A DNA stretch of 54,570 nt, from positions 1-54,570 of the forward strand of contig CAIQOJ010000083.1 in the NCBI GenBank assembly GCA_903873395.1, read 5' to 3'. How positions within the stretch are numbered: position 1 is the stretch's first letter; every line of letters begins with the position of its first letter. The stretch is from an uncultured Acidimicrobiaceae bacterium (lineage in GTDB: Bacteria > Actinomycetota > Acidimicrobiia > Acidimicrobiales > RAAP-2). Below the pieces are notes generated by a model. The model made no database searches and was not told the DNA's origin. It saw nothing but the letters and a program-made list of their open reading frames with translations. Shown piece by piece: positions 1 through 54,570 of the stretch. Position numbers and translations under genes: made by a program.

Positions 1-426
1 ACCATGGGCACTCCTGCACCGACCCACAGCAACCGCGGCCGACGCCTGTCCCTCGTGCGTGATGCTCACACCAAGGTCCTCCAGGCCTGCGCCAATGGCC
101 AAATCTGCCGCCGCGCCGGTGAGAACGACGTCACACCAGCCGTCCGTCGAACGACGAATTTCGATTGTACGCCAATCGGGGCGCATATCGCCCGGCCGAA
201 GAACTTTGAGCACCGCTTCTTTGGCGGCGAAGCGCGCCGCCAGACCCTCGACGGCAGGGTGACCGTCTCCTGACTGGGGGTCTGGTCGAACGGATGCCAG
301 TTCGTGTGGCGTGAAAACCCGCTCCAGGTAGGCCTGACCAAATCGGGCTACCGAGTTGGCAACGTCCTCCACGGACACCAGATCGATCCCCACCCGAAGG
401 TCTCCCTTCGACGTCCACGTGGTCAT
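1..426 (-). CDS. acpS: Holo-[acyl-carrier-protein] synthase (AcpS), 3' end beyond window
   Basis: Transfers 4'-phosphopantetheine from CoA to the conserved serine of acyl carrier protein, in the cytoplasm. The reading frame is open to the left edge, so the C-terminus is missing; 142 codons are visible, already slightly longer than the usual 120-130 residues. The N-terminal motif VGIDLVSVEDV carries the Mg-binding aspartate, and RFAAKEAVLKVL is the second family signature with the catalytic Glu and Lys. The ATG at 424-426 overlaps the TGA of the upstream glycosyltransferase (ATGA), so translation is probably coupled. Its place at the end of a polysaccharide gene set is unusual, since AcpS normally serves fatty-acid or polyketide carriers; it may simply be the last gene of the transcript. 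Confidence 0.9.
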   Translation of the reverse strand, partial: MTTWTSKGDLRVGIDLVSVEDVANSVARFGQAYLERVFTPHELASVRPDPQSGDGHPAVEGLAARFAAKEAVLKVLRPGDMRPDWRTIEIRRSTDGWCDVVLTGAAADLAIGAGLEDLGVSITHEGQASAAVAVGRCRSAHG

Positions 427-1664
427 CGCATCGATCCCTGGGGTGGTCCACCGAGCGGGCCAGGGGCCGAACGGAGCCCTCGCCGGTGGCGGCTCGACGC
501 CACCGATCTATACAGATCCCGGTAGCGCTCGGCCACACCGGGCCATCCGAAGTCTTCGACAGCTCGGCGCCCTGCAGCGGCAATCGATCGACGAAGGGCG
601 TCGTCGGACAGCAGCCGTTCAAGTGCGCGAGCCACGGCGGACACATCAAAGGGGTCCACGAGAAGTCCGGTGACGCCGTCGTCGATGAACTCCGGGGCGC
701 CACCCCGCGACGAGGCCACCACTGCAGTACCGGCCCGCCATCCCTCAAGGGCGACGATCCCGAACGGCTCGAGGCGGCTGGGCATGACGAGAATTTCAGC
801 TCCAGCCATGGCCGCTGCCACCTGGTCGCGATGCAGCCGACCGACAAAGTGGACACGCTCAGCGACCCCGGATGCCTCGGCCTGGGCTTCGAGTTCCGCC
901 AGGGCAGCTCCCGTCCCTCCGATGACCAGATCGGCCGAACGGCGTTCAGGATCCATGGCCGCATAGCCGGCAATCAGCAGGTCGAACCCTTTCTTGTGGA
1001 CGACCCGACCTAGCGCCAGCACATAGGGGCGGCCATCGAGGAACTTCCCAGGTCGATCTTCAGACACGGGAGTCCCGTCCACATCGACAACACCCAGGTC
1101 GACAGCGTTAGGGATCACTGTTCCTGTGGCCGGTCCGAGGCCAAAGCGACGGACGGCATCGTCGAGGGTGAATGCCGAGCACGCCGTGACAGCAGCAGCA
1201 GTGCGAATGCCCGCCCGCAGAGAAGCACGCATGACCTGGGAGATGTCGAAGATGTCGGCGTCGTCCATCAACGTCTCACCCTGGAGGGTGATCATCAGGG
1301 GTATGCCGGTCATGCGGGACAGCACGGTGGCGTAGGTGCCATTGGGACCGAAGCACTGCACGTGGAGGACATCGGGACGGAACTCGCGGACGGCACGCCG
1401 AAGCGACCGGACAGTCTGGAGGCCGACGGTGGCTGTCCGAGTAACTGCGCTCAGATTTGTGGCCGGGAGGGGCATCGGGAACCGACGTACGACGAGGCCA
1501 TCGAGGTTGTCGACCGACGCTGCTCCGCCGTCGTCAGGGTTCCCCGTCCAGATCTCCACCTGATCGCCCGAGGCCACGAGAGCCAGAGCCAGGTGTCGGG
1601 TAAGTTCCTCGACTCCGCCAACGGAGGGAGGGTAGGCGCTGGGGATGAGAGCGACGCGTGTCAT
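423..1664 (-). CDS. Glycosyltransferase family 4
   Basis: A 413-residue retaining GT-B glycosyltransferase that would transfer an activated sugar to a growing cell-surface glycan at the cytoplasmic membrane face. The start MTRVALIPSAYPPSVGGVEE is the usual acceptor-domain beginning of GT4 proteins, with the Gly-rich loop GGVEE. The C-terminal Rossmann domain shows the donor-binding stretch LALGRVVHKKGFDLL and the EX7E motif in EPFGIVALEG. The last about 25 residues are Arg/Gly/Pro-rich and look unstructured. It ends with a 4-bp overlap onto acpS and starts about 60 bp after the neighbouring membrane-protein gene. Donor and acceptor cannot be told from sequence. Confidence 0.9.
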   Translation of the reverse strand: MTRVALIPSAYPPSVGGVEELTRHLALALVASGDQVEIWTGNPDDGGAASVDNLDGLVVRRFPMPLPATNLSAVTRTATVGLQTVRSLRRAVREFRPDVLHVQCFGPNGTYATVLSRMTGIPLMITLQGETLMDDADIFDISQVMRASLRAGIRTAAAVTACSAFTLDDAVRRFGLGPATGTVIPNAVDLGVVDVDGTPVSEDRPGKFLDGRPYVLALGRVVHKKGFDLLIAGYAAMDPERRSADLVIGGTGAALAELEAQAEASGVAERVHFVGRLHRDQVAAAMAGAEILVMPSRLEPFGIVALEGWRAGTAVVASSRGGAPEFIDDGVTGLLVDPFDVSAVARALERLLSDDALRRSIAAAGRRAVEDFGWPGVAERYRDLYRSVASSRHRRGLRSAPGPLGGPPQGSMR

Positions 1665-1724
1665 GGTGTCCGAGCAATCGTAGGGGGCACATAGTGGGAA
1701 AAGTCCGAAGTCATGACCAAAGAC

Positions 1725-2711
1725 CTATCTCCGAACAATGCGAACCCACGGCGCCATGGCCGCGGCCGTCGATCCCACCGGCAGCGGGGCGACGCGACTC
1801 CATTGCCCGACGCCAGGCGACCACTCCGCAGCAAAGGCTGCTGCAAACCAACCCGACAAGAAGGCCTGTTCGCTGCAGTCGCAGTTCGGCGCCCACGATG
1901 CCGGGTGCATGCCAAGGATCCCCTCGATGGCGGCATGGCCGCCGGTGGGCTCGACGAGTGATGCATCGACCTCATGGGCGATCTCGAACGCCGTGATTCC
2001 AGCGAGTTGGGCAACGGTTTCCCCGGGGTAGACGTACATCGTGGACGTACCACCCGGTTGCCCCCAGGTGAAGGTGGTGTTGCCGTAGAAGCCGGGCGAC
2101 GGAGCCTCAGATATTGGTGCGAACCGGATCGAGTAGCCAGGAAGCGACTGCCAGGGATAGCGAACCAATGCCAGAGCAGCCGCACCCATGGCCGCCGGGG
2201 TCGAGGTCGCCGGATTAAAGACTTCGAGGGTGGCGGTCCGCACCGCCTCGGCTTGTGCTGCTGCAGCCTGAGCTGCTGCCGCTTGTGCTGCTGCTGCCTG
2301 TTCTGCTGCAGCGAGGCTTGCCTTTCTGGCCGCGTCCACCTGTGCGGAGCGAGCACGTTCGGCTCGAACGACGGCGCTCGGGATCACGGCAGTACCCGGC
2401 TGATCGTGCAGAGGTGCGCTGGCCACGGGGGCCCGAAACGTCGCCCCCCGGTCTGCACGTAACGCAGGTGTAGGCACGACGAAGATGATTGCCAGGCCTG
2501 CAGCAAGTGCGAGGACGGCCATGGCCAGAAGCACGTCAAGGCGAAGTAGGGCTCGACGGATGGGAAAGGTGGCCCGAGCTCCCACAGCCCAAACGCCCCG
2601 CCGACGGCGATCTGCACCGATATAGGACTCCGAGAGCACGAGGCGGGGCTCGTCAAGGGCGCTGACGAAATCCTGCAGATCGGGGATGGAACCCATCGTG
2701 AGCGGATTCAT
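1725..2711 (-). CDS. Single-pass membrane protein with YIGADRRR motif, Ala/Gln coil and zincin-like HE motif
   Basis: Not assigned to a named family. I place the start at the ATG at 2711 (328 aa) because from there the N-terminus aligns with the neighbouring protein at 3105-3884; the frame stays open to 2924. Order of parts: short acidic N-terminus, SESYIGADRRRR, one transmembrane segment (LLAMAVLALAAGLAIIFVV), an alanine/glutamine-rich predicted coil made of AAAAQ units, then a roughly 120-residue C-terminal domain. That domain contains FEIAHEVDASL and later CDCSEQAF, which recalls a metalloprotease HExxH region but lacks the second His, so it may be degenerate. Topology suggests a cytoplasmic N-terminus and an external C-terminal domain. 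It lies among glycosyltransferase genes, so a role in polysaccharide assembly or export is possible. Confidence 0.7.
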   Translation of the reverse strand: MNPLTMGSIPDLQDFVSALDEPRLVLSESYIGADRRRRGVWAVGARATFPIRRALLRLDVLLAMAVLALAAGLAIIFVVPTPALRADRGATFRAPVASAPLHDQPGTAVIPSAVVRAERARSAQVDAARKASLAAAEQAAAAQAAAAQAAAAQAEAVRTATLEVFNPATSTPAAMGAAALALVRYPWQSLPGYSIRFAPISEAPSPGFYGNTTFTWGQPGGTSTMYVYPGETVAQLAGITAFEIAHEVDASLVEPTGGHAAIEGILGMHPASWAPNCDCSEQAFLSGWFAAAFAAEWSPGVGQWSRVAPLPVGSTAAAMAPWVRIVRR

Positions 2712-3104
2712 GGCCGTTGGGATCAAGTGGCCAGCCGATCCAGTTGCCAGCGGGGTTGCATCGATCAGAGGGGACGGAGGTTCCGCGTCAACGAGGAGTG
2801 TTGCCACTTCTCCCCTCGTGCGCACCTTGTCCATACAGAAGTAATCGGCCCGATGCCGAGCTAACTGAACCGGTGTAGGCACACCAAATTTGCCTTGACG
2901 TCCACGTGTAGGTGGACCAGGCAACCAAGGGTCAGGTGGCCCACGCGATCAGAGAGACGCTGGGCGATCAGAGAGATGCAGGGCGGCCACAGAGACGCTG
3001 GGCGATCAGAGAGACGCTGGCCCTGACGACCATGGCGGTCACCAAAACACGTAGTCGCTCCCCCGGCGATACATGGGGGAGCACGAACGGGGACGGGCCG
3101 GCGG
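2712..3104. other. Intergenic gap of about 390 bp
   Basis: Between the stop of the 259-aa membrane-protein gene and the chosen start of the 328-aa one. Part of it (2712-2924) is open in frame with the downstream gene, so that gene could start earlier; I see no convincing ribosome binding site at any of the alternative ATGs (2711, 2834). The rest holds a fourfold 19-bp tandem repeat at 2945-3020 and no other recognisable element. Confidence 0.55.
2945..3020. repeat. Four head-to-tail 19-bp repeats
   Basis: Four contiguous 19-bp units: 2945-2963, 2964-2982, 2983-3001 and 3002-3020. Units 1 and 4 are identical (gcgatcagagagacgctgg); unit 2 differs at two bases near its end and unit 3 at a few bases near its start. 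The array contains no gene and sits upstream of the 328-aa membrane-protein gene. It may be an operator array, a transcript-stability element or simply an intergenic minisatellite. Confidence 0.9.
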
Positions 3105-3884
3105 TCAGGCCTTGGGAGAGGAGGCAACCATGACGCCGCCGGCACCGTCCGACCCTGCCGTCACGCCAACAACCGGCGTACTGGTCGATCCATTGACTGG
3201 CGAAGAATCCGATGAACTGCCGCTCGACGTACCCGCACTGGCCGCTGCAGAGGCAGATGCCGCAGCTCGAGCAGTCACACGAGCTTGGGCGGCTGCCACT
3301 CGAGCATCGGCTCGCACCTGTGCTTGCGTGGCTCGAGCCTGAGCCAGATCAGCCCGTTGCTGCGCAGCCTGCGCCCGGGCCGCTGCTCGTGTCTGAGATG
3401 CATCAGAACCAGCAAGACTTGACGTGGCGCTCGACGAGACGTCAGGCACGGTTGTCGCCTGTGGGCTCGAGGGCACCGCTCTTGCGGCAACCGGGGCAGC
3501 GGCACGAGCCTGTGCCACTTGGTCTGCGGCTTGGGCCCGGGCTTGAGCTCGGGCGATCTGAGCGGCAACCCGAGCCTGCTGGCGAGCCGTGGCGGCATCA
3601 GCGGCAGTGGCCTGCGGTGTCGGGGCCGGGGTCGAAGCTGGCGGCACCGACCGCGAGGCGATCATGGTGAGAGGAACGACGCAGAGTGCCGTCAAGAAGG
3701 CCACGAGGCACACACGACGAAACCACAGAGGCAGGCCGTCCTGCTGAGGTGCTGTCGTGCGGACTGCTCGGCGACGGTCCGGGCCGATATAAGAAGGAGC
3801 AATGACCAATGAGGGGTCGTGGAGGTCAGCGAGCCACTCCTCGGGAACGACAACTTCGATCTCTTCGGGTCGGACAGCCACCAT
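3105..3884 (-). CDS. Single-pass membrane protein with YIGPDRRR motif and Ala/Arg-rich coil
   Basis: A 259-residue protein of unknown function, related in plan to the 328-aa protein encoded just downstream. The start at 3884 is chosen because GGTGGAG lies a few bases upstream and the N-terminus then matches its neighbour; the frame itself is open to 4118. Parts: acidic N-terminus (RPEEIEVVVPEEWLADL), APSYIGPDRRRA, a transmembrane segment (VCLVAFLTALCVVPLTMIA), then a long Ala/Gln/Arg-rich stretch likely to be a coiled coil or extended stalk, and a Ser/Gly/Thr-rich, disordered C-terminus. No catalytic motif is visible. Low complexity may exaggerate resemblance in the tail, but the juxtamembrane motif is specific. 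Its place between glycosyltransferase genes suggests an envelope role. Confidence 0.7.
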   Translation of the reverse strand: MVAVRPEEIEVVVPEEWLADLHDPSLVIAPSYIGPDRRRAVRTTAPQQDGLPLWFRRVCLVAFLTALCVVPLTMIASRSVPPASTPAPTPQATAADAATARQQARVAAQIARAQARAQAADQVAQARAAAPVAARAVPSSPQATTVPDVSSSATSSLAGSDASQTRAAARAQAAQQRADLAQARATQAQVRADARVAAAQARVTARAAASASAAASAGTSSGSSSDSSPVNGSTSTPVVGVTAGSDGAGGVMVASSPKA

Positions 3885-4200
3885 GGCTCCACCGCTACGC
3901 GACCTCTGCGAGGCTGCTGACGCGCCATGCCCGCTTTCGTGCGTAGCCACCACATCCCGCTCGCTGTTGCCAACGGCGTCATCGAAGTGCGAACGATCAC
4001 CGCTTCGGTCGACACGGGCGCCAAGGAGATCTGCGATCTCGATGCTCTGGTGGCGGATCCTCGTGCTCATGACCCGGCATCGGCAGGAGATCAGGGCATC
4101 TGAAGTTGCAGGATGCAACGGCGATCTCGCAAGCCCCGAAACCGGTATTCAGAGATTCATGGGAGTCCCGGCCTTGCCGGAAGTGTGGTCAGCAGCGTGT
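3885..4200. other. Intergenic gap of about 315 bp
   Basis: Upstream of the 259-aa membrane-protein gene and downstream of a GT4 gene. It contains a perfect 15-bp inverted repeat (GTTGCA-gga-TGCAAC, 4105-4119) that could be an operator, and a short CCGGC-ctt-GCCGG hairpin (4168-4180) just after the GT4 stop that could be a weak terminator. No RNA gene or convincing small gene was seen. Confidence 0.5.
4105..4119. promoter_or_regulatory. 15-bp inverted repeat, possible operator
   Basis: Perfect 6-bp arms GTTGCA and TGCAAC with a 3-base centre, about 220 bp upstream of the start of the 259-aa membrane-protein gene. The size and symmetry are what a dimeric repressor site would show, but no regulator gene is adjacent. 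Confidence 0.3.
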
Positions 4201-5250
4201 TCAGACGTCGAGGCCGAGCGACCGATAGACCGCAGCGGTCGCCCGAGCTGTCTCGTCCCAGGACAGGGCAGCCACAGCAGCCCGTCCAGCGGCAGCAAGA
4301 CGTTGGCGCCGAGCATCGTCGGCCACCAGTTCGGCCAGGAGCCCGGCCAATCCATCGACATCGCCTGGAGCAAAAGTGGCCGCTCCATTCCCGACCACTT
4401 CGTCGATGGCTGGGACAGGCGTACTCACAACCGCTGCCCCACAGGCCATCGCCTCGACCGGTGGCAGGCCGAACCCCTCGTAGGTGGAGGCGTAGCCAAC
4501 CACGGTGGCTGCACCATAGAGAGCAGGTAGATCCGATGTAGGCACATAACCGATCTCGTGGGTGCCTTCCGGTGGGTTGCTCGACCACAGACTCGCCCCA
4601 GTGAGCACGAGAGGTATGTCGGCCGTCCGGCATGCCGAGGCCAACGTGGCCAGGTCCTTGCGTGGTTCGATACTCCCGACGTGAAGTACGAAGCGCTCTG
4701 GCAGCTGGTAGGCGCTGCGGACCCGTTGCACCTCTGTCATGGATGGTGGCGCCATCTCCGAGCTTGGCGCTTCATGGATGACGGTGGCCTCTCGGCCGAT
4801 GTGGTGACGCACCCGCTCGGCCGTGAAGGCCGAAACGGCGATCACCGCATCTGCTCGTCGTAACGACGCTCGAACCAGGCGCTGTTCCCCCAGAGCCCGG
4901 TGCCGCGGGAAGGCCCAGGGGACATCGAACACGGCCAGGTCATGGACGGTGGCAACCCGAACGCTGCGCCGACGAACGGGCAGATCGACATCTAGTCCGT
5001 GGGTCAGGTCACAACTGCCGAACCCTCGGGCACCCGCCAGCGCTCGACGAACCCCGTGGGAATCGGGTCCGACCAGGGGAATGATGCCTTTCGGCAAGAC
5101 CTCCAAACCGGCGGGACGAACGGCAGCGACAAGATCGCCGTCGACATGGCCCACCAAGGCACCAAGCAACTCGCGCACATAGGTGCTGACACCTCCACCT
5201 CGGGCATCGAGAGGAAGGGCGTTGTAGACGATCCGAGGACGTGCCGTCAC
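4201..5250 (-). CDS. Glycosyltransferase family 4
   Basis: A 349-residue GT-B glycosyltransferase for cell-surface polysaccharide, starting at GTG 5250. N-terminal motif IVYNALPLDARGGGVSTYVRE resembles the mannosyl/rhamnosyl GT4 group; HDLAVFDVPWAFP is the central region. The donor domain has LHVGSIEPRKDLATL and the EX7E motif EGFGLPPVEAMACGAAVVST. Its GTG overlaps the TGA of the upstream polymerase-like gene (GTGA), so the two are coupled and probably act on the same glycan. Sugar specificity cannot be read from the sequence. Confidence 0.9.
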   Translation of the reverse strand: MTARPRIVYNALPLDARGGGVSTYVRELLGALVGHVDGDLVAAVRPAGLEVLPKGIIPLVGPDSHGVRRALAGARGFGSCDLTHGLDVDLPVRRRSVRVATVHDLAVFDVPWAFPRHRALGEQRLVRASLRRADAVIAVSAFTAERVRHHIGREATVIHEAPSSEMAPPSMTEVQRVRSAYQLPERFVLHVGSIEPRKDLATLASACRTADIPLVLTGASLWSSNPPEGTHEIGYVPTSDLPALYGAATVVGYASTYEGFGLPPVEAMACGAAVVSTPVPAIDEVVGNGAATFAPGDVDGLAGLLAELVADDARRQRLAAAGRAAVAALSWDETARATAAVYRSLGLDV

Positions 5251-6662
5251 CGGTTGGCTCGGAGCGGAGCGCGCTGCTGGTCTACCCGGCGACGGTTGAT
5301 TGCCGGAGTTCGGACGCGAGTCAGGTCCCGTGGTCGTCCTTCCGGAGCCCAGCGGAGGTCTGGGTCGGCATCAGCCATACCGAGGGAGATCCCGGCGATG
5401 ACCATGGCGGGGATGCACAGGGATCCGATCCAGAACGTGTCGAAGAGCCCGTCGACGTAGTGAGCCAACAGCACCACGAAACCCAGCGTCCCGTAGACGC
5501 GAGGCAGACGCCACAAGGCGAACATCGTCATCCCGACAAGAACGAAGAAGGCGACCGAGCCAACGATCCCGGTCGACGCAAGGTTGTCGATAATCGAGTT
5601 GGGCGGCGCTGTGACCGAGATGTACTGGGGCAGGTTGTAGAAGCGCATGCCCATCCCGAGCACAGGACTCAGATGCCACACGTGAAGGGCGGCATCGATC
5701 TGCCCGTAGCGAATAGAGACCGAGTTGAACTTCGGATTGTTGTGCGCAGCGGTGACGAAGCTGTAATACACGAGGCCGACCAAGGGAATGGCCACGACCA
5801 CCGCAAGCTTGGCCTTTCGCCGCGAGTCCGGGTCGAGCAGCAACGCCGTACCCACGGCCAGAGCCAGCAGGATGGCCGACTGGCGCGACTGAGCAGCCAA
5901 CAGACCAAACAGGCACACCACTCGGATCACCCGGGACTCCCAGAGATCGATGCGAGCCCACGGAGGATTGATCTGGGCAATCACGATGGCCACCCACATG
6001 GCGGCTCCAATTGCGTTCTTCTGGTAGAGCCCCCATTGAGCAGGCTGAAGGTGATGGGTGAGAGCGGTGGCGATGGCGAGGAACCCGAGGAACGTCGATC
6101 CCCAGAGGTAGAGACGAAAGGTCTGACGGGCCCGGCCCGACGTCGCAACCACCCAGCCCACGATGGTGGCCAGCGCCAAATAGGACCACCGATGGAACCA
6201 CTCCACAATGTCGCCACGGAAGGGATGGGCGATGACCACGAGGACCAGTACGGCTTGAAACCAGACGATTCCTCGCAGGAAGTGCTTCAGATGGGTCGCC
6301 TCGGACCAGCGCACAAGAAAGAGGCTGACAAGGCCACCTCCGAAACACAGCACGTCCGCTGCGGACAGGTTGGTGCTCGACCCCCCGACCCGCTGGATGA
6401 GGAGGGCACCTGGGAGGACGATGACGGCAAACAGGACGGGGTCTACGACGAATACGCCGAAGGCCAAGGTCGCACCAGCCACAGCGAGACCGATGAGCGG
6501 ACTGATAGCCAAGGCCACGCCGATCGCCGCAGCAACCACTCCGACTGCCGCCCAGGGACCCACCTGTCGGATCAAGCGCGCATTCGAGCGAACGTGCCAC
6601 AACGCGCTCAGGCGTCTCGATGCCTCCGAAGTCCGGCTCACTTGGTCACGTCGCTGTCCCAC
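5247..6662 (-). CDS. O-antigen ligase/Wzy-type polysaccharide polymerase
   Basis: A 471-residue polytopic membrane protein with roughly ten or more hydrophobic segments, a periplasmic-type loop in the second half (about residues 290-370) and an Arg-rich cytoplasmic tail. This layout is that of the O-antigen ligase/polymerase family, which joins lipid-linked repeat units outside the membrane. Typical stretches include GVVAAAIGVALAISPLIGLA near the N-terminus and, in the loop, LHVWHLSPVLGMGMRFYN, which carries the Gly-x-Gly and aromatic residues often found there. It heads the minus-strand set and overlaps the next GT4 gene by four bases. Polymerase versus ligase cannot be settled without the acceptor; in a Gram-positive lineage polymerase is more likely. 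Confidence 0.82.
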   Translation of the reverse strand: MGQRRDQVSRTSEASRRLSALWHVRSNARLIRQVGPWAAVGVVAAAIGVALAISPLIGLAVAGATLAFGVFVVDPVLFAVIVLPGALLIQRVGGSSTNLSAADVLCFGGGLVSLFLVRWSEATHLKHFLRGIVWFQAVLVLVVIAHPFRGDIVEWFHRWSYLALATIVGWVVATSGRARQTFRLYLWGSTFLGFLAIATALTHHLQPAQWGLYQKNAIGAAMWVAIVIAQINPPWARIDLWESRVIRVVCLFGLLAAQSRQSAILLALAVGTALLLDPDSRRKAKLAVVVAIPLVGLVYYSFVTAAHNNPKFNSVSIRYGQIDAALHVWHLSPVLGMGMRFYNLPQYISVTAPPNSIIDNLASTGIVGSVAFFVLVGMTMFALWRLPRVYGTLGFVVLLAHYVDGLFDTFWIGSLCIPAMVIAGISLGMADADPDLRWAPEGRPRDLTRVRTPAINRRRVDQQRAPLRANR

Positions 6663-7040
6663 TCGATCGTTTCAGCACAGTCGTCTTTCATGGTCGGCAT
6701 CAGCGCCCACGACCATGGTCCGCTTCACCCTGCGTCAGAGTACTTGGGTCCCAACCATCGGGACTGTGCACTCCCATCGGCCATTCGAGCCGTAACCTTC
6801 AACGCAAAGATCTCGACGGCGCACCTGGCGATGGGTGATCCCATGGAGGTTGCACCGGCGGCCACGACCTGCATGAACACGGGAGCCGACTGCCCCCGCT
6901 CTCAAGATGATGACCGCCGGGGACGACAACAACGGCAACCACTGGGTGACCTTGACGGTGTCATCACCAGATCAGACACCCCACGATCGGACGGAACCAT
7001 GGAGCGAACTAAGGAAGGAAGCGCCTCCGGTGCGCAGTCA
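6663..7040. other. Divergent promoter region
   Basis: About 380 bp between the divergently transcribed polymerase-like gene and a plus-strand glycosyltransferase gene. It should contain both promoters. The clearest element is an inverted repeat at 6689-6717; I could not identify convincing -35/-10 pairs, and saw no RNA gene. Confidence 0.5.
6689..6717. promoter_or_regulatory. Inverted repeat CATGGTCG/CGACCATG, candidate operator
   Basis: Perfect 8-bp arms (6689-6696 and 6710-6717) separated by 13 bases, so the arm centres are 21 bp apart, two helical turns, as expected for a dimeric DNA-binding protein. The right arm also belongs to a second palindrome GACCATGGTC (6711-6720), giving three half-sites. 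It lies between divergent polysaccharide genes and could coordinate both. Confidence 0.4.
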
Positions 7041-8171
7041 ATGACGCCTACGACGTCGTCCCTCATCGTGTGCTCCCTCGAGGAATGGGGCACCGTCCGA
7101 CGCAGGATGCGGATCATGGTCGACGAGCTTGTCGAGGCCGATCCCGGCCTTCAGGTCCTCTACATAGGGCCCGCCGTCGACGTTCCCCACGCCTTGCTAC
7201 ACGGAGCCCGTAGCGATGTGTGGGGGCACCGAACCGAGCAGGTGCACCCGCGCATTCGGGTGCTCCGCCCCTACAAGTGGCTCCCTCGCGTCGTTGGACC
7301 CTTTGCCGATCGCTCCCTCGGCCGGCAAGTTCAGGCGGCAAGTGACCGCATCGGACTCGTTGATCCACTGCTGTGGATCAACGATGCGTCCTACGCTCAG
7401 TTCGCCGTCGCTACTGGTCGGCCCGTCCTCTACGACGTGACCGATGACTGGCTGCTTGCCCCTCTCGCCCCACGCCAACGCCGCCGGCTCGAAGAAGACG
7501 ACGCATTGCTCGTGGCCCACAGCGACGCCGTAGTGGTCTGTTCACCTGATCTCGCCCGTACCCGTGGGCAGCACCGATCGGTCGACTTGATCCCGAACGG
7601 GGTCGATGTCGATCTCTTTCGCACGCCTCAGGCACGGCCCGCCGACCTGCACCCCGGGCCCGTAGCTGTCTACGTCGGCACCCTGCACGAGGAGCGGGTC
7701 GACGTGCCACTGATTCTGGACCTGGCGGCCTCCCGTCCCGATCTGCGCATCGCCCTCATTGGCCCGTCCAGCCTCAGCGCCGAGCACGAGGCTGCACTCC
7801 GCGGTGTCGGCCGGATTCAACTGATGGGCCCGAGGCCCTATCACCTGGTCCCCGCCTACCTGCAGCACGCCGATGTGGTCATCGTGCCCCACGTCGTCTC
7901 CCCGTTCACCGAGAGTCTCGACCCCATCAAGGCCTACGAGTGCGCAGCAGCCGGGCGTCCCACCGTGGCGACTCCTGTGGCTGGATTCCGCGAACTTGGG
8001 CCACCAATTGTTGTGGCTGACGCCGCTTCATTCTCTGGAGCAGTTTCAGCAGTGTTGGCCGCTGAGCCGAATGAGCCTGCTACTCCAGGGGCTGATGTGG
8101 CTTCCTGGCGCGACCGCGCCCAAGCGATGTCCGACGTGATGGCGCGGATCCGAACTCAGGGTGCACGGTGA
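7041..8171 (+). CDS. Glycosyltransferase (GT4-like)
   Basis: A 376-residue glycosyltransferase with the start placed at ATG 7041 (MTPTTSSLIVCSLEEWG); an in-frame ATG at 6999 would add 14 residues, and AAGGAAGGA at 7011-7020 does not favour either clearly. The N-terminal domain has the SLEEWGTVRRRMRIM start seen in transferases that act after the first sugar of an exopolysaccharide unit, and YDVTDDWLLAP in the middle. The donor domain shows IPNGVDVDLF, VYVGTLHEERVDV and ESLDPIKAYECAAAGRPTVA, a variant of the usual EX7E region. It reads away from the polymerase gene and is followed by a hairpin and the BY-kinase gene. Confidence 0.85.
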   Translation: MTPTTSSLIVCSLEEWGTVRRRMRIMVDELVEADPGLQVLYIGPAVDVPHALLHGARSDVWGHRTEQVHPRIRVLRPYKWLPRVVGPFADRSLGRQVQAASDRIGLVDPLLWINDASYAQFAVATGRPVLYDVTDDWLLAPLAPRQRRRLEEDDALLVAHSDAVVVCSPDLARTRGQHRSVDLIPNGVDVDLFRTPQARPADLHPGPVAVYVGTLHEERVDVPLILDLAASRPDLRIALIGPSSLSAEHEAALRGVGRIQLMGPRPYHLVPAYLQHADVVIVPHVVSPFTESLDPIKAYECAAAGRPTVATPVAGFRELGPPIVVADAASFSGAVSAVLAAEPNEPATPGADVASWRDRAQAMSDVMARIRTQGAR

Positions 8172-8228
8172 CGATGGGATTTGGCCTTGACCACGGTACG
8201 TCATGCACCACACGCTGGATGCCAGCGA

Positions 8229-8247
8229 TGGCGACCCCTGGTCGCCA
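8229..8247 (+). terminator. Hairpin after glycosyltransferase gene
   Basis: Perfect 8-bp stem TGGCGACC/GGTCGCCA with a three-base loop, about 60 bp after the glycosyltransferase stop and 55 bp before the BY-kinase start. There is no T-tract, so it could end transcription weakly, or act as an attenuator or processing site in a shared transcript. Confidence 0.45.
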
Positions 8248-8301
8248 ACCAGCACTCACGACCCCTAATCTCTGGATCTGCCCACCGAAAGCGAGTACGC
8301 G

Positions 8302-9870
8302 GTGACTCTCCGACAGATCATGGCCACGTTTAGGCGTCGCTGGCTGACCATTGTGGTCAGCGTGGTGGTCGCCGTTGGCGCGGCAGCCGCCTATTCGTTC
8401 GTGCAGACGCCGTCGTATCAGTCGAGTGCACTCGTCCAGTTCGCACTACCTGCAGCCACAGGAACCGGCGTCAACCCACTGACGCTGCCCTCGCCCATCG
8501 ACGAGCTCACGGCGAACGCTACCCAAGTGCGTGCCGCCGGGATCTTGCATGATGCGTCTCCAGCACTATCCGCATCCCAGGTCACCGGCTCGGTGGACCC
8601 GAACACGGGAGCCCTCACCGTGACCGCTACGGCCGAGAGCCCTTCTCGGTCCCAAGCAGTGGCCCAGGCCTATGCGCAGGCCGTGGTGGACGCCACTGCC
8701 ATCTACGCCCAAGCCCGGGTGGACAAGTACACAGCGGCGATTGCCGCGTTGACGAACCAGATCGCCGTCCTCCAGGCCAAACCAGGGGCCGCCCTCGATC
8801 CTCTGGTGGCCGCTCAGGTCACCAGCGTGACCGGCCAGATCGCTGCCCTGCAGACAGCGCAGTCCAACATCCAATTCGGCGAGCCGTATGCGTCGGTGCA
8901 GGTGCCCGCCTCCCCTGGTGCTCCCACCGGCCTCTCCAAATCCAAACTCGGCATCATCGGCCTCCTGGCTGGACTGATCGCCGGATGCGGTCTCGCCTTG
9001 GCCAGAGATGAACTCGATGACCGGGTACGCGACGCCCCCGATATCGAAACCATGATGGAGGGGCCGCTCCTCGGCGAACTCCCCCAAGACCGCGAGGTCC
9101 GAAGCGGTCAGGTCTCCATCGCCTTGGTGCAGGCTCCGCAGTCCTACTTGGCTGAAGCCGTTCGAGATCTGCGCACGAGCCTGCGGGTCCTCTTGGCCGA
9201 TACGCCCTCACCTCTACTGATGGTCACCAGCCCGCAAGCCGGTGATGGCAAGACCTTTGTCACGTCCAACCTTGCTGCCGCCTGGGCCCTCACCGGGAGC
9301 CGAGTGATCGTGGTATCCGCCGACTTCAGACGGCCACGTCTCGAAGACACACTCGGCGTCGAAGCCTCCGAACTTCCCGGTCTGTCCGATCTCATCCGGT
9401 CCAATTGGAAACATGCAGACGCCGAGCCGTCTGAGACTCCGTCGGACAGTCCACGAACAGGAAGGCCTGGACCAACTGCGGTGCCAGGTGGCGACCTCCG
9501 CCTCTCCGACCTCTTGGTCGAGACCGGCATCGAAGGACTCCGCCTCCTGCCCGTCGGCCTCCAGATGGACAATCCGAGTGAGCTTTTCGGTGGTCCCGGT
9601 ATGCGCCCCGTCCTCGACCAACTGCGCGATGCCGCTGACATCGTCCTGCTCGATACGCCGCCCGTGCTGGCCACCCCTGATGCCGCCATCCTGGGCAGCC
9701 AGTGCGACGGCGCCATTCTCGTCGCTTCCAAGGGAAAGACCGATCGAGGTGACCTCGAGCGGACGGCCCATCGGCTGCACGCTGTCGAGTGTCTGTTGTT
9801 GGGCCTGGTGTTGAACAAGGTCCGCGGGGGAAGCGGCGACGCCTATCAGGCCTACGCCTACCGGTCGTGA
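8302..9870 (+). CDS. Polysaccharide co-polymerase/tyrosine autokinase (Wzz-BY-kinase fusion)
   Basis: A 522-residue inner-membrane protein controlling chain length and export of the polysaccharide. The N-terminal Wzz-like part begins at GTG 8302 with TM1 (LTIVVSVVVAVGAAAAYSFV), has an extracytoplasmic helical stretch, then TM2 (LGIIGLLAGLIAGCGLAL, about residue 215). The cytoplasmic BY-kinase domain has Walker A SPQAGDGKT (GDGKT at 314-318), Walker A' VIVVSADFRRP (Asp 341) and Walker B IVLLDTPPV. The C-terminus, AYQAYAYRS, holds three tyrosines, a short version of the Tyr cluster that is autophosphorylated. An unusual Pro/Ser/Thr-rich insertion of about 35 residues follows the A' motif. An ATG 18 bases downstream is an alternative start. 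Confidence 0.92.
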   Translation: MTLRQIMATFRRRWLTIVVSVVVAVGAAAAYSFVQTPSYQSSALVQFALPAATGTGVNPLTLPSPIDELTANATQVRAAGILHDASPALSASQVTGSVDPNTGALTVTATAESPSRSQAVAQAYAQAVVDATAIYAQARVDKYTAAIAALTNQIAVLQAKPGAALDPLVAAQVTSVTGQIAALQTAQSNIQFGEPYASVQVPASPGAPTGLSKSKLGIIGLLAGLIAGCGLALARDELDDRVRDAPDIETMMEGPLLGELPQDREVRSGQVSIALVQAPQSYLAEAVRDLRTSLRVLLADTPSPLLMVTSPQAGDGKTFVTSNLAAAWALTGSRVIVVSADFRRPRLEDTLGVEASELPGLSDLIRSNWKHADAEPSETPSDSPRTGRPGPTAVPGGDLRLSDLLVETGIEGLRLLPVGLQMDNPSELFGGPGMRPVLDQLRDAADIVLLDTPPVLATPDAAILGSQCDGAILVASKGKTDRGDLERTAHRLHAVECLLLGLVLNKVRGGSGDAYQAYAYRS

Positions 9871-9877
9871 TTGGCCG

Positions 9878-11827
9878 GTGACCCAGAACACGGGCAGTTC
9901 CCCCGACGGGACCTCTCCACGACTTCCGCAGGCGGATGGACAGATCGAGGGCATCGTGGCCGTGGTGGTGGCCTACGGGGCGCCCGAACTGCTTGACCTC
10001 TGTCTCGGCGGCCTCGAGCAGGCTGTCCCCGTAGTGGTCGTCGACAACTCCTCGAATCAGGCAGTGTGCGACGTGGCTGACCGCCACGGTGCCACCTACG
10101 TCGATCCTGGAAGCAATCTCGGGTTCGCTGGTGGCGTCAACATCGGTATCGCCCGAGCGGAAGGGCATCATGTCCTGCTCGTGAACCCTGACGCCGTCAT
10201 CACGCCCACAGGGATCGCCGGTCTTGTCGCAGCGCTTGAGGCTGACCCCCGCGTGGCCGTGGTCGCCCCAGCTCAGTCCGGACCCGATGGCCCGGCTCGC
10301 GTGGCCTGGCCCTTCCCCACGCCGAGCGGAGCCTGGCTCGAAGCCGCTGGTCTCAGCAGGCTCCGGCAGTCCACTGACTTCGTCATCGGCTCGGTTCTTC
10401 TCATCCGAGCCGAGGCCATAGCTGATGTTGGGCCATTCGACGACGCATTCTTCCTCTACGCCGAGGAGACAGATTGGCAACGACGAGCCACCAGCCGTGG
10501 GTGGCGCACTCGGCTGGAGTCCGACGTGACCGCAGCACACGTCGGCGCAGGAACCGGTGGTGATCCAGTCGCTCGAGAGACCCACTTCCAGGCATCCCAC
10601 GAGCGCTATATCCGCAAGCACCATGGCTCGGTCGGCTGGTGGTCGTATCGGACAGCGCAGTTGATCGGCAACAGCGCCCGTGCCGCCTTGCGCCAAGGAG
10701 ACGACCGCCATGCCGCCGGTCTCCGGATGCGCCTCTACTGGACCGGCCCCCTGCGAGCTGAGGCTGCGTTCGACGGACCTAGTGGTCATGTCGCCATTGC
10801 GGGCGATCAGCCAAGCCACCTGCGAGTCGTGCATGTGGTGGTGACCGATGGCTTTGCCGGGGTCGAGCGGTATATCTGCCAGGTGGCCAGCGGGCTCAGC
10901 GCCCGTGGACACGACATCAGTGTCATTGGCGGCGCACCGGACCGCATGACTGGCGAACTTGCCGATGGCATCCCCCATCGCCAAGCCGCTTCCGTGATCG
11001 AGGCTGCCCGGGCCCTGGCCGAGACCGATGCCGACCTCGTTCACGTACACATGACTTCAGCCGAAGCCGCATCCTTCTTGGCTGGGCTGCGCAGGCGTCG
11101 ACCGGTGGTAGCCACCCGGCACTTTGCCTCTGGGCGAGGAACGGGCTGGCGCAATCGCATGTTGGCTCAGGTGACTGCCGCTCCGATCGCCCACGACATC
11201 GCCATCTCGTCCTACGTGGCCGCGGCCGCAGGTGGCCCCACCATCCTCATCCCCAATGCCGTCGAAGACCGCCCTCAGGCGTCTCTGCGTGACCCCCAGG
11301 TGCTCATGCTCCAGCGCCTCGACGTCGAGAAGGCTCCCGAGGTCGGCATTCGCGCCTGGGCGGCCAGCGGCCTGGGGACCAGAGGCTGGCGTCTGGTGAT
11401 TGCCGGCAACGGCATCCTGGCCCCTGCGCTGCGCACCTTGGTCCATGACCTGGATTGTCAGGACTCCGTCGAGTTCGCTGGGCTGGTGGCCGACACAGAT
11501 GGACTGTTGGCCTCGACGTCCATCCTGCTCGCCCCTGCTCCCGCTGAACCGTTCGGACTGGCAGTGACCGAAGCCATGGCTCACGGTGTGGCCATCGTTG
11601 CCGCCGCAGGCGGAGGACATCTCGAGACGGTGGCTGATGCCGGGGTCCTCTTTCCTCCGGGCGATGTCGAAGCTGCAGGTCAGGCCTTGATCGATTTGGC
11701 CGACGACCCCGGCCGACTCCGGGCTGTCGGCGCTGCGCTACGCCAACGTCAGCGGGACTGGTTCGCCATGCCACTGCACATCGATCGCCTCGAGGCCCTC
11801 TACCGGGACACCTTGGCCGGCAACTGA
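9878..11827 (+). CDS. Bifunctional glycosyltransferase: GT2-GT4 fusion
   Basis: A 649-residue protein with two complete glycosyltransferase modules. Residues about 20-290 are GT2 (GT-A fold, rhamnosyltransferase-like): VVVDNSSNQ, GSNLGFAGGVNIG, the metal-binding LLVNPDAVI and FLYAEETDWQRRA. After a linker, residues about 310-649 are GT4: GVERYICQVASGL, the donor-binding MLQRLDVEKAPEV, and the EX7E motif EPFGLAVTEAMAHG. Each half looks intact, so it may add two successive sugars. The GTG start is 7 bp after the BY-kinase stop, so the genes are probably co-transcribed. The stop TGA directly abuts the stop of the convergent GT4 gene. Confidence 0.88.
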   Translation: MTQNTGSSPDGTSPRLPQADGQIEGIVAVVVAYGAPELLDLCLGGLEQAVPVVVVDNSSNQAVCDVADRHGATYVDPGSNLGFAGGVNIGIARAEGHHVLLVNPDAVITPTGIAGLVAALEADPRVAVVAPAQSGPDGPARVAWPFPTPSGAWLEAAGLSRLRQSTDFVIGSVLLIRAEAIADVGPFDDAFFLYAEETDWQRRATSRGWRTRLESDVTAAHVGAGTGGDPVARETHFQASHERYIRKHHGSVGWWSYRTAQLIGNSARAALRQGDDRHAAGLRMRLYWTGPLRAEAAFDGPSGHVAIAGDQPSHLRVVHVVVTDGFAGVERYICQVASGLSARGHDISVIGGAPDRMTGELADGIPHRQAASVIEAARALAETDADLVHVHMTSAEAASFLAGLRRRRPVVATRHFASGRGTGWRNRMLAQVTAAPIAHDIAISSYVAAAAGGPTILIPNAVEDRPQASLRDPQVLMLQRLDVEKAPEVGIRAWAASGLGTRGWRLVIAGNGILAPALRTLVHDLDCQDSVEFAGLVADTDGLLASTSILLAPAPAEPFGLAVTEAMAHGVAIVAAAGGGHLETVADAGVLFPPGDVEAAGQALIDLADDPGRLRAVGAALRQRQRDWFAMPLHIDRLEALYRDTLAGN

Positions 11828-13000
11828 TCAGACCTGGGACAGCGCCCGTTCGTAGAACGCGCACTGCGTAGCAGCGACGGCCTCCCATGAATACCTCGAG
11901 GCGGCCTCTTGCCCGGCCTCACGCAATGCGGACCACTGCGCCGGGTCGTCGAGCAGACCTACGAGTGCACCACGCAGGGCATCGGCATCCCCCGGAGTGA
12001 CCAGGATCCCACTGGAGCCCACGACATCGGGCAGTGCCCCCGAGGCGGAAGCCACGACAGGCACCCCCGATGCCTGGGCCTCGACCACGACCCTGCCGAA
12101 CTGCTCGAGCCACCCCGGCACAGGCACCGAGGGCACGGCCAACACATCGGCCTCGGCATAGGCCCTGGCTACGTCGACATCATCGACATGCCCGTGAAAG
12201 CGTGCGCGGCGACCCAGACCCAACTCGTCAGCGAGCTGGGTCAACGCCTGACGCTCGGGACCATCCCCCCACAGATCGACCTCGAGTCGATCGTCACCGG
12301 CCACAGCTCGCAGCAGCACGTCAGCGCCCTTGTGAGGGATGAGTCTCCCGACAAACCCCACGCGCAGTACCCCCGAAGGAGGTGGCCGATCGATCGGATG
12401 GAACCGGCCCACATCGACGCCCAGCGGGAGTAGTTCCAGCTCACCGACGAGGCCCTTGCGGCGCAGGATCTCTCCCGCTTCCACATTGCACGTGTAGGCA
12501 CCAGCAGCCCGACGGAGTGACCACCGCTCGAACCAGCGAAACGGGGGCGGATAGCGCTTCTCGATGTTCTGAGCCGAGCACACCAAGAACGGGGTCTTCG
12601 GGCTGCGCAGCGCCCTCAAGAGGAGAACCTCGGCAACAGCGAGGCCAAACGGCTCTTCGTGCAGATCGATCAGGTTGAACCGACGCGACCCCAGCAGGCG
12701 CCAGAGGGGCCTGGGGTCAAAGAGGAAGAGGTTCGGGTGGCGGCCCAGGGTGGCGACCGGCACGGCAAAGGTGTCGCCTGCGGCATCAAAGGCCACCATT
12801 GCGCCCCCCTCCTCCCACCGGCGCGCCGTCACCAAGGTGAGGTCGACACCGCTGGCACCCACCAAGCGCTCTCGCTGGCGCCACCCGGTGACCACTGCGC
12901 TGTGGGAGATCCTCAGCACCGAGAGGGGCTGATCCACAGGCGATGTGAGTCGAGGATCGCCGTTCGAGGTTGCCACCTTGGCGACCGTATCAGTCGGCAT
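11828..13000 (-). CDS. Glycosyltransferase family 4
   Basis: A 390-residue GT4 transferase with the start set at ATG 13000 (MPTDTVAKV); a start 24 bp upstream is also open. It carries VLRISHSAVVTGWRQRE at the N-terminus, IDLHEEPFGLAVAEVLLL in the acceptor domain, and in the donor domain VGFVGRLIPHKGADVLL and EQFGRVVVEAQASGVPVVAS (EX7E). The Asp-Leu-His-Glu-Glu segment is common in transferases acting on mannose or similar acceptors, but substrates cannot be assigned. It is convergent with the GT2-GT4 fusion and divergent from the first giant secreted protein, with about 150 bp between the starts that must hold both promoters. Confidence 0.9.
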   Translation of the reverse strand: MPTDTVAKVATSNGDPRLTSPVDQPLSVLRISHSAVVTGWRQRERLVGASGVDLTLVTARRWEEGGAMVAFDAAGDTFAVPVATLGRHPNLFLFDPRPLWRLLGSRRFNLIDLHEEPFGLAVAEVLLLRALRSPKTPFLVCSAQNIEKRYPPPFRWFERWSLRRAAGAYTCNVEAGEILRRKGLVGELELLPLGVDVGRFHPIDRPPPSGVLRVGFVGRLIPHKGADVLLRAVAGDDRLEVDLWGDGPERQALTQLADELGLGRRARFHGHVDDVDVARAYAEADVLAVPSVPVPGWLEQFGRVVVEAQASGVPVVASASGALPDVVGSSGILVTPGDADALRGALVGLLDDPAQWSALREAGQEAASRYSWEAVAATQCAFYERALSQV

Positions 13001-13152
13001 GTCAAGGCTGCGGAACCGGGCCAAAAGACCCTAGTTGCGATGCCGGAAAGCGTAAATCTCACGTTCCGTGACGACCTGGTGATCATTAGTGCGATTGCTA
13101 CTCAAGTTGCCTCATGCACCGCCGATGCCCCAAGCGAGGAGGCAAGGGGCAC

Positions 13153-16100
13153 ATGAGGAAAATCCAAGTAGCAGAAGAAGTAGTTCGGGCAGGTTCTGGA
13201 GCACGAAAGGTCGGGGCGCATCGACGCATGCTGCGCATGGCCACGATCGCCATCGCTGCGTTGACGGCGGTGACCGGGCTGGGCCTGGCCGAGAGGGCAA
13301 CCGTTGGCGCTGCCAGCAGCCCGCAGATCCCGGGAAGCGTGCCAGCACCAGGGGCGAGCGAGATCTCACCCATCTGCTCCACCACCCAGCCGGCGAAGGT
13401 GCTTGGCCCGCAGGCCACACTTCCGGCCAATCCAGTTACGAAGCTGATCTCGCCCGCAGGTGGGGTGAACCAGTTCAGCGCGTCAGGCACCAATCTCTAC
13501 GTTGAGACCACAGTTGCTGGCGCCCCGACGATCGCCGTCTACACCCTCACGGGCGCACTCGTCACTCAGATCACCTTGCCAGCCGGTTGGAACGCCGGCC
13601 AAGAGTCCGCTCCGGTCATCGATGCTTCGGGGAACATCTACGTGTCCTCGTATTACAGCCAGCGCGTCGTGGCCTACTCCCCGACGGGTACGCAACTCTG
13701 GTCGGTTGCCCCTAACAACGGAAACCCGGACAATCTGTTCTCCGTGGGCACCGGGGCCGGTTGGCATCTCGTTGTCAGCCTCGTTCAGGACAAGGCCGCA
13801 GGCACGTCCAGGGTTCTCGATCCCGCAACAGGTGCCCTCACTGGCGCCACGGTGCCCTTCTACGCACCGTCCTACACCCAGATCACCGAGCGGGCCGATG
13901 GCACCGCCCTCTATTCCGGTAACGGCTACGTCAAGACGATCAGCGCAACTGGCGCAGTGACCGCCACCTTCGGAGCCCCCAACACCGGCTGGCAGGGACA
14001 GCACACCGGATCCGGGTCGCAGTTCTACTACCAAGGTCAGGCAACATCAGGAAGCGACGGCACCATTTACACCGCCGACGGGCCTTCGACGATTGAGGCC
14101 ACCTCGCCAGCCGGGTTCCTCAAGGGTTCGACCGACTTCGGTGGAGCGCTCGCCATTCCGGGAAGCTCGTTCGCCCTGATCGGATCGACCTTCTACGTCC
14201 AGAGCGGTCCTCCGTTCAATGGCGCTGCTGGCAGCATCTCGACGTTCACGATGGCCAACCTCCAGAGCTATCTGGCCGCCGTCACGCCGGCCGCCAACAC
14301 GATGGGCTGGGGTGCCGGTCTCACCTCACCAGCCACTGCCAACTACTTCGGACCAGGCACGGTCCCCTCGGTGAACGCCACGTTCGATCCCTGGTGGACG
14401 ACTCAGGCCTCGCACGTGCAGATGGCCTGGTCGGTCATCCCCAGCACATCGTTGAACGCTGAGACGGTGCCGGCCCCGACGACCACGGCGCTGCCCACGT
14501 CATCGGCTGCCCTGGCTTCGGTCGTGCTCCCTCTGTCTGCCGCTGATCAAGCACCCGGGCCCTACCAGGTCCAGGCCACCTTGTTGGACACGGCGACTAC
14601 CCCAGCAACTGTGCTCGGCACGGCGTGCATGCCCTACACGGTGGGCTCATCGACGTCGCAGCTGAACCTCGGCTCGCTGCCCACTGGCATCAACGGTGGC
14701 GGTCCAGTGGATTCACGAGGCGTCGCCCTGAACTCCCAGCTCGGCCTGAACGGTTTCCGTGGCGGCGTGGACTGGGGCCAGTTCCTGCCGACCTGCAATA
14801 CAGGCGCACCGACCGCAGCGACCTGTGGCCCTACTGCCATGAACTTCACCAACGCCTCGACCGATCCCTACAAGGCCGCTGCTGAAGCCGCCGCCGCCCA
14901 CATGACGTACTGGATCCAGGTCGGCTCGGGCACGGCCTATGACAACGCACTGGTGGCCAACAGCTGGTGGCAAGCCGATGTTGCCGCCCTCGTTGCCCAC
15001 TACTCCACGGTGCCTGCCGGCTCGACCGGCATGGCTCCGGTGACCAACTGGGAAGCGTGGAACGAGTCGAACTACACCGGGTGGCCCAATGGCGGCACCT
15101 ACACGACCAGCGTTCTCGCACCCTTCTACGCAGCAGTCAAGTCGGTGCTGCCAGGAACCGCCTCCAAGGTGATCGGGGGCTCGACCCTCGAGCCGAGCAT
15201 TCCCTGGTGGAACCAGCTGATTGCCGCAGGCGGCCTCAACAGCATGGATGTCGTCGGCGTACACCCCTACACCGGTTCCAATGGATCATTCGAAGAAGAG
15301 GGCATGCAGACCCAGGTGGCCCAGTTGAAGGCCATGGTCTCCCCCAAGCCCGTCTGGTTCACCGAACTCGGCTGGTGGAGCGATGGTGACTACAACTTCC
15401 TGGCCCAAGCCGACCAAGTCTCACGCTCGATGCTGTGGCAGAAGATCCTGGGGATCCCCACCTGGTCGTACTTCTTCACCGAAGGCAACTGGGGCAACAA
15501 CGGCATCTCCTTCTCGATGATCCAGGCAGCCGTGGCCGATGACTACGTCAAGCCCGCCGCTCTGGCCACGATGACCATGTCGGCGCAACTGGACGGACGG
15601 TCCTACATTGCCCAGCCCTCGACCGGGATTCCCCAGACCTTTGCCGCCACCTTCGGCCCCTCGGCCACCTCAGCGACGGACATGACCGCCCTGTGGGCCG
15701 ATGGCCTGTCGTCGACGGCTGCTGTCACCTTCACCGGCACCGGGGGCACGGCACCCGTGACGGTGACCGACCTGTGGGGCAAGTCGACCACCACGACGGT
15801 CACCCTGGGCACCACCTACTCCATGCCGGTCTCGGACCACACCGCCTTCATCAGCTACCCAACGTCGGTGGCCATGACGGTTGCCGGTCCCGAGGCATAC
15901 GGCGCTGATCTGGCCCACTACGGAAATGGCGCAACCGCCGCCGCCTCGTCGAACAGCGCTCAGGCCAACGGTGCCATCTACGAGCCCACCCAACAGGTCG
16001 GCTATGGCCTCGGGTGGTCCTCGGCATCTGGAGATACCGCTCCCACCTACACGATCACCCTGCCTTCCACCCAAACGGTCGACCGAGTTGTCATCGACAC

Positions 16101-17541
16101 CCAGTCAGCCGGTTCAACCGCCTCGAGCGTGCGCAACTACACCGTTGCCCTGAACCAAGGCGGCACGTGGACCACCGTGGCTACGGTCACCGGGCAGTTC
16201 CGCAACCACTCCCAGCTCGTCTCCTTCGCCCCGGCGTCGGCTTCAGGGATCCGCCTGAGCATCTCGCAGGTCAACTTCGGTGGCTACTACGGCGGCGGGG
16301 TTCCTCCATGGTGGACGCCGACCCAGACATCGCCGGCGTTCCTCCACTCCGTGATGGTGTACTCCGGCAACGGGGGACCCTCGGCCGTCGCAGGCAGCGG
16401 ACTCACCCCCCTGATGGGCTCGAACCCTGGTGGTAGCGGCACGATCACCACAACAGGCACGCCGCCGACGACCACCACCACGGTGCCGCCTACGACCACC
16501 ACCACCACGGTGCCGCCGACGACGACCACGACTGCTCCGCCGCCTACGACCACCACCACGGTGCCGCCGACGACGACCACCACGTCGCCGCCGCCCAGCC
16601 CCACGGTTCCGACGACAACGGTGCCGCCGACGACGACCACAACGGCTCCGCCGCCTACGACCACCACCACCACGGTGCCGCCGACGACGACCACAACGGC
16701 GCCGCCCGCAACAACGACGACGACCACCAAGCCGACGACCACAACAACCACCGTGACCTCAACGGGGTCGGGCAGGAAGACCTGGACCCGCAAGTTCAAC
16801 GGTTACTGGCTCACCACCTCGAGCGGCGGGATCTCCGCCTTCGGAACTGCTCCCTACCTGGGTTCTGCGGCAGGAAACACGCTGGCCCGCCCGATCGTCG
16901 GCATGTCGTCGACCTCGACGGGCAAGGGTTATCGGATGGTGGCGTCAGATGGTGGCATCTTCAACTTCGGTGATGCCGGCTTCTACGGCTCAACCGGAGG
17001 GTTCCATCTGAACCGGCCGATGGTCGGCATGGCTACCACCCCAAGCGGCCAGGGCTACTGGCTGGTCGCATCCGACGGAGGCATCTTCTCCTTCGGCGAT
17101 GCCCAGTTCCAAGGATCGACGGGCAGCTTGACGCTCAACAAGCCCATCGTCCACATGGCTGCCACCCCATCCGGCAACGGCTACTGGCTGGTGGCCTCGG
17201 ATGGTGGAGTCTTCGCCTTCGGTGATGCCGGCTTCTACGGCTCCACCGGGAGCCTGGGCCTCAACAAGCCAATCGTCGGGATCAGCAGCACCCCTGACGG
17301 CCAGGGCTACTGGCTGGTGGCTTCGGACGGCGGGATCTTCGCCTTCGGTGATGCCGTCTTCTACGGCTCGACCGGCAATCTCCACCTCAATGCGCCAATC
17401 TCCGGCGTGCAGTCGAGCCCGACCGGCCAGGGCTACTGGCTGGTGGCTTCGGATGGTGGGATCTTCGCCTTCGGTGATGCCGCCTTCTACGGCTCGACCG
17501 GCGGTCGCCACCTGCAGCAGAGGACGGTGGCCATCTCCTGA
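13153..17541 (+). CDS. Giant secreted multidomain glycosidase-like protein, first of two tandem paralogs
   Basis: A 1462-residue exported protein. The ATG at 13153 follows GAGGAGGCAAGGGG; the signal segment is MATIAIAALTAVTGLGLAE. Order: Ser/Thr-rich start; residues about 80-370 with NIYVSSYYSQ-type strands, likely a beta-propeller; a TIM-barrel-like core with candidate acid/base Glu638 in WEAWNESN and nucleophile Glu738 in WFTELGWW, the clan GH-A pattern (GH39/GH5-like); a discoidin-like carbohydrate-binding domain (about 910-1085) with VNFGGYYGGGVPPWW; a Thr/Pro linker (about 1100-1205); and six 42-residue GYWLVASDGG repeats to the end. In its polysaccharide locus it may trim or release the polymer, as PslG does in Pseudomonas. 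Family and substrate are inferred, not proven. Confidence 0.85.
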   Translation: MRKIQVAEEVVRAGSGARKVGAHRRMLRMATIAIAALTAVTGLGLAERATVGAASSPQIPGSVPAPGASEISPICSTTQPAKVLGPQATLPANPVTKLISPAGGVNQFSASGTNLYVETTVAGAPTIAVYTLTGALVTQITLPAGWNAGQESAPVIDASGNIYVSSYYSQRVVAYSPTGTQLWSVAPNNGNPDNLFSVGTGAGWHLVVSLVQDKAAGTSRVLDPATGALTGATVPFYAPSYTQITERADGTALYSGNGYVKTISATGAVTATFGAPNTGWQGQHTGSGSQFYYQGQATSGSDGTIYTADGPSTIEATSPAGFLKGSTDFGGALAIPGSSFALIGSTFYVQSGPPFNGAAGSISTFTMANLQSYLAAVTPAANTMGWGAGLTSPATANYFGPGTVPSVNATFDPWWTTQASHVQMAWSVIPSTSLNAETVPAPTTTALPTSSAALASVVLPLSAADQAPGPYQVQATLLDTATTPATVLGTACMPYTVGSSTSQLNLGSLPTGINGGGPVDSRGVALNSQLGLNGFRGGVDWGQFLPTCNTGAPTAATCGPTAMNFTNASTDPYKAAAEAAAAHMTYWIQVGSGTAYDNALVANSWWQADVAALVAHYSTVPAGSTGMAPVTNWEAWNESNYTGWPNGGTYTTSVLAPFYAAVKSVLPGTASKVIGGSTLEPSIPWWNQLIAAGGLNSMDVVGVHPYTGSNGSFEEEGMQTQVAQLKAMVSPKPVWFTELGWWSDGDYNFLAQADQVSRSMLWQKILGIPTWSYFFTEGNWGNNGISFSMIQAAVADDYVKPAALATMTMSAQLDGRSYIAQPSTGIPQTFAATFGPSATSATDMTALWADGLSSTAAVTFTGTGGTAPVTVTDLWGKSTTTTVTLGTTYSMPVSDHTAFISYPTSVAMTVAGPEAYGADLAHYGNGATAAASSNSAQANGAIYEPTQQVGYGLGWSSASGDTAPTYTITLPSTQTVDRVVIDTQSAGSTASSVRNYTVALNQGGTWTTVATVTGQFRNHSQLVSFAPASASGIRLSISQVNFGGYYGGGVPPWWTPTQTSPAFLHSVMVYSGNGGPSAVAGSGLTPLMGSNPGGSGTITTTGTPPTTTTTVPPTTTTTTVPPTTTTTAPPPTTTTTVPPTTTTTSPPPSPTVPTTTVPPTTTTTAPPPTTTTTTVPPTTTTTAPPATTTTTTKPTTTTTTVTSTGSGRKTWTRKFNGYWLTTSSGGISAFGTAPYLGSAAGNTLARPIVGMSSTSTGKGYRMVASDGGIFNFGDAGFYGSTGGFHLNRPMVGMATTPSGQGYWLVASDGGIFSFGDAQFQGSTGSLTLNKPIVHMAATPSGNGYWLVASDGGVFAFGDAGFYGSTGSLGLNKPIVGISSTPDGQGYWLVASDGGIFAFGDAVFYGSTGNLHLNAPISGVQSSPTGQGYWLVASDGGIFAFGDAAFYGSTGGRHLQQRTVAIS
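16450..16760 (+). repeat. Thr/Pro linker-coding repeats
   Basis: Imperfect DNA repeats of the kind gtgccgccgacgacgacc that encode a TTTTT-VPP linker between the discoidin-like domain and the C-terminal repeats of the first giant protein. Such linkers span the cell wall and are likely glycosylated. The antisense strand is open but only because of this repetition. Confidence 0.85.
16801..17538 (+). repeat. Six 126-bp coding repeats (42-residue GYWLVASDGG units)
   Basis: Six units, each beginning GYWLVASDGGIFAFGDA or a variant and ending near PIVGMAATPSG. The first is the most diverged and the last is cut short. Repeats with G-Y-W, D-G-G and F-G-D signatures are widespread in acidimicrobial surface proteins; six copies would suit a six-bladed propeller or a repetitive wall-binding module. 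Confidence 0.85.
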
Positions 17542-17580
17542 CTCGGCCCGCCCCTCGGGGCGCGAACAGTTCACGCCGCA

Positions 17581-17608
17581 GCTGACCAGGGCATCTGCCC
17601 TGGTCAGC
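17581..17608 (+). terminator. Strong hairpin between the tandem giant genes
   Basis: A perfect 12-bp stem (GCTGACCAGGGC/GCCCTGGTCAGC) with loop ATCT, 40 bp after the stop of the first giant gene. It has no run of T, as is common for intrinsic terminators in high-GC actinobacteria. It suggests that the second paralog has its own promoter or is expressed by partial read-through. Confidence 0.7.
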
Positions 17609-17675
17609 GTCATTTCGGGAACAATCACTCAAATTGCCCCACGTTCGGGCCTGTTTGCGGCCACACTGGTGCTCC

Positions 17676-20600
17676 ATGGGGCGGCACGGACAAGCGCACA
17701 CCGACGCCGGCGGGCCGCTGCAGGGGCGAGCACTGGCGGCGGTGGCTGTAGCAACGTTGATGGTTGGTCCAGCGTTGATCGGAGTGATCGGCACTGGTGC
17801 ATCGGCGACCGGTCCTCAGGTGCCGGGCAGCCCGATAGCACCCACGGCAGCTGAGGTCAGCCCCATCTGCACCACCACCGAGCCAGCATCTGCGCTTGGG
17901 CCGACGTCGACCACCTTGCCCACCACGCCCATCACCAAGGTCTTCACCCCGCCAGGCAGCGTGGTCGGATTCACGGCAACGGCATCCAATCTCTATGTCG
18001 ATGATGGAACGCATCTCATCACCACCACACTGACCGGGGCCACGGTGTCCTCGTTCGCGCTTCCCGCCGGATTCACCGGAAACTCTGCCTCCCAGCCCGT
18101 CGTGGATCCATCCGGGAACATCTATCTGTCGTCGTACTACGGACAAAAAGTCGACAAGTTCTCCCCGACGGGAACCTTGCTCTGGTCGGTGGATCCACGA
18201 GGTGGCAACCCCACTCACATCTTCTCGGTCGGGACCGGATCCTCGTTTCGATTGATGGCGACCTTGGTGCAGAACACCACGTCGAGCGTCGTGCTCGATA
18301 CCTCGACCGGTGCCGTGACCGGCACCTTCCCGCTCGTCGACCAAGGGTGGGTGACCCAGACAGCCAGTGGCAACCTGCTGGTCTCGGCAAATGGCTACGT
18401 CGAGACGGTCAGTCCGTCGGGCAGCGTGCTCGCCACGTTCGGCGCGCCAAACATCGAAGGCAACGGTGTCCACACCGGTTCGGGCACGCAGTTCTACTAC
18501 CCCGGCCAGGCCGTCCAAGGGCCTGATGGAACGATCTTCACCGCTGATCCCTTGACGACCATTGAAGCAACGTCGCCCCAGGGGTTCCTTCAGGGATCGA
18601 CAACTCTCGGAGACACATTGGCATTCGGAGGCTGGGGGCTGTCGTTGGTGGGCGGCACGCTCTACTTCCAGAGTGGTCCACCCTTCAATGCCGGCAAAAA
18701 CGTCATCTCGGCTGTGCCGCTCTCGACCGTCCAGGCCTTCCTGGCCGCCGACCACGTGCCGGCCAACTCCTTGGGTTGGGGAGCCGGACTGACAACACCT
18801 GTCGTGGGCAACTACTTCGGGCCGGGTCAGACTCCATCGGTCTCAGCCAAGTTCGACCCCTGGTGGACCGCCCGGTCATCGCACCTGACCCTGAGTTACT
18901 CGGTGGAGAACCGGGCGACCCTCGACGCCGAGGTGGTCCCGACACCTACGTCGATCCCGCTTCCGACGACTGCAGCGGGTCTGGCGTCGTTGCCACTCAC
19001 GCTCCCCGCTAGTGATCTGGGACCGGGGCCCTACCTGGTCCAAGCCACCCTCAAGGACTCATCCACCAGTCCCCCCACCGTCCTGGGCACCACCTGCATG
19101 CCCTACACCGTTGGAGCAACCGGAGATCGGCTCAACTTCGCCACCCTGCCCGTCGGAGAAGGATCGGGCGGCCCAGCCGATCCACGCGGCATCGCCCTCG
19201 ATGCACAGCTCGGCCTCACCGGCCACCGAAGCCTCACCTTGATGGATTGGCACACCGTGCTTCCCTCCTGCTCAGCCACAGCGCCGACGGCAGCTGCCTG
19301 TGGGCCCTCGGCCATGAATTTCACCGGCACCTCGCTCGACCCCTTCCGTGCTGCGGCGCTGGCCAAGACGGACCACGTGGCCTACTGGATGCAGATCTCC
19401 GGCGGAGACGATGTCTCCAAGGCCCTGGTGAAGGGTGGCTGGTGGCAAGCCGACATAGCCGCCATCGTCGCCCACTACGCCACCGTGCCCGCAGGTTGCA
19501 GTCCTTGCGCCCCGGTCACCGGTTGGGAGCCTTGGAACGAGTCCAACAACACAGGGTGGGTGGACGGCAAGGCCTATGTGACCCAGGTGCTCGCCCCCTT
19601 CTACGCTGCAGTGAAGTCCGTCGAGCCGGGAACCACCTCTACCGTGCTGGGCGGCTCAAGTCTGGAGCCGTCAGTTTGGTGGTGGCAGCAGGTCGCCGCG
19701 GCTGGCGGACTGGCCGACATGGACGTGGCGGCGATCCATCCCTACACGGGCAACAACAACAGCTTCGAGGAGTCCGGACTTCCGGCACAGATCCAGCAGC
19801 TCCGCACCTTGCTCGGGTCCAAGCCCTTGTGGTTCTCCGAGGTCGGCTGGTGGAGTGACGGCGACTACAACTACCTGAGCCAGGCCGATTCGGTGGCCCG
19901 GGCTCAACTATGGCAGCGGGTGCTCGGCATCCCGGTGTGGAGCTACTTCTTCGATGAAGGTTCCTTCGGAAACAACGGCGTGAGCTTCTCGCTCATCCAG
20001 GCCAAGAACGGGGTCGACTACGTCAAGCCTGCGGCGCTGGCTTCGATGACAACCACTGGTCTCTTGGCTGGCCGTTCGCAGTTGGGCATGCCGGCAACTG
20101 GAATCCCTCACACGTTCCGAGCTGACTTCGGGGCCGCTTCGGGTGGCACCACCGCCCTCTCCGCTCTCTGGAGCGACGGACTCGCCGCTCCCGCCGCCGT
20201 GATGATCACCGCCCCGGGCGGAGGATCAATTCCCGTCACCGTGACCGACGAATTTGGCGTTGCCACCAAGGTCACCGTCACCTCAGGAACTACCACCAGA
20301 CTGCCTATCGGTGACCACGTGACGTACCTCACCTACCCAGTCGGCGACACGGTGGCTGTTGGTCCCACCGAAGCGTATGGAGCAGACGTGGCCGCCACCG
20401 CCGCAGGCGGTGTGGCCACAGCTTCGAGCGGCAACGGATCAGCGGCCATCGCCGGCCTGCCTTCTGGTGCTGATGGGTGGACGTCCCAGACTGGGGACAC
20501 AACACCCTCCCTGACCGTCAACTTTGCCAACACCACCACCGTGGACCGGGTGATTGTCGATACGCAGTCGGTCGGTTCCATCGCCGCAGGCCTCCGCAAC

Positions 20601-21839
20601 TACACCGTCTCTCTCAACGAACCTGGGAGTGGCTGGGTGACCGTGGCGACCAAGGTCGGTCAATACCGCAACCATCAGGCACAGTTCGCCGTTGCCCCGG
20701 TGGCAGCCACGGGCGTGCGTATCGATGTCAGTACAGTCAACTTCGGCGGATACTACGGAGGCGGCGTTCCACCCTGGTGGCCGGCCCCCCAGGTCAATCC
20801 GGTCACCATCCACGCCGTCGAAGTCTTTGCCGGCAACGGTGGACCTGCCGTCGTGGCTGGCGCCGATCTGATCGATCTGGTGCCATCTGCATCGGGAACC
20901 GGTACCACGACGACGACCGGAGCAACAGGCGGCACCTCGACGACGTCCTCGACAATGGGCACCACCTCGACCACAACGACTCACCCCGCCACCACCTCGA
21001 CGACGGTGGCCCCGACAACGACTTCGACGGGCGGCCCGGCCTCGTCGACGACTACCGTTCCCGCCGGATCTACCCCCATGGGCACCAATCGAGTGGACGG
21101 CTACCGGGTAGTCGCTTCAGGAGCCCAGGTGGCCAGCTTCGGTGACGCCCCCTACTTCGGGCCGGTGGGCTCCTATGCCCTCAATCGCCCGATCGTCGGT
21201 ATGGCGGCAACGCCAGGCGGTGGCGGCTACTGGTTAGTGGGTGCCGACGGCGGAATCTTCGCCTTCGGTGATGCTCGCTTCCTGGGTTCGACCGGTGGCA
21301 TCGGCCTAAACCGGCCCATCGTGGGAATGGCCGCCGCTTCGAATGGCAATGGCTACTGGCTGGTTGGTGCCGATGGCGGAGTCTTCGCAGTGGGAAGTGC
21401 GCCGTTCAAGGGCTCCACCGGGGGCCTTGACTTGAACCAGCCCATCGTCGGCATGGCGGCAACGCCAGATGGTGGTGGCTACTGGTTGGTGGCCGCTGAC
21501 GGCGGAATCTTTGCCTTTGGCGACGCGGCCTTCCATGGCTCTACGGGTGGGCTCAGGCTGCGTGAGCCCATCGTCGGCATGGCGGCGACCGAGGACGGTG
21601 GCGGCTACTGGTTGGTGGCCAGGGACGGCGGGGTCTTCGCCTTCGGCGACGCGGCCTTCCATGGCTCGGCGGGTGGGTTCAGCTTGCGAGCTCCCATCGT
21701 CGGCATGACCGTCTCCCCGGGTGGGAACGGCTACTGGCTGGCCGCCGCAGATGGCGGGGTCTTCGCCTTTGGGGATGCCACCTTCCACGGTTCGGCGGCC
21801 ACCGGAGTCCGCTCGGGCGCCATCGTCGGCATCTCCTGA
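17676..21839 (+). CDS. Giant secreted multidomain glycosidase-like protein, second tandem paralog
   Basis: A 1387-residue paralog of the preceding protein with the same domain order. Start at ATG 17676, followed by the signal segment ALAAVAVATLMVGPALIGVI; a TTG at 17634 is a weaker alternative. The propeller-like N-terminal region has NIYLSSYYGQKVDKFSPTG; the core has Glu622 in WEPWNESNN and Glu722 in WFSEVGWW, 100 residues apart exactly as in the first copy. The discoidin-like domain keeps VNFGGYYGGGVPPWW, the linker (about 1075-1130) is shorter, richer in Ser and less regular, and the C-terminus has six repeats. Retention of both candidate catalytic Glu residues suggests both copies are active. 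It ends 42 bp before a convergent acyltransferase gene. Confidence 0.85.
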   Translation: MGRHGQAHTDAGGPLQGRALAAVAVATLMVGPALIGVIGTGASATGPQVPGSPIAPTAAEVSPICTTTEPASALGPTSTTLPTTPITKVFTPPGSVVGFTATASNLYVDDGTHLITTTLTGATVSSFALPAGFTGNSASQPVVDPSGNIYLSSYYGQKVDKFSPTGTLLWSVDPRGGNPTHIFSVGTGSSFRLMATLVQNTTSSVVLDTSTGAVTGTFPLVDQGWVTQTASGNLLVSANGYVETVSPSGSVLATFGAPNIEGNGVHTGSGTQFYYPGQAVQGPDGTIFTADPLTTIEATSPQGFLQGSTTLGDTLAFGGWGLSLVGGTLYFQSGPPFNAGKNVISAVPLSTVQAFLAADHVPANSLGWGAGLTTPVVGNYFGPGQTPSVSAKFDPWWTARSSHLTLSYSVENRATLDAEVVPTPTSIPLPTTAAGLASLPLTLPASDLGPGPYLVQATLKDSSTSPPTVLGTTCMPYTVGATGDRLNFATLPVGEGSGGPADPRGIALDAQLGLTGHRSLTLMDWHTVLPSCSATAPTAAACGPSAMNFTGTSLDPFRAAALAKTDHVAYWMQISGGDDVSKALVKGGWWQADIAAIVAHYATVPAGCSPCAPVTGWEPWNESNNTGWVDGKAYVTQVLAPFYAAVKSVEPGTTSTVLGGSSLEPSVWWWQQVAAAGGLADMDVAAIHPYTGNNNSFEESGLPAQIQQLRTLLGSKPLWFSEVGWWSDGDYNYLSQADSVARAQLWQRVLGIPVWSYFFDEGSFGNNGVSFSLIQAKNGVDYVKPAALASMTTTGLLAGRSQLGMPATGIPHTFRADFGAASGGTTALSALWSDGLAAPAAVMITAPGGGSIPVTVTDEFGVATKVTVTSGTTTRLPIGDHVTYLTYPVGDTVAVGPTEAYGADVAATAAGGVATASSGNGSAAIAGLPSGADGWTSQTGDTTPSLTVNFANTTTVDRVIVDTQSVGSIAAGLRNYTVSLNEPGSGWVTVATKVGQYRNHQAQFAVAPVAATGVRIDVSTVNFGGYYGGGVPPWWPAPQVNPVTIHAVEVFAGNGGPAVVAGADLIDLVPSASGTGTTTTTGATGGTSTTSSTMGTTSTTTTHPATTSTTVAPTTTSTGGPASSTTTVPAGSTPMGTNRVDGYRVVASGAQVASFGDAPYFGPVGSYALNRPIVGMAATPGGGGYWLVGADGGIFAFGDARFLGSTGGIGLNRPIVGMAAASNGNGYWLVGADGGVFAVGSAPFKGSTGGLDLNQPIVGMAATPDGGGYWLVAADGGIFAFGDAAFHGSTGGLRLREPIVGMAATEDGGGYWLVARDGGVFAFGDAAFHGSAGGFSLRAPIVGMTVSPGGNGYWLAAADGGVFAFGDATFHGSAATGVRSGAIVGIS
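21097..21836 (+). repeat. Six 126-bp coding repeats in the second giant gene
   Basis: Six 42-residue units of the type GYWLVAADGGIFAFGDA, matching in number and spacing the array in the first paralog but differing at many positions. The repeats within each protein have therefore diverged separately, while the copy number stayed at six. Confidence 0.85.
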
Positions 21840-21881
21840 GCAGCCAGGTCACTTCCCGCTAGTAGGTCTGCCGATCGTGGT

Positions 21882-22502
21882 TCAACTGGGCGTTCCGCCC
21901 CGTTGGCCGACAACCCGAGCCGGAACGCCCACGACGATGCTGCCGGGTGGGACATCCCGTGTGACGACGGCGTTGGCCCCGATCACGCTTCCCGAGCCAA
22001 TGGTCACACCTCGGACGATGGTGGCCTTCGCCCCGATCCACACGTCGCTGCCGATGCGCACGGGAGCTGTCACCCGGCCCTGGTCGAGAATGGATGCATC
22101 GTCGCGATCGAACGCGTGATCGTGATCTCGGACCGACACCATCTCGGCCAGCAGACAGCGTTCGCCGATGACGACCTCCTGGTCTGCCGCCACCGTGCAG
22201 TGGTGACCAAAGACGGTGCCAGCTCCGACCTCGAGGTACCCGCGGGATTCCACAGTTATGCCCCGATCAAGGACGCAACCCGGCCCGAACTTGGCCACAG
22301 CCCCGTTGGCCACCAGAAACGATCCGCCTTTGCGAACATCGCAGCGGGCACCAAAATCAACTCGGGGATTGCGCACACGGATCACCGCTAGGCCCAGCCT
22401 TCGCCGCACCGCCCCGAACAGTCGTTCTCGAAACCCGAACTCACCAGCCGTCCCGGAGTCAGGCGAAGGACGGCCTGGCGGGCTGACGGGGTCGTCGGGC
22501 AT
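21882..22502 (-). CDS. Left-handed beta-helix O-acetyltransferase (WbbJ/maltose-acetyltransferase type)
   Basis: A 206-residue acyltransferase with hexapeptide repeats ([LIV]-G-x4) through residues about 60-195, for example VGAGTVFGHHCTVAADQEVV, VRIGSDVWIGAKATIVRGVT and IGSGSVIGANAVVTRDVPPG. The catalytic His is probably in VRDHDHAFD, the usual site in this family. Such enzymes use acetyl-CoA to O-acetylate a sugar. The first 20 residues are Pro/Ser-rich and probably flexible. It diverges from the next acyltransferase gene by about 75 bp; both likely decorate the polysaccharide. Confidence 0.85.
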   Translation of the reverse strand: MPDDPVSPPGRPSPDSGTAGEFGFRERLFGAVRRRLGLAVIRVRNPRVDFGARCDVRKGGSFLVANGAVAKFGPGCVLDRGITVESRGYLEVGAGTVFGHHCTVAADQEVVIGERCLLAEMVSVRDHDHAFDRDDASILDQGRVTAPVRIGSDVWIGAKATIVRGVTIGSGSVIGANAVVTRDVPPGSIVVGVPARVVGQRGGTPS

Positions 22503-22578
22503 GCGCCAACCCTATCGGCGGCTATCGAACAGGCGATGGACGCCAGAGTGGTGCTGATGCCTGTGCGATGCTGATCCC

Positions 22579-23085
22579 ATGGATGCGTTGATCCAAGATC
22601 TGCGTCACATGACGGCCGCATGGGACGACTCACCGGGAAAGATCGTGCTCGGTTCGCTGGCCCGCCTGCCGCTCTACCCCCGCTTTGCCGTCGTCGTTCG
22701 CCATCGAGCCGCAGCGTGGTGCTGGCAACGTGGACTCCGTCCGGTCGGCCTCTGGCTCCAGGCTCGCAGCATTCGGTCGGCCGGTGCCGAGATCCATCCC
22801 GGTGCTCAACTGGGACCGGGCCTGGCCATCATCCATTCCGTCGGCATCGTTATCGGCCATGAGGTCGTAGCCGGACGAGACCTCGTCCTCTATCAAGGGG
22901 TGACCATCGGACACACCGGAACTGGGCCCGGCCAGCCCCGACTGGGCGATGGCGTGCGGATCGGAGCCGGCGCCAAGGTGCTCGGCCCCATCTCTATCGG
23001 TGACGGAGCTTGGGTCGGGGCCAACGCCGTCGTCGTGGCCGATGTGCCCGCTGGTGCGGTGGTTACGGGCATCTGGCGGGGCTGA
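22579..23085 (+). CDS. Serine O-acetyltransferase-like (CysE family) hexapeptide acyltransferase
   Basis: A 168-residue protein with a short helical N-terminus and the CysE-type beta-helix: AGAEIHPGAQLGPGLAIIHS, VIGHEVVAGRDLVLYQGVTI, LGDGVRIGAGAKVLGPISIG and VGANAVVVADVPAGAVVTG. The catalytic His is in IIHSVGIVIG. It is much shorter than true cysteine-pathway SATs (about 260 residues) because most of the N-terminal helical domain is missing, which is typical of CysE-like acetyltransferases in polysaccharide loci (compare EpsC-like proteins). Acetyl transfer to a sugar is more likely than serine acetylation, but the latter is not excluded. Confidence 0.82.
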   Translation: MDALIQDLRHMTAAWDDSPGKIVLGSLARLPLYPRFAVVVRHRAAAWCWQRGLRPVGLWLQARSIRSAGAEIHPGAQLGPGLAIIHSVGIVIGHEVVAGRDLVLYQGVTIGHTGTGPGQPRLGDGVRIGAGAKVLGPISIGDGAWVGANAVVVADVPAGAVVTGIWRG

Positions 23086-23130
23086 CCGTCCACGCCCGCT
23101 CCGACCACCGCGGCTGTCGTCACCAATGGA

Positions 23131-23170
23131 TGGTGGTTGTCACCACGTGATGGTGGTTGTCACCACGTGA
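23131..23170. repeat. Two identical 20-bp repeats, each with a hairpin
   Basis: Exact tandem copies of tggtggttgtcaccacgtga at 23131-23150 and 23151-23170. Each contains GTGGT-tgtc-ACCAC, able to fold on either strand. The array lies between two convergent genes and its second copy includes the stop codon of the DUF4012 gene (23160-23162), so it may work as a bidirectional terminator. Confidence 0.85.
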
Positions 23171-24935
23171 TGACGTGCGGCCCATCGTCGCTGAACGTCA
23201 ACTTGCCCACGTGCCACTGTTCGCCAGGAACTCGGGCCGACGGGACCACCGTCATCGAGCCGTGACGGCCCGGAAGGTGGAACCGGGTCACCAGCGTTGC
23301 TGAGGCACCTTGATGGAGGAGCAATGGGGCGGCCAGCAGCCACGTCGGGCCTTCGGCTCCTTCGATGGCCAGCGGACCTGTTCCGCCGAGGGAACGTCGA
23401 GTTGCTGCGGCCGGCAAGTTCACAGCGATAAGTCCACTCCAGTCCCCATAGGTGAGCCCGAGCCCGGGATAGGGGCCAGCTACATACTCTGACTGCCCGG
23501 TCGGCGTGGTGTTCCCCAGGTTCGTCGTGAGGGTGACGTCCGTGCCGCGCACTGATGGGGACAGGGCCACATGGACATCGGTGGTGACGTATTGGTCCAG
23601 TTTGTTGGCCCCTCGGTTGATCAGCGTGACGGCCACCGACGATGTGGTGAGATGACCGCTGGCTCCGACTGACCGCCAGACCTTCTGTCCATTCGGGCTG
23701 GCCGTCCAGACCAGGAGGTGGCGGCCGGCCACGGCACCGGCCATGGCCTGGCCCAACGAGCGCAGATCCGTTGACTGGCCTTGCAGCTTGCGCACCACGG
23801 ACGACGCCAATGTGCCAAGGGCATCCTGGCGTCCTGCATCGGCGGTTGCGGTGTTGGTTAGCCCGGCATACTGGTCATGGAGCAAGGTGGCCTCCACGTT
23901 GTCCGCCCCGACGAGCTTCCCATTGACCTCGACGGGTCCGGTGGCTTCGAGGATCTGACGGAGTCCCACCACATCGAGGGCCAGGACGCCGTCGATGTGT
24001 TGACCCGTCGAGGCCTCCCACATGCGCGCCGCCAGCGGTGCCGTCACATCGAACTCGGGTGTCACGCCGAGATTGCGCCAATCGACCCCGGGCTGGATCC
24101 ATCCCCAGTTGCGCGCCAGATCACCCGTCGGAGTCACCAGTCCGAGTGGCACCGGTCGTTGTCCAGATGGTCCGAGATCCTCCAGGTGCACCGTGCCGGC
24201 GTTGGCGGTGGCCACACCTACGTCGAGGTAGGAACCTGAACCAGCTCGCATCTCCGCATTGTTGGCCGCCAGGACCAGGTACGTACTCGGCCCCTGGAGG
24301 ATGCCCGCCACCACGCTCGAGACATCGCCAGCCCGGGTGAGGCGGTCCGTCGCCTGGGTCAGCTCACGTTCGAATGCATCCCGCCTGCTGGCCAGTGGAG
24401 CCACCAAGGCCACCTGGGGCCCGGCATCGATCCCATTCAGCTGATGCACGGTCGCTGAGGCCAAGGCGCTCAGGTGGCGTAGCGAGGTAACTCGGGCAGG
24501 TCCGGCCCCATGGGGTTGGTCCAGCACGTCGTGGACGTCAGTCAGGAATGACGCACCGATGGTGGAGACCTGGTTGGCGGCAGCCGAGAGCGAGCGGGCC
24601 GAGCGAAGTTGTCGACCCAGGACGGGAAGGATGTTGAGTGGGGCCATGAGGGGCCCCGAGAGATCGCTCTGGGCTGCTGCGAACTCGGCCCCGGCAGCAT
24701 GGAGGGCCTGGGACGTGGACCGGGTGGTCAGCGTGGTCGGATCCGTCTGCGAGCGGACTGCATCGAGAGCAGCCAAGCCCTGACGGTCGTGGCCATAGGC
24801 AGACCACACCCGCCCGGCCGACACGCCAGCCCACACCACCACGGCGAGGCCAAGTCCGAGCACGACCCACCACCTGGTGCGCCAACGTGCACGTTGGCGG
24901 TCGCCGTGTTTCCCCCGTTGCACTGGCTCGCTCAA
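23160..24935 (-). CDS. DUF4012 membrane-anchored protein
   Basis: A 591-residue protein with a basic N-terminus, one transmembrane segment (VVLGLGLAVVVWAGVSAGRV, about residues 24-43) and a large extracytoplasmic part. The central region, with YLVLAANNAEMRAGSGSYL (a substrate-like pocket seen in all members) and IDGVLALDVVGLRQILEATG, identifies the DUF4012 family, found in actinobacterial polysaccharide clusters. Its biochemical role is unknown. The domain resembles LytR/CpsA/Psr-type regions in its DGVLALD segment, so attachment of polysaccharide to the wall is a reasonable guess, not shown. It diverges from the sortase gene. Confidence 0.85.
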   Translation of the reverse strand: MSEPVQRGKHGDRQRARWRTRWWVVLGLGLAVVVWAGVSAGRVWSAYGHDRQGLAALDAVRSQTDPTTLTTRSTSQALHAAGAEFAAAQSDLSGPLMAPLNILPVLGRQLRSARSLSAAANQVSTIGASFLTDVHDVLDQPHGAGPARVTSLRHLSALASATVHQLNGIDAGPQVALVAPLASRRDAFERELTQATDRLTRAGDVSSVVAGILQGPSTYLVLAANNAEMRAGSGSYLDVGVATANAGTVHLEDLGPSGQRPVPLGLVTPTGDLARNWGWIQPGVDWRNLGVTPEFDVTAPLAARMWEASTGQHIDGVLALDVVGLRQILEATGPVEVNGKLVGADNVEATLLHDQYAGLTNTATADAGRQDALGTLASSVVRKLQGQSTDLRSLGQAMAGAVAGRHLLVWTASPNGQKVWRSVGASGHLTTSSVAVTLINRGANKLDQYVTTDVHVALSPSVRGTDVTLTTNLGNTTPTGQSEYVAGPYPGLGLTYGDWSGLIAVNLPAAATRRSLGGTGPLAIEGAEGPTWLLAAPLLLHQGASATLVTRFHLPGRHGSMTVVPSARVPGEQWHVGKLTFSDDGPHVITW

Positions 24936-24967
24936 CTGCCGTCCGGTGGTTCTGGCAGCGAGACCAC

Positions 24968-24979
24968 CGTGACGTCACG
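24968..24979. promoter_or_regulatory. 12-bp palindrome CGTGACGTCACG
   Basis: Perfect palindrome in the 147-bp space between the divergent DUF4012 and sortase genes, 33 bp upstream of the DUF4012 start. Position and symmetry suit a repressor or activator site controlling the envelope genes. Confidence 0.4.
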
Positions 24980-25012
24980 TGGGGCTCGGTGCATCGATAC
25001 TGACGACGGTGA

Positions 25013-25076
25013 AGCGTATCGGTCAAAAGACGTGGGACTGGGTCGCCTCAGCAATCGGTGCGTACCCCGATACGCT
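25013..25076 (+). promoter_or_regulatory. 10-bp inverted repeat with 44-base spacer before the sortase gene
   Basis: AGCGTATCGG (25013-25022) and CCGATACGCT (25067-25076) are perfect inverse complements ending 6 bp before the sortase GTG. In RNA the arms could pair and occlude the ribosome binding site; as DNA they could be paired operators. I saw no obvious Shine-Dalgarno sequence. Confidence 0.4.
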
Positions 25077-25082
25077 GCCCCC

Positions 25083-25988
25083 GTGTCGTTGACGACCTTG
25101 CGGGTGACAATCGGGCGGATCGTCCTGGTCGCAGGCGTGCTGGTCCTCTTGTTCATCCCCTACCTGCTCTGGGGAACCGGTCTGTCCACGGCGCAAACCC
25201 AAGACCACCTGCGATCCGAACTGGCCTCCCAGGCTCCGGCGGTCCGTTCTCCTGGACCTCTGCGGCCGGGTCTGGCCCCTCCCGTGGTTGCCCCTCCAAC
25301 GACGCCACCAGCAACGGGCGCACCTGTGGCCGAGCTGATGATTCCCAACATCGGGCTCTCGATGGTGGTCGTCGAGGGAACCGGGACCGAGCAACTTCGA
25401 GCGGGACCCGGTCACTATCCGAACACGCCGCTGCCCGGGGAGGCCGGCAACTCGGCCATCGCCGGCCATCGGACCACCTATCTCCATCCCTTCGGTGATC
25501 TCGACCGCCTGGTGGCGGGCGACCGCATCACCGTGGCAACCACGCAGGGGCTCTTCCTCTATGCGGTGAGCTCGTCCGAGGTCGTCTCTCCGACCGACGT
25601 GGCCGTCGTGGGCCCGACACCCACGCCCACCCTCACGTTGACCACCTGCAACCCCCGCTACAGCGCCAGGACCCGCCTGATCGTCCACGCACATCTGGTG
25701 GCCAGCGTGCTCTCGGGCTCGGCCCCTCCCAACAGCCCCGCCGCACCGGTGCTCCCCCGCTCCAACTCGGCGGAGCTTTCGGCGGCGACACCGGCTGAAG
25801 GATCGGTGGGTGGTGCCATCGCCTGGGGGGCAGCCGTGGCGGTGCTGATCACCATCGTGTGGTGGTTGGCATTGCGCGTCCGCGGCGCTCGTCGTGTCGC
25901 AGTGGTGATCATCGGCCTAGCTGCGTGGCTGGCCGTTGTGCTCGGCTTCTTTCAGGCACTTGCCCCGTTACTGCCCGCCAGCTTCTAA
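25083..25988 (+). CDS. Class E sortase
   Basis: A 301-residue transpeptidase that attaches sorting-signal proteins to the cell wall. The GTG at 25083 gives the N-terminal TM (IVLVAGVLVLLFIPYLLWGTG), a Pro-rich stalk, then the sortase barrel: catalytic His129 in AGHRTTY, Cys189 in LTTCNPRYS and the essential Arg (about 198) in ARTRLIVHA. Two further hydrophobic segments at the C-terminus (about residues 240-295) are seen in class E sortases. The adjacent convergent gene encodes a small LPFTG protein that is the likely substrate, although class E sortases usually prefer LAxTG. Confidence 0.92.
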   Translation: MSLTTLRVTIGRIVLVAGVLVLLFIPYLLWGTGLSTAQTQDHLRSELASQAPAVRSPGPLRPGLAPPVVAPPTTPPATGAPVAELMIPNIGLSMVVVEGTGTEQLRAGPGHYPNTPLPGEAGNSAIAGHRTTYLHPFGDLDRLVAGDRITVATTQGLFLYAVSSSEVVSPTDVAVVGPTPTPTLTLTTCNPRYSARTRLIVHAHLVASVLSGSAPPNSPAAPVLPRSNSAELSAATPAEGSVGGAIAWGAAVAVLITIVWWLALRVRGARRVAVVIIGLAAWLAVVLGFFQALAPLLPASF

Positions 25989-26056
25989 AGGTCAGAACCG
26001 GGCAACGTTGGCTGAGTGGTCAGGCTAGGCAGCCAGACTGAGCAACGAAACTGGGG

Positions 26057-26095
26057 AGCACGACTGAACAGCACGACTGAACAGCACGACTCGAC
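26057..26095. repeat. Three 13-bp tandem repeats
   Basis: Units agcacgactgaac at 26057-26069 and 26070-26082, and a copy with two changes at 26083-26095. The array lies between the convergent sortase and LPFTG-protein genes and contains no gene. Confidence 0.75.
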
Positions 26096-26183
26096 GTCCA
26101 GATTGGACATTCTCTGGGAAGCGCCGGCTTTCGGTCAGTCCAGCAACTATGGGCCGCCCGCACGGGCAGCCGAGTCGTCTGGG

Positions 26184-26540
26184 TCAGGCTGACCGACGGC
26201 GGCGGCGCGTCAGGAGGCCACCAACGGCAACGGCGCCCAAGCCAACTGCCGCCAACTCGCCGATATCCGCACCGGTGAAGGGCAGGGACGACGAACCATT
26301 GGTCGTCGACGTGAGGGCAGCGGTCGAACCGGCAACCGTCCCGTTCGCTCCCGGGTCACTCGGATCCTGATTCAACGGAACGGTGTTGCCGGTCACCGTG
26401 GGAGGCGTGCAGGAGGTGTAGCAGTCCGTGGCGGGAGCCGACGAGGGGGCAGCCTGAGCCACTGCGGGAACAACAACCAAAGAAGCGACAGCAACTCCAC
26501 TGCACGCCACCATCTTCTGGATCCTCGTCAGCACGGCCAT
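26184..26540 (-). CDS. Small wall-anchored protein with LPFTG sorting signal
   Basis: A 118-residue exported protein. Start at ATG 26540, preceded by AGGAAGACGAGG. Signal peptide MVACSGVAVASLVVVPAVAQA, then a short mature part with CYTSC (Cys40 and Cys44, possibly a disulfide), a Thr/Ser-rich low-complexity stretch, and the sorting signal: LPFTG at 86-90, hydrophobic segment ELAAVGLGAVAVGGLL and the basic tail RRRRR. The adjacent class E sortase is the likely anchoring enzyme. The mature part is only about 55 residues, so it may be a spacer, or the Cys pair could bind a partner or ligand. Confidence 0.88.
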   Translation of the reverse strand: MAVLTRIQKMVACSGVAVASLVVVPAVAQAAPSSAPATDCYTSCTPPTVTGNTVPLNQDPSDPGANGTVAGSTAALTSTTNGSSSLPFTGADIGELAAVGLGAVAVGGLLTRRRRRSA

Positions 26541-26694
26541 CCTCGTCTTCCTGCGCCTTCGGTGGCTCGAGCGGTTGTCCCACACGTTGCCCCGCATCTT
26601 GCCGGGCTGCTTGCCCGACCTACTTCAGTTGCCATCTTATCTTGTGGCTTCCACGTCTGCCCGGCGGCCAAACTCCATCCGGTCTGACGCCCGG

Positions 26695-27213
26695 TCAGAG
26701 CAAGTGGACCCCTGTTTCGAGGAGCACGATGGTGACTCCGACGACAACCAGGCCAACGACATAGATGATGCGCCGAGACAACGGCTGATCCGAGCCACCG
26801 GCCGTCGCCACACCGACGATGGCCAACGCCAGAACGCCGACGATGTCGGCCAACCAGAATGCCGTCTGCATGGTCCATGCGCCGAGGCCGGCCAGGAAGA
26901 AAATCGCCGTGGCTGGCAGGGCAGCCGACACGATCGACCACGAATGACCAAGCTCTCTGGCGACGTCAGCCAGGGATGTTTGCGCCTTTCCTTCTGCCCG
27001 TGTCGCCACCAGGTCGGAAAGTGCATGGGCCAACCAGATAGCGGTCGCCCCGATGACCACGACGCAAGCCGTGGTCAGGGCCCCTGGATGAAGTTCGAAG
27101 GTGAGCCCGGCAATGGCCACCAGGGTGGCGATGGTGCCGTAGATGTAGTTGGCCATCCAACGGACGGTCCACTCCCGTCGAGAACGCCCTGTGGCCAGCC
27201 TGACCCAACTCAC
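26695..27213 (-). CDS. Polytopic membrane protein of unknown function
   Basis: A 172-residue protein with about four or five hydrophobic segments: IYGTIATLVAIAGLTFEL, ALTTACVVVIGATAIWLAHAL, LPATAIFFLAGLGAWTM, FWLADIVGVLALAIVGVA and IIYVVGLVVVGVTIVLLE. A hydrophilic loop after the second segment contains the acidic/basic stretch TRAEGKAQTSLADVARELGHS. The GTG at 27213 is preceded by GAGAGG; an ATG 57 bp in is also possible. I do not recognise the family. It is separated by gaps from its neighbours and reads in the same direction as the upstream small gene. Confidence 0.72.
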   Translation of the reverse strand: MSWVRLATGRSRREWTVRWMANYIYGTIATLVAIAGLTFELHPGALTTACVVVIGATAIWLAHALSDLVATRAEGKAQTSLADVARELGHSWSIVSAALPATAIFFLAGLGAWTMQTAFWLADIVGVLALAIVGVATAGGSDQPLSRRIIYVVGLVVVGVTIVLLETGVHLL

Positions 27214-27349
27214 CGAGATTGAGCCTCTCTGGTCCCCTCATCGGCCGAAACCATCAGCGGGAGCGGTGCTGGAATCATTCCCGAAGATTAGGGGCAACAC
27301 GGCGCTCACGACCGCATGACAACTTCCATCGCCCGTCAGCTGGCCTTCA

Positions 27350-27371
27350 CTTCAGTCATCGCCAACTGAAG
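27350..27371 (-). terminator. Hairpin downstream of small minus-strand gene
   Basis: A 7-bp stem CTTCAGT/ACTGAAG with an 8-base loop, about 40 bp downstream of the small gene that ends at 27411. There is no poly-T tail, so its role as a terminator is weakly supported. Confidence 0.35.
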
Positions 27372-27410
27372 GACGTGCTGCCCGGCACAACTCGTTGGTT
27401 CTGCTTGAGA

Positions 27411-27617
27411 TCAGCTAGCGATCAGGTCGTCGTTCCCGAATGCGGAATCCGCATCACCGGACGAGAGGGCGACAGGTCCGTAGTACGGGGTAGGCCTGCT
27501 GCTTGCCGCATGCCCTCCGCCGCTGACCCCTCGCTGGCGAGACTCGGCCGCGCTTGAGGCAGCCTGCCCCTGTTCCCACCAGATAACCCGCTTCTTGCCT
27601 TTTCGGAAGACCATCAT
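27411..27617 (-). CDS. Small hypothetical protein (68 aa)
   Basis: Starts with two consecutive ATGs (27617, 27614) just after GAGGAA, a good ribosome binding site. The product begins MMVFRKGKKRVIWWEQGQAA and continues with a Ser/Gly/Ala-rich, probably disordered tail ending in GNDDLIAS. Codon third positions are GC-rich as in neighbouring genes, which supports coding. The basic/aromatic start could bind a membrane or nucleic acid. No family is recognised. It precedes no obvious operon partner. Confidence 0.45.
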   Translation of the reverse strand: MMVFRKGKKRVIWWEQGQAASSAAESRQRGVSGGGHAASSRPTPYYGPVALSSGDADSAFGNDDLIAS

Positions 27618-27779
27618 GTTCCTCGTTCCACGTCCGACTGCGTGCAGTGAGAGCAATGATGACTGGGCGTTACCGGCCGTTGGTGGCACATCGGTTGCAG
27701 GACGGTTGCAACGCCTCCAAAGTGCTGACGACGTCACGCAACGTGGTCATCCCACTCGACTCAAGCCTGAGTGGAGGAC

Positions 27780-30323
27780 TCAGGAGACGCGGGGAACTCG
27801 GGACAGGATCTCCGAGACGACCTCATACGCCGACGTTCCGAGCCAACTGGCGACCACATCAGCCGGCACGGCCTCATCCCCTTGGCTCCCGATGAGCACC
27901 ACCTCGTCGCCTCGACGCACCCCGGGGATGTCCGTCACGTCGATCGAGATCTGATCCATCGATACCCGGCCTGCCAGCGGTGCTCGCTGTCCGCGCACAA
28001 GCACATGGTGCCAGGTGGCTGGCGCTCGCCGCAGGCCGTCGGCGTAGCCGACAGGCACCGTCGCCACCCGGCTCGGTCGTGCGGTTCGCCACATGTGGCC
28101 GTACCCGACACCCTCACCCGGGCCAAGGTCATGGACCTGGGCGACTTGCGACCGCCAGGAAAGAGCGGGCAGCAGGTTGTCTGCAGGCACGTCGGGACCA
28201 GGTGCCAGCCCGTAGACGGCGATGCCTGGTCGCACGAGATCAAAGGTGGCATCGCTCCGCATGAGCAGCCCTGCGCTGTTGGCTGCATGCACCGTCCGCG
28301 GCCGATCACCGGTGGATTCGAGGTCGGCCACCACAGCCCGGAATGCCGAGAGTTGGGCATCCGTGGCCGCCACGCCTTGGGCCGATGGGTCGTCGGCACA
28401 GGCAAAGTGGGTGAACAGTCCCGAGACGGCAACACCGTCGATGTTGGCCACCTCCCTGAGGAACCCGGCAGCGTCCTCTGCAGGCACGCCCAGGCGGTGC
28501 ATGCCTGTGTCCACCTTGACGTGGAGTTGAGCGGTGCGATCGAGGGCTTGCGCTGCTGAGCCATAGGCCCGCGCCGTCTCTCGGTCGAACACCGCCAAGG
28601 TGAGATCGAGCGACAGTGCCTCACGAGCCTGCCAGGCCGGGGTATGGCCCAACACCAGGATCGGCGCGCGAATACCGGCGTCACGGAGAACCCGAGCTTC
28701 CGGCACACACGCCACACCGAGCCATGTGGCCCCGTGGCGCAGCGCAGTGTGAGCCACCTGGACGGCTCCGTGTCCATAGGCATCGGCTTTCAGGACGACC
28801 ATGACATCGGCCCCGAGGGCGCGGGTGGTCAGATGGCGGACATTGTGAGCGACCGCACCGAGGTCGATCTCCAACCAGGTGGGCCGCTCTGTCGAGACGA
28901 CGCCGATTGACTGCCAAGCCCGGTCTTGGCGCACCAGCACTTCCGCCGGATCGACGCTGGGATCGAGCAACAATGCCACCACCCGCTCCATGCGTGACGA
29001 GGCACTCCCCTTGATCAAGGCAGTCGCGCCTGGTCCGAGATGGGCTCGAGCGGCGTCAGCGGCATCTTCGGGCGTGAAGGTGATGGACACGCGCTCAGGG
29101 GCCAGACCGGCCGCCATGGCCGCTTCGGCGATCCATGCTGCAGCCCGTCCCTGAGTGATCAGGACGTCGGCCACTTCGCCCGCCCGTTGGCCGATCACGC
29201 GGTGCCAGCGTTCGCTGTCGCCCCCCAGCTCGGCCATCTCGCCATGCACAACGATGGCCGGGGTGCCGCCGATGGCGGCCAGGACCTCGAGGCCGGCCAG
29301 CACCGACCGGGGGGCGGCATTGTAGGAGTCGTCAAGCAGCAGACTCCCGTCCAGACCAGCCAGCGGATGCAGACGCCCGGCTACCGGCCGCGACGAGGCC
29401 AGAGCGGTTGCTGCCGTTTCGGGCTCGACGCCAAAGCGCCTCCCCACCGCCAGGGCGGCCATCACCGACGTTGCGACCTGGGCACCCAGCAGTGGCGTGT
29501 GGATGCGGTCGTGCCACGTGCCTGCCGAGATCTCCAAGGTGGTGCCCGATGGCGTCACCTCGACGGCGTGGACGGTCACCTCCTGCTCAGGTCCCGCACC
29601 AACGGTGACCACCTGTGCGGCTGTACGTTCGGCCAAATCCGCCACCCGTGGATCGTCGGCGGCCAATACCGCAAGTCCGTTCTCCGGCAGGCGCTCAACC
29701 AACACGCCCTTTTCACGGGCCACGCCTTCGACATCACCGAGGGCCACGAGGTGAGCGGCATCGATGGCCGTAACCACGCCGACTTCGGGCGGAGCGAGGT
29801 CGCACATGGCGGCGATCTCACCGAAATGACCGGTGGCCATCTCCACCACGGCGATCTGATGTTCAGGTCGCAGGCCACCGAGGGCCACGGCCAGACCAAA
29901 CCGGCCGCTGTAGTTCCCCGGAGTCCGAAAGACGGTGAACCGGGTGGCCAGCACATCAGCGATCAGTTCTTTGGTTCCGGTCTTACCCACGGTGCCCGTC
30001 ACCGCCACCACGCGAGGACCCCAGGCCCGCACTACCCAAGCGCCATAGCGCTCCATAGCCGCCACCGTGTCCTCAACCACCAACGCGCACCGATCGGAAG
30101 GCACCGAGTGTGGGACGGACACCAAGGCTGCCCGAGCCCCTGCAGCAAAGGCCTGAGCAACGTGATCGTGGCCATCACCGCGGGCCGTCCGCACGGCGAC
30201 GAAGAGGTCGCCGGGCTCGATCAATCGGGAGTCGAAGCAGAATCGCGGCCACCACTCCCCTTCCGATGCGCCGCGAACCTCGAGCTGCGGGGAGGATGCC
30301 TGGAGATCGGACAGGTGGATCAT
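27780..30323 (-). CDS. MurF-alanine racemase fusion
   Basis: An 847-residue bifunctional protein, with the start at ATG 30323 overlapping the upstream TGA (ATGA). Residues 1 to about 455 are a Mur ligase of MurF type (UDP-MurNAc-tripeptide:D-Ala-D-Ala ligase): RFCFDSRLIEPGDLFVA, P-loop TGTVGKTGTKE (GKT at 113-115), DDSYNAAPRS and ALIKGSASSRME. Residues about 480-847 are a PLP alanine racemase: EIDLGAVAHN, the PLP-lysine motif VLKADAYGHG (Lys512), VDTGMHRLG, the VPVGYADGLRR region and GRVSMDQISIDV. The same domain order is known in Bacteroidetes. With the separate MurF and Ddl genes upstream it forms one coupled D-alanine pathway operon. The P-loop has Gly where MurF normally has Thr, so the ligase half may be altered. 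Confidence 0.92.
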   Translation of the reverse strand: MIHLSDLQASSPQLEVRGASEGEWWPRFCFDSRLIEPGDLFVAVRTARGDGHDHVAQAFAAGARAALVSVPHSVPSDRCALVVEDTVAAMERYGAWVVRAWGPRVVAVTGTVGKTGTKELIADVLATRFTVFRTPGNYSGRFGLAVALGGLRPEHQIAVVEMATGHFGEIAAMCDLAPPEVGVVTAIDAAHLVALGDVEGVAREKGVLVERLPENGLAVLAADDPRVADLAERTAAQVVTVGAGPEQEVTVHAVEVTPSGTTLEISAGTWHDRIHTPLLGAQVATSVMAALAVGRRFGVEPETAATALASSRPVAGRLHPLAGLDGSLLLDDSYNAAPRSVLAGLEVLAAIGGTPAIVVHGEMAELGGDSERWHRVIGQRAGEVADVLITQGRAAAWIAEAAMAAGLAPERVSITFTPEDAADAARAHLGPGATALIKGSASSRMERVVALLLDPSVDPAEVLVRQDRAWQSIGVVSTERPTWLEIDLGAVAHNVRHLTTRALGADVMVVLKADAYGHGAVQVAHTALRHGATWLGVACVPEARVLRDAGIRAPILVLGHTPAWQAREALSLDLTLAVFDRETARAYGSAAQALDRTAQLHVKVDTGMHRLGVPAEDAAGFLREVANIDGVAVSGLFTHFACADDPSAQGVAATDAQLSAFRAVVADLESTGDRPRTVHAANSAGLLMRSDATFDLVRPGIAVYGLAPGPDVPADNLLPALSWRSQVAQVHDLGPGEGVGYGHMWRTARPSRVATVPVGYADGLRRAPATWHHVLVRGQRAPLAGRVSMDQISIDVTDIPGVRRGDEVVLIGSQGDEAVPADVVASWLGTSAYEVVSEILSRVPRVS

Positions 30324-32761
30324 CGGCGGGCAGACCGCTCGACGGCGGCCTCGACGATCCGGTCGAGAGCGGCCCATGGGGGCAACGGATCGGCATCAGC
30401 AAGCCACTGGGAGTAGAAGACCGTGGCCTCGGTCAGACCGCACAAGGTGTTGATCTCCAGCAGGTGGACGATGTCATCCACCTGGTCCCAGAACAGGTCG
30501 AGCCGGGCATAGCCCTCGATGGCAAAGCCCTGAGCAATTGCCTCCACCCGGGCACGCACCGACTCGGCTCGAGCGGCACCGATGAAGAGATCGAGCGCCA
30601 GATTGGTACCCACGCCCTGCTGGAACTTTTGCTGCAGGGTGAGTTCATCGGCTGCCACGGCCACACTGGGGACGGCTGCGACCAGCCCCCGCCCAGGTCG
30701 GTCGAGCACCGCAGCGGTGAGTTCGACGTAGCGCTTGGCCTCGAACCACGGGCGCAGCGTCTCAAGGTTCAGGTCGCCCCGAGGAAGCGCCACTGGCTCG
30801 TCCTCGACAAAGGCCCGCTCCAGAAGCCATCTCGTTGGTGGCGGAACCGGCATGGCGATGGCCGCAGCACGATCCCCCAGGTCGGTCCGCACCTCGTCAG
30901 AGGCGAACTCGGGATCCTCGCGCACGACGGCGCTGAAGAAGCGAGCCATCGTGGCCGGTTCTTTGAGGATCTTGACCCCCGTGGAACAGCCGTCAGTCGC
31001 TGGCTTGCACACCAATCGAGACGCACCGAGTTCGCCGCACAGTGCCGCAAAGATCCGTTCGGCGCCTGCAGTGTCCTCTGCCTCGCCAGCCCATCCCCCG
31101 AGCTCGAAGAGGCTGACCACTCGCTGGGTAGGCGCACCGACACCATCGATGCCGAGGGCAACGGCTACTTCAGCCGTCACCGCTTTGTCGCTGGCCACCT
31201 GCGATGTACGAGGTCCCGAGCCGTTGTAGGGGACGCCAAGGTGATCCAGCGCAAGTTGGAGCCGGCCGTCTTCGCCGGGACCGCCGTGCAGGGCGAGGAA
31301 CACCATGTCGGCTTGGGCCACCGATTCTGCCAGTGCCTGGGGATGCCCGGCGGCCAGCGTGGTCGGCTGGACTTTCTCGCTCAGGCCGAATTCGACTCGC
31401 ACCTGTGCTCCCACCCGCTCCACGGCTGCCCGGCGCTGTGGGTCGTCCACCAGTGCCTGGATCTCTTCGACGTCGTGGTGGAGGACGTAGAAGAGCCCGA
31501 TCTCGGTATACCTGCTGCGCAGATCCATCAGGGTGAAGCGCACGTCGTACCCCGAAGCCAGCAGAGAAAGGCCGACGAAGCATCCGCTCTGACGGCTGAC
31601 CTGGCGCTCACTGGTCGTGCCACCCAGGATCACGTGAATGCGTCGACCGGAAGACGGGCCTTGAGCATCTGTCGCCCCCACTACGCCGTCGCTACCTGTG
31701 GCCGCCGCCAGCAACCCGAAGATCAGTCCCCGGTGATCGAGACCGATCATCGCTGCCTGTTGGAACACGAAGCTGGAGAACCCCATGCCACCGATACCGT
31801 TGATGTCGGTCACCACGACGACGCCCTCCGGCGTGAGGAAGCCGTCGATCCGAGCCATGTGGCGCAGACCTAACGCGCCATAGGCCTCCGTGGCGCGGCG
31901 GCGAATCTCATGGAGCGTTGCGTCGTCGATCCTCATGGGCGTGTGATGGAGCACACCCGAACCGTGAAGGTACTTCTCTTCGGTTCCATACACCAGGCGG
32001 CCGTGAGGCTTGTCGACTTCTGTCGGCGCCAAAGCGCAGGGCAAACCACCGGGACCGTCGAGTACCACCACCGAAAACTCGATCCCGGGTACGAACTCCT
32101 CCACCAGCGCCGCCGTCGCACCGCCAGCCATGGCCGAATCGATGGCTGCAGCGATCGCTGCTGGCTCCAGCGGCACGACGGACACCCCGAACGAGGAGCC
32201 CCCGGCCACGGGCTTCACTGCCACCTTGTCGCCCGGTGCCACCGGGCCCAAGCGACCGTCGAGGGCCAGTGCCGCCACCACTGCTGCGGTCGGATCGCCC
32301 TCCCAGGCACTCCGCTCGATACGCAGGTAGCCGGGAACGGCGAAGCCCGACCGGGCCAGCGTGTCGTAACACACCTCTTTGTCGAGCGTGCGGGCCAGGG
32401 CGTCAGGGGTGGAAAAGACATAAGGGACGCCCCATGCCTCGAAGCGCTGCTGCAGCACGCCGTCCTCACCGAATGTTCCGTGCACGATGGGCACCGCCAC
32501 GTCGTGAGCACGAGCCAGATCGGCCACCTCGTCCCACGTCAGGGCACCGTCGTCATCGCGTAGCTGCGACTCGAAGTCGGCGCACGTGTTGGCGTAGTAG
32601 TACAGCGGTGGGAGCAGGTAGGGCTGCAGGTCGCGATCGATGAAGATGACCGAGACTTCGCTTGCCGGGTCGGCCTGGAGATAGGTCACCCATGGCTTGA
32701 TCGAGCCGGCGCTGACATCACGCTCCTCGCTCGGACCGCCGAAGAACAGCAGTACCTTCAT
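30320..32761 (-). CDS. Tandem D-alanine-D-alanine ligase (two Ddl modules in one protein)
   Basis: An 813-residue protein made of two ATP-grasp Ddl units joined by a short linker (about 352-374). First unit: FFGGPSEERDVS, HGTFGEDG (94-101), KPVAGGSSFGVS (183-194), EEKYLHGSG (omega-loop) and metal region HMARIDGF...VVTDING (Asp319-Asn321, where Ddl has Glu-x-Asn). Second unit: LGGTTSERQVSRQSG, HGGPGEDG (492-499), CKPATDGCSTGV, and YARLDLF...LLEINTLCG (Glu769-Asn771). So the first half carries Asp in place of the usual Glu, and the second keeps the standard E-I-N-T. A normal Ddl is about 350 residues. It overlaps MurF upstream and MurF-Alr downstream by four bases each. Confidence 0.9.
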   Translation of the reverse strand: MKVLLFFGGPSEERDVSAGSIKPWVTYLQADPASEVSVIFIDRDLQPYLLPPLYYYANTCADFESQLRDDDGALTWDEVADLARAHDVAVPIVHGTFGEDGVLQQRFEAWGVPYVFSTPDALARTLDKEVCYDTLARSGFAVPGYLRIERSAWEGDPTAAVVAALALDGRLGPVAPGDKVAVKPVAGGSSFGVSVVPLEPAAIAAAIDSAMAGGATAALVEEFVPGIEFSVVVLDGPGGLPCALAPTEVDKPHGRLVYGTEEKYLHGSGVLHHTPMRIDDATLHEIRRRATEAYGALGLRHMARIDGFLTPEGVVVVTDINGIGGMGFSSFVFQQAAMIGLDHRGLIFGLLAAATGSDGVVGATDAQGPSSGRRIHVILGGTTSERQVSRQSGCFVGLSLLASGYDVRFTLMDLRSRYTEIGLFYVLHHDVEEIQALVDDPQRRAAVERVGAQVRVEFGLSEKVQPTTLAAGHPQALAESVAQADMVFLALHGGPGEDGRLQLALDHLGVPYNGSGPRTSQVASDKAVTAEVAVALGIDGVGAPTQRVVSLFELGGWAGEAEDTAGAERIFAALCGELGASRLVCKPATDGCSTGVKILKEPATMARFFSAVVREDPEFASDEVRTDLGDRAAAIAMPVPPPTRWLLERAFVEDEPVALPRGDLNLETLRPWFEAKRYVELTAAVLDRPGRGLVAAVPSVAVAADELTLQQKFQQGVGTNLALDLFIGAARAESVRARVEAIAQGFAIEGYARLDLFWDQVDDIVHLLEINTLCGLTEATVFYSQWLADADPLPPWAALDRIVEAAVERSARR

Positions 32762-34080
32762 CCCTGTGCTCCCTGGTCGTGCTCGGTGCCTGTCAAGCGT
32801 GAGACGAGATGCTCCAGACCCACGGATCGACTGGCCTTGACGAGCACGCCCGTCCCCCGGCCTGATTCGGCCAGCAGTTCGATCACCTGGTCCTCGCTCA
32901 CTGGTTCGACACCGTAGGCGGCGGTCCTGACTGCGACCACCTCGATCCCGAGCGAGGCCGCCAAGTCGGCCATGGATCGATGCGCCTCGTCACTCCCCTC
33001 GCCCAGTTCGGCCATCTCACCCAAGACAGCCACGCGGCGGTCGACGTCCATCGAAGCCAGAGCCGCAAGGGCGGCCTGCATGGATGTCGGGTTGGCGTTG
33101 TACGCATCGTCGATGACCACGAGCCCGGATGCGGCCTGGTGAACCTGAGACCGGCCGGCCGAACCCACGGCGCCAGCGAGGCCGTCAGCCGCCGCCTCCA
33201 ATGGGACGCCAGCACACACGGCGACAGCCAGCGCAGCTGCAGCATTGGGTAGTTGGTGGTCACCCCGGACTGACAGACGAGCAGAAACGGTCCCCCAGGG
33301 CGTATCGAAGCGAACCGATGGCCGGAGCTCCTCGTCACGGCCCAGCAACGTCGCCCGGACATCGCCGGTAGCCGTGCCGAAGGTAAGCACGCTGGCCTCT
33401 GTTCGAGACCGCACGGCATCACCACAGTCCACATCGTTCAAGATGGCGTAGCCCTCCGCGGGCAGGTCAACGATGAGCGAACCCTTCTCGGCGAGCACAC
33501 CCGTCTGGCCGCCCAGATGCTCGAGGTGTGCCTGTCCAATCGAGGTGATCACACCGATAGAAGGACACACGAGGTCGGCCAGGAGGGCGATGTCTCCAGG
33601 GTGTCGGGCACCCATCTCCACCACCACCGCTTCGGCGTCGGCCGGGGTCGCCAAGATGGTCAGCGGGACGCCGAGTTCATTATTGAACGATGCCCGAGTG
33701 GCGTGGGTGCGGAGTCTCGAACCCAGTGCTGCCGCCGCTAGATCCTTGACCGTCGTTTTTCCAACAGACCCGGTGATGGCCACCACGTGCTCTGGCAGTC
33801 TGTCCCGCACTCCTCCAGCCAGAGTCAGAAAGGCGAGAGACGTGTCCTCCACCATGATGGCCGTGCCCCCAACGGGAGCCTTCGAACTCAGGTAGGCCGT
33901 CGCTCCACGTTCCAACGCTTGTCCCACGAAGTTGTGTCCGTCTCGTTCGGCGACGACAGGGACGAACAGTTGACCTGGAGCGATGCTGCGCGAATCCACC
34001 GAGGCACCATCGACCTCGCTGTCTGGACCTACCAGGTCACCATCGACAAGTCGGGATACCTCGGCCGCGGTCACACGCAT
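32758..34080 (-). CDS. murF: UDP-N-acetylmuramoyl-tripeptide:D-alanyl-D-alanine ligase (MurF)
   Basis: A 440-residue cytoplasmic Mur ligase that adds D-Ala-D-Ala to the peptidoglycan precursor. Start at ATG 34080, where the family N-terminus begins (MRVTAAEVSRLVDGDL); the frame extends 261 bp further upstream without homology-like sequence. Motifs: VDSRSIAPGQLFVPV, P-loop AITGSVGKTT (104-110), the central EMGARHPGDI, DDAYNANPTSM and GEMAELGEGS. All are standard for an active MurF. It is first in the operon and its TGA overlaps the ddl-ddl ATG (ATGA). A second MurF domain in the same operon is unusual. Confidence 0.93.
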   Translation of the reverse strand: MRVTAAEVSRLVDGDLVGPDSEVDGASVDSRSIAPGQLFVPVVAERDGHNFVGQALERGATAYLSSKAPVGGTAIMVEDTSLAFLTLAGGVRDRLPEHVVAITGSVGKTTVKDLAAAALGSRLRTHATRASFNNELGVPLTILATPADAEAVVVEMGARHPGDIALLADLVCPSIGVITSIGQAHLEHLGGQTGVLAEKGSLIVDLPAEGYAILNDVDCGDAVRSRTEASVLTFGTATGDVRATLLGRDEELRPSVRFDTPWGTVSARLSVRGDHQLPNAAAALAVAVCAGVPLEAAADGLAGAVGSAGRSQVHQAASGLVVIDDAYNANPTSMQAALAALASMDVDRRVAVLGEMAELGEGSDEAHRSMADLAASLGIEVVAVRTAAYGVEPVSEDQVIELLAESGRGTGVLVKASRSVGLEHLVSRLTGTEHDQGAQG

Positions 34081-34243
34081 CGGGCAACCTCGCCGCAGCG
34101 GCGTTCGAGAGCGTGGGTCATCACGGAATGAAGGAGAGGATGGTCGTAGTGCTCCGGAATTGAAGGGCGCCGGCCGGGCCTTCAGACTACAGGGGCACCT
34201 GGAGGGGATGGGGGTGTTGCGGACACCACCACGTCGAGGCCGA

Positions 34244-35080
34244 TCAGTCGGACGGCGTCCACTCCGTGTCGAGTTCGAAGAACTGCTCGATGAGTGCTTC
34301 GATGCCGATCCCAAGGATCGTCCACTCCTGATCTCCCCCATCGGGTCCGGTGGCCCGGACGATGCCGTGAAGGCTTCGGGGGTCGGCTCGGTCCCGAAGG
34401 GCGCATCCCTTGATCAGGGCGCTCACGGAGGCAGTGAAGTGTTGGAGCGCAAGCCCAGGCCGAAGATGCAGTCCGAACGCTTCTTGGAGTTGTTCGGCGA
34501 AGACCGCATTGCGTGCCTCCACGACCGAGTAGCTCCGCTGCAGGGCCTCGTGAATCTCGTCGCTCGCACCGCCACTCGGCGCCGATGATGACAGTGCCCA
34601 CACACCGACCACGGCGGCCCACGAACCCGAACCGGAGACGGCATCGAGATTGGCTTCCGCGGTCAGCCGTGCGAGCTCGCTCAGGGCTCGGCGCCTACCT
34701 TCCAGCGTGGACCGATCGGCTTCGGCGAGGACCTGCTGGGTGACGTCAGCGACCTCGACGGCTAGCAAGGTCATGTCGTCAGAGGCCACCGAGGCCAGTA
34801 CTGCGCTTTGGAACTCCGCCTGGTTCTGCCACACCCTGCCGATGACCGACGCGTTAGTGATCCGAATACCCGATGTGGAGGCTACGCGTTCGAACACCCG
34901 CTTGAACGTGAGGTGTTCGGCACCCGTCCCCAGACCCTCTTCGAGAAGGATGGTTGTTCCCGTTTCGATCAGCAGCGAGCGCAACTCGGCGCGAGTGCGA
35001 CGGGTCGGTTGGGTTGCCGTTAGAGGGTTCGGCGCCAGCGGAGGCGCAGTCGTAGGTGCGCCCTCGTCGGGGGCGCTCAT
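34244..35080 (-). CDS. TetR-family transcriptional regulator
   Basis: A 278-residue protein with a TetR-type helix-turn-helix region near residues 30-90: ELRSLLIETGTTILLEEGLG followed by RVASTSGIRITNASVIGRVW, the recognition part. The first about 25 residues are Pro/Thr/Ala-rich and likely disordered. The HTH is longer and less regular than usual. The ligand-binding C-terminal domain is not recognisable beyond helices. It sits between the murF operon and the riboswitch-controlled toroid gene, in the same direction as both; its target could be either or elsewhere. Confidence 0.75.
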   Translation of the reverse strand: MSAPDEGAPTTAPPLAPNPLTATQPTRRTRAELRSLLIETGTTILLEEGLGTGAEHLTFKRVFERVASTSGIRITNASVIGRVWQNQAEFQSAVLASVASDDMTLLAVEVADVTQQVLAEADRSTLEGRRRALSELARLTAEANLDAVSGSGSWAAVVGVWALSSSAPSGGASDEIHEALQRSYSVVEARNAVFAEQLQEAFGLHLRPGLALQHFTASVSALIKGCALRDRADPRSLHGIVRATGPDGGDQEWTILGIGIEALIEQFFELDTEWTPSD

Positions 35081-35232
35081 ACTTTCACTTCTTCTAGCTG
35101 CATGTTTGCGATCATCAGTGCGTTCGGACTTCCCAGCACACTCGCCATGCGCCTCACGTGAACTACCGCCCAGCCATCATCGTAATCGGGTGAACCCTAC
35201 CGTCATGTTCACGCCCAGTGCACCGGGCATTT

Positions 35233-35250
35233 GTGCTCACAGCGGAGCAC
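35233..35250 (-). terminator. Hairpin just after the toroid gene
   Basis: A 6-bp stem GTGCTC/GAGCAC with a 6-base loop beginning immediately after the stop codon at 35251. There is no T-tract. It is a candidate terminator for the cobalamin-regulated gene. Confidence 0.4.
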
Positions 35251-36690
35251 CTAGCCGCGATAGGTAAAGCGATCGGCCGTCGTCACCCCACTTGTTCCCG
35301 CCGGAGTGGTCACGGTGACATCGACCATGCCGCTCCCGGCTGGAGACACCGCCTGAACCTCGGTATCGGACACCGAGGTGACCGAGAGTGCCGGCATAGC
35401 CCCGAAATGCACTGAGGTGGCTGGGTAGAGCGACGACCCCTTGATGGTCACCACCGTGCCGCCGGCCAACGGTCCTCGCCTGGGCGTCACCTTGGTGATG
35501 CCGACCGGGGCCAGATCGTAGGCGACGGTCACGCCGGCCAGGGCTGGCACGGCTTGATACGTGGCCAACTGATTGGCGCCCACCAGACCGGGGAACGAGA
35601 GCGCTCCGGCACCAGCCCCCGATCCGATCTGGTTGCTGAGGAGCGACGCCACCGGGCCGCCGCCTTTCCGACCGATCGAGCCAGCCGACGGCGATACGTG
35701 TAGGGCCAGCAGTGCCTGGAGCACCAGTGCAGTCGAATCAGGGTCGGTGAATCCCGGAGCATGAGCCGCAGTTGGCTCATAACCCCAGCCGCCGTCTTTG
35801 TCTTGGGCCTTGGCCAAGAAGTGGGCAGCCGACGCAGCCGCACCAGCGCTAAGAGCGTTCTGGGCCGCAAGGCCCTGGATGGCCAATGCGCTCGAGTTGG
35901 TGTCGGGTCCCTGGTAGTTCGCCGGACTTCCGTTGCATGGGTTCGTCGAGCTCACGTAGCTCGTCCATCCGCCATTGGAGCACTGTTGAGCACTGAGCCA
36001 CGATGCCGCCGCTGCGATGCTGGACCCAGTGGTCACCCCGGCCGCTGCCAGCCCAGCCAAGGCCAGACCCTGGCGGAAGGTGCCGTCGTAGGTCGGATCC
36101 TGAGAACCGAAGAGCCCGGTGTCAGAACCCGTTGTCTGTTGAGTGGCCAGCAGACGGGCCACCAGATCGGTTCCTCCGAAGGACCGGGGGTTCGATCCGA
36201 GAGCCTCGGCATCAAGGATGAGCAGCGCCAACTGTCCCGGACCGTCCGAGCCCGACGCAGTCACATAGTCACCCACGTGGCCCTGCAGATAGGCCAAGGC
36301 ACCAAGGGCATCAGTGCGATATCCGCCAGCCGAGGCAAGGGCGAAGACCACATTGGCCGTGGCATCGAAGTCGACCTGACCTGGTGAGGTCGATGATGGC
36401 ACGTAGCCCGCTGGAGTGAGGCGGCCATCGAGCCACGAAGCCCCCGCCTGGGCGGCAGCGACCTGGGGCAATGAAAGCGCTGGGGCAGCTGCCGCATCGG
36501 CCGGTGATGCGGCCAGCACCGGCACGAGCGCAAGTGAACCAAGTGCTGCCACCATGGCGACGACAGCCGCCTTCCACGATGCCACCGACGCACGAGGTGT
36601 CGTTGTCGACGCAGTGGGGCGGGACGGCGTGCGGAACGACCCATCACGGACAACTGACGTGGGGGCTGAAGGGAAGCGGTTCGACATCAT
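35251..36690 (-). CDS. Secreted alpha/alpha-toroid protein with IPT/TIG domain; candidate cobalamin-binding protein
   Basis: A 479-residue exported protein. Signal segment AAVVAMVAALGSLALVPVLA (about 41-60) precedes ADAAAAP, a likely cleavage site. The middle (about 75-390) is made of helical repeats of prenyltransferase/squalene-oxidase type with QQCSNGGWTSY, AKAQDKDGGWGYEP and PDSTALVLQALLALH, the fold also used by the N-terminal domain of eukaryotic intrinsic factor and transcobalamin. The C-terminal about 80 residues, from ITKVTPRRGPLAGGTVVTIKG, are an IPT/TIG immunoglobulin-like domain. There is no LPxTG motif. The 5' leader matches a cobalamin riboswitch, so I infer a role in capturing B12 or a corrinoid outside the cell; a surface terpene-like or polymer-binding role is the main alternative. 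GAAGGAA precedes the double ATG start. Confidence 0.85.
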   Translation of the reverse strand: MMSNRFPSAPTSVVRDGSFRTPSRPTASTTTPRASVASWKAAVVAMVAALGSLALVPVLAASPADAAAAPALSLPQVAAAQAGASWLDGRLTPAGYVPSSTSPGQVDFDATANVVFALASAGGYRTDALGALAYLQGHVGDYVTASGSDGPGQLALLILDAEALGSNPRSFGGTDLVARLLATQQTTGSDTGLFGSQDPTYDGTFRQGLALAGLAAAGVTTGSSIAAAASWLSAQQCSNGGWTSYVSSTNPCNGSPANYQGPDTNSSALAIQGLAAQNALSAGAAASAAHFLAKAQDKDGGWGYEPTAAHAPGFTDPDSTALVLQALLALHVSPSAGSIGRKGGGPVASLLSNQIGSGAGAGALSFPGLVGANQLATYQAVPALAGVTVAYDLAPVGITKVTPRRGPLAGGTVVTIKGSSLYPATSVHFGAMPALSVTSVSDTEVQAVSPAGSGMVDVTVTTPAGTSGVTTADRFTYRG

Positions 36691-36784
36691 GAGGGTTCCT
36701 TCCCGGAAGAGCCTCAGCGCCTAAGGGAACCACGCGTTCCCCGATGCCCCGAGCCCCTCCCGCGTGTCTCGACGGGCATGGACT

Positions 36785-36935
36785 CCACCACTGCGCTCCG
36801 GTATCCCGACTCGCGGTGGCGACGTATCGACCACCGCCCACGGTTGCGGACCAGCGCCGGCTTCTGACCGGCTTCCCCGAAAGGCAGTGCTACTGCAGTA
36901 CTGCGTGATGCTTTCCCGACCGTAGCACCCGCCAT
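36785..36935 (-). ncRNA. Cobalamin riboswitch (5' leader of toroid gene)
   Basis: Read on the minus strand, the leader shows the cobalamin-riboswitch core: GGGGAAGCCGG (36878-36868), a hairpin closing with GCCGG, GGTCCGCAACCG (36852-36841) in place of the usual GGTCCCGCAACTGT, then GCGAGTCGGGATACCGG (36814-36798), matching the AGTCAGGATACCTG element, and a GC-rich hairpin downstream. The order and spacing are as in Rfam family Cobalamin (RF00174). It lies between the toroid gene start (36690) and the divergent gene at 36970, so cobalamin should lower expression of the secreted protein. Ends are approximate. Confidence 0.85.
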
Positions 36936-36969
36936 CTGACGTTGGGAGTCCGCTGCTAGACCGGCAGGC

Positions 36970-37605
36970 GTGGATACCTTCGATCTGATCGCCCGAAGTC
37001 GTCTGGCCTTGGCCGACGAACTCGATCGGCTGGCGCCCGAGGATTGGAGTCACCCATCACTCTGCGCAGGATGGACGGTCCATGTGGTGGCGGCGCACCT
37101 CAACATCCCGTGGTCCGTGTCCACCCCAGCCCTGATCACGGCCGTACTCCGATCCGGTGGGTTGGACCGCGGCATGCACCGCCTGTCGTGCACGCTGGCG
37201 GAACGACTCGATCCTGGCCAGTGCGTGGCTGGACTCCGGGACCATGCCTCTCATCGCTTCACGCCGCCAGGTTCGGGCCCAGAGGCACCGTTGAGCGATG
37301 TATTGGTGCATGGAAACGACATGCTCTATCCGCTGGGAAGAATGGTGGAACCCGATCACGAGGCCCTGATCACGGCCCTCGGCTGGCTGAGCGCCGGTCG
37401 GGCTCGAGGCTTCGTGCCCCGTGGTCGAGCAGAGGGGCTCACGTTGCGAGCCACCGACCTCGACCAGACCTTCGGCAGTGGTGATCGAGTTGTCTCCGGC
37501 CCAGCTCTCGCCCTGTGCAGTGTCCTGACCGGTCGCACCTCGATGATCGAGGAACTGAGCGGACCAGGTGTCGGCGTTTTGGCCAGCCGCCTCGATCGCC
37601 GCTGA
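36970..37605 (+). CDS. Maleylpyruvate isomerase/DinB-like family protein
   Basis: A 211-residue protein starting at GTG 36970. The N-terminal four-helix region, LIARSRLALADELDRLAPEDWSHPSLCAGWTVHVVAAHL, has the SLCAGW and HL elements of the mycothiol-dependent maleylpyruvate isomerase N-terminal/DinB fold, where an His triad binds a metal (here H46 and the later VLVHGNDMLYPLG). Members use mycothiol or act as unidentified hydrolases and isomerases. It is divergent from the B12-riboswitch leader, and convergent with the ChsH1-like hydratase gene. Exact function is not predictable. Confidence 0.8.
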   Translation: MDTFDLIARSRLALADELDRLAPEDWSHPSLCAGWTVHVVAAHLNIPWSVSTPALITAVLRSGGLDRGMHRLSCTLAERLDPGQCVAGLRDHASHRFTPPGSGPEAPLSDVLVHGNDMLYPLGRMVEPDHEALITALGWLSAGRARGFVPRGRAEGLTLRATDLDQTFGSGDRVVSGPALALCSVLTGRTSMIEELSGPGVGVLASRLDRR

Positions 37606-37644
37606 CCCCGCTCTAGCCAGTCTCGTCAGAGCTGAGGCTGTCCT

Positions 37645-37686
37645 GGTCGTGTGACGCAGGTCGTGTGACGCAGGTCGTGTGACGCA
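37645..37686. repeat. Three 14-bp tandem repeats
   Basis: Three exact units ggtcgtgtgacgca (37645-37658, 37659-37672, 37673-37686) between two convergent genes, ending 3 bp before the stop of the ChsH1-like gene. No gene is contained. Confidence 0.85.
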
Positions 37687-37688
37687 GG

Positions 37689-38216
37689 TCAGGTGGCAGT
37701 GATGTCGCCAGGCAACCGCACGGTGGCGGTGCCGGTCACGTGGTCACCGATGTCACCCTTGGCCACAAAACCGATGTCGACCACGACCTCATGCCCCTCC
37801 TGGGTAACCGCGGTTACCGAACCGGTGAAGGTGAGGGTATGTCCTGGGAAGACCGGCACACCCAGGCGGATGTTGAGCCGGGACACCATGGCATCGGGGC
37901 CGGCCCAGTCCGTGAGGAACCGACTGCAATAGGCGGTGTCCGACAAGATGTTGGGAAAGATGTCCGGGGCACCCTGCATCTCGGCGAACGCCTTGTCGTG
38001 GTGGACAGGCATGAAGTCACGGCTGGCTATCGCACCGGCCACGATCCGGGTGGCGGTCATCTCCACCACGAGCGAGGGGATCGCCTGGCCGACGGCAATG
38101 CTGGTCGGATCCGGACTGGTCGGCGACGAATGGCCTGAGGTCAACGTGACTCCCTCGAGGTGACCTGGAGATCGAGCGTGATCGACAGGGCGGGTTGCGG
38201 TGTCATGAGGCTGCAC
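37689..38216 (-). CDS. MaoC-like enoyl-CoA hydratase subunit, ChsH1-like
   Basis: A single-hotdog MaoC-family protein of up to 175 residues that would hydrate an enoyl-CoA. From memory it aligns well with Mycobacterium tuberculosis ChsH1: ASRDFMPVHHDK versus ATRDFQDVHHDR, then QGAPDIFPNILSDTA and FLTDWAGPDAMV versus VTDWAGPSALI, and RLGVPVFPGHTLTFTG. ChsH1 forms a heterodimer with ChsH2 in cholesterol side-chain breakdown. The catalytic Asp/His pair of the hotdog (R-D-F...H-H-D) is retained. Its ATG overlaps the upstream gene by 14 bp; a TTG at about 38144 after GAGGGAG is an alternative start. Next to a ChsH2-like gene, it most likely works as its partner. Confidence 0.88.
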   Translation of the reverse strand: MQPHDTATRPVDHARSPGHLEGVTLTSGHSSPTSPDPTSIAVGQAIPSLVVEMTATRIVAGAIASRDFMPVHHDKAFAEMQGAPDIFPNILSDTAYCSRFLTDWAGPDAMVSRLNIRLGVPVFPGHTLTFTGSVTAVTQEGHEVVVDIGFVAKGDIGDHVTGTATVRLPGDITAT

Positions 38217-38799
38217 TGGAAGGATCGAACTTCAAGATGGTGAAGCGCTGGCGGCCGACCACGTCGCCGTGGGCGTCGGTGTAGGTCGTCACCCAGGTGA
38301 CAAAGCGCCCTCTTCCCATCCGAGTGGTCTTCTCCTGGCTGATTGCCTCAAAGACCGTCGAGGCGGTCACCTCATCGCCCGGACGCAGATACCGGGTGAT
38401 CTCGAACTCGGAGTTGGTGGCCAGCGTGGCCGTGTAGCCCGCCTCGTCCAGAACAGCCAGACCTGAGGTGCCCTCGGTCACCGTGGGCACGCCGCCCCGC
38501 TCAGCCATCCCGGTGATCGTTGGGGTGGGCATCGTCCACGTCTGGAGCATCAGGGGTGGTGCCACGATGCCGCCCCATCGGGAGCCAGCGGCGATCTCGG
38601 GATCCACATAGGCGGGGTTGGCGTCTTCGAAGGCTGCAGCCCAGTGGCGGATCATGGGCACATTGACGGCATCGGGACCGGTAGAGACTCCACGGCCCCC
38701 CACCGGCTGACCGATCAACGCGGCCAGCCGCTGGTCAAGGTCGGTGGCATCAGCCGAACCGCCGTCATCGGCGCCAGAAGTGGATGCGACAGCAGTCAT
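38203..38799 (-). CDS. MaoC-like hydratase subunit, ChsH2 N-domain-like (no DUF35)
   Basis: A 198-residue protein with the start at ATG 38799, preceded by AGGAG at a spacing of 7. The hotdog-type sequence has IRHWAAAFEDANPAYVDPEI, GIVAPPLMLQTWTMP, YLRPGDEVTASTVFEAIS and GRFVTWVTTYTDAHGDVVG, as in the N-terminal half of ChsH2-like proteins and FAS1-like dehydratases. Mycobacterial ChsH2 carries a C-terminal DUF35 OB-fold domain, which is absent here. With the downstream ChsH1-like subunit it could form a heteromeric enoyl-CoA hydratase. Substrate is unknown; steroid or branched-chain acyl-CoA are candidates. Confidence 0.85.
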   Translation of the reverse strand: MTAVASTSGADDGGSADATDLDQRLAALIGQPVGGRGVSTGPDAVNVPMIRHWAAAFEDANPAYVDPEIAAGSRWGGIVAPPLMLQTWTMPTPTITGMAERGGVPTVTEGTSGLAVLDEAGYTATLATNSEFEITRYLRPGDEVTASTVFEAISQEKTTRMGRGRFVTWVTTYTDAHGDVVGRQRFTILKFDPSSAAS

Positions 38800-38852
38800 G
38801 GTGGAGCTCCTGGGAGGGACGGGGCGACGAAGGGTGGTGCGGGCGGTCAGCG

Positions 38853-40340
38853 CTACAGCGGTGCGCTCTCGAAGGCCGTCGGATCGATGGTGCCAGCGCG
38901 CCGGGCGAACTCGGACATCGAGAACGGCCACTGGGTGACGATGCGCCCGGTGGACGACCGGTAGTAGCCGTTGCAGTCAAACTGCCACACCGGGATGGCG
39001 GCAATGGCCGCCTGGACCTCGTCGTTGTAAGCAGCCATGGCCTCAGGACGTACGTCCACCCATGCCAACTGCTCATCGACCAGACGCTGGACCTGGGCGA
39101 CCACGTGAGCGCTCTGGGCCTCAAGCATGGTGAGGATCGATCCGTTGTTGGTGTTCGGCCCATAGAGGAAGAACAGGTTCGGGAAGCCCGCTGTGGTCAT
39201 TCCCACATAGGCCTGGGCTCCCTCAGCCCAGGCCGCGTCGAGTTGGCGACCGTCCCGACCGGTCACCGGGATGGACGAGAGGTAGCGGGTGGTCGTAAAG
39301 CCGGTGGCCAACACGATGGTGTCCACCGAACGCACGGTCCCGTCGGCGGTGATCACGCCTTGGGCGCTCACTCGGGTGATTGGCTCGGTGACCAACTCAA
39401 CGTTCGTGCGATTGAACGTCGGGTAGAAGTTGTTGGAGAAGAGTGGACGCTTGCATCCGAAGGGATGGTCGGGCACGAGTTTGGCCCGCACGTCAGGATC
39501 CTCCACTACCTCCATGGCGGCCAGGCCGATGACCTCCCGCTCAGCCAGGGGGCCTGGGTCGCTGAATGTCATGCCGATGTCCATATGGGCATAGATCTGA
39601 TTGCGGAAGGTCAGCTGGATCTCCGGGTGCTCTCGGAAGTGCGCCAACTCAGCCTCGCTGTAGGGCTCGTCAATCTTGGGGAGCACCCAGTTGGCCGTGC
39701 GCTGGAACATGTAGAGCTGCTCAGCCACGTTGGCCACCTCAGGTACCAATTGAATCGCACTAGCTGCGCTTCCGACGACGGCCACCCGCTTGCCGGCAAC
39801 GGCGTCGGCGTCATCGTCCCATCGTGCTGAGTGCACGAGGTTCCTGGCGAACAGATCGAGGCCCTCGATATCGGGACGTGACGGCTCACGGAACATCCCG
39901 ACGGCACCAACCACCACCTCGGCATCCACCGCGTCGCCCGCTGAGGTCTCCAGGTGCCACCGTGCCGCATCCTCGTCCCAGACGGCCGACGTCACCTCGG
40001 TGTTGAACCGGCAGTGCCCGAGTACTCCCAGGTCTTCGGCAATGCCCTCGAGGTAGGCGAGGATCTCGGGCTGTGTCCCATAGGGCTTCGACCAGTCCTG
40101 CTTGGGCGCCCAGGAAAACGAGTAGAGCGCCGACTGCACGTCACACTCGCACCCGGGATAGCGGTTGAGGCGCCACGTGCCTCCAACGCCATCGTTCTTC
40201 TCCAAGAGCACAAACTCGTCGATGCCAGCCGCCAAGAGATCTTTGGCCAGGCAGAGGCCACCCGCACCTGCGCCGACGATGGCGATACGCAGGCGTCGAG
40301 TTCCCCCGTTGTTCCCTACCGGCATACCGGTCTCCGTCAT
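38853..40340 (-). CDS. Flavin-containing monooxygenase (Baeyer-Villiger type, divergent fingerprint)
   Basis: A 495-residue FAD/NADPH enzyme. FAD site: IAIVGAGAGGLCLAKDL near residue 20; substrate-loop GTWRLNRYPGCECDVQS; second Rossmann (NADPH) VAVVGSAASAIQLVPEVA; later DTIVLATGFTTTRYL. The BVMO fingerprint FxGxxxHxxxW appears as FARNLVHSARW, with Arg in place of Gly, so true Baeyer-Villiger activity is less certain. AAGGA precedes the ATG at a spacing of 7. It sits between the hydratase pair and an aldehyde dehydrogenase, consistent with ketone or steroid oxidation. Confidence 0.85.
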   Translation of the reverse strand: MTETGMPVGNNGGTRRLRIAIVGAGAGGLCLAKDLLAAGIDEFVLLEKNDGVGGTWRLNRYPGCECDVQSALYSFSWAPKQDWSKPYGTQPEILAYLEGIAEDLGVLGHCRFNTEVTSAVWDEDAARWHLETSAGDAVDAEVVVGAVGMFREPSRPDIEGLDLFARNLVHSARWDDDADAVAGKRVAVVGSAASAIQLVPEVANVAEQLYMFQRTANWVLPKIDEPYSEAELAHFREHPEIQLTFRNQIYAHMDIGMTFSDPGPLAEREVIGLAAMEVVEDPDVRAKLVPDHPFGCKRPLFSNNFYPTFNRTNVELVTEPITRVSAQGVITADGTVRSVDTIVLATGFTTTRYLSSIPVTGRDGRQLDAAWAEGAQAYVGMTTAGFPNLFFLYGPNTNNGSILTMLEAQSAHVVAQVQRLVDEQLAWVDVRPEAMAAYNDEVQAAIAAIPVWQFDCNGYYRSSTGRIVTQWPFSMSEFARRAGTIDPTAFESAPL

Positions 40341-40476
40341 CTAACGTCCTTCCCCCAGGTCCTGCACGCAAGAAGCGACCGCTGCCTACGTGACCCGGTG
40401 GCAGTCCACCAATACCGGACTCCGATGTCAACCTCGCACGAGCACGGCTCTGCGACCTTCGGACAGGATGAAGACC

Positions 40477-42012
40477 ATGACCACGCCTGCGACCCCTGGC
40501 CCCCTGGCCGGCCCCATGATGGGCCCCATGGCCGGCCCACTCGTCCATGACCGCAAGACGTCGGCTGGTTCCTTGACCGATGTACGGGGCGTCTACATCG
40601 ACGGCGCCTGGCACGAGCCGGAGCATGGCTGGTTCGAGGACCGCTGCGCCACTACCGGCGAGACGATCAGCGACGTGCCCAATGCCTCGCCAGATCAGGT
40701 TGGTGCAGCAGTGGCCGCAGCACGGAAGGCCGCCGACACAGGAGATTGGCCCAGCGCCGACCCAGCATTCCGCTCGCGCTGTCTCTCGCAACTCGCCCAG
40801 GCACTCGAAGATGCACGCCACGAACTGGTTGCCCTAGGCCGTGTCGAGTGGGGATGTACGGCCGACGAGGACCGCCAACAGATCGATGCTCCGGCCATGA
40901 TGGCCATGGGTGGCTCCCAGATGGCCTTGGCTCCCATCGAGGAAGCACTCGCCGCTGGCGGGGCGACCGGGAAGGTCCTCGTCCGTCACGAACCCGTGGG
41001 TGTCGTCTCCGTGCTTACCCCGTGGAACTTCCCTCACACGCTCAATCTCATGAAACTGGCTCCAGCCCTGGCCGCTGGCAACACGGTGGTCCTCAAGCCG
41101 TCACCGTTGGCCCCGCTGGTCGGCTTGGCCGTGGCGGACCTGGCCGACCGGTGCACCGACCTGCCTCCCGGGGTGCTCAACGTCGTCAGCACCGAGGGAC
41201 TCGAGGCCAGTCAGGTCCTCGTGACCGATCCTCGGGTGGACATGGTCTCGTTCACGGGAGCCACGGCAACTGGACGCCAGATCATGTCCATGGCCGGGGA
41301 GACGCTCAAACGACTCTTGCTGGAACTCGGAGGGAAGTCCGCCACGGTGGTTTTGGACGGCACTGACCTCGACGCCCTGCTCCCCCGTCTCCTCTACGAC
41401 GGTTGCACCTTCCACGCCGGCCAAGCCTGCATCTTGCGCAGCCGACTCCTCGTCCCACGGCCTCTCCTCGACGCCACCGTCACTGGCCTGGCCGACCTGG
41501 CCCGGGCGGTCGTGGTGGGTGATCCGCTCGACCCGGCCACCCAGATGGGTCCGCTGATCAGCACCGACCAGGCGGCTCGCGTGGCCGGCCTGGTCGACCG
41601 GGCCCGCCAGGAAGGTGCGGTGGTAGCCGCCGGCGGAAGCGCTCCTCGGGGCCTGGAGGGCACCTCATTCTTCGCCCCGACCGTATTGAGCGGGGTCGAT
41701 CCTCGCTCCGAGATCGCTCAGTCCGAGGTCTTCGGTCCCGTGCTGTGCGTAGTTCCCTACGACGAGATCGACGATGCCGTGGCTCTGGCCAACGACTCCG
41801 CCTACGGATTGGCGGGCTCAGTGTGGGGCCCTGACGACGAGGTGGCCCTCGCCGTGGCTCGGAGGATGCGCACCGGGCAGGTCGAGGTCAACGGCACCGG
41901 GCTAGGCGGCTCGCCCTTCGGCGGGTTCAAACAGAGCGGTTTCGGCCGTGAAGGTGGCCTGATCGGTCTGCGCAGCTACACCGAGACCAAAGCCATCGGA
42001 TTCCCGGCCTGA
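40477..42012 (+). CDS. Aldehyde dehydrogenase
   Basis: A 511-residue NAD(P)-dependent aldehyde dehydrogenase. The ATG at 40477 is chosen because AGGATGA lies 8 bp upstream; an ATG 9 bp earlier is possible. Catalytic residues: Asn in TPWNFPHTLN, Glu283 in LELGGKSA, Cys318 in GQACILRSR; cofactor loop VSFTGATATGRQIM and C-terminal SEVFGPVLCVVPY and GSPFGGFKQSGFGRE. The Gly-Gln-Ala-Cys form of the Cys loop is that of ALDH groups acting on aromatic or terpene aldehydes. It reads opposite to the monooxygenase. Pro-rich N-terminus of about 25 residues is unusual. Confidence 0.92.
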   Translation: MTTPATPGPLAGPMMGPMAGPLVHDRKTSAGSLTDVRGVYIDGAWHEPEHGWFEDRCATTGETISDVPNASPDQVGAAVAAARKAADTGDWPSADPAFRSRCLSQLAQALEDARHELVALGRVEWGCTADEDRQQIDAPAMMAMGGSQMALAPIEEALAAGGATGKVLVRHEPVGVVSVLTPWNFPHTLNLMKLAPALAAGNTVVLKPSPLAPLVGLAVADLADRCTDLPPGVLNVVSTEGLEASQVLVTDPRVDMVSFTGATATGRQIMSMAGETLKRLLLELGGKSATVVLDGTDLDALLPRLLYDGCTFHAGQACILRSRLLVPRPLLDATVTGLADLARAVVVGDPLDPATQMGPLISTDQAARVAGLVDRARQEGAVVAAGGSAPRGLEGTSFFAPTVLSGVDPRSEIAQSEVFGPVLCVVPYDEIDDAVALANDSAYGLAGSVWGPDDEVALAVARRMRTGQVEVNGTGLGGSPFGGFKQSGFGREGGLIGLRSYTETKAIGFPA

Positions 42013-42035
42013 CCGGCAGGCATCTGCGCTGCGGC

Positions 42036-42965
42036 TCAGCCAGCCAAGGCATCCTGCAGGGAAGCCACTGCCTCCGCCATGCCAGCCCGTCCGCTGGCCA
42101 ACATGGCATCCAAGGACACGAACCCGTGGATCGTCCCGTCATAGCGGGACAGGACTGTGGGGACCCCGGCATCGGCCAACCGAGCGGCAAATGCCTCACC
42201 TTCATCGCGCAGCGGATCGAACTCTGCCGTGATGATCAGGGCAGGCGGCAGTCCACTGAGGTCTTCAGCGAAGAGTGGTGACGCGCCCGGGTTCTTCGGA
42301 TCCTCGTCGCCCAAGTAGGCAGCGACGAACCACTCCATCACCTTGGCCTCGAGCATGAATCCTTCAGCATTTTCGACATAGGACGGCTGGGCCATGGTGA
42401 GGTCGCACACCGGATAGAGCAGCAGTTGAAAGGCGATGGCCGGCCCACCGGCATCACGAGCAGCCACTGCCGTGACGGCGGCCAGGTTGCCCCCGGCACT
42501 GTCGCCAGCGACGGCCAGCCGGTTTCGATCGCCACCCAACTCCTCGGCATGTTCGGCCGCCCAGGTGACAGCGGCCAACATGTCGTCGGCCGCCGCCGGG
42601 AACCTGTCTTCAGGCGCTCGGCGGTAGTCCACAGCGACAACCACCGCCGGCGTGTCGCTGGCCAGGTGCTCACACATGGCATCGTGGGTTTCGAGATCAC
42701 CGATCACCCATCCGCCTCCATGGGCGAAGACGACGGTGGGTAGCGGACCTTCGACCTCGGGTCGGTAGATCCGGAGAACCAGGTCCCCTCCAGGACCGGC
42801 AATGGTGCAGTCCTCCTTGGTAGGCAGGACGTCAGGATGGGAACCGGCCAGCGCGGTGCCGGCGAAGGCTTCCCGAAACGTCACCGGATCAAGGTTCTCG
42901 ACCACAGTGGGCCCGGCGCCAGCCAGGAGGTCGAGCAGGGCACGGGCATCGGCGTCGAGTGGCAT
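42036..42965 (-). CDS. Alpha/beta hydrolase, HSL/LipN-type esterase
   Basis: A 309-residue serine esterase. Start at ATG 42965, preceded by GAAGGGAA. Oxyanion motif FAHGGGWVIGD, nucleophile GDSAGGNLA (Ser), acid residue in AEFDPLRDEG and catalytic His in DGTIHGFVSL: a full triad of the hormone-sensitive lipase family. It likely hydrolyses short- to medium-chain esters or lactones, such as a BVMO product. It is convergent with the aldehyde dehydrogenase gene and lies downstream of the class II aldolase gene. Confidence 0.9.
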   Translation of the reverse strand: MPLDADARALLDLLAGAGPTVVENLDPVTFREAFAGTALAGSHPDVLPTKEDCTIAGPGGDLVLRIYRPEVEGPLPTVVFAHGGGWVIGDLETHDAMCEHLASDTPAVVVAVDYRRAPEDRFPAAADDMLAAVTWAAEHAEELGGDRNRLAVAGDSAGGNLAAVTAVAARDAGGPAIAFQLLLYPVCDLTMAQPSYVENAEGFMLEAKVMEWFVAAYLGDEDPKNPGASPLFAEDLSGLPPALIITAEFDPLRDEGEAFAARLADAGVPTVLSRYDGTIHGFVSLDAMLASGRAGMAEAVASLQDALAG

Positions 42966-43057
42966 GGTTTCCCTTCGGGCAGGTGCAGACACCAGTGGCG
43001 GTGCGTGCGATTCGGCGAGGAGCGTACCTGAGGTGACTTGCCCGTCGGGCTTCGGGC

Positions 43058-43789
43058 TCAGTCGAGCAGGGTCGGGTCGGCGGCGAGCTCGGTGCGCACC
43101 GCCGCTTCAAAGAAGCCGATGAACCCTTCGCCGTCACTACCGGCCATGCGCTCGAGAAATGCGTCGGGCAGGACACTTCGCACGGGGCCGGCTGCAGCCC
43201 GCACGTGCCAGGCCGTGCGGCACCGCTGCTCGAGGGCTACAGCGCGCTGATGGACCGAGCGAGCCGAGCCTCCGAGCACGAACACGCCGTGTCCGGCCAA
43301 AAGGGCAGCGGTGGCATCCCCCATGGCGTTCATGGCCCGGGAGGCGGCTTCGGGATCGTTGACCGGTCCTGAGTACTCATCAACCACAACGAGGCGGCCG
43401 CCTCCGAGTGCTGATGACTGGTCGTGAATCGGAGGCACCTCGGCCAGGTCGGCCCAGACGGTGCCGAAGCGAGGGTGGCTGTGGGCGGCCCACCCGACGT
43501 CGGGCCGCAGTCGGTGGAGAGCCAGGTGGAGAGGGATCCCGAGTGGCACCGGCCACTCCCCCTCGACCACATCGCCCTCCAGGGTGATCCGAAGCACGTG
43601 CTCGGGTCGAACCTCAGCCCAGGTGAGCAGCCAGGGATTGCATAGCAATGTGCCATCACCGAGATTGGCCGTGATGTGTCCGGCCAGGTGATCGTCATAG
43701 CCCTCTCGCCAGAGTGCCCGGGCGAGGAGGGCCAACTCCTGGCGAGGGCTGAGTTCGGGCATCAACTGACCGGGTGTGGGCGTGAACAC
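43058..43789 (-). CDS. Class II aldolase/adducin-family protein
   Basis: A 243-residue zinc-dependent aldolase or decarboxylase-like protein, GTG start at 43789. Motifs: GHITANLGDGTLLCNPW near the N-terminus, the HxH metal motif AHSHPR (about 104-109), and LAGHGVFVLGGS with the third His. These are the family metal ligands. It is 8 bp downstream of the amidohydrolase gene and upstream of the esterase gene, so it probably acts on a breakdown product. Substrate is unknown. Confidence 0.88.
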   Translation of the reverse strand: MFTPTPGQLMPELSPRQELALLARALWREGYDDHLAGHITANLGDGTLLCNPWLLTWAEVRPEHVLRITLEGDVVEGEWPVPLGIPLHLALHRLRPDVGWAAHSHPRFGTVWADLAEVPPIHDQSSALGGGRLVVVDEYSGPVNDPEAASRAMNAMGDATAALLAGHGVFVLGGSARSVHQRAVALEQRCRTAWHVRAAAGPVRSVLPDAFLERMAGSDGEGFIGFFEAAVRTELAADPTLLD

Positions 43790-43797
43790 GACGACCC

Positions 43798-44994
43798 CTA
43801 CAGCCTCGGGCGCACGTCGGTGGGCAGCGGGTGGCGGAACAGAGCCGCAGCATTTCCTGAGCAGATGGCGCGCACTTCATCATCTGGCAGATGGCCCCAG
43901 CACGAGCGCAGCACTGCTTGGGTGTCGGGCCACGTCCCGTCACCGTGGGGGTAGTCGGTCTCCACCATGATGTTGCCCACGCCGATCCGGTGGCGGGTAT
44001 CGATCGTCGAGGGGTCGTCGAGCGTGCAGAACCAGAAGTTCCGCACGAGCACATCAGCAGGATCGATGTCCCATCCGAGGCCGTACCCAGAACGTTCGAC
44101 CAGGTTGTCGAGACGGTCGAGGAGCATGGCCACCCAGCCGATCCCTCCCTCGCTCATGGCGATGGTGAGATCAGGTAGCCGCAGGGCATGCCCCGACCAC
44201 AGCCATTCGGCGCAGGCGGTCAGCGACAACTGCCCAAAGAGGGTGGCCCCGATCTGCAGCGCAGGTGCACCGGGCGGAATAGGTGGCATCCCCGAGCTGC
44301 CGACATGCAGACAAGCCACCGTGCTGGTCTCCACGCATGCTTCGAGGATGGGGTCCCAATGCTCCCGGTCCCAGAGACTTGGCAGTCCTACGGCATGGGG
44401 GCGCTCCGGCAAAGCAACCGCCTTGAATCCCCGAGCTGCGTTACGGCGGATCTCGGCTGCTGCAGATCGAGGATCGGACAGGTTCGCGATACCCAGCGGG
44501 ATGATCCGGTCAGGGTGCACCGAGGCCCATTCCTCGAACAGCCAGTCGTTCCATGCCCGAATGCAGGCCTCACCAAGGGTCGGGTCGTCGGCGCTGAAGA
44601 AGACCCGACCACAGAACCCGGAGATCTGGGAAGGGAAGTTGACCGATGCCCACACCCCGTTGACGTCCATGTCGGCCACTCGGGCATCCACGTCGTAACA
44701 GCCCGGTCGCATCTGCTCGAAGCGAAATGGCTCCAGTCGGACGGTCTCAGGCCGCCGGCCAGCCACTGCATTCATCCCGACCTGCGAGTAGCGGGAGTCT
44801 TCGAACTCCCAAACCTGGTGGCCGGCATCACTCTCGACGATCCGTGGCGCTCGGCTAGCCAGTGCGGCGGGCAGACGCCCCTCGAAGGTATGAGCGGGCT
44901 CCACGACGTGGTCGTCGACGGAGATCACCGTGGCCCAGATTGATCGAGCCTCCGGCTCAGGCAAGAAGAGTTCGGGATCAAGGCCAGTTTTCAA
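43798..44994 (-). CDS. Amidohydrolase-2 family (ACMSD-like) hydrolase/decarboxylase
   Basis: A 398-residue TIM-barrel protein of the ACMSD/amidohydrolase-2 group. TTG start at 44994 with AGGGAA upstream. VISVDDHVVEPAHTFE carries the N-terminal metal His pattern D-x-H, CLHVGSSGMPP the central His, and VETDYPHGDGTWPDT the C-terminal Asp; GNAAALF is the usual end. Members decarboxylate or hydrolyse aromatic or steroid ring intermediates. It precedes the aldolase gene by 8 bp. Confidence 0.88.
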   Translation of the reverse strand: MKTGLDPELFLPEPEARSIWATVISVDDHVVEPAHTFEGRLPAALASRAPRIVESDAGHQVWEFEDSRYSQVGMNAVAGRRPETVRLEPFRFEQMRPGCYDVDARVADMDVNGVWASVNFPSQISGFCGRVFFSADDPTLGEACIRAWNDWLFEEWASVHPDRIIPLGIANLSDPRSAAAEIRRNAARGFKAVALPERPHAVGLPSLWDREHWDPILEACVETSTVACLHVGSSGMPPIPPGAPALQIGATLFGQLSLTACAEWLWSGHALRLPDLTIAMSEGGIGWVAMLLDRLDNLVERSGYGLGWDIDPADVLVRNFWFCTLDDPSTIDTRHRIGVGNIMVETDYPHGDGTWPDTQAVLRSCWGHLPDDEVRAICSGNAAALFRHPLPTDVRPRL

Positions 44995-45061
44995 CGGTTC
45001 CCTGTCCTCGCGACGTCGAACGACTCAAGACAAACGTTGGGGCTCGTCAGGATCGACTGCA

Positions 45062-46144
45062 TCAGAACGGGGGCACCGGAGTGGCAAAACCGAACCCGAA
45101 CCCTGACCGAATCAGCGGGAGATCGGCCATCGTGCGGACGCCGGCAGGGGCCTCGCACAAGGCAGGGATCGCATTGATGGCCTGCATGGCCGTGGCCACG
45201 CTGGCCGCTCGCACGTGCTCGGCCAAGGGCAGCGGCTTGTCGTAGGACATGAGAGTTAACAGGTGAGCCCGGATTGAGGGTTCACCTTCCAACGTGAGCG
45301 TCCATCCGTCCTGCGGTGTCGGCCAAGATGGCGGATACTCACCTCCCACGGTCCACAGGGTCTCGATCTCGATCAGCACCTGACCCTGGCGCCATCCCCT
45401 CCAGTGCCACCGCTGGCCCGAGACCGTCCCTGCCCGAAGCGGGATCCCGAAGATCTCATGGTCGTCGTTGGCCGTCACGAGTTCGACCTCAGCCGTCACT
45501 TCGTCGAGGTCGGCTCCCAACGCTTCGCCCAACAGCGCCACCTCTTCTTGGAAGATCGTCGAGTTGAAGCGGAGGAAGTCGCTTGCCTCCTCGGAGACAT
45601 CACCGACATCTCGGCCGAAGCGCATGTTGTCGAACGTGATGTTGGTGGATTCATAGAAGGACCAGTCCGCCCGCTCTTGCAAGGTGATCTTCTCGATAGA
45701 GCGGGACATGCCCGACAGAGCCAGAGGCAGGACCCCCGAGAGGTTGCCCGGGTTAAGTCCCGTCCCGTGTACCGACGTTCCACCCTGCGCACACGCCGCC
45801 TCCAGCTTGGCCAGATCGGCATCAGGCAGGAACCGGGGGTGGAACAGGAATGCGGTCGTGGTCACGTTGGCCCCGCTGGCCAGGATCGCACAGACCTCGT
45901 CGAGGTCGGTGAGGAGCGGGAAGTAGGCCACACAGTCCGCCCCGAGAGCCAGGATCTCGTCGATGTCCCTGGTGGCCGTCACGCCACACGGTGGTCGGCC
46001 AGCCAACACACCGGCATCCATACCGTCCTTCTCCTCGCTGTAGACCTTGGCGCCAACGAGTTCCAGATCAGGCCGGTCCAAGATGGCCCGAATGGCTTCG
46101 ACGCCCTGATTGCCCGTCGCCCACTGGACGACCCGATAGGTCAC
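45062..46144 (-). CDS. DapB-like NAD(P)-dependent dehydrogenase
   Basis: A 360-residue oxidoreductase. GTG 46144 follows the stop of the alcohol dehydrogenase gene by 7 bp; the frame opens 51 bp earlier but that overlaps it. The N-terminal Rossmann fold begins YRVVQWATGNQGVEAIRAIL, typical of the dihydrodipicolinate reductase-like/2,4-diaminopentanoate dehydrogenase superfamily; GTGLNPGNLSGVLPL is the central signature. Members of this group with unknown substrates are common beside alcohol dehydrogenases in mycobacterial lipid and sterol gene clusters. Confidence 0.85.
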   Translation of the reverse strand: MTYRVVQWATGNQGVEAIRAILDRPDLELVGAKVYSEEKDGMDAGVLAGRPPCGVTATRDIDEILALGADCVAYFPLLTDLDEVCAILASGANVTTTAFLFHPRFLPDADLAKLEAACAQGGTSVHGTGLNPGNLSGVLPLALSGMSRSIEKITLQERADWSFYESTNITFDNMRFGRDVGDVSEEASDFLRFNSTIFQEEVALLGEALGADLDEVTAEVELVTANDDHEIFGIPLRAGTVSGQRWHWRGWRQGQVLIEIETLWTVGGEYPPSWPTPQDGWTLTLEGEPSIRAHLLTLMSYDKPLPLAEHVRAASVATAMQAINAIPALCEAPAGVRTMADLPLIRSGFGFGFATPVPPF

Positions 46145-46151
46145 CGTGGTC

Positions 46152-47267
46152 TCAGTCGTCGAAACGGATGACGCCGCGAATGTTGCGACCCTCAAGCATG
46201 TCGTCGTAGCCCTCGTTGACCTGGTCCAACGTGTAGGTCTGGGTGACCATGGTGTCGAGGTCTAGCTGACCCTGTTCGTAGAGACGGAGCAGGTGGGGGA
46301 TGTCGTAGCGGAGATTGGCCGAGCCGAAGATGGAACCGACGAGCTGCTTCTCCATCAAGGTAAGCCAGCTGAGCGAGAGGGACACGGTCTTCTCGGACAT
46401 CGGGTGCACGTTGGTGACGACGACTCGTCCGCGCTTGGCCGTCATGTTCATGACTTGGTCGATGAGCGATCCGTCGCCCACGCCCATGGTCATGATGACC
46501 TTGTCGGCATTCTTTCCCCAGGTGACCTGATTGATGAGTGGTGCGGCCTCTTCCAGGGAGGCAGCCGTGTGGGTGGCTCCGAAGACCATGGCCATCTCCC
46601 GCTTGAACGGGACCGGGTCCACCGCGAAGATCCGCTCGGCCCCGGCCAGCCGGGCACCCTGGACAGCCGAAGCGCCGATGCCGCCGATGCCGACCACAAG
46701 GACGTCATCGCCCGGACGCACTTCGGCCGCGTACACCGAAGACCCCCAGCCGGTGGTGACGCCACAACCTACGAGACAGGCCTTGTCCAAGGGGTAGTGA
46801 TCCAGAATCTTTACGCACGAAGCCTGGTTGACCACCGTGTGACGCGAGAACGTACCGAGGCACGTCATGGTGGCGAGGTCCTGACCACTTTGGGCGTGAT
46901 GACGGTACGTGCCATCGGCCTGCACGCCGGTGAGCAGGATGCCACCGACATCGCAGAGGCCCGAATGTCCGGTTGCACACGACGGGCACTTGCCGCAGGC
47001 GGCCACGAAGCCGAAGACCACATGATCGCCCACCGCCAAGCCGTCGACGCCGGGACCGACTTCTTCGATGATGCCGGCGCCCTCGTGTCCTCCGATGACC
47101 GGGTAGGAGCCCAACAGGTCACCAGTGCGCACATGCTCATCCGAGTGGCACATACCGGATGCGACCATACGGACCAAGACCTCGCCAGCCTTGGGCGGGT
47201 CGAGTTCGATCTCTTCGATCGACCACTTCTCCCCCACGTCCCAGCAGATTGCTGCCTCTGTCTTCAT
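46152..47267 (-). CDS. NDMA-dependent (mycofactocin-associated) zinc alcohol dehydrogenase
   Basis: A 371-residue zinc-dependent medium-chain alcohol dehydrogenase. ATG at 47267, with GGAGGG upstream. Catalytic zinc ligands in SGMCHSDEH and GGHEGAGIIEEVG; structural zinc Cys cluster CGKCPSCATGHSGLC; Rossmann motif VVGIGGIGAS. CHSDEHVRTG and GTFSRHTVVNQAS fit the NDMA-dependent, nicotinoprotein-type subfamily, whose bound cofactor is recycled by mycofactocin. No mycofactocin gene lies in this window. It is the first gene of a minus-strand set with the DapB-like dehydrogenase. Confidence 0.9.
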   Translation of the reverse strand: MKTEAAICWDVGEKWSIEEIELDPPKAGEVLVRMVASGMCHSDEHVRTGDLLGSYPVIGGHEGAGIIEEVGPGVDGLAVGDHVVFGFVAACGKCPSCATGHSGLCDVGGILLTGVQADGTYRHHAQSGQDLATMTCLGTFSRHTVVNQASCVKILDHYPLDKACLVGCGVTTGWGSSVYAAEVRPGDDVLVVGIGGIGASAVQGARLAGAERIFAVDPVPFKREMAMVFGATHTAASLEEAAPLINQVTWGKNADKVIMTMGVGDGSLIDQVMNMTAKRGRVVVTNVHPMSEKTVSLSLSWLTLMEKQLVGSIFGSANLRYDIPHLLRLYEQGQLDLDTMVTQTYTLDQVNEGYDDMLEGRNIRGVIRFDD

Positions 47268-47570
47268 CCCGGTCCCTCCGCGTTCGTCGTCCTCGTCCGG
47301 AAACACCGGACAGCACGCGATCGTGGCACACCTGAAGCCCCAAGGCATCGAATGCCCTCGGTTCGCCTACGAGTTGGCTGATTCCCTATCGAGAATCACG
47401 TTGTCCGCCTCGTCGAACGGGTCTGCGGTCACGACGCCGAAGAGAGGCACCGGGGCGGACCTGAGGTTCTCCACGAAGTTCGTCGCGCCATCCGTCGTCC
47501 ACGTGGACCCGACCCCTACCGAACAGGAGAACATCAGTCTTGTGGTGCGCAGGACTCACATGCACATGAC

Positions 47571-47885
47571 TCAGGTGCCGATGCGGTCCATGCTGGCGAT
47601 GATGGCTGGCATGGCCGAGTCGAGGTCCAGGCACACGCGCGAGTCCAGTTCGAGAAACTCCCCGAGAGCCAGGGATGTCTCCAAGCCGAAGGCGATGGCA
47701 GTTTCGGGGTCATCGGTACGCTCGACCGTCACTCCGCCAGATCCATCGGCGAAGATGAACCAGCAGATTCGCTCGATTGCCGAGTTCTCTTCCGTCGCTG
47801 CTTCGAGCTTTCCCCAGACATCCATCATCCTGCTCGACTGCTCGGGCGTGATCGCCCGGGCTTTCCATGTGGTGCAAGTCAGCAT
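47571..47885 (-). CDS. Small conserved-looking hypothetical protein (104 aa)
   Basis: Starts at ATG 47885 with AAAGGAG at good spacing. Sequence MLTCTTWKARAITPEQSSRM, then a short beta-strand pattern with ICWFIFADGSGGVTVERTDD and an amphipathic helix (AIAFGLETSLALGEF). The size and the MLTCTTWKA start recall ferredoxin-like dimeric alpha-beta barrel proteins, such as the DUF3303 group. No active-site residues can be named. It diverges from an SRPBCC-domain gene, with about 100 bp between starts. Confidence 0.7.
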   Translation of the reverse strand: MLTCTTWKARAITPEQSSRMMDVWGKLEAATEENSAIERICWFIFADGSGGVTVERTDDPETAIAFGLETSLALGEFLELDSRVCLDLDSAMPAIIASMDRIGT

Positions 47886-47987
47886 CAGCCGCTCCTTTGA
47901 ACATGTCCGTTGGTCGTGCTTCACCGTTGTATCGATTCCGACTACCGATCGGCAGGGGCCAAGGACATCGGGTGCAAGAATCCAGAC

Positions 47988-48458
47988 ATGCCCACCACCC
48001 GCATTGAGGTCTCCCGACTGATTCGGTCACAACCAGCCGAGATCTTCGCCGTCGTATCCGACCCGGCTGGCCATGTCGCCATCGACTCCTCGGGCATGCT
48101 GATGGCGGCGACCGGTGAGCCCGTGCATGCCGTGGGTGACCAGTTCGTCGTGCACATGGACCGAGAGGCACTTGGCGACTATCCACTCGGCATCTACGAC
48201 GTGACCGTGGACATCACCACCTACCGCCAAGACGAAGAGATCGCCTGGACCATCCTTGGCAGCTTGCAGCCTCAGATCGGCCACATCTATGGCTATCTGC
48301 TCGCACCTACCGACGAGGGCACCTTGGTGACTTCGTACTACGACTGGTCCGATATCGACCCCGTCTGGGCTGAGCGGGACATCTTCCCGATCATCTCCGA
48401 ACATGCCCTACGGGCTACGCTTGGCATCTTGGCCCGCCAGGTGCAGGGTGGGGTCTGA
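47988..48458 (+). CDS. SRPBCC (START-like) domain protein
   Basis: A 156-residue lipid/hydrophobic ligand-binding protein of the Bet v 1-like SRPBCC fold. The N-terminus TRIEVSRLIRSQPAEIFAVVSDPAGHV and C-terminal helix SEHALRATLGILARQV match the polyketide-cyclase/dehydrase-like group. Starts at ATG 47988. Such proteins often bind hydrophobic CoA or aromatic intermediates, consistent with the catabolic genes around it. No catalytic residue is evident. Confidence 0.82.
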   Translation: MPTTRIEVSRLIRSQPAEIFAVVSDPAGHVAIDSSGMLMAATGEPVHAVGDQFVVHMDREALGDYPLGIYDVTVDITTYRQDEEIAWTILGSLQPQIGHIYGYLLAPTDEGTLVTSYYDWSDIDPVWAERDIFPIISEHALRATLGILARQVQGGV

Positions 48459-48551
48459 CCTGACTCGTTCGCCTGCGACGCCATGTCCAACCACCCTTGA
48501 GGCTCTGCCTCGATGAGTTTCCGTCTCCAATGGAGCCGCAGGGGAACTCCT

Positions 48552-48598
48552 GCATCTGTCCCCTCAACCCTGGCCGAGGGTTGAGGGCGATCAGATGC
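48552..48598. terminator. Bidirectional composite hairpin between convergent genes
   Basis: Inner perfect 10-bp stem CCCTCAACCC/GGGTTGAGGG (48561-48570, 48578-48587) with a 7-base loop, and an outer 7-bp stem GCATCTG/CAGATGC (48552-48558, 48592-48598). It lies between the SRPBCC gene (+) and a TetR gene (-) and its right arm covers the TetR stop codon. Symmetric, so it can terminate both transcripts. Confidence 0.7.
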
Positions 48599-49202
48599 AG
48601 AGGAGGCGCTTGAGAAGAGACAGTTGGTCGTCGACCCGTGGTGTCGATCCGGTTACCCGGTGGATCTCCGGAGCGTTGGCGAAGGGCCGGGCACCGAGGC
48701 CGATGACCAGTTGCCAGACCTCGCCAGGCCTGAGATCCGCTCCCGAGCCGAAGTTGCGAACCGCGATCCAACCCTGCGCCACCCGCTCATAGAGCCTCGC
48801 CGCATGGCGCTCGACGATCCATGCGAGTCGTGGACCGTCCACGGTGGCCTCGACGCCCATGATCCGGTGGAGCTCAGGCCGCCGAGCTGAGAACTGCACG
48901 AAGTGCACCAGGCTGGCCCGAAAGGCCTCGACCGGCTCACCGACGAACTCCTCTAGGTCACGCACCTCGTCTTCTAGGCCGGCGAACAGGTGGTCGACGG
49001 CAGCCCGCCAGAGTTCCTCTTTGGAGCCGAAGTGATAGTTGATCTGCGGCTGGTGCCAACCCGCTCGCTGGGCGATAGCCCGAGTCGAGCAGGCCTCGAA
49101 GCCATGGAGCGAGAACTCGATGAGCGCAGCATCGAGCAACTCGCTGGCCACCGCTTCCGAGGTCCGTCGCGTTCCTTTGCCCTTGGTCACGCCCTGTGTC
49201 AT
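48591..49202 (-). CDS. TetR-family repressor, divergent from aromatic operon
   Basis: A 203-residue regulator. The HTH lies at residues about 30-65 (ACSTRAIAQRAGWHQPQINYHFGSKEELW), the classic TetR recognition region. ATG 49202 is used; GTG at 49208 is equally possible. The C-terminal ligand domain is helical (VQFSARRPELHRIMGVEATV). It diverges from the FAH-VOC-MhpA operon, with only about 30 bp between the starts and a palindrome TTATC-acac-GATAA in that space, so it most likely represses both itself and the operon until a pathway intermediate binds. Confidence 0.88.
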   Translation of the reverse strand: MTQGVTKGKGTRRTSEAVASELLDAALIEFSLHGFEACSTRAIAQRAGWHQPQINYHFGSKEELWRAAVDHLFAGLEDEVRDLEEFVGEPVEAFRASLVHFVQFSARRPELHRIMGVEATVDGPRLAWIVERHAARLYERVAQGWIAVRNFGSGADLRPGEVWQLVIGLGARPFANAPEIHRVTGSTPRVDDQLSLLKRLLCI

Positions 49203-49215
49203 TATCACACGATAA
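49202..49215. promoter_or_regulatory. Palindrome TTATC-acac-GATAA, likely TetR operator
   Basis: Perfect 5-bp arms with a 4-base centre, overlapping the TetR start codon and lying 20 bp upstream of the divergent operon start at 49235. Position, symmetry and size suit the binding site of the adjacent TetR protein. Confidence 0.55.
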
Positions 49216-49234
49216 CAACTGAACGGAGAGCACT

Positions 49235-50092
49235 GTGTTCCGCCTGATCAACATCGCCGGTCGAGCAGCGATCGAGCTCGGCGGCGGCTACTTCGACCTC
49301 GGTCGCCTCACCGGCGATGACGCCATGGCCGATCCGATGGCATGGATGTCCCGCAGTGACGAACTCCATGGCCTGGCGGAACGCTGCGTCAACCAGGTGG
49401 CCGATGGCGAGATCGGTTCGGTGCGGCCCGGCCCGCCCGTCCCCTCGCCCCGCCAGGTGTTCGCCATCGGCCTCAACTACCAAGACCACGCGGCCGAATC
49501 CGGTATGGAACTCCCACCCGCTCCACTCACCTTCACCAAGTTCCCGTCCTGCATCGCCGGCCCCACTGACGACATCGCCCTCACCAGTGGGTTGGTCGAC
49601 TGGGAGGTCGAGCTGGTGGCTGTCATCGGTCAGCGATGCAAGAACGTGGCGGCTGAGCAGGCCTGGGACGTGCTCGCAGGCATCACACTCGGCCAGGACC
49701 TCTCCGACCGAGGTGTGCAGTTCACGGGGTCGCCGCCGCAGTTCTGCCTGGGCAAGAGCTTCACCGGTTTCGGACCGATCGGACCGGCGCTGGTCTCGGT
49801 CGACAGCTTCGCCGATCGCCACGACATCGCCATCTCCTGTGCGGTGAACGGCGAACAGATGCAGGCATCGAGCACTGCTCATCTGATTTTTGACCTGCCG
49901 ACCCTGGTGGCCTACCTCTCGTCGATCTGCGAGCTCTGGCCGGGCGACCTGATTTTCACGGGCACCCCCGACGGGATCGGCGCCAGCCGAGGGCAGTTCT
50001 TGGCCGAAGGTGACGTGCTGACCTCCGAGGCGCCAGTGATCGGCTCCATGACCAACCGCTGTGTCTCCGGGACGGGAGTGTTGCCGCTATGA
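49235..50092 (+). CDS. Fumarylacetoacetate hydrolase family protein
   Basis: A 285-residue FAH-fold enzyme, GTG start at 49235 with GGAGAG upstream. IGLNYQDHAAESGME, the metal-binding VDWEVELVAVIG, LGQDLSDRGVQ, KSFTGFGPIGP and GDLIFTGTPDGIG are the family signatures. Members cleave C-C bonds in 2,4-diketo acids or act as isomerases or hydratases on ring-cleavage products. It is first of three overlapping genes (ATGA with the next), suggesting it processes the dioxygenase product. Confidence 0.9.
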   Translation: MFRLINIAGRAAIELGGGYFDLGRLTGDDAMADPMAWMSRSDELHGLAERCVNQVADGEIGSVRPGPPVPSPRQVFAIGLNYQDHAAESGMELPPAPLTFTKFPSCIAGPTDDIALTSGLVDWEVELVAVIGQRCKNVAAEQAWDVLAGITLGQDLSDRGVQFTGSPPQFCLGKSFTGFGPIGPALVSVDSFADRHDIAISCAVNGEQMQASSTAHLIFDLPTLVAYLSSICELWPGDLIFTGTPDGIGASRGQFLAEGDVLTSEAPVIGSMTNRCVSGTGVLPL

Positions 50093-51015
50093 GCCTCCAT
50101 CGCCTGATGGGATTCACGTCTGCTGTTCCCGATCCCGAAGCGGTCGCTGCCTTCTACGCCGAAATGGGCCTGACAGGAGACCCGGTGGTGGGCTTCTCGG
50201 GCAGCGACGGCGGGACCGCTGTTCGTGTGGAAGAAGCCCCGGTTCGACGCCTCCGCAGGGTCGAGATCGGCTGCGAGTCCGACCACGACCTCGCCGAGAT
50301 CAGACAGCGCCTCGTGGCCGGCGGGGCCCAGCCCACCGGGCATCCTGAGGAAGTCGTCATGGTGGATCCCTCGACAGCGATCGAATTCGTCATCGGTGTG
50401 GCGGGAGCCGCCCCAGTGCCCGCTCCGGCTGTCTCCAACCCGGTGAATGCTCCAGGTGCCACTGTCCGGGCCAATCGCCGAGCTCCTGCGGTGTTCGAAG
50501 GGGCTCGAGCACCTCGTCGGCTAGGCCACCTCGTTATCGGCACCCCCAGCCTCACCGGGACCCGTGACCTGTTGGTCGACGGGCTGGGCTTCAAGGTCAC
50601 TGACGAAGCCGAGGGAATCATCTGCTTCCTGCGCTGCTCGACCGACCATCACAACATCGCCCTGGTCGAGTCGCCCGTTCCCCTGCTCCAGCACTACTCG
50701 TGGGAGTGCGACGACGTGGACCATGCCGGCCACAGCGCCACCAAACTGCTCCGCACCGATCCCGAGCGTCAGACCTGGGGCATGGGCCGCCACTTCGCCG
50801 GTTCCAACTTCTACTGGTACCTCCGCGATCCGGCTGGCTCCTACATCGAGTTTTACGCCGACATGGACCAGATCACCGATGATGCAGCGTGGGAGGCGAC
50901 AGGCAGGACGCCGTTCGAACTCGAGCATGTGGCGAATTCGTGGGGGCCCGACATCCCCCTCGAGTTCATCGTGCCTCTCGACCTTGACACCCTGCAGGCC
51001 TCGTGGGAGCACTGA
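50089..51015 (+). CDS. VOC-family extradiol-type dioxygenase
   Basis: A 308-residue two-module vicinal oxygen chelate protein. The N-terminal module (1-about 105) is degenerate in metal ligands; the C-terminal module holds RRLGHLVIG (His), CSTDHHNIALV (His) and SYIEFYAD (Glu), the 2-His-1-carboxylate iron site of extradiol ring-cleavage enzymes of the BphC/HpcD type. GMGRHFAGSNFYWYLRDPAG precedes the last ligand, as in that family. It overlaps FAH upstream and the hydroxylase downstream. Confidence 0.9.
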   Translation: MSLHRLMGFTSAVPDPEAVAAFYAEMGLTGDPVVGFSGSDGGTAVRVEEAPVRRLRRVEIGCESDHDLAEIRQRLVAGGAQPTGHPEEVVMVDPSTAIEFVIGVAGAAPVPAPAVSNPVNAPGATVRANRRAPAVFEGARAPRRLGHLVIGTPSLTGTRDLLVDGLGFKVTDEAEGIICFLRCSTDHHNIALVESPVPLLQHYSWECDDVDHAGHSATKLLRTDPERQTWGMGRHFAGSNFYWYLRDPAGSYIEFYADMDQITDDAAWEATGRTPFELEHVANSWGPDIPLEFIVPLDLDTLQASWEH

Positions 51016-52508
51016 TGACCGACGTCGATGTCGCCATCGTCGGGGCGGGACCGACCGGCCTCGCCCTTGCCCTGCTCCTCGCTCACGCTGGGCACCGCGT
51101 CACCGTTTTCGAGCGTCACGACGTCCCCTATCCCCTCCCCCGAGCCGTCCACTTTGACGGCGAGGCAGCCCGGATCCTCCAGGCCTGCGGGATCGGCAAC
51201 GAGTTGCCAGCGCTTTCGGAGCCGGCTGACACCTATGAATGGCGTGGCGGTCAGGGTCAGGTACTCCTCCGCTTTGGCATGGCCGGGCCGAGCCGGTCGG
51301 GCTGGCCCACCTCGAACATGTTCAACCAGCCAGACCTCGAGGAGGCGCTGCGTCGCCAGGTCGACGCCAACGAGTTGGTAGATCTGCGCTTCGGTGCCGA
51401 GGTCACGGGCTGCGACCAGGACAGCGACCAGGTCGTCGTCCAGTTGGCCGACGGCTCGACGATTGCGGCCAGCTTTCTGGTTGGCTGTGACGGAGCTAAC
51501 TCCGGCGTGCGAAAGGCGTTGGCCATCGAACTCGAGGGCCACGGTTTTTTCTTCGACTGGCTGGTGGTCGATGTGCGCCTTCGAGAGCACCGGACCTTTG
51601 TCCCCATCAATCTCCAGATCTGTGACCCGGATCGTCCGACCACTGCGGTCTCCGGTGGCCCCGGCAGGCGTCGTTGGGAGTTCATGTGCCTTCCCGGCGA
51701 GGCGCTCGATGCCCTCGACAACGAGGATGCCGCTTGGGATCTGCTCGAACCTTGGGACGTGCACCCCGGCAATGCCGATATCGTCCGCCATGCTGGCTAT
51801 CGGTTCCGAGCCTGCTGGGCGCACCACTGGCACGAAGGCCGGATAGCCATCGCCGGCGATGCCGCCCATCAGACCCCGCCCTTCGCCGGGCAGGGCATGT
51901 GCGCTGGACTCCGCGATGCCGCCAATCTGGCCTGGCGACTCGACCTGGCACTCAACGGCCGAGCACACGACCCGTTGCTTGCTGGCTACGACGAGGAACG
52001 GATCCCTCAGGCCACTGCAGTCATCGAGTTTGCCATCGAGCTCGGGAAGGTCATCTGCATCCCCGACCCCGTCGAAGCGGCAGCACGCGACGAGTTCATG
52101 GCTGGTGGCGCTGAAGGTCCCCCGATGGAGACACCTCCGATGCCGGGCCTCACCGCCGGTCTCCTTTTCGACAGCCCAGGATCCGGCCAGCTCGGTGTCC
52201 AGGCTTTGGTGCGCTCCCACGGCCACGTCGAGCTCCTCGACGACGTCGTGGGCCTCGGATGGCGGCTGCTGTGCCAGCTGAATGTGGCGGGTCTCAACAG
52301 TGAACTCGTAGGTCAATTCACCCAGTTGGGTGGCGCAGTGGTCGACCTTGGTCCCGGCAGCGAACTCGAAGACGTCGATGGCACCTACGGCCTCTGGTTT
52401 GCCGAACTGGGCACCACCAGCGTGTTGCAGCGGCCTGACGGCTACGTCTTCGGCAGTGGGGCTGATCCGAATGAGCTGCTGCGCTCGCTCTTCGACCAAC
52501 TCGGCTGA
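51015..52508 (+). CDS. FAD-dependent aromatic hydroxylase (MhpA-like)
   Basis: A 497-residue group A flavoprotein monooxygenase. ATG 51015 overlaps the dioxygenase stop (TGATG). FAD motifs: VAIVGAGPTGLALALLLAHAG at the N-terminus, VGCDGANSGVR (DG motif), and IAIAGDAAHQTPPFAGQGM (GD motif with the R-x-x-x-A-H region). These define the PheA/TfdB/MhpA class that hydroxylates phenolics using NAD(P)H. The C-terminal about 110 residues form the thioredoxin-like domain. It would make the catechol-type substrate for the ring-cleaving dioxygenase encoded just before. Confidence 0.92.
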   Translation: MTDVDVAIVGAGPTGLALALLLAHAGHRVTVFERHDVPYPLPRAVHFDGEAARILQACGIGNELPALSEPADTYEWRGGQGQVLLRFGMAGPSRSGWPTSNMFNQPDLEEALRRQVDANELVDLRFGAEVTGCDQDSDQVVVQLADGSTIAASFLVGCDGANSGVRKALAIELEGHGFFFDWLVVDVRLREHRTFVPINLQICDPDRPTTAVSGGPGRRRWEFMCLPGEALDALDNEDAAWDLLEPWDVHPGNADIVRHAGYRFRACWAHHWHEGRIAIAGDAAHQTPPFAGQGMCAGLRDAANLAWRLDLALNGRAHDPLLAGYDEERIPQATAVIEFAIELGKVICIPDPVEAAARDEFMAGGAEGPPMETPPMPGLTAGLLFDSPGSGQLGVQALVRSHGHVELLDDVVGLGWRLLCQLNVAGLNSELVGQFTQLGGAVVDLGPGSELEDVDGTYGLWFAELGTTSVLQRPDGYVFGSGADPNELLRSLFDQLG

Positions 52509-53017
52509 CCTCGAGGCCGAGAACATCTGTGTAACCGCCGGTGATCCGATGTGCATCCATCGGCAACGGCAGCGCTGGAGTCCCGTCCCCACCACCAAGA
52601 AGTTCGGTGTCGGCCAGGGCCACCAGGAAACCTTCGGTGATGCACATCAGCCAACAGTCGACGTTCGAGATGCAGCGGCAGCCTCCACGGGGGTCGAGTT
52701 CCGACTCCTGCCCTGTCTCACCGCGCCGCACGAGAAGGCGCAGTGGTATTCACCGATCGACACGCGACATGGTCAGCCTCGTTGAGGTTTACGGCTCAGA
52801 TCACCGGCGGGAGTTCGTCGAACGCTGCGGCAAGGTTCAGTCTGCGAAGCGCGTCGACCCAAAGTTCGGAGTGTCCTCGCCGCAGGTTCCGAATGACGGC
52901 ATGCAGGTTTGACCAGTTATCGGGGCCCCTCATCCTGTCTGAATGTACCCATAGGCGGCATCAGTCCTGGTCACGGGCACGACTGCGACGGCAAAACCGT
53001 CATCCCCTGCGCATGGG
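52509..53017. other. Intergenic region of about 510 bp
   Basis: Between the aromatic operon and the large minus-strand fibronectin-type gene; the two flanking genes are convergent. A minus-strand 45-residue frame (52796-52933) is the only coding-like signal. No repeat array, RNA gene or hairpin stood out. Confidence 0.5.
52796..52933 (-). CDS. Possible small protein (45 aa) or gene remnant
   Basis: A short frame starting MRGPDNWSNLHAVIRNLRRG and ending AAAFDELPPVI, with an amphipathic, Arg/Leu-rich composition that looks more protein-like than the neighbouring frames. There is no clear ribosome binding site, and no family is recognised. It could be a small gene, the end of a decayed one, or chance. 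Confidence 0.25.
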   Translation of the reverse strand: MRGPDNWSNLHAVIRNLRRGHSELWVDALRRLNLAAAFDELPPVI

Positions 53018-54570
53018 TCACCCAATGGCGACGGGAATGGTGGCCTGGACCGTCGTCACCGTCTTGACCTTCTTCTTGCCGCTCAGAGTGATCACAGTTT
53101 CAGTGGCCGAAACCGTCACGGAGTTCGTCCCCACTGCCAGCTTGGCGCTCGGTGTACCCGAGAGCACGCCGGAAGCGGACAAGACGAAGCCCTTAGGCAA
53201 GGTCACCTTCTTCCACTTGATGGTGGTGGTGTACCCAGGAGCACTGACACCTACGGCGCCCAGGCTCAATGTCACCGGTGTGTAAACAGCGCCGCGGGCC
53301 GCTGCGGGCAGCGACGACGTGGTGACCGAGAAGCCGTGGACAGTGATGTCCTGGACCGTTCCGTCAGCACCAACATGATCGGTGCCGTCGGCGACATGGG
53401 CCATCAGCATGCAGTTCCCAGTGGCCACGAAACTCACCACCCCGTTGCTGACCGTGCAGACGTCAGGCGTCGACGACGTCACACTCTTTGCTCCGTCGCC
53501 ATCAGTGGTCACCGTCGGCGCGTAGGTGCCGTTGAGGTAGCCAGCTCCAGGCAGATTGGAGATGGTCGGCTTAGACGCCGGCGCCCTCGTCACGGTCAAC
53601 GTCCGCGGACTGCCCGTGGCTGCCTGGTAGGCAGCACCGGCGGTGACCGCAGGCGTCAACGTGCAGTCCCCCGTAGCCACGAAGATGACGATGCCGTCCG
53701 TCGCCGTGCACACATCAGGCGTCGACGAGGTCACCCGTGTGGTCCCATCACCAGTGGTCGTCACCTGGGGTACGAACAGCAAGCCGATGACTGGCGATGC
53801 TGGAAGATTGGTGATCGTCGGCACTGACGGATCAGATTTGAGCGTCACCTGATCCGACGGGTTTGATGTCTGTCCCGTTCCGACCTCGTTGGTGGCCTGC
53901 ACGGAGAACGTGTAGGTCTGACCATTGGTGAGACCGGTCACGATGATCGGGCTCGATGCGCCGGTCATCGTTGTCACAACGGCGTCATTTCCGTCCCGGG
54001 CGCTCACCGTGTACCCAGTGATCGGCGAACCATGATCGGCGGGCGTCGTGAAGGACACTGAAGCCGACGAGTCACCTCCGACGGCTGACACGACCGTCGG
54101 CGCCCCGGGGGCCGTCGGGTGTGATCCACCTATGGCTGGCACCGCCGCTGCCGTCTCGACCGATTCTGGGCCAGTGCCGATAGCAGTGTTGGCCGCCACA
54201 GTGAACGTGTAGGCATTCCCATTGACGAGGCCCGCGAAGGTGATCGGGCTGGCCGTGCCCGTCACAGTGGTGACCGCCGCACCACTGGCGTCGAGTGCAG
54301 TCACTCGGTATCCGGTGATCGGCGAGCCGCCATCGGAGTTCGGCCGGGCGAAGGTGACCGTTGCGCGGCCATCACCCGGCACCACTGTCGGTGGGTTGGC
54401 GATCTTGATCAACTGTCCGCTACCGGCGTCGGCCACATACACCGCGTCGGCCTCATCGAGGGCGATGCTCTGCGGGTTGGCCAGGCCACTGCCGATAGCG
54501 GACAGGGTCCCACCGGCGGCAACCTTGGTGATCACGCTCTGGCCGAACTGGGCCACGTAGACCGCGCCCG
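53018..54570 (-). CDS. Large secreted protein with NHL and fibronectin type III domains, 5' end beyond window
   Basis: At least 517 codons; the frame is open to the right edge, so the N-terminus is missing. Visible order: end of an NHL/propeller-like region (GAVYVAQFGQSVITKVAAGG and IALDEADAVYVADAGSGQL), two fibronectin III domains (SPITGYRVTALDASG and SPITGYTVSARDGND), two bacterial Ig-like/cadherin-like repeats with SSTPDVCT and FVATGNC, and a C-terminal region with LSGKKKVKTVTTVQA. Such proteins are extracellular and bind carbohydrate or other surface proteins. Two Cys pairs (VCTATDG...GDCT and VCTVSNG...GNCM) mark the Ig-like repeats. Confidence 0.85.
   Translation of the reverse strand, partial: GAVYVAQFGQSVITKVAAGGTLSAIGSGLANPQSIALDEADAVYVADAGSGQLIKIANPPTVVPGDGRATVTFARPNSDGGSPITGYRVTALDASGAAVTTVTGTASPITFAGLVNGNAYTFTVAANTAIGTGPESVETAAAVPAIGGSHPTAPGAPTVVSAVGGDSSASVSFTTPADHGSPITGYTVSARDGNDAVVTTMTGASSPIIVTGLTNGQTYTFSVQATNEVGTGQTSNPSDQVTLKSDPSVPTITNLPASPVIGLLFVPQVTTTGDGTTRVTSSTPDVCTATDGIVIFVATGDCTLTPAVTAGAAYQAATGSPRTLTVTRAPASKPTISNLPGAGYLNGTYAPTVTTDGDGAKSVTSSTPDVCTVSNGVVSFVATGNCMLMAHVADGTDHVGADGTVQDITVHGFSVTTSSLPAAARGAVYTPVTLSLGAVGVSAPGYTTTIKWKKVTLPKGFVLSASGVLSGTPSAKLAVGTNSVTVSATETVITLSGKKKVKTVTTVQATIPVAIG

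Follow-up and report, generated by a model that had tools for sequence, protein, structure and literature searches.

Very probably, the secreted toroid protein encoded in this stretch of DNA is one of two proteins that together trap corrinoids outside the cell, under riboswitch control and in conjunction with import through an ECF transporter. The stretch (hereafter the window) is 54,570 nucleotides of DNA from an uncultured Acidimicrobiaceae bacterium. A cobalamin riboswitch directly precedes the toroid gene, and a second one in the same genome precedes the gene of the candidate partner, a beta protein of the SCO2322-like family. The features of the window that the argument needs are:

36800..36877 (−): cobalamin riboswitch aptamer core (RF00174, 37.6 bits; core identical or nearly so in nine other leaders)
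36701..36799 (−): putative expression platform, the conserved leader 3′ of the aptamer (consensus fold of 10 leaders)
35251..36690 (−): gene for a secreted alpha/alpha-toroid and TIG protein of 479 aa, the proposed alpha subunit of the B12 trap (ORF, Pfam, AlphaFold2)
36493..36690 (−): N-terminal export signal region, residues 1–66, a hydrophobic segment followed by ASPADAAA (read by eye)
35512..36492 (−): alpha/alpha toroid domain, residues 67–393, containing motifs of the D-x-N-S-T type and a conserved pair of Cys residues
35260..35499 (−): C-terminal IPT/TIG domain, residues 398–477, a variable accessory module (Pfam PF01833)

Riboswitch and toroid gene in the window

RF00174 was the sole Rfam model to reach gathering level within the window, at 36877–36800 on the minus strand (37.6 bits against a gathering score of 31.5, E = 4.9e-06), and this significant match bears out the cobalamin riboswitch that the initial annotation had proposed for the minus-strand leader. 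Ten leaders were aligned, namely that of the window, those of eight relatives and that of the beta gene on contig C140 of the same genome. All ten share the aptamer core, and 19 of the 44 pairs predicted in their consensus fold show two-sided changes in at least one sequence. In the leader segment 36701..36799 a hairpin is predicted (pairs 194–206/242–254 of the consensus fold) that ends immediately 5′ of an AAGGA Shine-Dalgarno-like sequence; the covariation term of the consensus fold is small, −2.55 kcal/mol. This segment may act as the expression platform, and by analogy with known riboswitches of the same class cobalamin would repress the toroid and beta genes through their leaders.

The toroid ORF (35251–36690, minus strand) begins about 110 nt downstream of the riboswitch and has an N-terminus that resembles a signal peptide by eye, in keeping with the exported protein annotated directly 3′ of the riboswitch. 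Its AlphaFold2 model is a helical toroid (pLDDT 90.2, pTM 0.91), and Pfam places TIG (PF01833) at residues 398–477 (47.5 bits, cut-off 20.9), so that the annotated alpha/alpha-toroid and IPT/TIG domains both hold. Pfam also reports SQHop_cyclase_C at residues 180–314 (34.3 bits, cut-off 26.1) and gives no match of the protein to PF01122 or PF14478. The SCO2321 family model of NCBIfam, NF053823, aligns with 161.4 bits (E = 3e-47), below its curated cut-off of 300, and with its two halves exchanged compared with the window protein. When predicted structures were compared, the toroid fold matched the human intrinsic factor, haptocorrin and transcobalamin group, of which the annotation had named the first and the last; by fold as well as by sequence it is matched best by squalene-hopene cyclases and by sugar enzymes with a toroid, and animal B12 carriers are absent among the PDB sequence matches of the toroid profile.

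TIG was found in two of the ten relatives scanned (L087 and L090). The toroid C-termini of L088, L089, L091, L092 and L093 carry GYWLVAxDGGIFxFGDAxFxGS-type repeats at the place where the window protein has TIG. The closest named relatives of the toroid among the best 80 of 492 are 63–66% identical and come from Acidimicrobiaceae and Acidimicrobiales MAGs.

The neighbours of the toroid gene are an opposite-strand maleylpyruvate-isomerase-like gene and a 278-aa gene with no Pfam family over cut-off. The toroid gene thus appears to stand alone. Elsewhere in the window, the 813-aa product of 30320–32761 (−) contains two D-Ala-D-Ala ligase units in tandem, the models of the N and the C domain each matching twice; its gene adjoins a MurF-like gene (32758–34341), and such a fused double Ddl looks unusual.

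Beta protein and, apparently, ECF importer behind a second riboswitch

The genome (2.82 Mb in 142 contigs, 94% complete) contains two RF00174 matches at E ≤ 0.001, the window leader and one on contig C140. Both directly precede secreted genes of the same system, which we take to be more than chance. The C140 riboswitch is followed by an ORF whose product looks secreted by eye and which is cut off where the contig ends; the truncated protein scores 51.5 bits with the SCO2322 family NF040672, below the curated cut-off of 85. The ACC-type repeat at which C140 breaks off is also where contig C127 begins; C127 then encodes, in order, a C-terminal membrane-like segment, EcfT, a fused ABC ATPase and an S-like membrane protein. 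Together the two contigs apparently form one operon that places the beta protein and the ECF genes behind the second riboswitch. EcfT matches CbiQ, a cobalt transport protein (33.6 bits, cut-off 25). The S protein has no Pfam match and matched no solved structure by sequence; its relative in L018, 38% identical, passes ECF_trnsprt. In G022, a genome of the same family, a single contig carries a riboswitch (29.9 bits, below the gathering score) followed by beta, EcfT, EcfA and EcfS, and the toroid gene lies on another contig with its own riboswitch (30.1 bits). The earlier remark that no transporter gene is adjacent is thus correct locally, but ECF genes are present in the same genome, apparently under the second riboswitch.

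The beta protein has a predicted intrinsic-factor-type beta-grasp fold and a C-terminal membrane anchor. Its fold matches intrinsic factor, haptocorrin and transcobalamin, with 12–18% sequence identity over the beta domain, and profile–profile comparison with hhalign shows remote homology to DUF4430. Pfam gave no match to PF01122 or PF14478, the DUF4430 model included, in the beta protein or its relatives, and animal B12 carriers are absent among the PDB sequence matches of the beta profile and of the DUF4430 profile. The link to the animal carriers therefore comes from the folds and the profile–profile comparison, since sequence-only routes gave none.

DUF4430 was searched for in 27 genomes, consisting of 21 toroid genomes without an SCO2322 match and six chosen genomes with one. 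It was present in 14 of the former and none of the latter, so that the two beta types never occurred together in the 27 genomes. In each of these 14 genomes DUF4430 is preceded by an RF00174 match with which it shares contig and strand; in 11 of them the toroid comes after it, also on that contig and strand. This mutual exclusion speaks, in our view, for a shared role of the SCO2322-like and DUF4430 proteins. Neither type turned up in seven toroid genomes (G153, G165, G168, G179, G215, G229 and G352). In these the toroid lies within 1.1 kb of a cobalamin riboswitch, and a third beta type may exist.

B12-binding domains (PF02310) are present in all ten genomes tested, three of them in the genome of the window. 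The corrin-synthesis marker cobB has no match in eight of ten genomes, that of the window included; as this is one marker and the genome is 94% complete, it is moderate evidence that the host lacks corrin synthesis. A B12 user unable to make the corrin ring would depend on import. G095 is the only cobB carrier among the nine genomes of the order that were tested.

Linkage and joint permutation across relatives

Linkage was followed in a sample of 148 genomes of the order and an actinobacterial phylum sample of 296. In the order, toroid matches occur in 11 of 148 genomes, two of them weak (G081, and G108, which is cut by a contig end), and nine of the 11 also have an SCO2322-like match. Ten of the 11 contain RF00174 matches, 17 in total with nine over gathering, and 15 of the 17 directly precede a toroid or SCO2322-like gene. 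In G000, G022, G053, G095 and G127 the toroid and beta genes lie apart, with one riboswitch match for each gene; in G010, G140, G146 and G019 they share one cluster. Of the two other riboswitch matches, that in G019 precedes a second beta-like, apparently lipoprotein ORF (L022, 3655–4164, plus strand), which aligns with the beta profile (hhalign E = 6e-12), and that in G095 precedes a gene which, from the motif, we take to be CbiM. A second SCO2322-like match in G140 (G140:C1:1664184-1664333, L059) has no riboswitch match nearby.

SCO2321-type matches at E ≤ 1e-10 were found in 59 of the 296 genomes of the phylum sample, and toroid matches were merged into 64 toroid genes. A same-strand RF00174 match lies no more than 1.5 kb upstream of 37 of these, where the number of RF00174 matches and the genome sizes predict 0.027, and within 10 kb upstream of 48, where 0.178 is expected; these comparisons lead us to reject chance co-location of riboswitch and toroid. 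A permissive RF00174 scan of 15 loci, covering eight of the 16 riboswitch-less genes, gave weak matches (E 0.012–0.03) in G197, G250 and G300 and none for L027, L029, L031, L049 and L053. For 34 of the 64 toroid genes there is an SCO2322-like gene on the same strand no more than 3.5 kb away.

Searched against named contigs, the single window protein gave no match, and an alignment used as query gave 80 loci, the best 80 of 492 relatives, many of them on short contigs. These 80 include an SCO2322-like ORF in 57, EcfT in 46, EcfA in 42 and EcfS in 39, with the beta ORF of L108 on the opposite strand, and none has an ORF that matches both toroid and beta. Among the first 14 of the 80, a gathering-level RF00174 match precedes the toroid in 12; the remaining two are L096, whose upstream sequence is about 130 bases long, and L098, where all matches are below threshold. 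Toroid homologues outside Actinomycetota were seen on Chloroflexi/Anaerolineae contigs (L119, L133 and L152), with an SCO2322-like ORF in L133 and L152 and an ECF-type ATPase in L152.

The toroids of the Streptomyces type have their two halves swapped relative to the window protein, and the beta proteins of the Streptomyces type have theirs swapped relative to the Acidimicrobiales and DUF4430 order. Among the best 80 of 492 loci, an automatic test called the toroid permuted in 46 and the beta protein in 36, and found no permuted beta with an unpermuted toroid, six beta ORFs not being assignable. Inspection showed L109 to be unpermuted in both partners (its main toroid match is collinear, its beta sequence was read, and the automatic flag came from a repeat match) and L151 to be permuted in both (from the beta sequence as read, against the motif-pattern call), which brings the loci with both partners permuted to 37. 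In a tree built from 40 EcfA proteins, of which permuted loci contributed 30, a single change accounts for the permutation label (support 96/92); long branches (L152, L109, L100, L165 and L095) leave the root and deep joins unsure. L121, titled as a Bifidobacterium breve MAG, groups in this tree with Nanopelagicales, and L108, titled Acidobacteria, with an Acidimicrobiia MAG; these titles may reflect mislabelled bins, or transfers. A change of both partners on the same branch suggests that toroid and beta work as one unit. We give roughly even weight to the fuller reading, in which a two-subunit extracellular B12 trap in the form of a split intrinsic factor serves the ECF importer and both its subunits underwent permutation jointly in a single event, on the branch leading to Streptomyces and neighbouring lineages, suggesting that the two folds co-evolve as a clamp whose tether points moved together.

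Proposed function, alternatives and known systems

The trap that we favour would operate as follows. At low intracellular cobalamin the window riboswitch would permit production and export of the toroid, and the second riboswitch, at the other locus, would permit production of the anchored SCO2322-like beta half and the EcfT–EcfA–EcfS importer. A corrinoid would be clamped between the toroid and the anchored beta domain, as it is by the two domains of intrinsic factor or transcobalamin, then passed on to the S component, through which ATP would drive its import. Together the toroid and beta proteins probably bind B12, and TIG may be an accessory surface or adhesion module.

The initial annotation had instead read the toroid–TIG protein alone as a complete B12 binder, with TIG as its beta domain. 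Although the window gene is solitary under its own riboswitch and TIG does follow the toroid, we consider this very unlikely: TIG occurs in two of the ten relatives scanned, and a separate gene of a beta family with the intrinsic-factor-like fold lies under the second riboswitch and, in relatives, close to about half of the toroids. Overall, the interpretation in the initial annotation is partly supported. We see just as little chance that the toroid is an enzyme (a terpene cyclase, or a polysaccharide or sugar enzyme) that is merely regulated by cobalamin. The closest fold matches and SQHop_cyclase_C would suit such a role, but the protein is secreted, has a single toroid, and is partnered by an ECF importer and a beta family predicted to fold like transcobalamin. 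The whole-protein squalene-hopene cyclase model TIGR01507 scores 15.6 against a cut-off of 431.1. The catalytic acid motif of squalene-hopene cyclase, DXDD, reads DTNS in the window protein, within a weak and insignificant local alignment.

The CbiQ match of EcfT could also point to import of cobalt, since cobalamin riboswitches control cobalt transporters too. This seems extremely unlikely, because a genome without a cobB match probably has no need of cobalt for corrin synthesis, and because the beta protein shares its predicted fold with B12 carriers. A doubtful but real possibility is that the ligand is another corrinoid or a precursor, such as cobinamide or other cobamides, rather than cobalamin; this would refine the trap explanation, with which it overlaps. 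In the accessible parts of the respective papers, ECF-CbrT also takes up cobinamide (PMC5997447) and cobalamin riboswitches respond to several corrinoids (PMC9600662). Against this, nothing in the present data discriminates between these ligands, and the beta protein matches cobalamin carriers in general.

A corrinoid trap of this kind would give a testable function to the uncharacterised secreted families SCO2321 and SCO2322, which are found in many Streptomyces records and in uncultured actinobacteria, and would explain how such bacteria capture a scarce cofactor outside the cell. The bacterial relatives of the human B12 carriers would then include a split form under riboswitch control, and transfer from a surface trap to an ECF S component would become experimentally approachable in Streptomyces.

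The alpha/alpha toroid and beta-grasp folds of intrinsic factor, haptocorrin and transcobalamin are both matched here. The animal carriers are single polypeptides with receptor uptake, whereas the present system has two polypeptides and an ECF importer. To our knowledge, ECF importers are a class that does without soluble binding proteins. The B12 importer ECF-CbrT likewise has an ECF module with a B12 S component, but belongs to Group II with a shared module, and the accessible part of its description mentions no extracellular capture protein (PMC5997447). For freshwater actinobacteria of the acI group, ECF modules preceded by cobalamin/AdoCbl riboswitches were proposed as the cobalamin transporter of B12 auxotrophs; in contrast to the present system, a toroid or beta protein goes unmentioned in the accessible text (PMC5301498). 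The NCBIfam families SCO2321 and SCO2322 are homologous to the window toroid and the C140 beta protein, both of which score below the cut-offs, and their Streptomyces versions are permuted. In the open-licence literature we found no paper naming SCO2321, SCO2322, SCO2323, SCO2324 or SCO2325 and no direct precedent beyond PMC1796856, and the accessible parts of PMC3766115, PMC6593275, PMC4350170 and PMC2667541 do not describe a split trap.

That precedent is the closest. In its accessible sections, Burroughs et al. 2007 (PMC1796856) proposed that bacterial transcobalamin-like (SLBB/DUF4430) domains scavenge B12 or its precursors; these beta-grasp domains are often fused to toroids, lie in operons with CbiO and CbiQ, and occur in hosts that usually lack key B12 synthesis enzymes, placed in low-GC Gram-positives, planctomycetes and, less often, euryarchaea. 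Nowhere does the main text of that paper use the term riboswitch. The present system shares with this clade a secreted domain of the SLBB/DUF4430 type (by fold and hhalign, the Pfam DUF4430 model missing it), a toroid partner, a CbiO-like fused ABC ATPase with a CbiQ-like permease on C127, and a host without a cobB match (one marker). Fusion is common in that clade, with stand-alone domains mentioned (PMC1796856, accessible sections), whereas here there are two genes at two loci with two riboswitches, the beta protein is SCO2322-like, and both partners are circularly permuted in the Streptomyces-containing branch. The type of system was thus already predicted in 2007 for DUF4430-type proteins (PMC1796856, accessible sections); new here are the separate genes, the separate riboswitches, a beta family beyond the DUF4430 model, the accessory TIG and the joint permutation.
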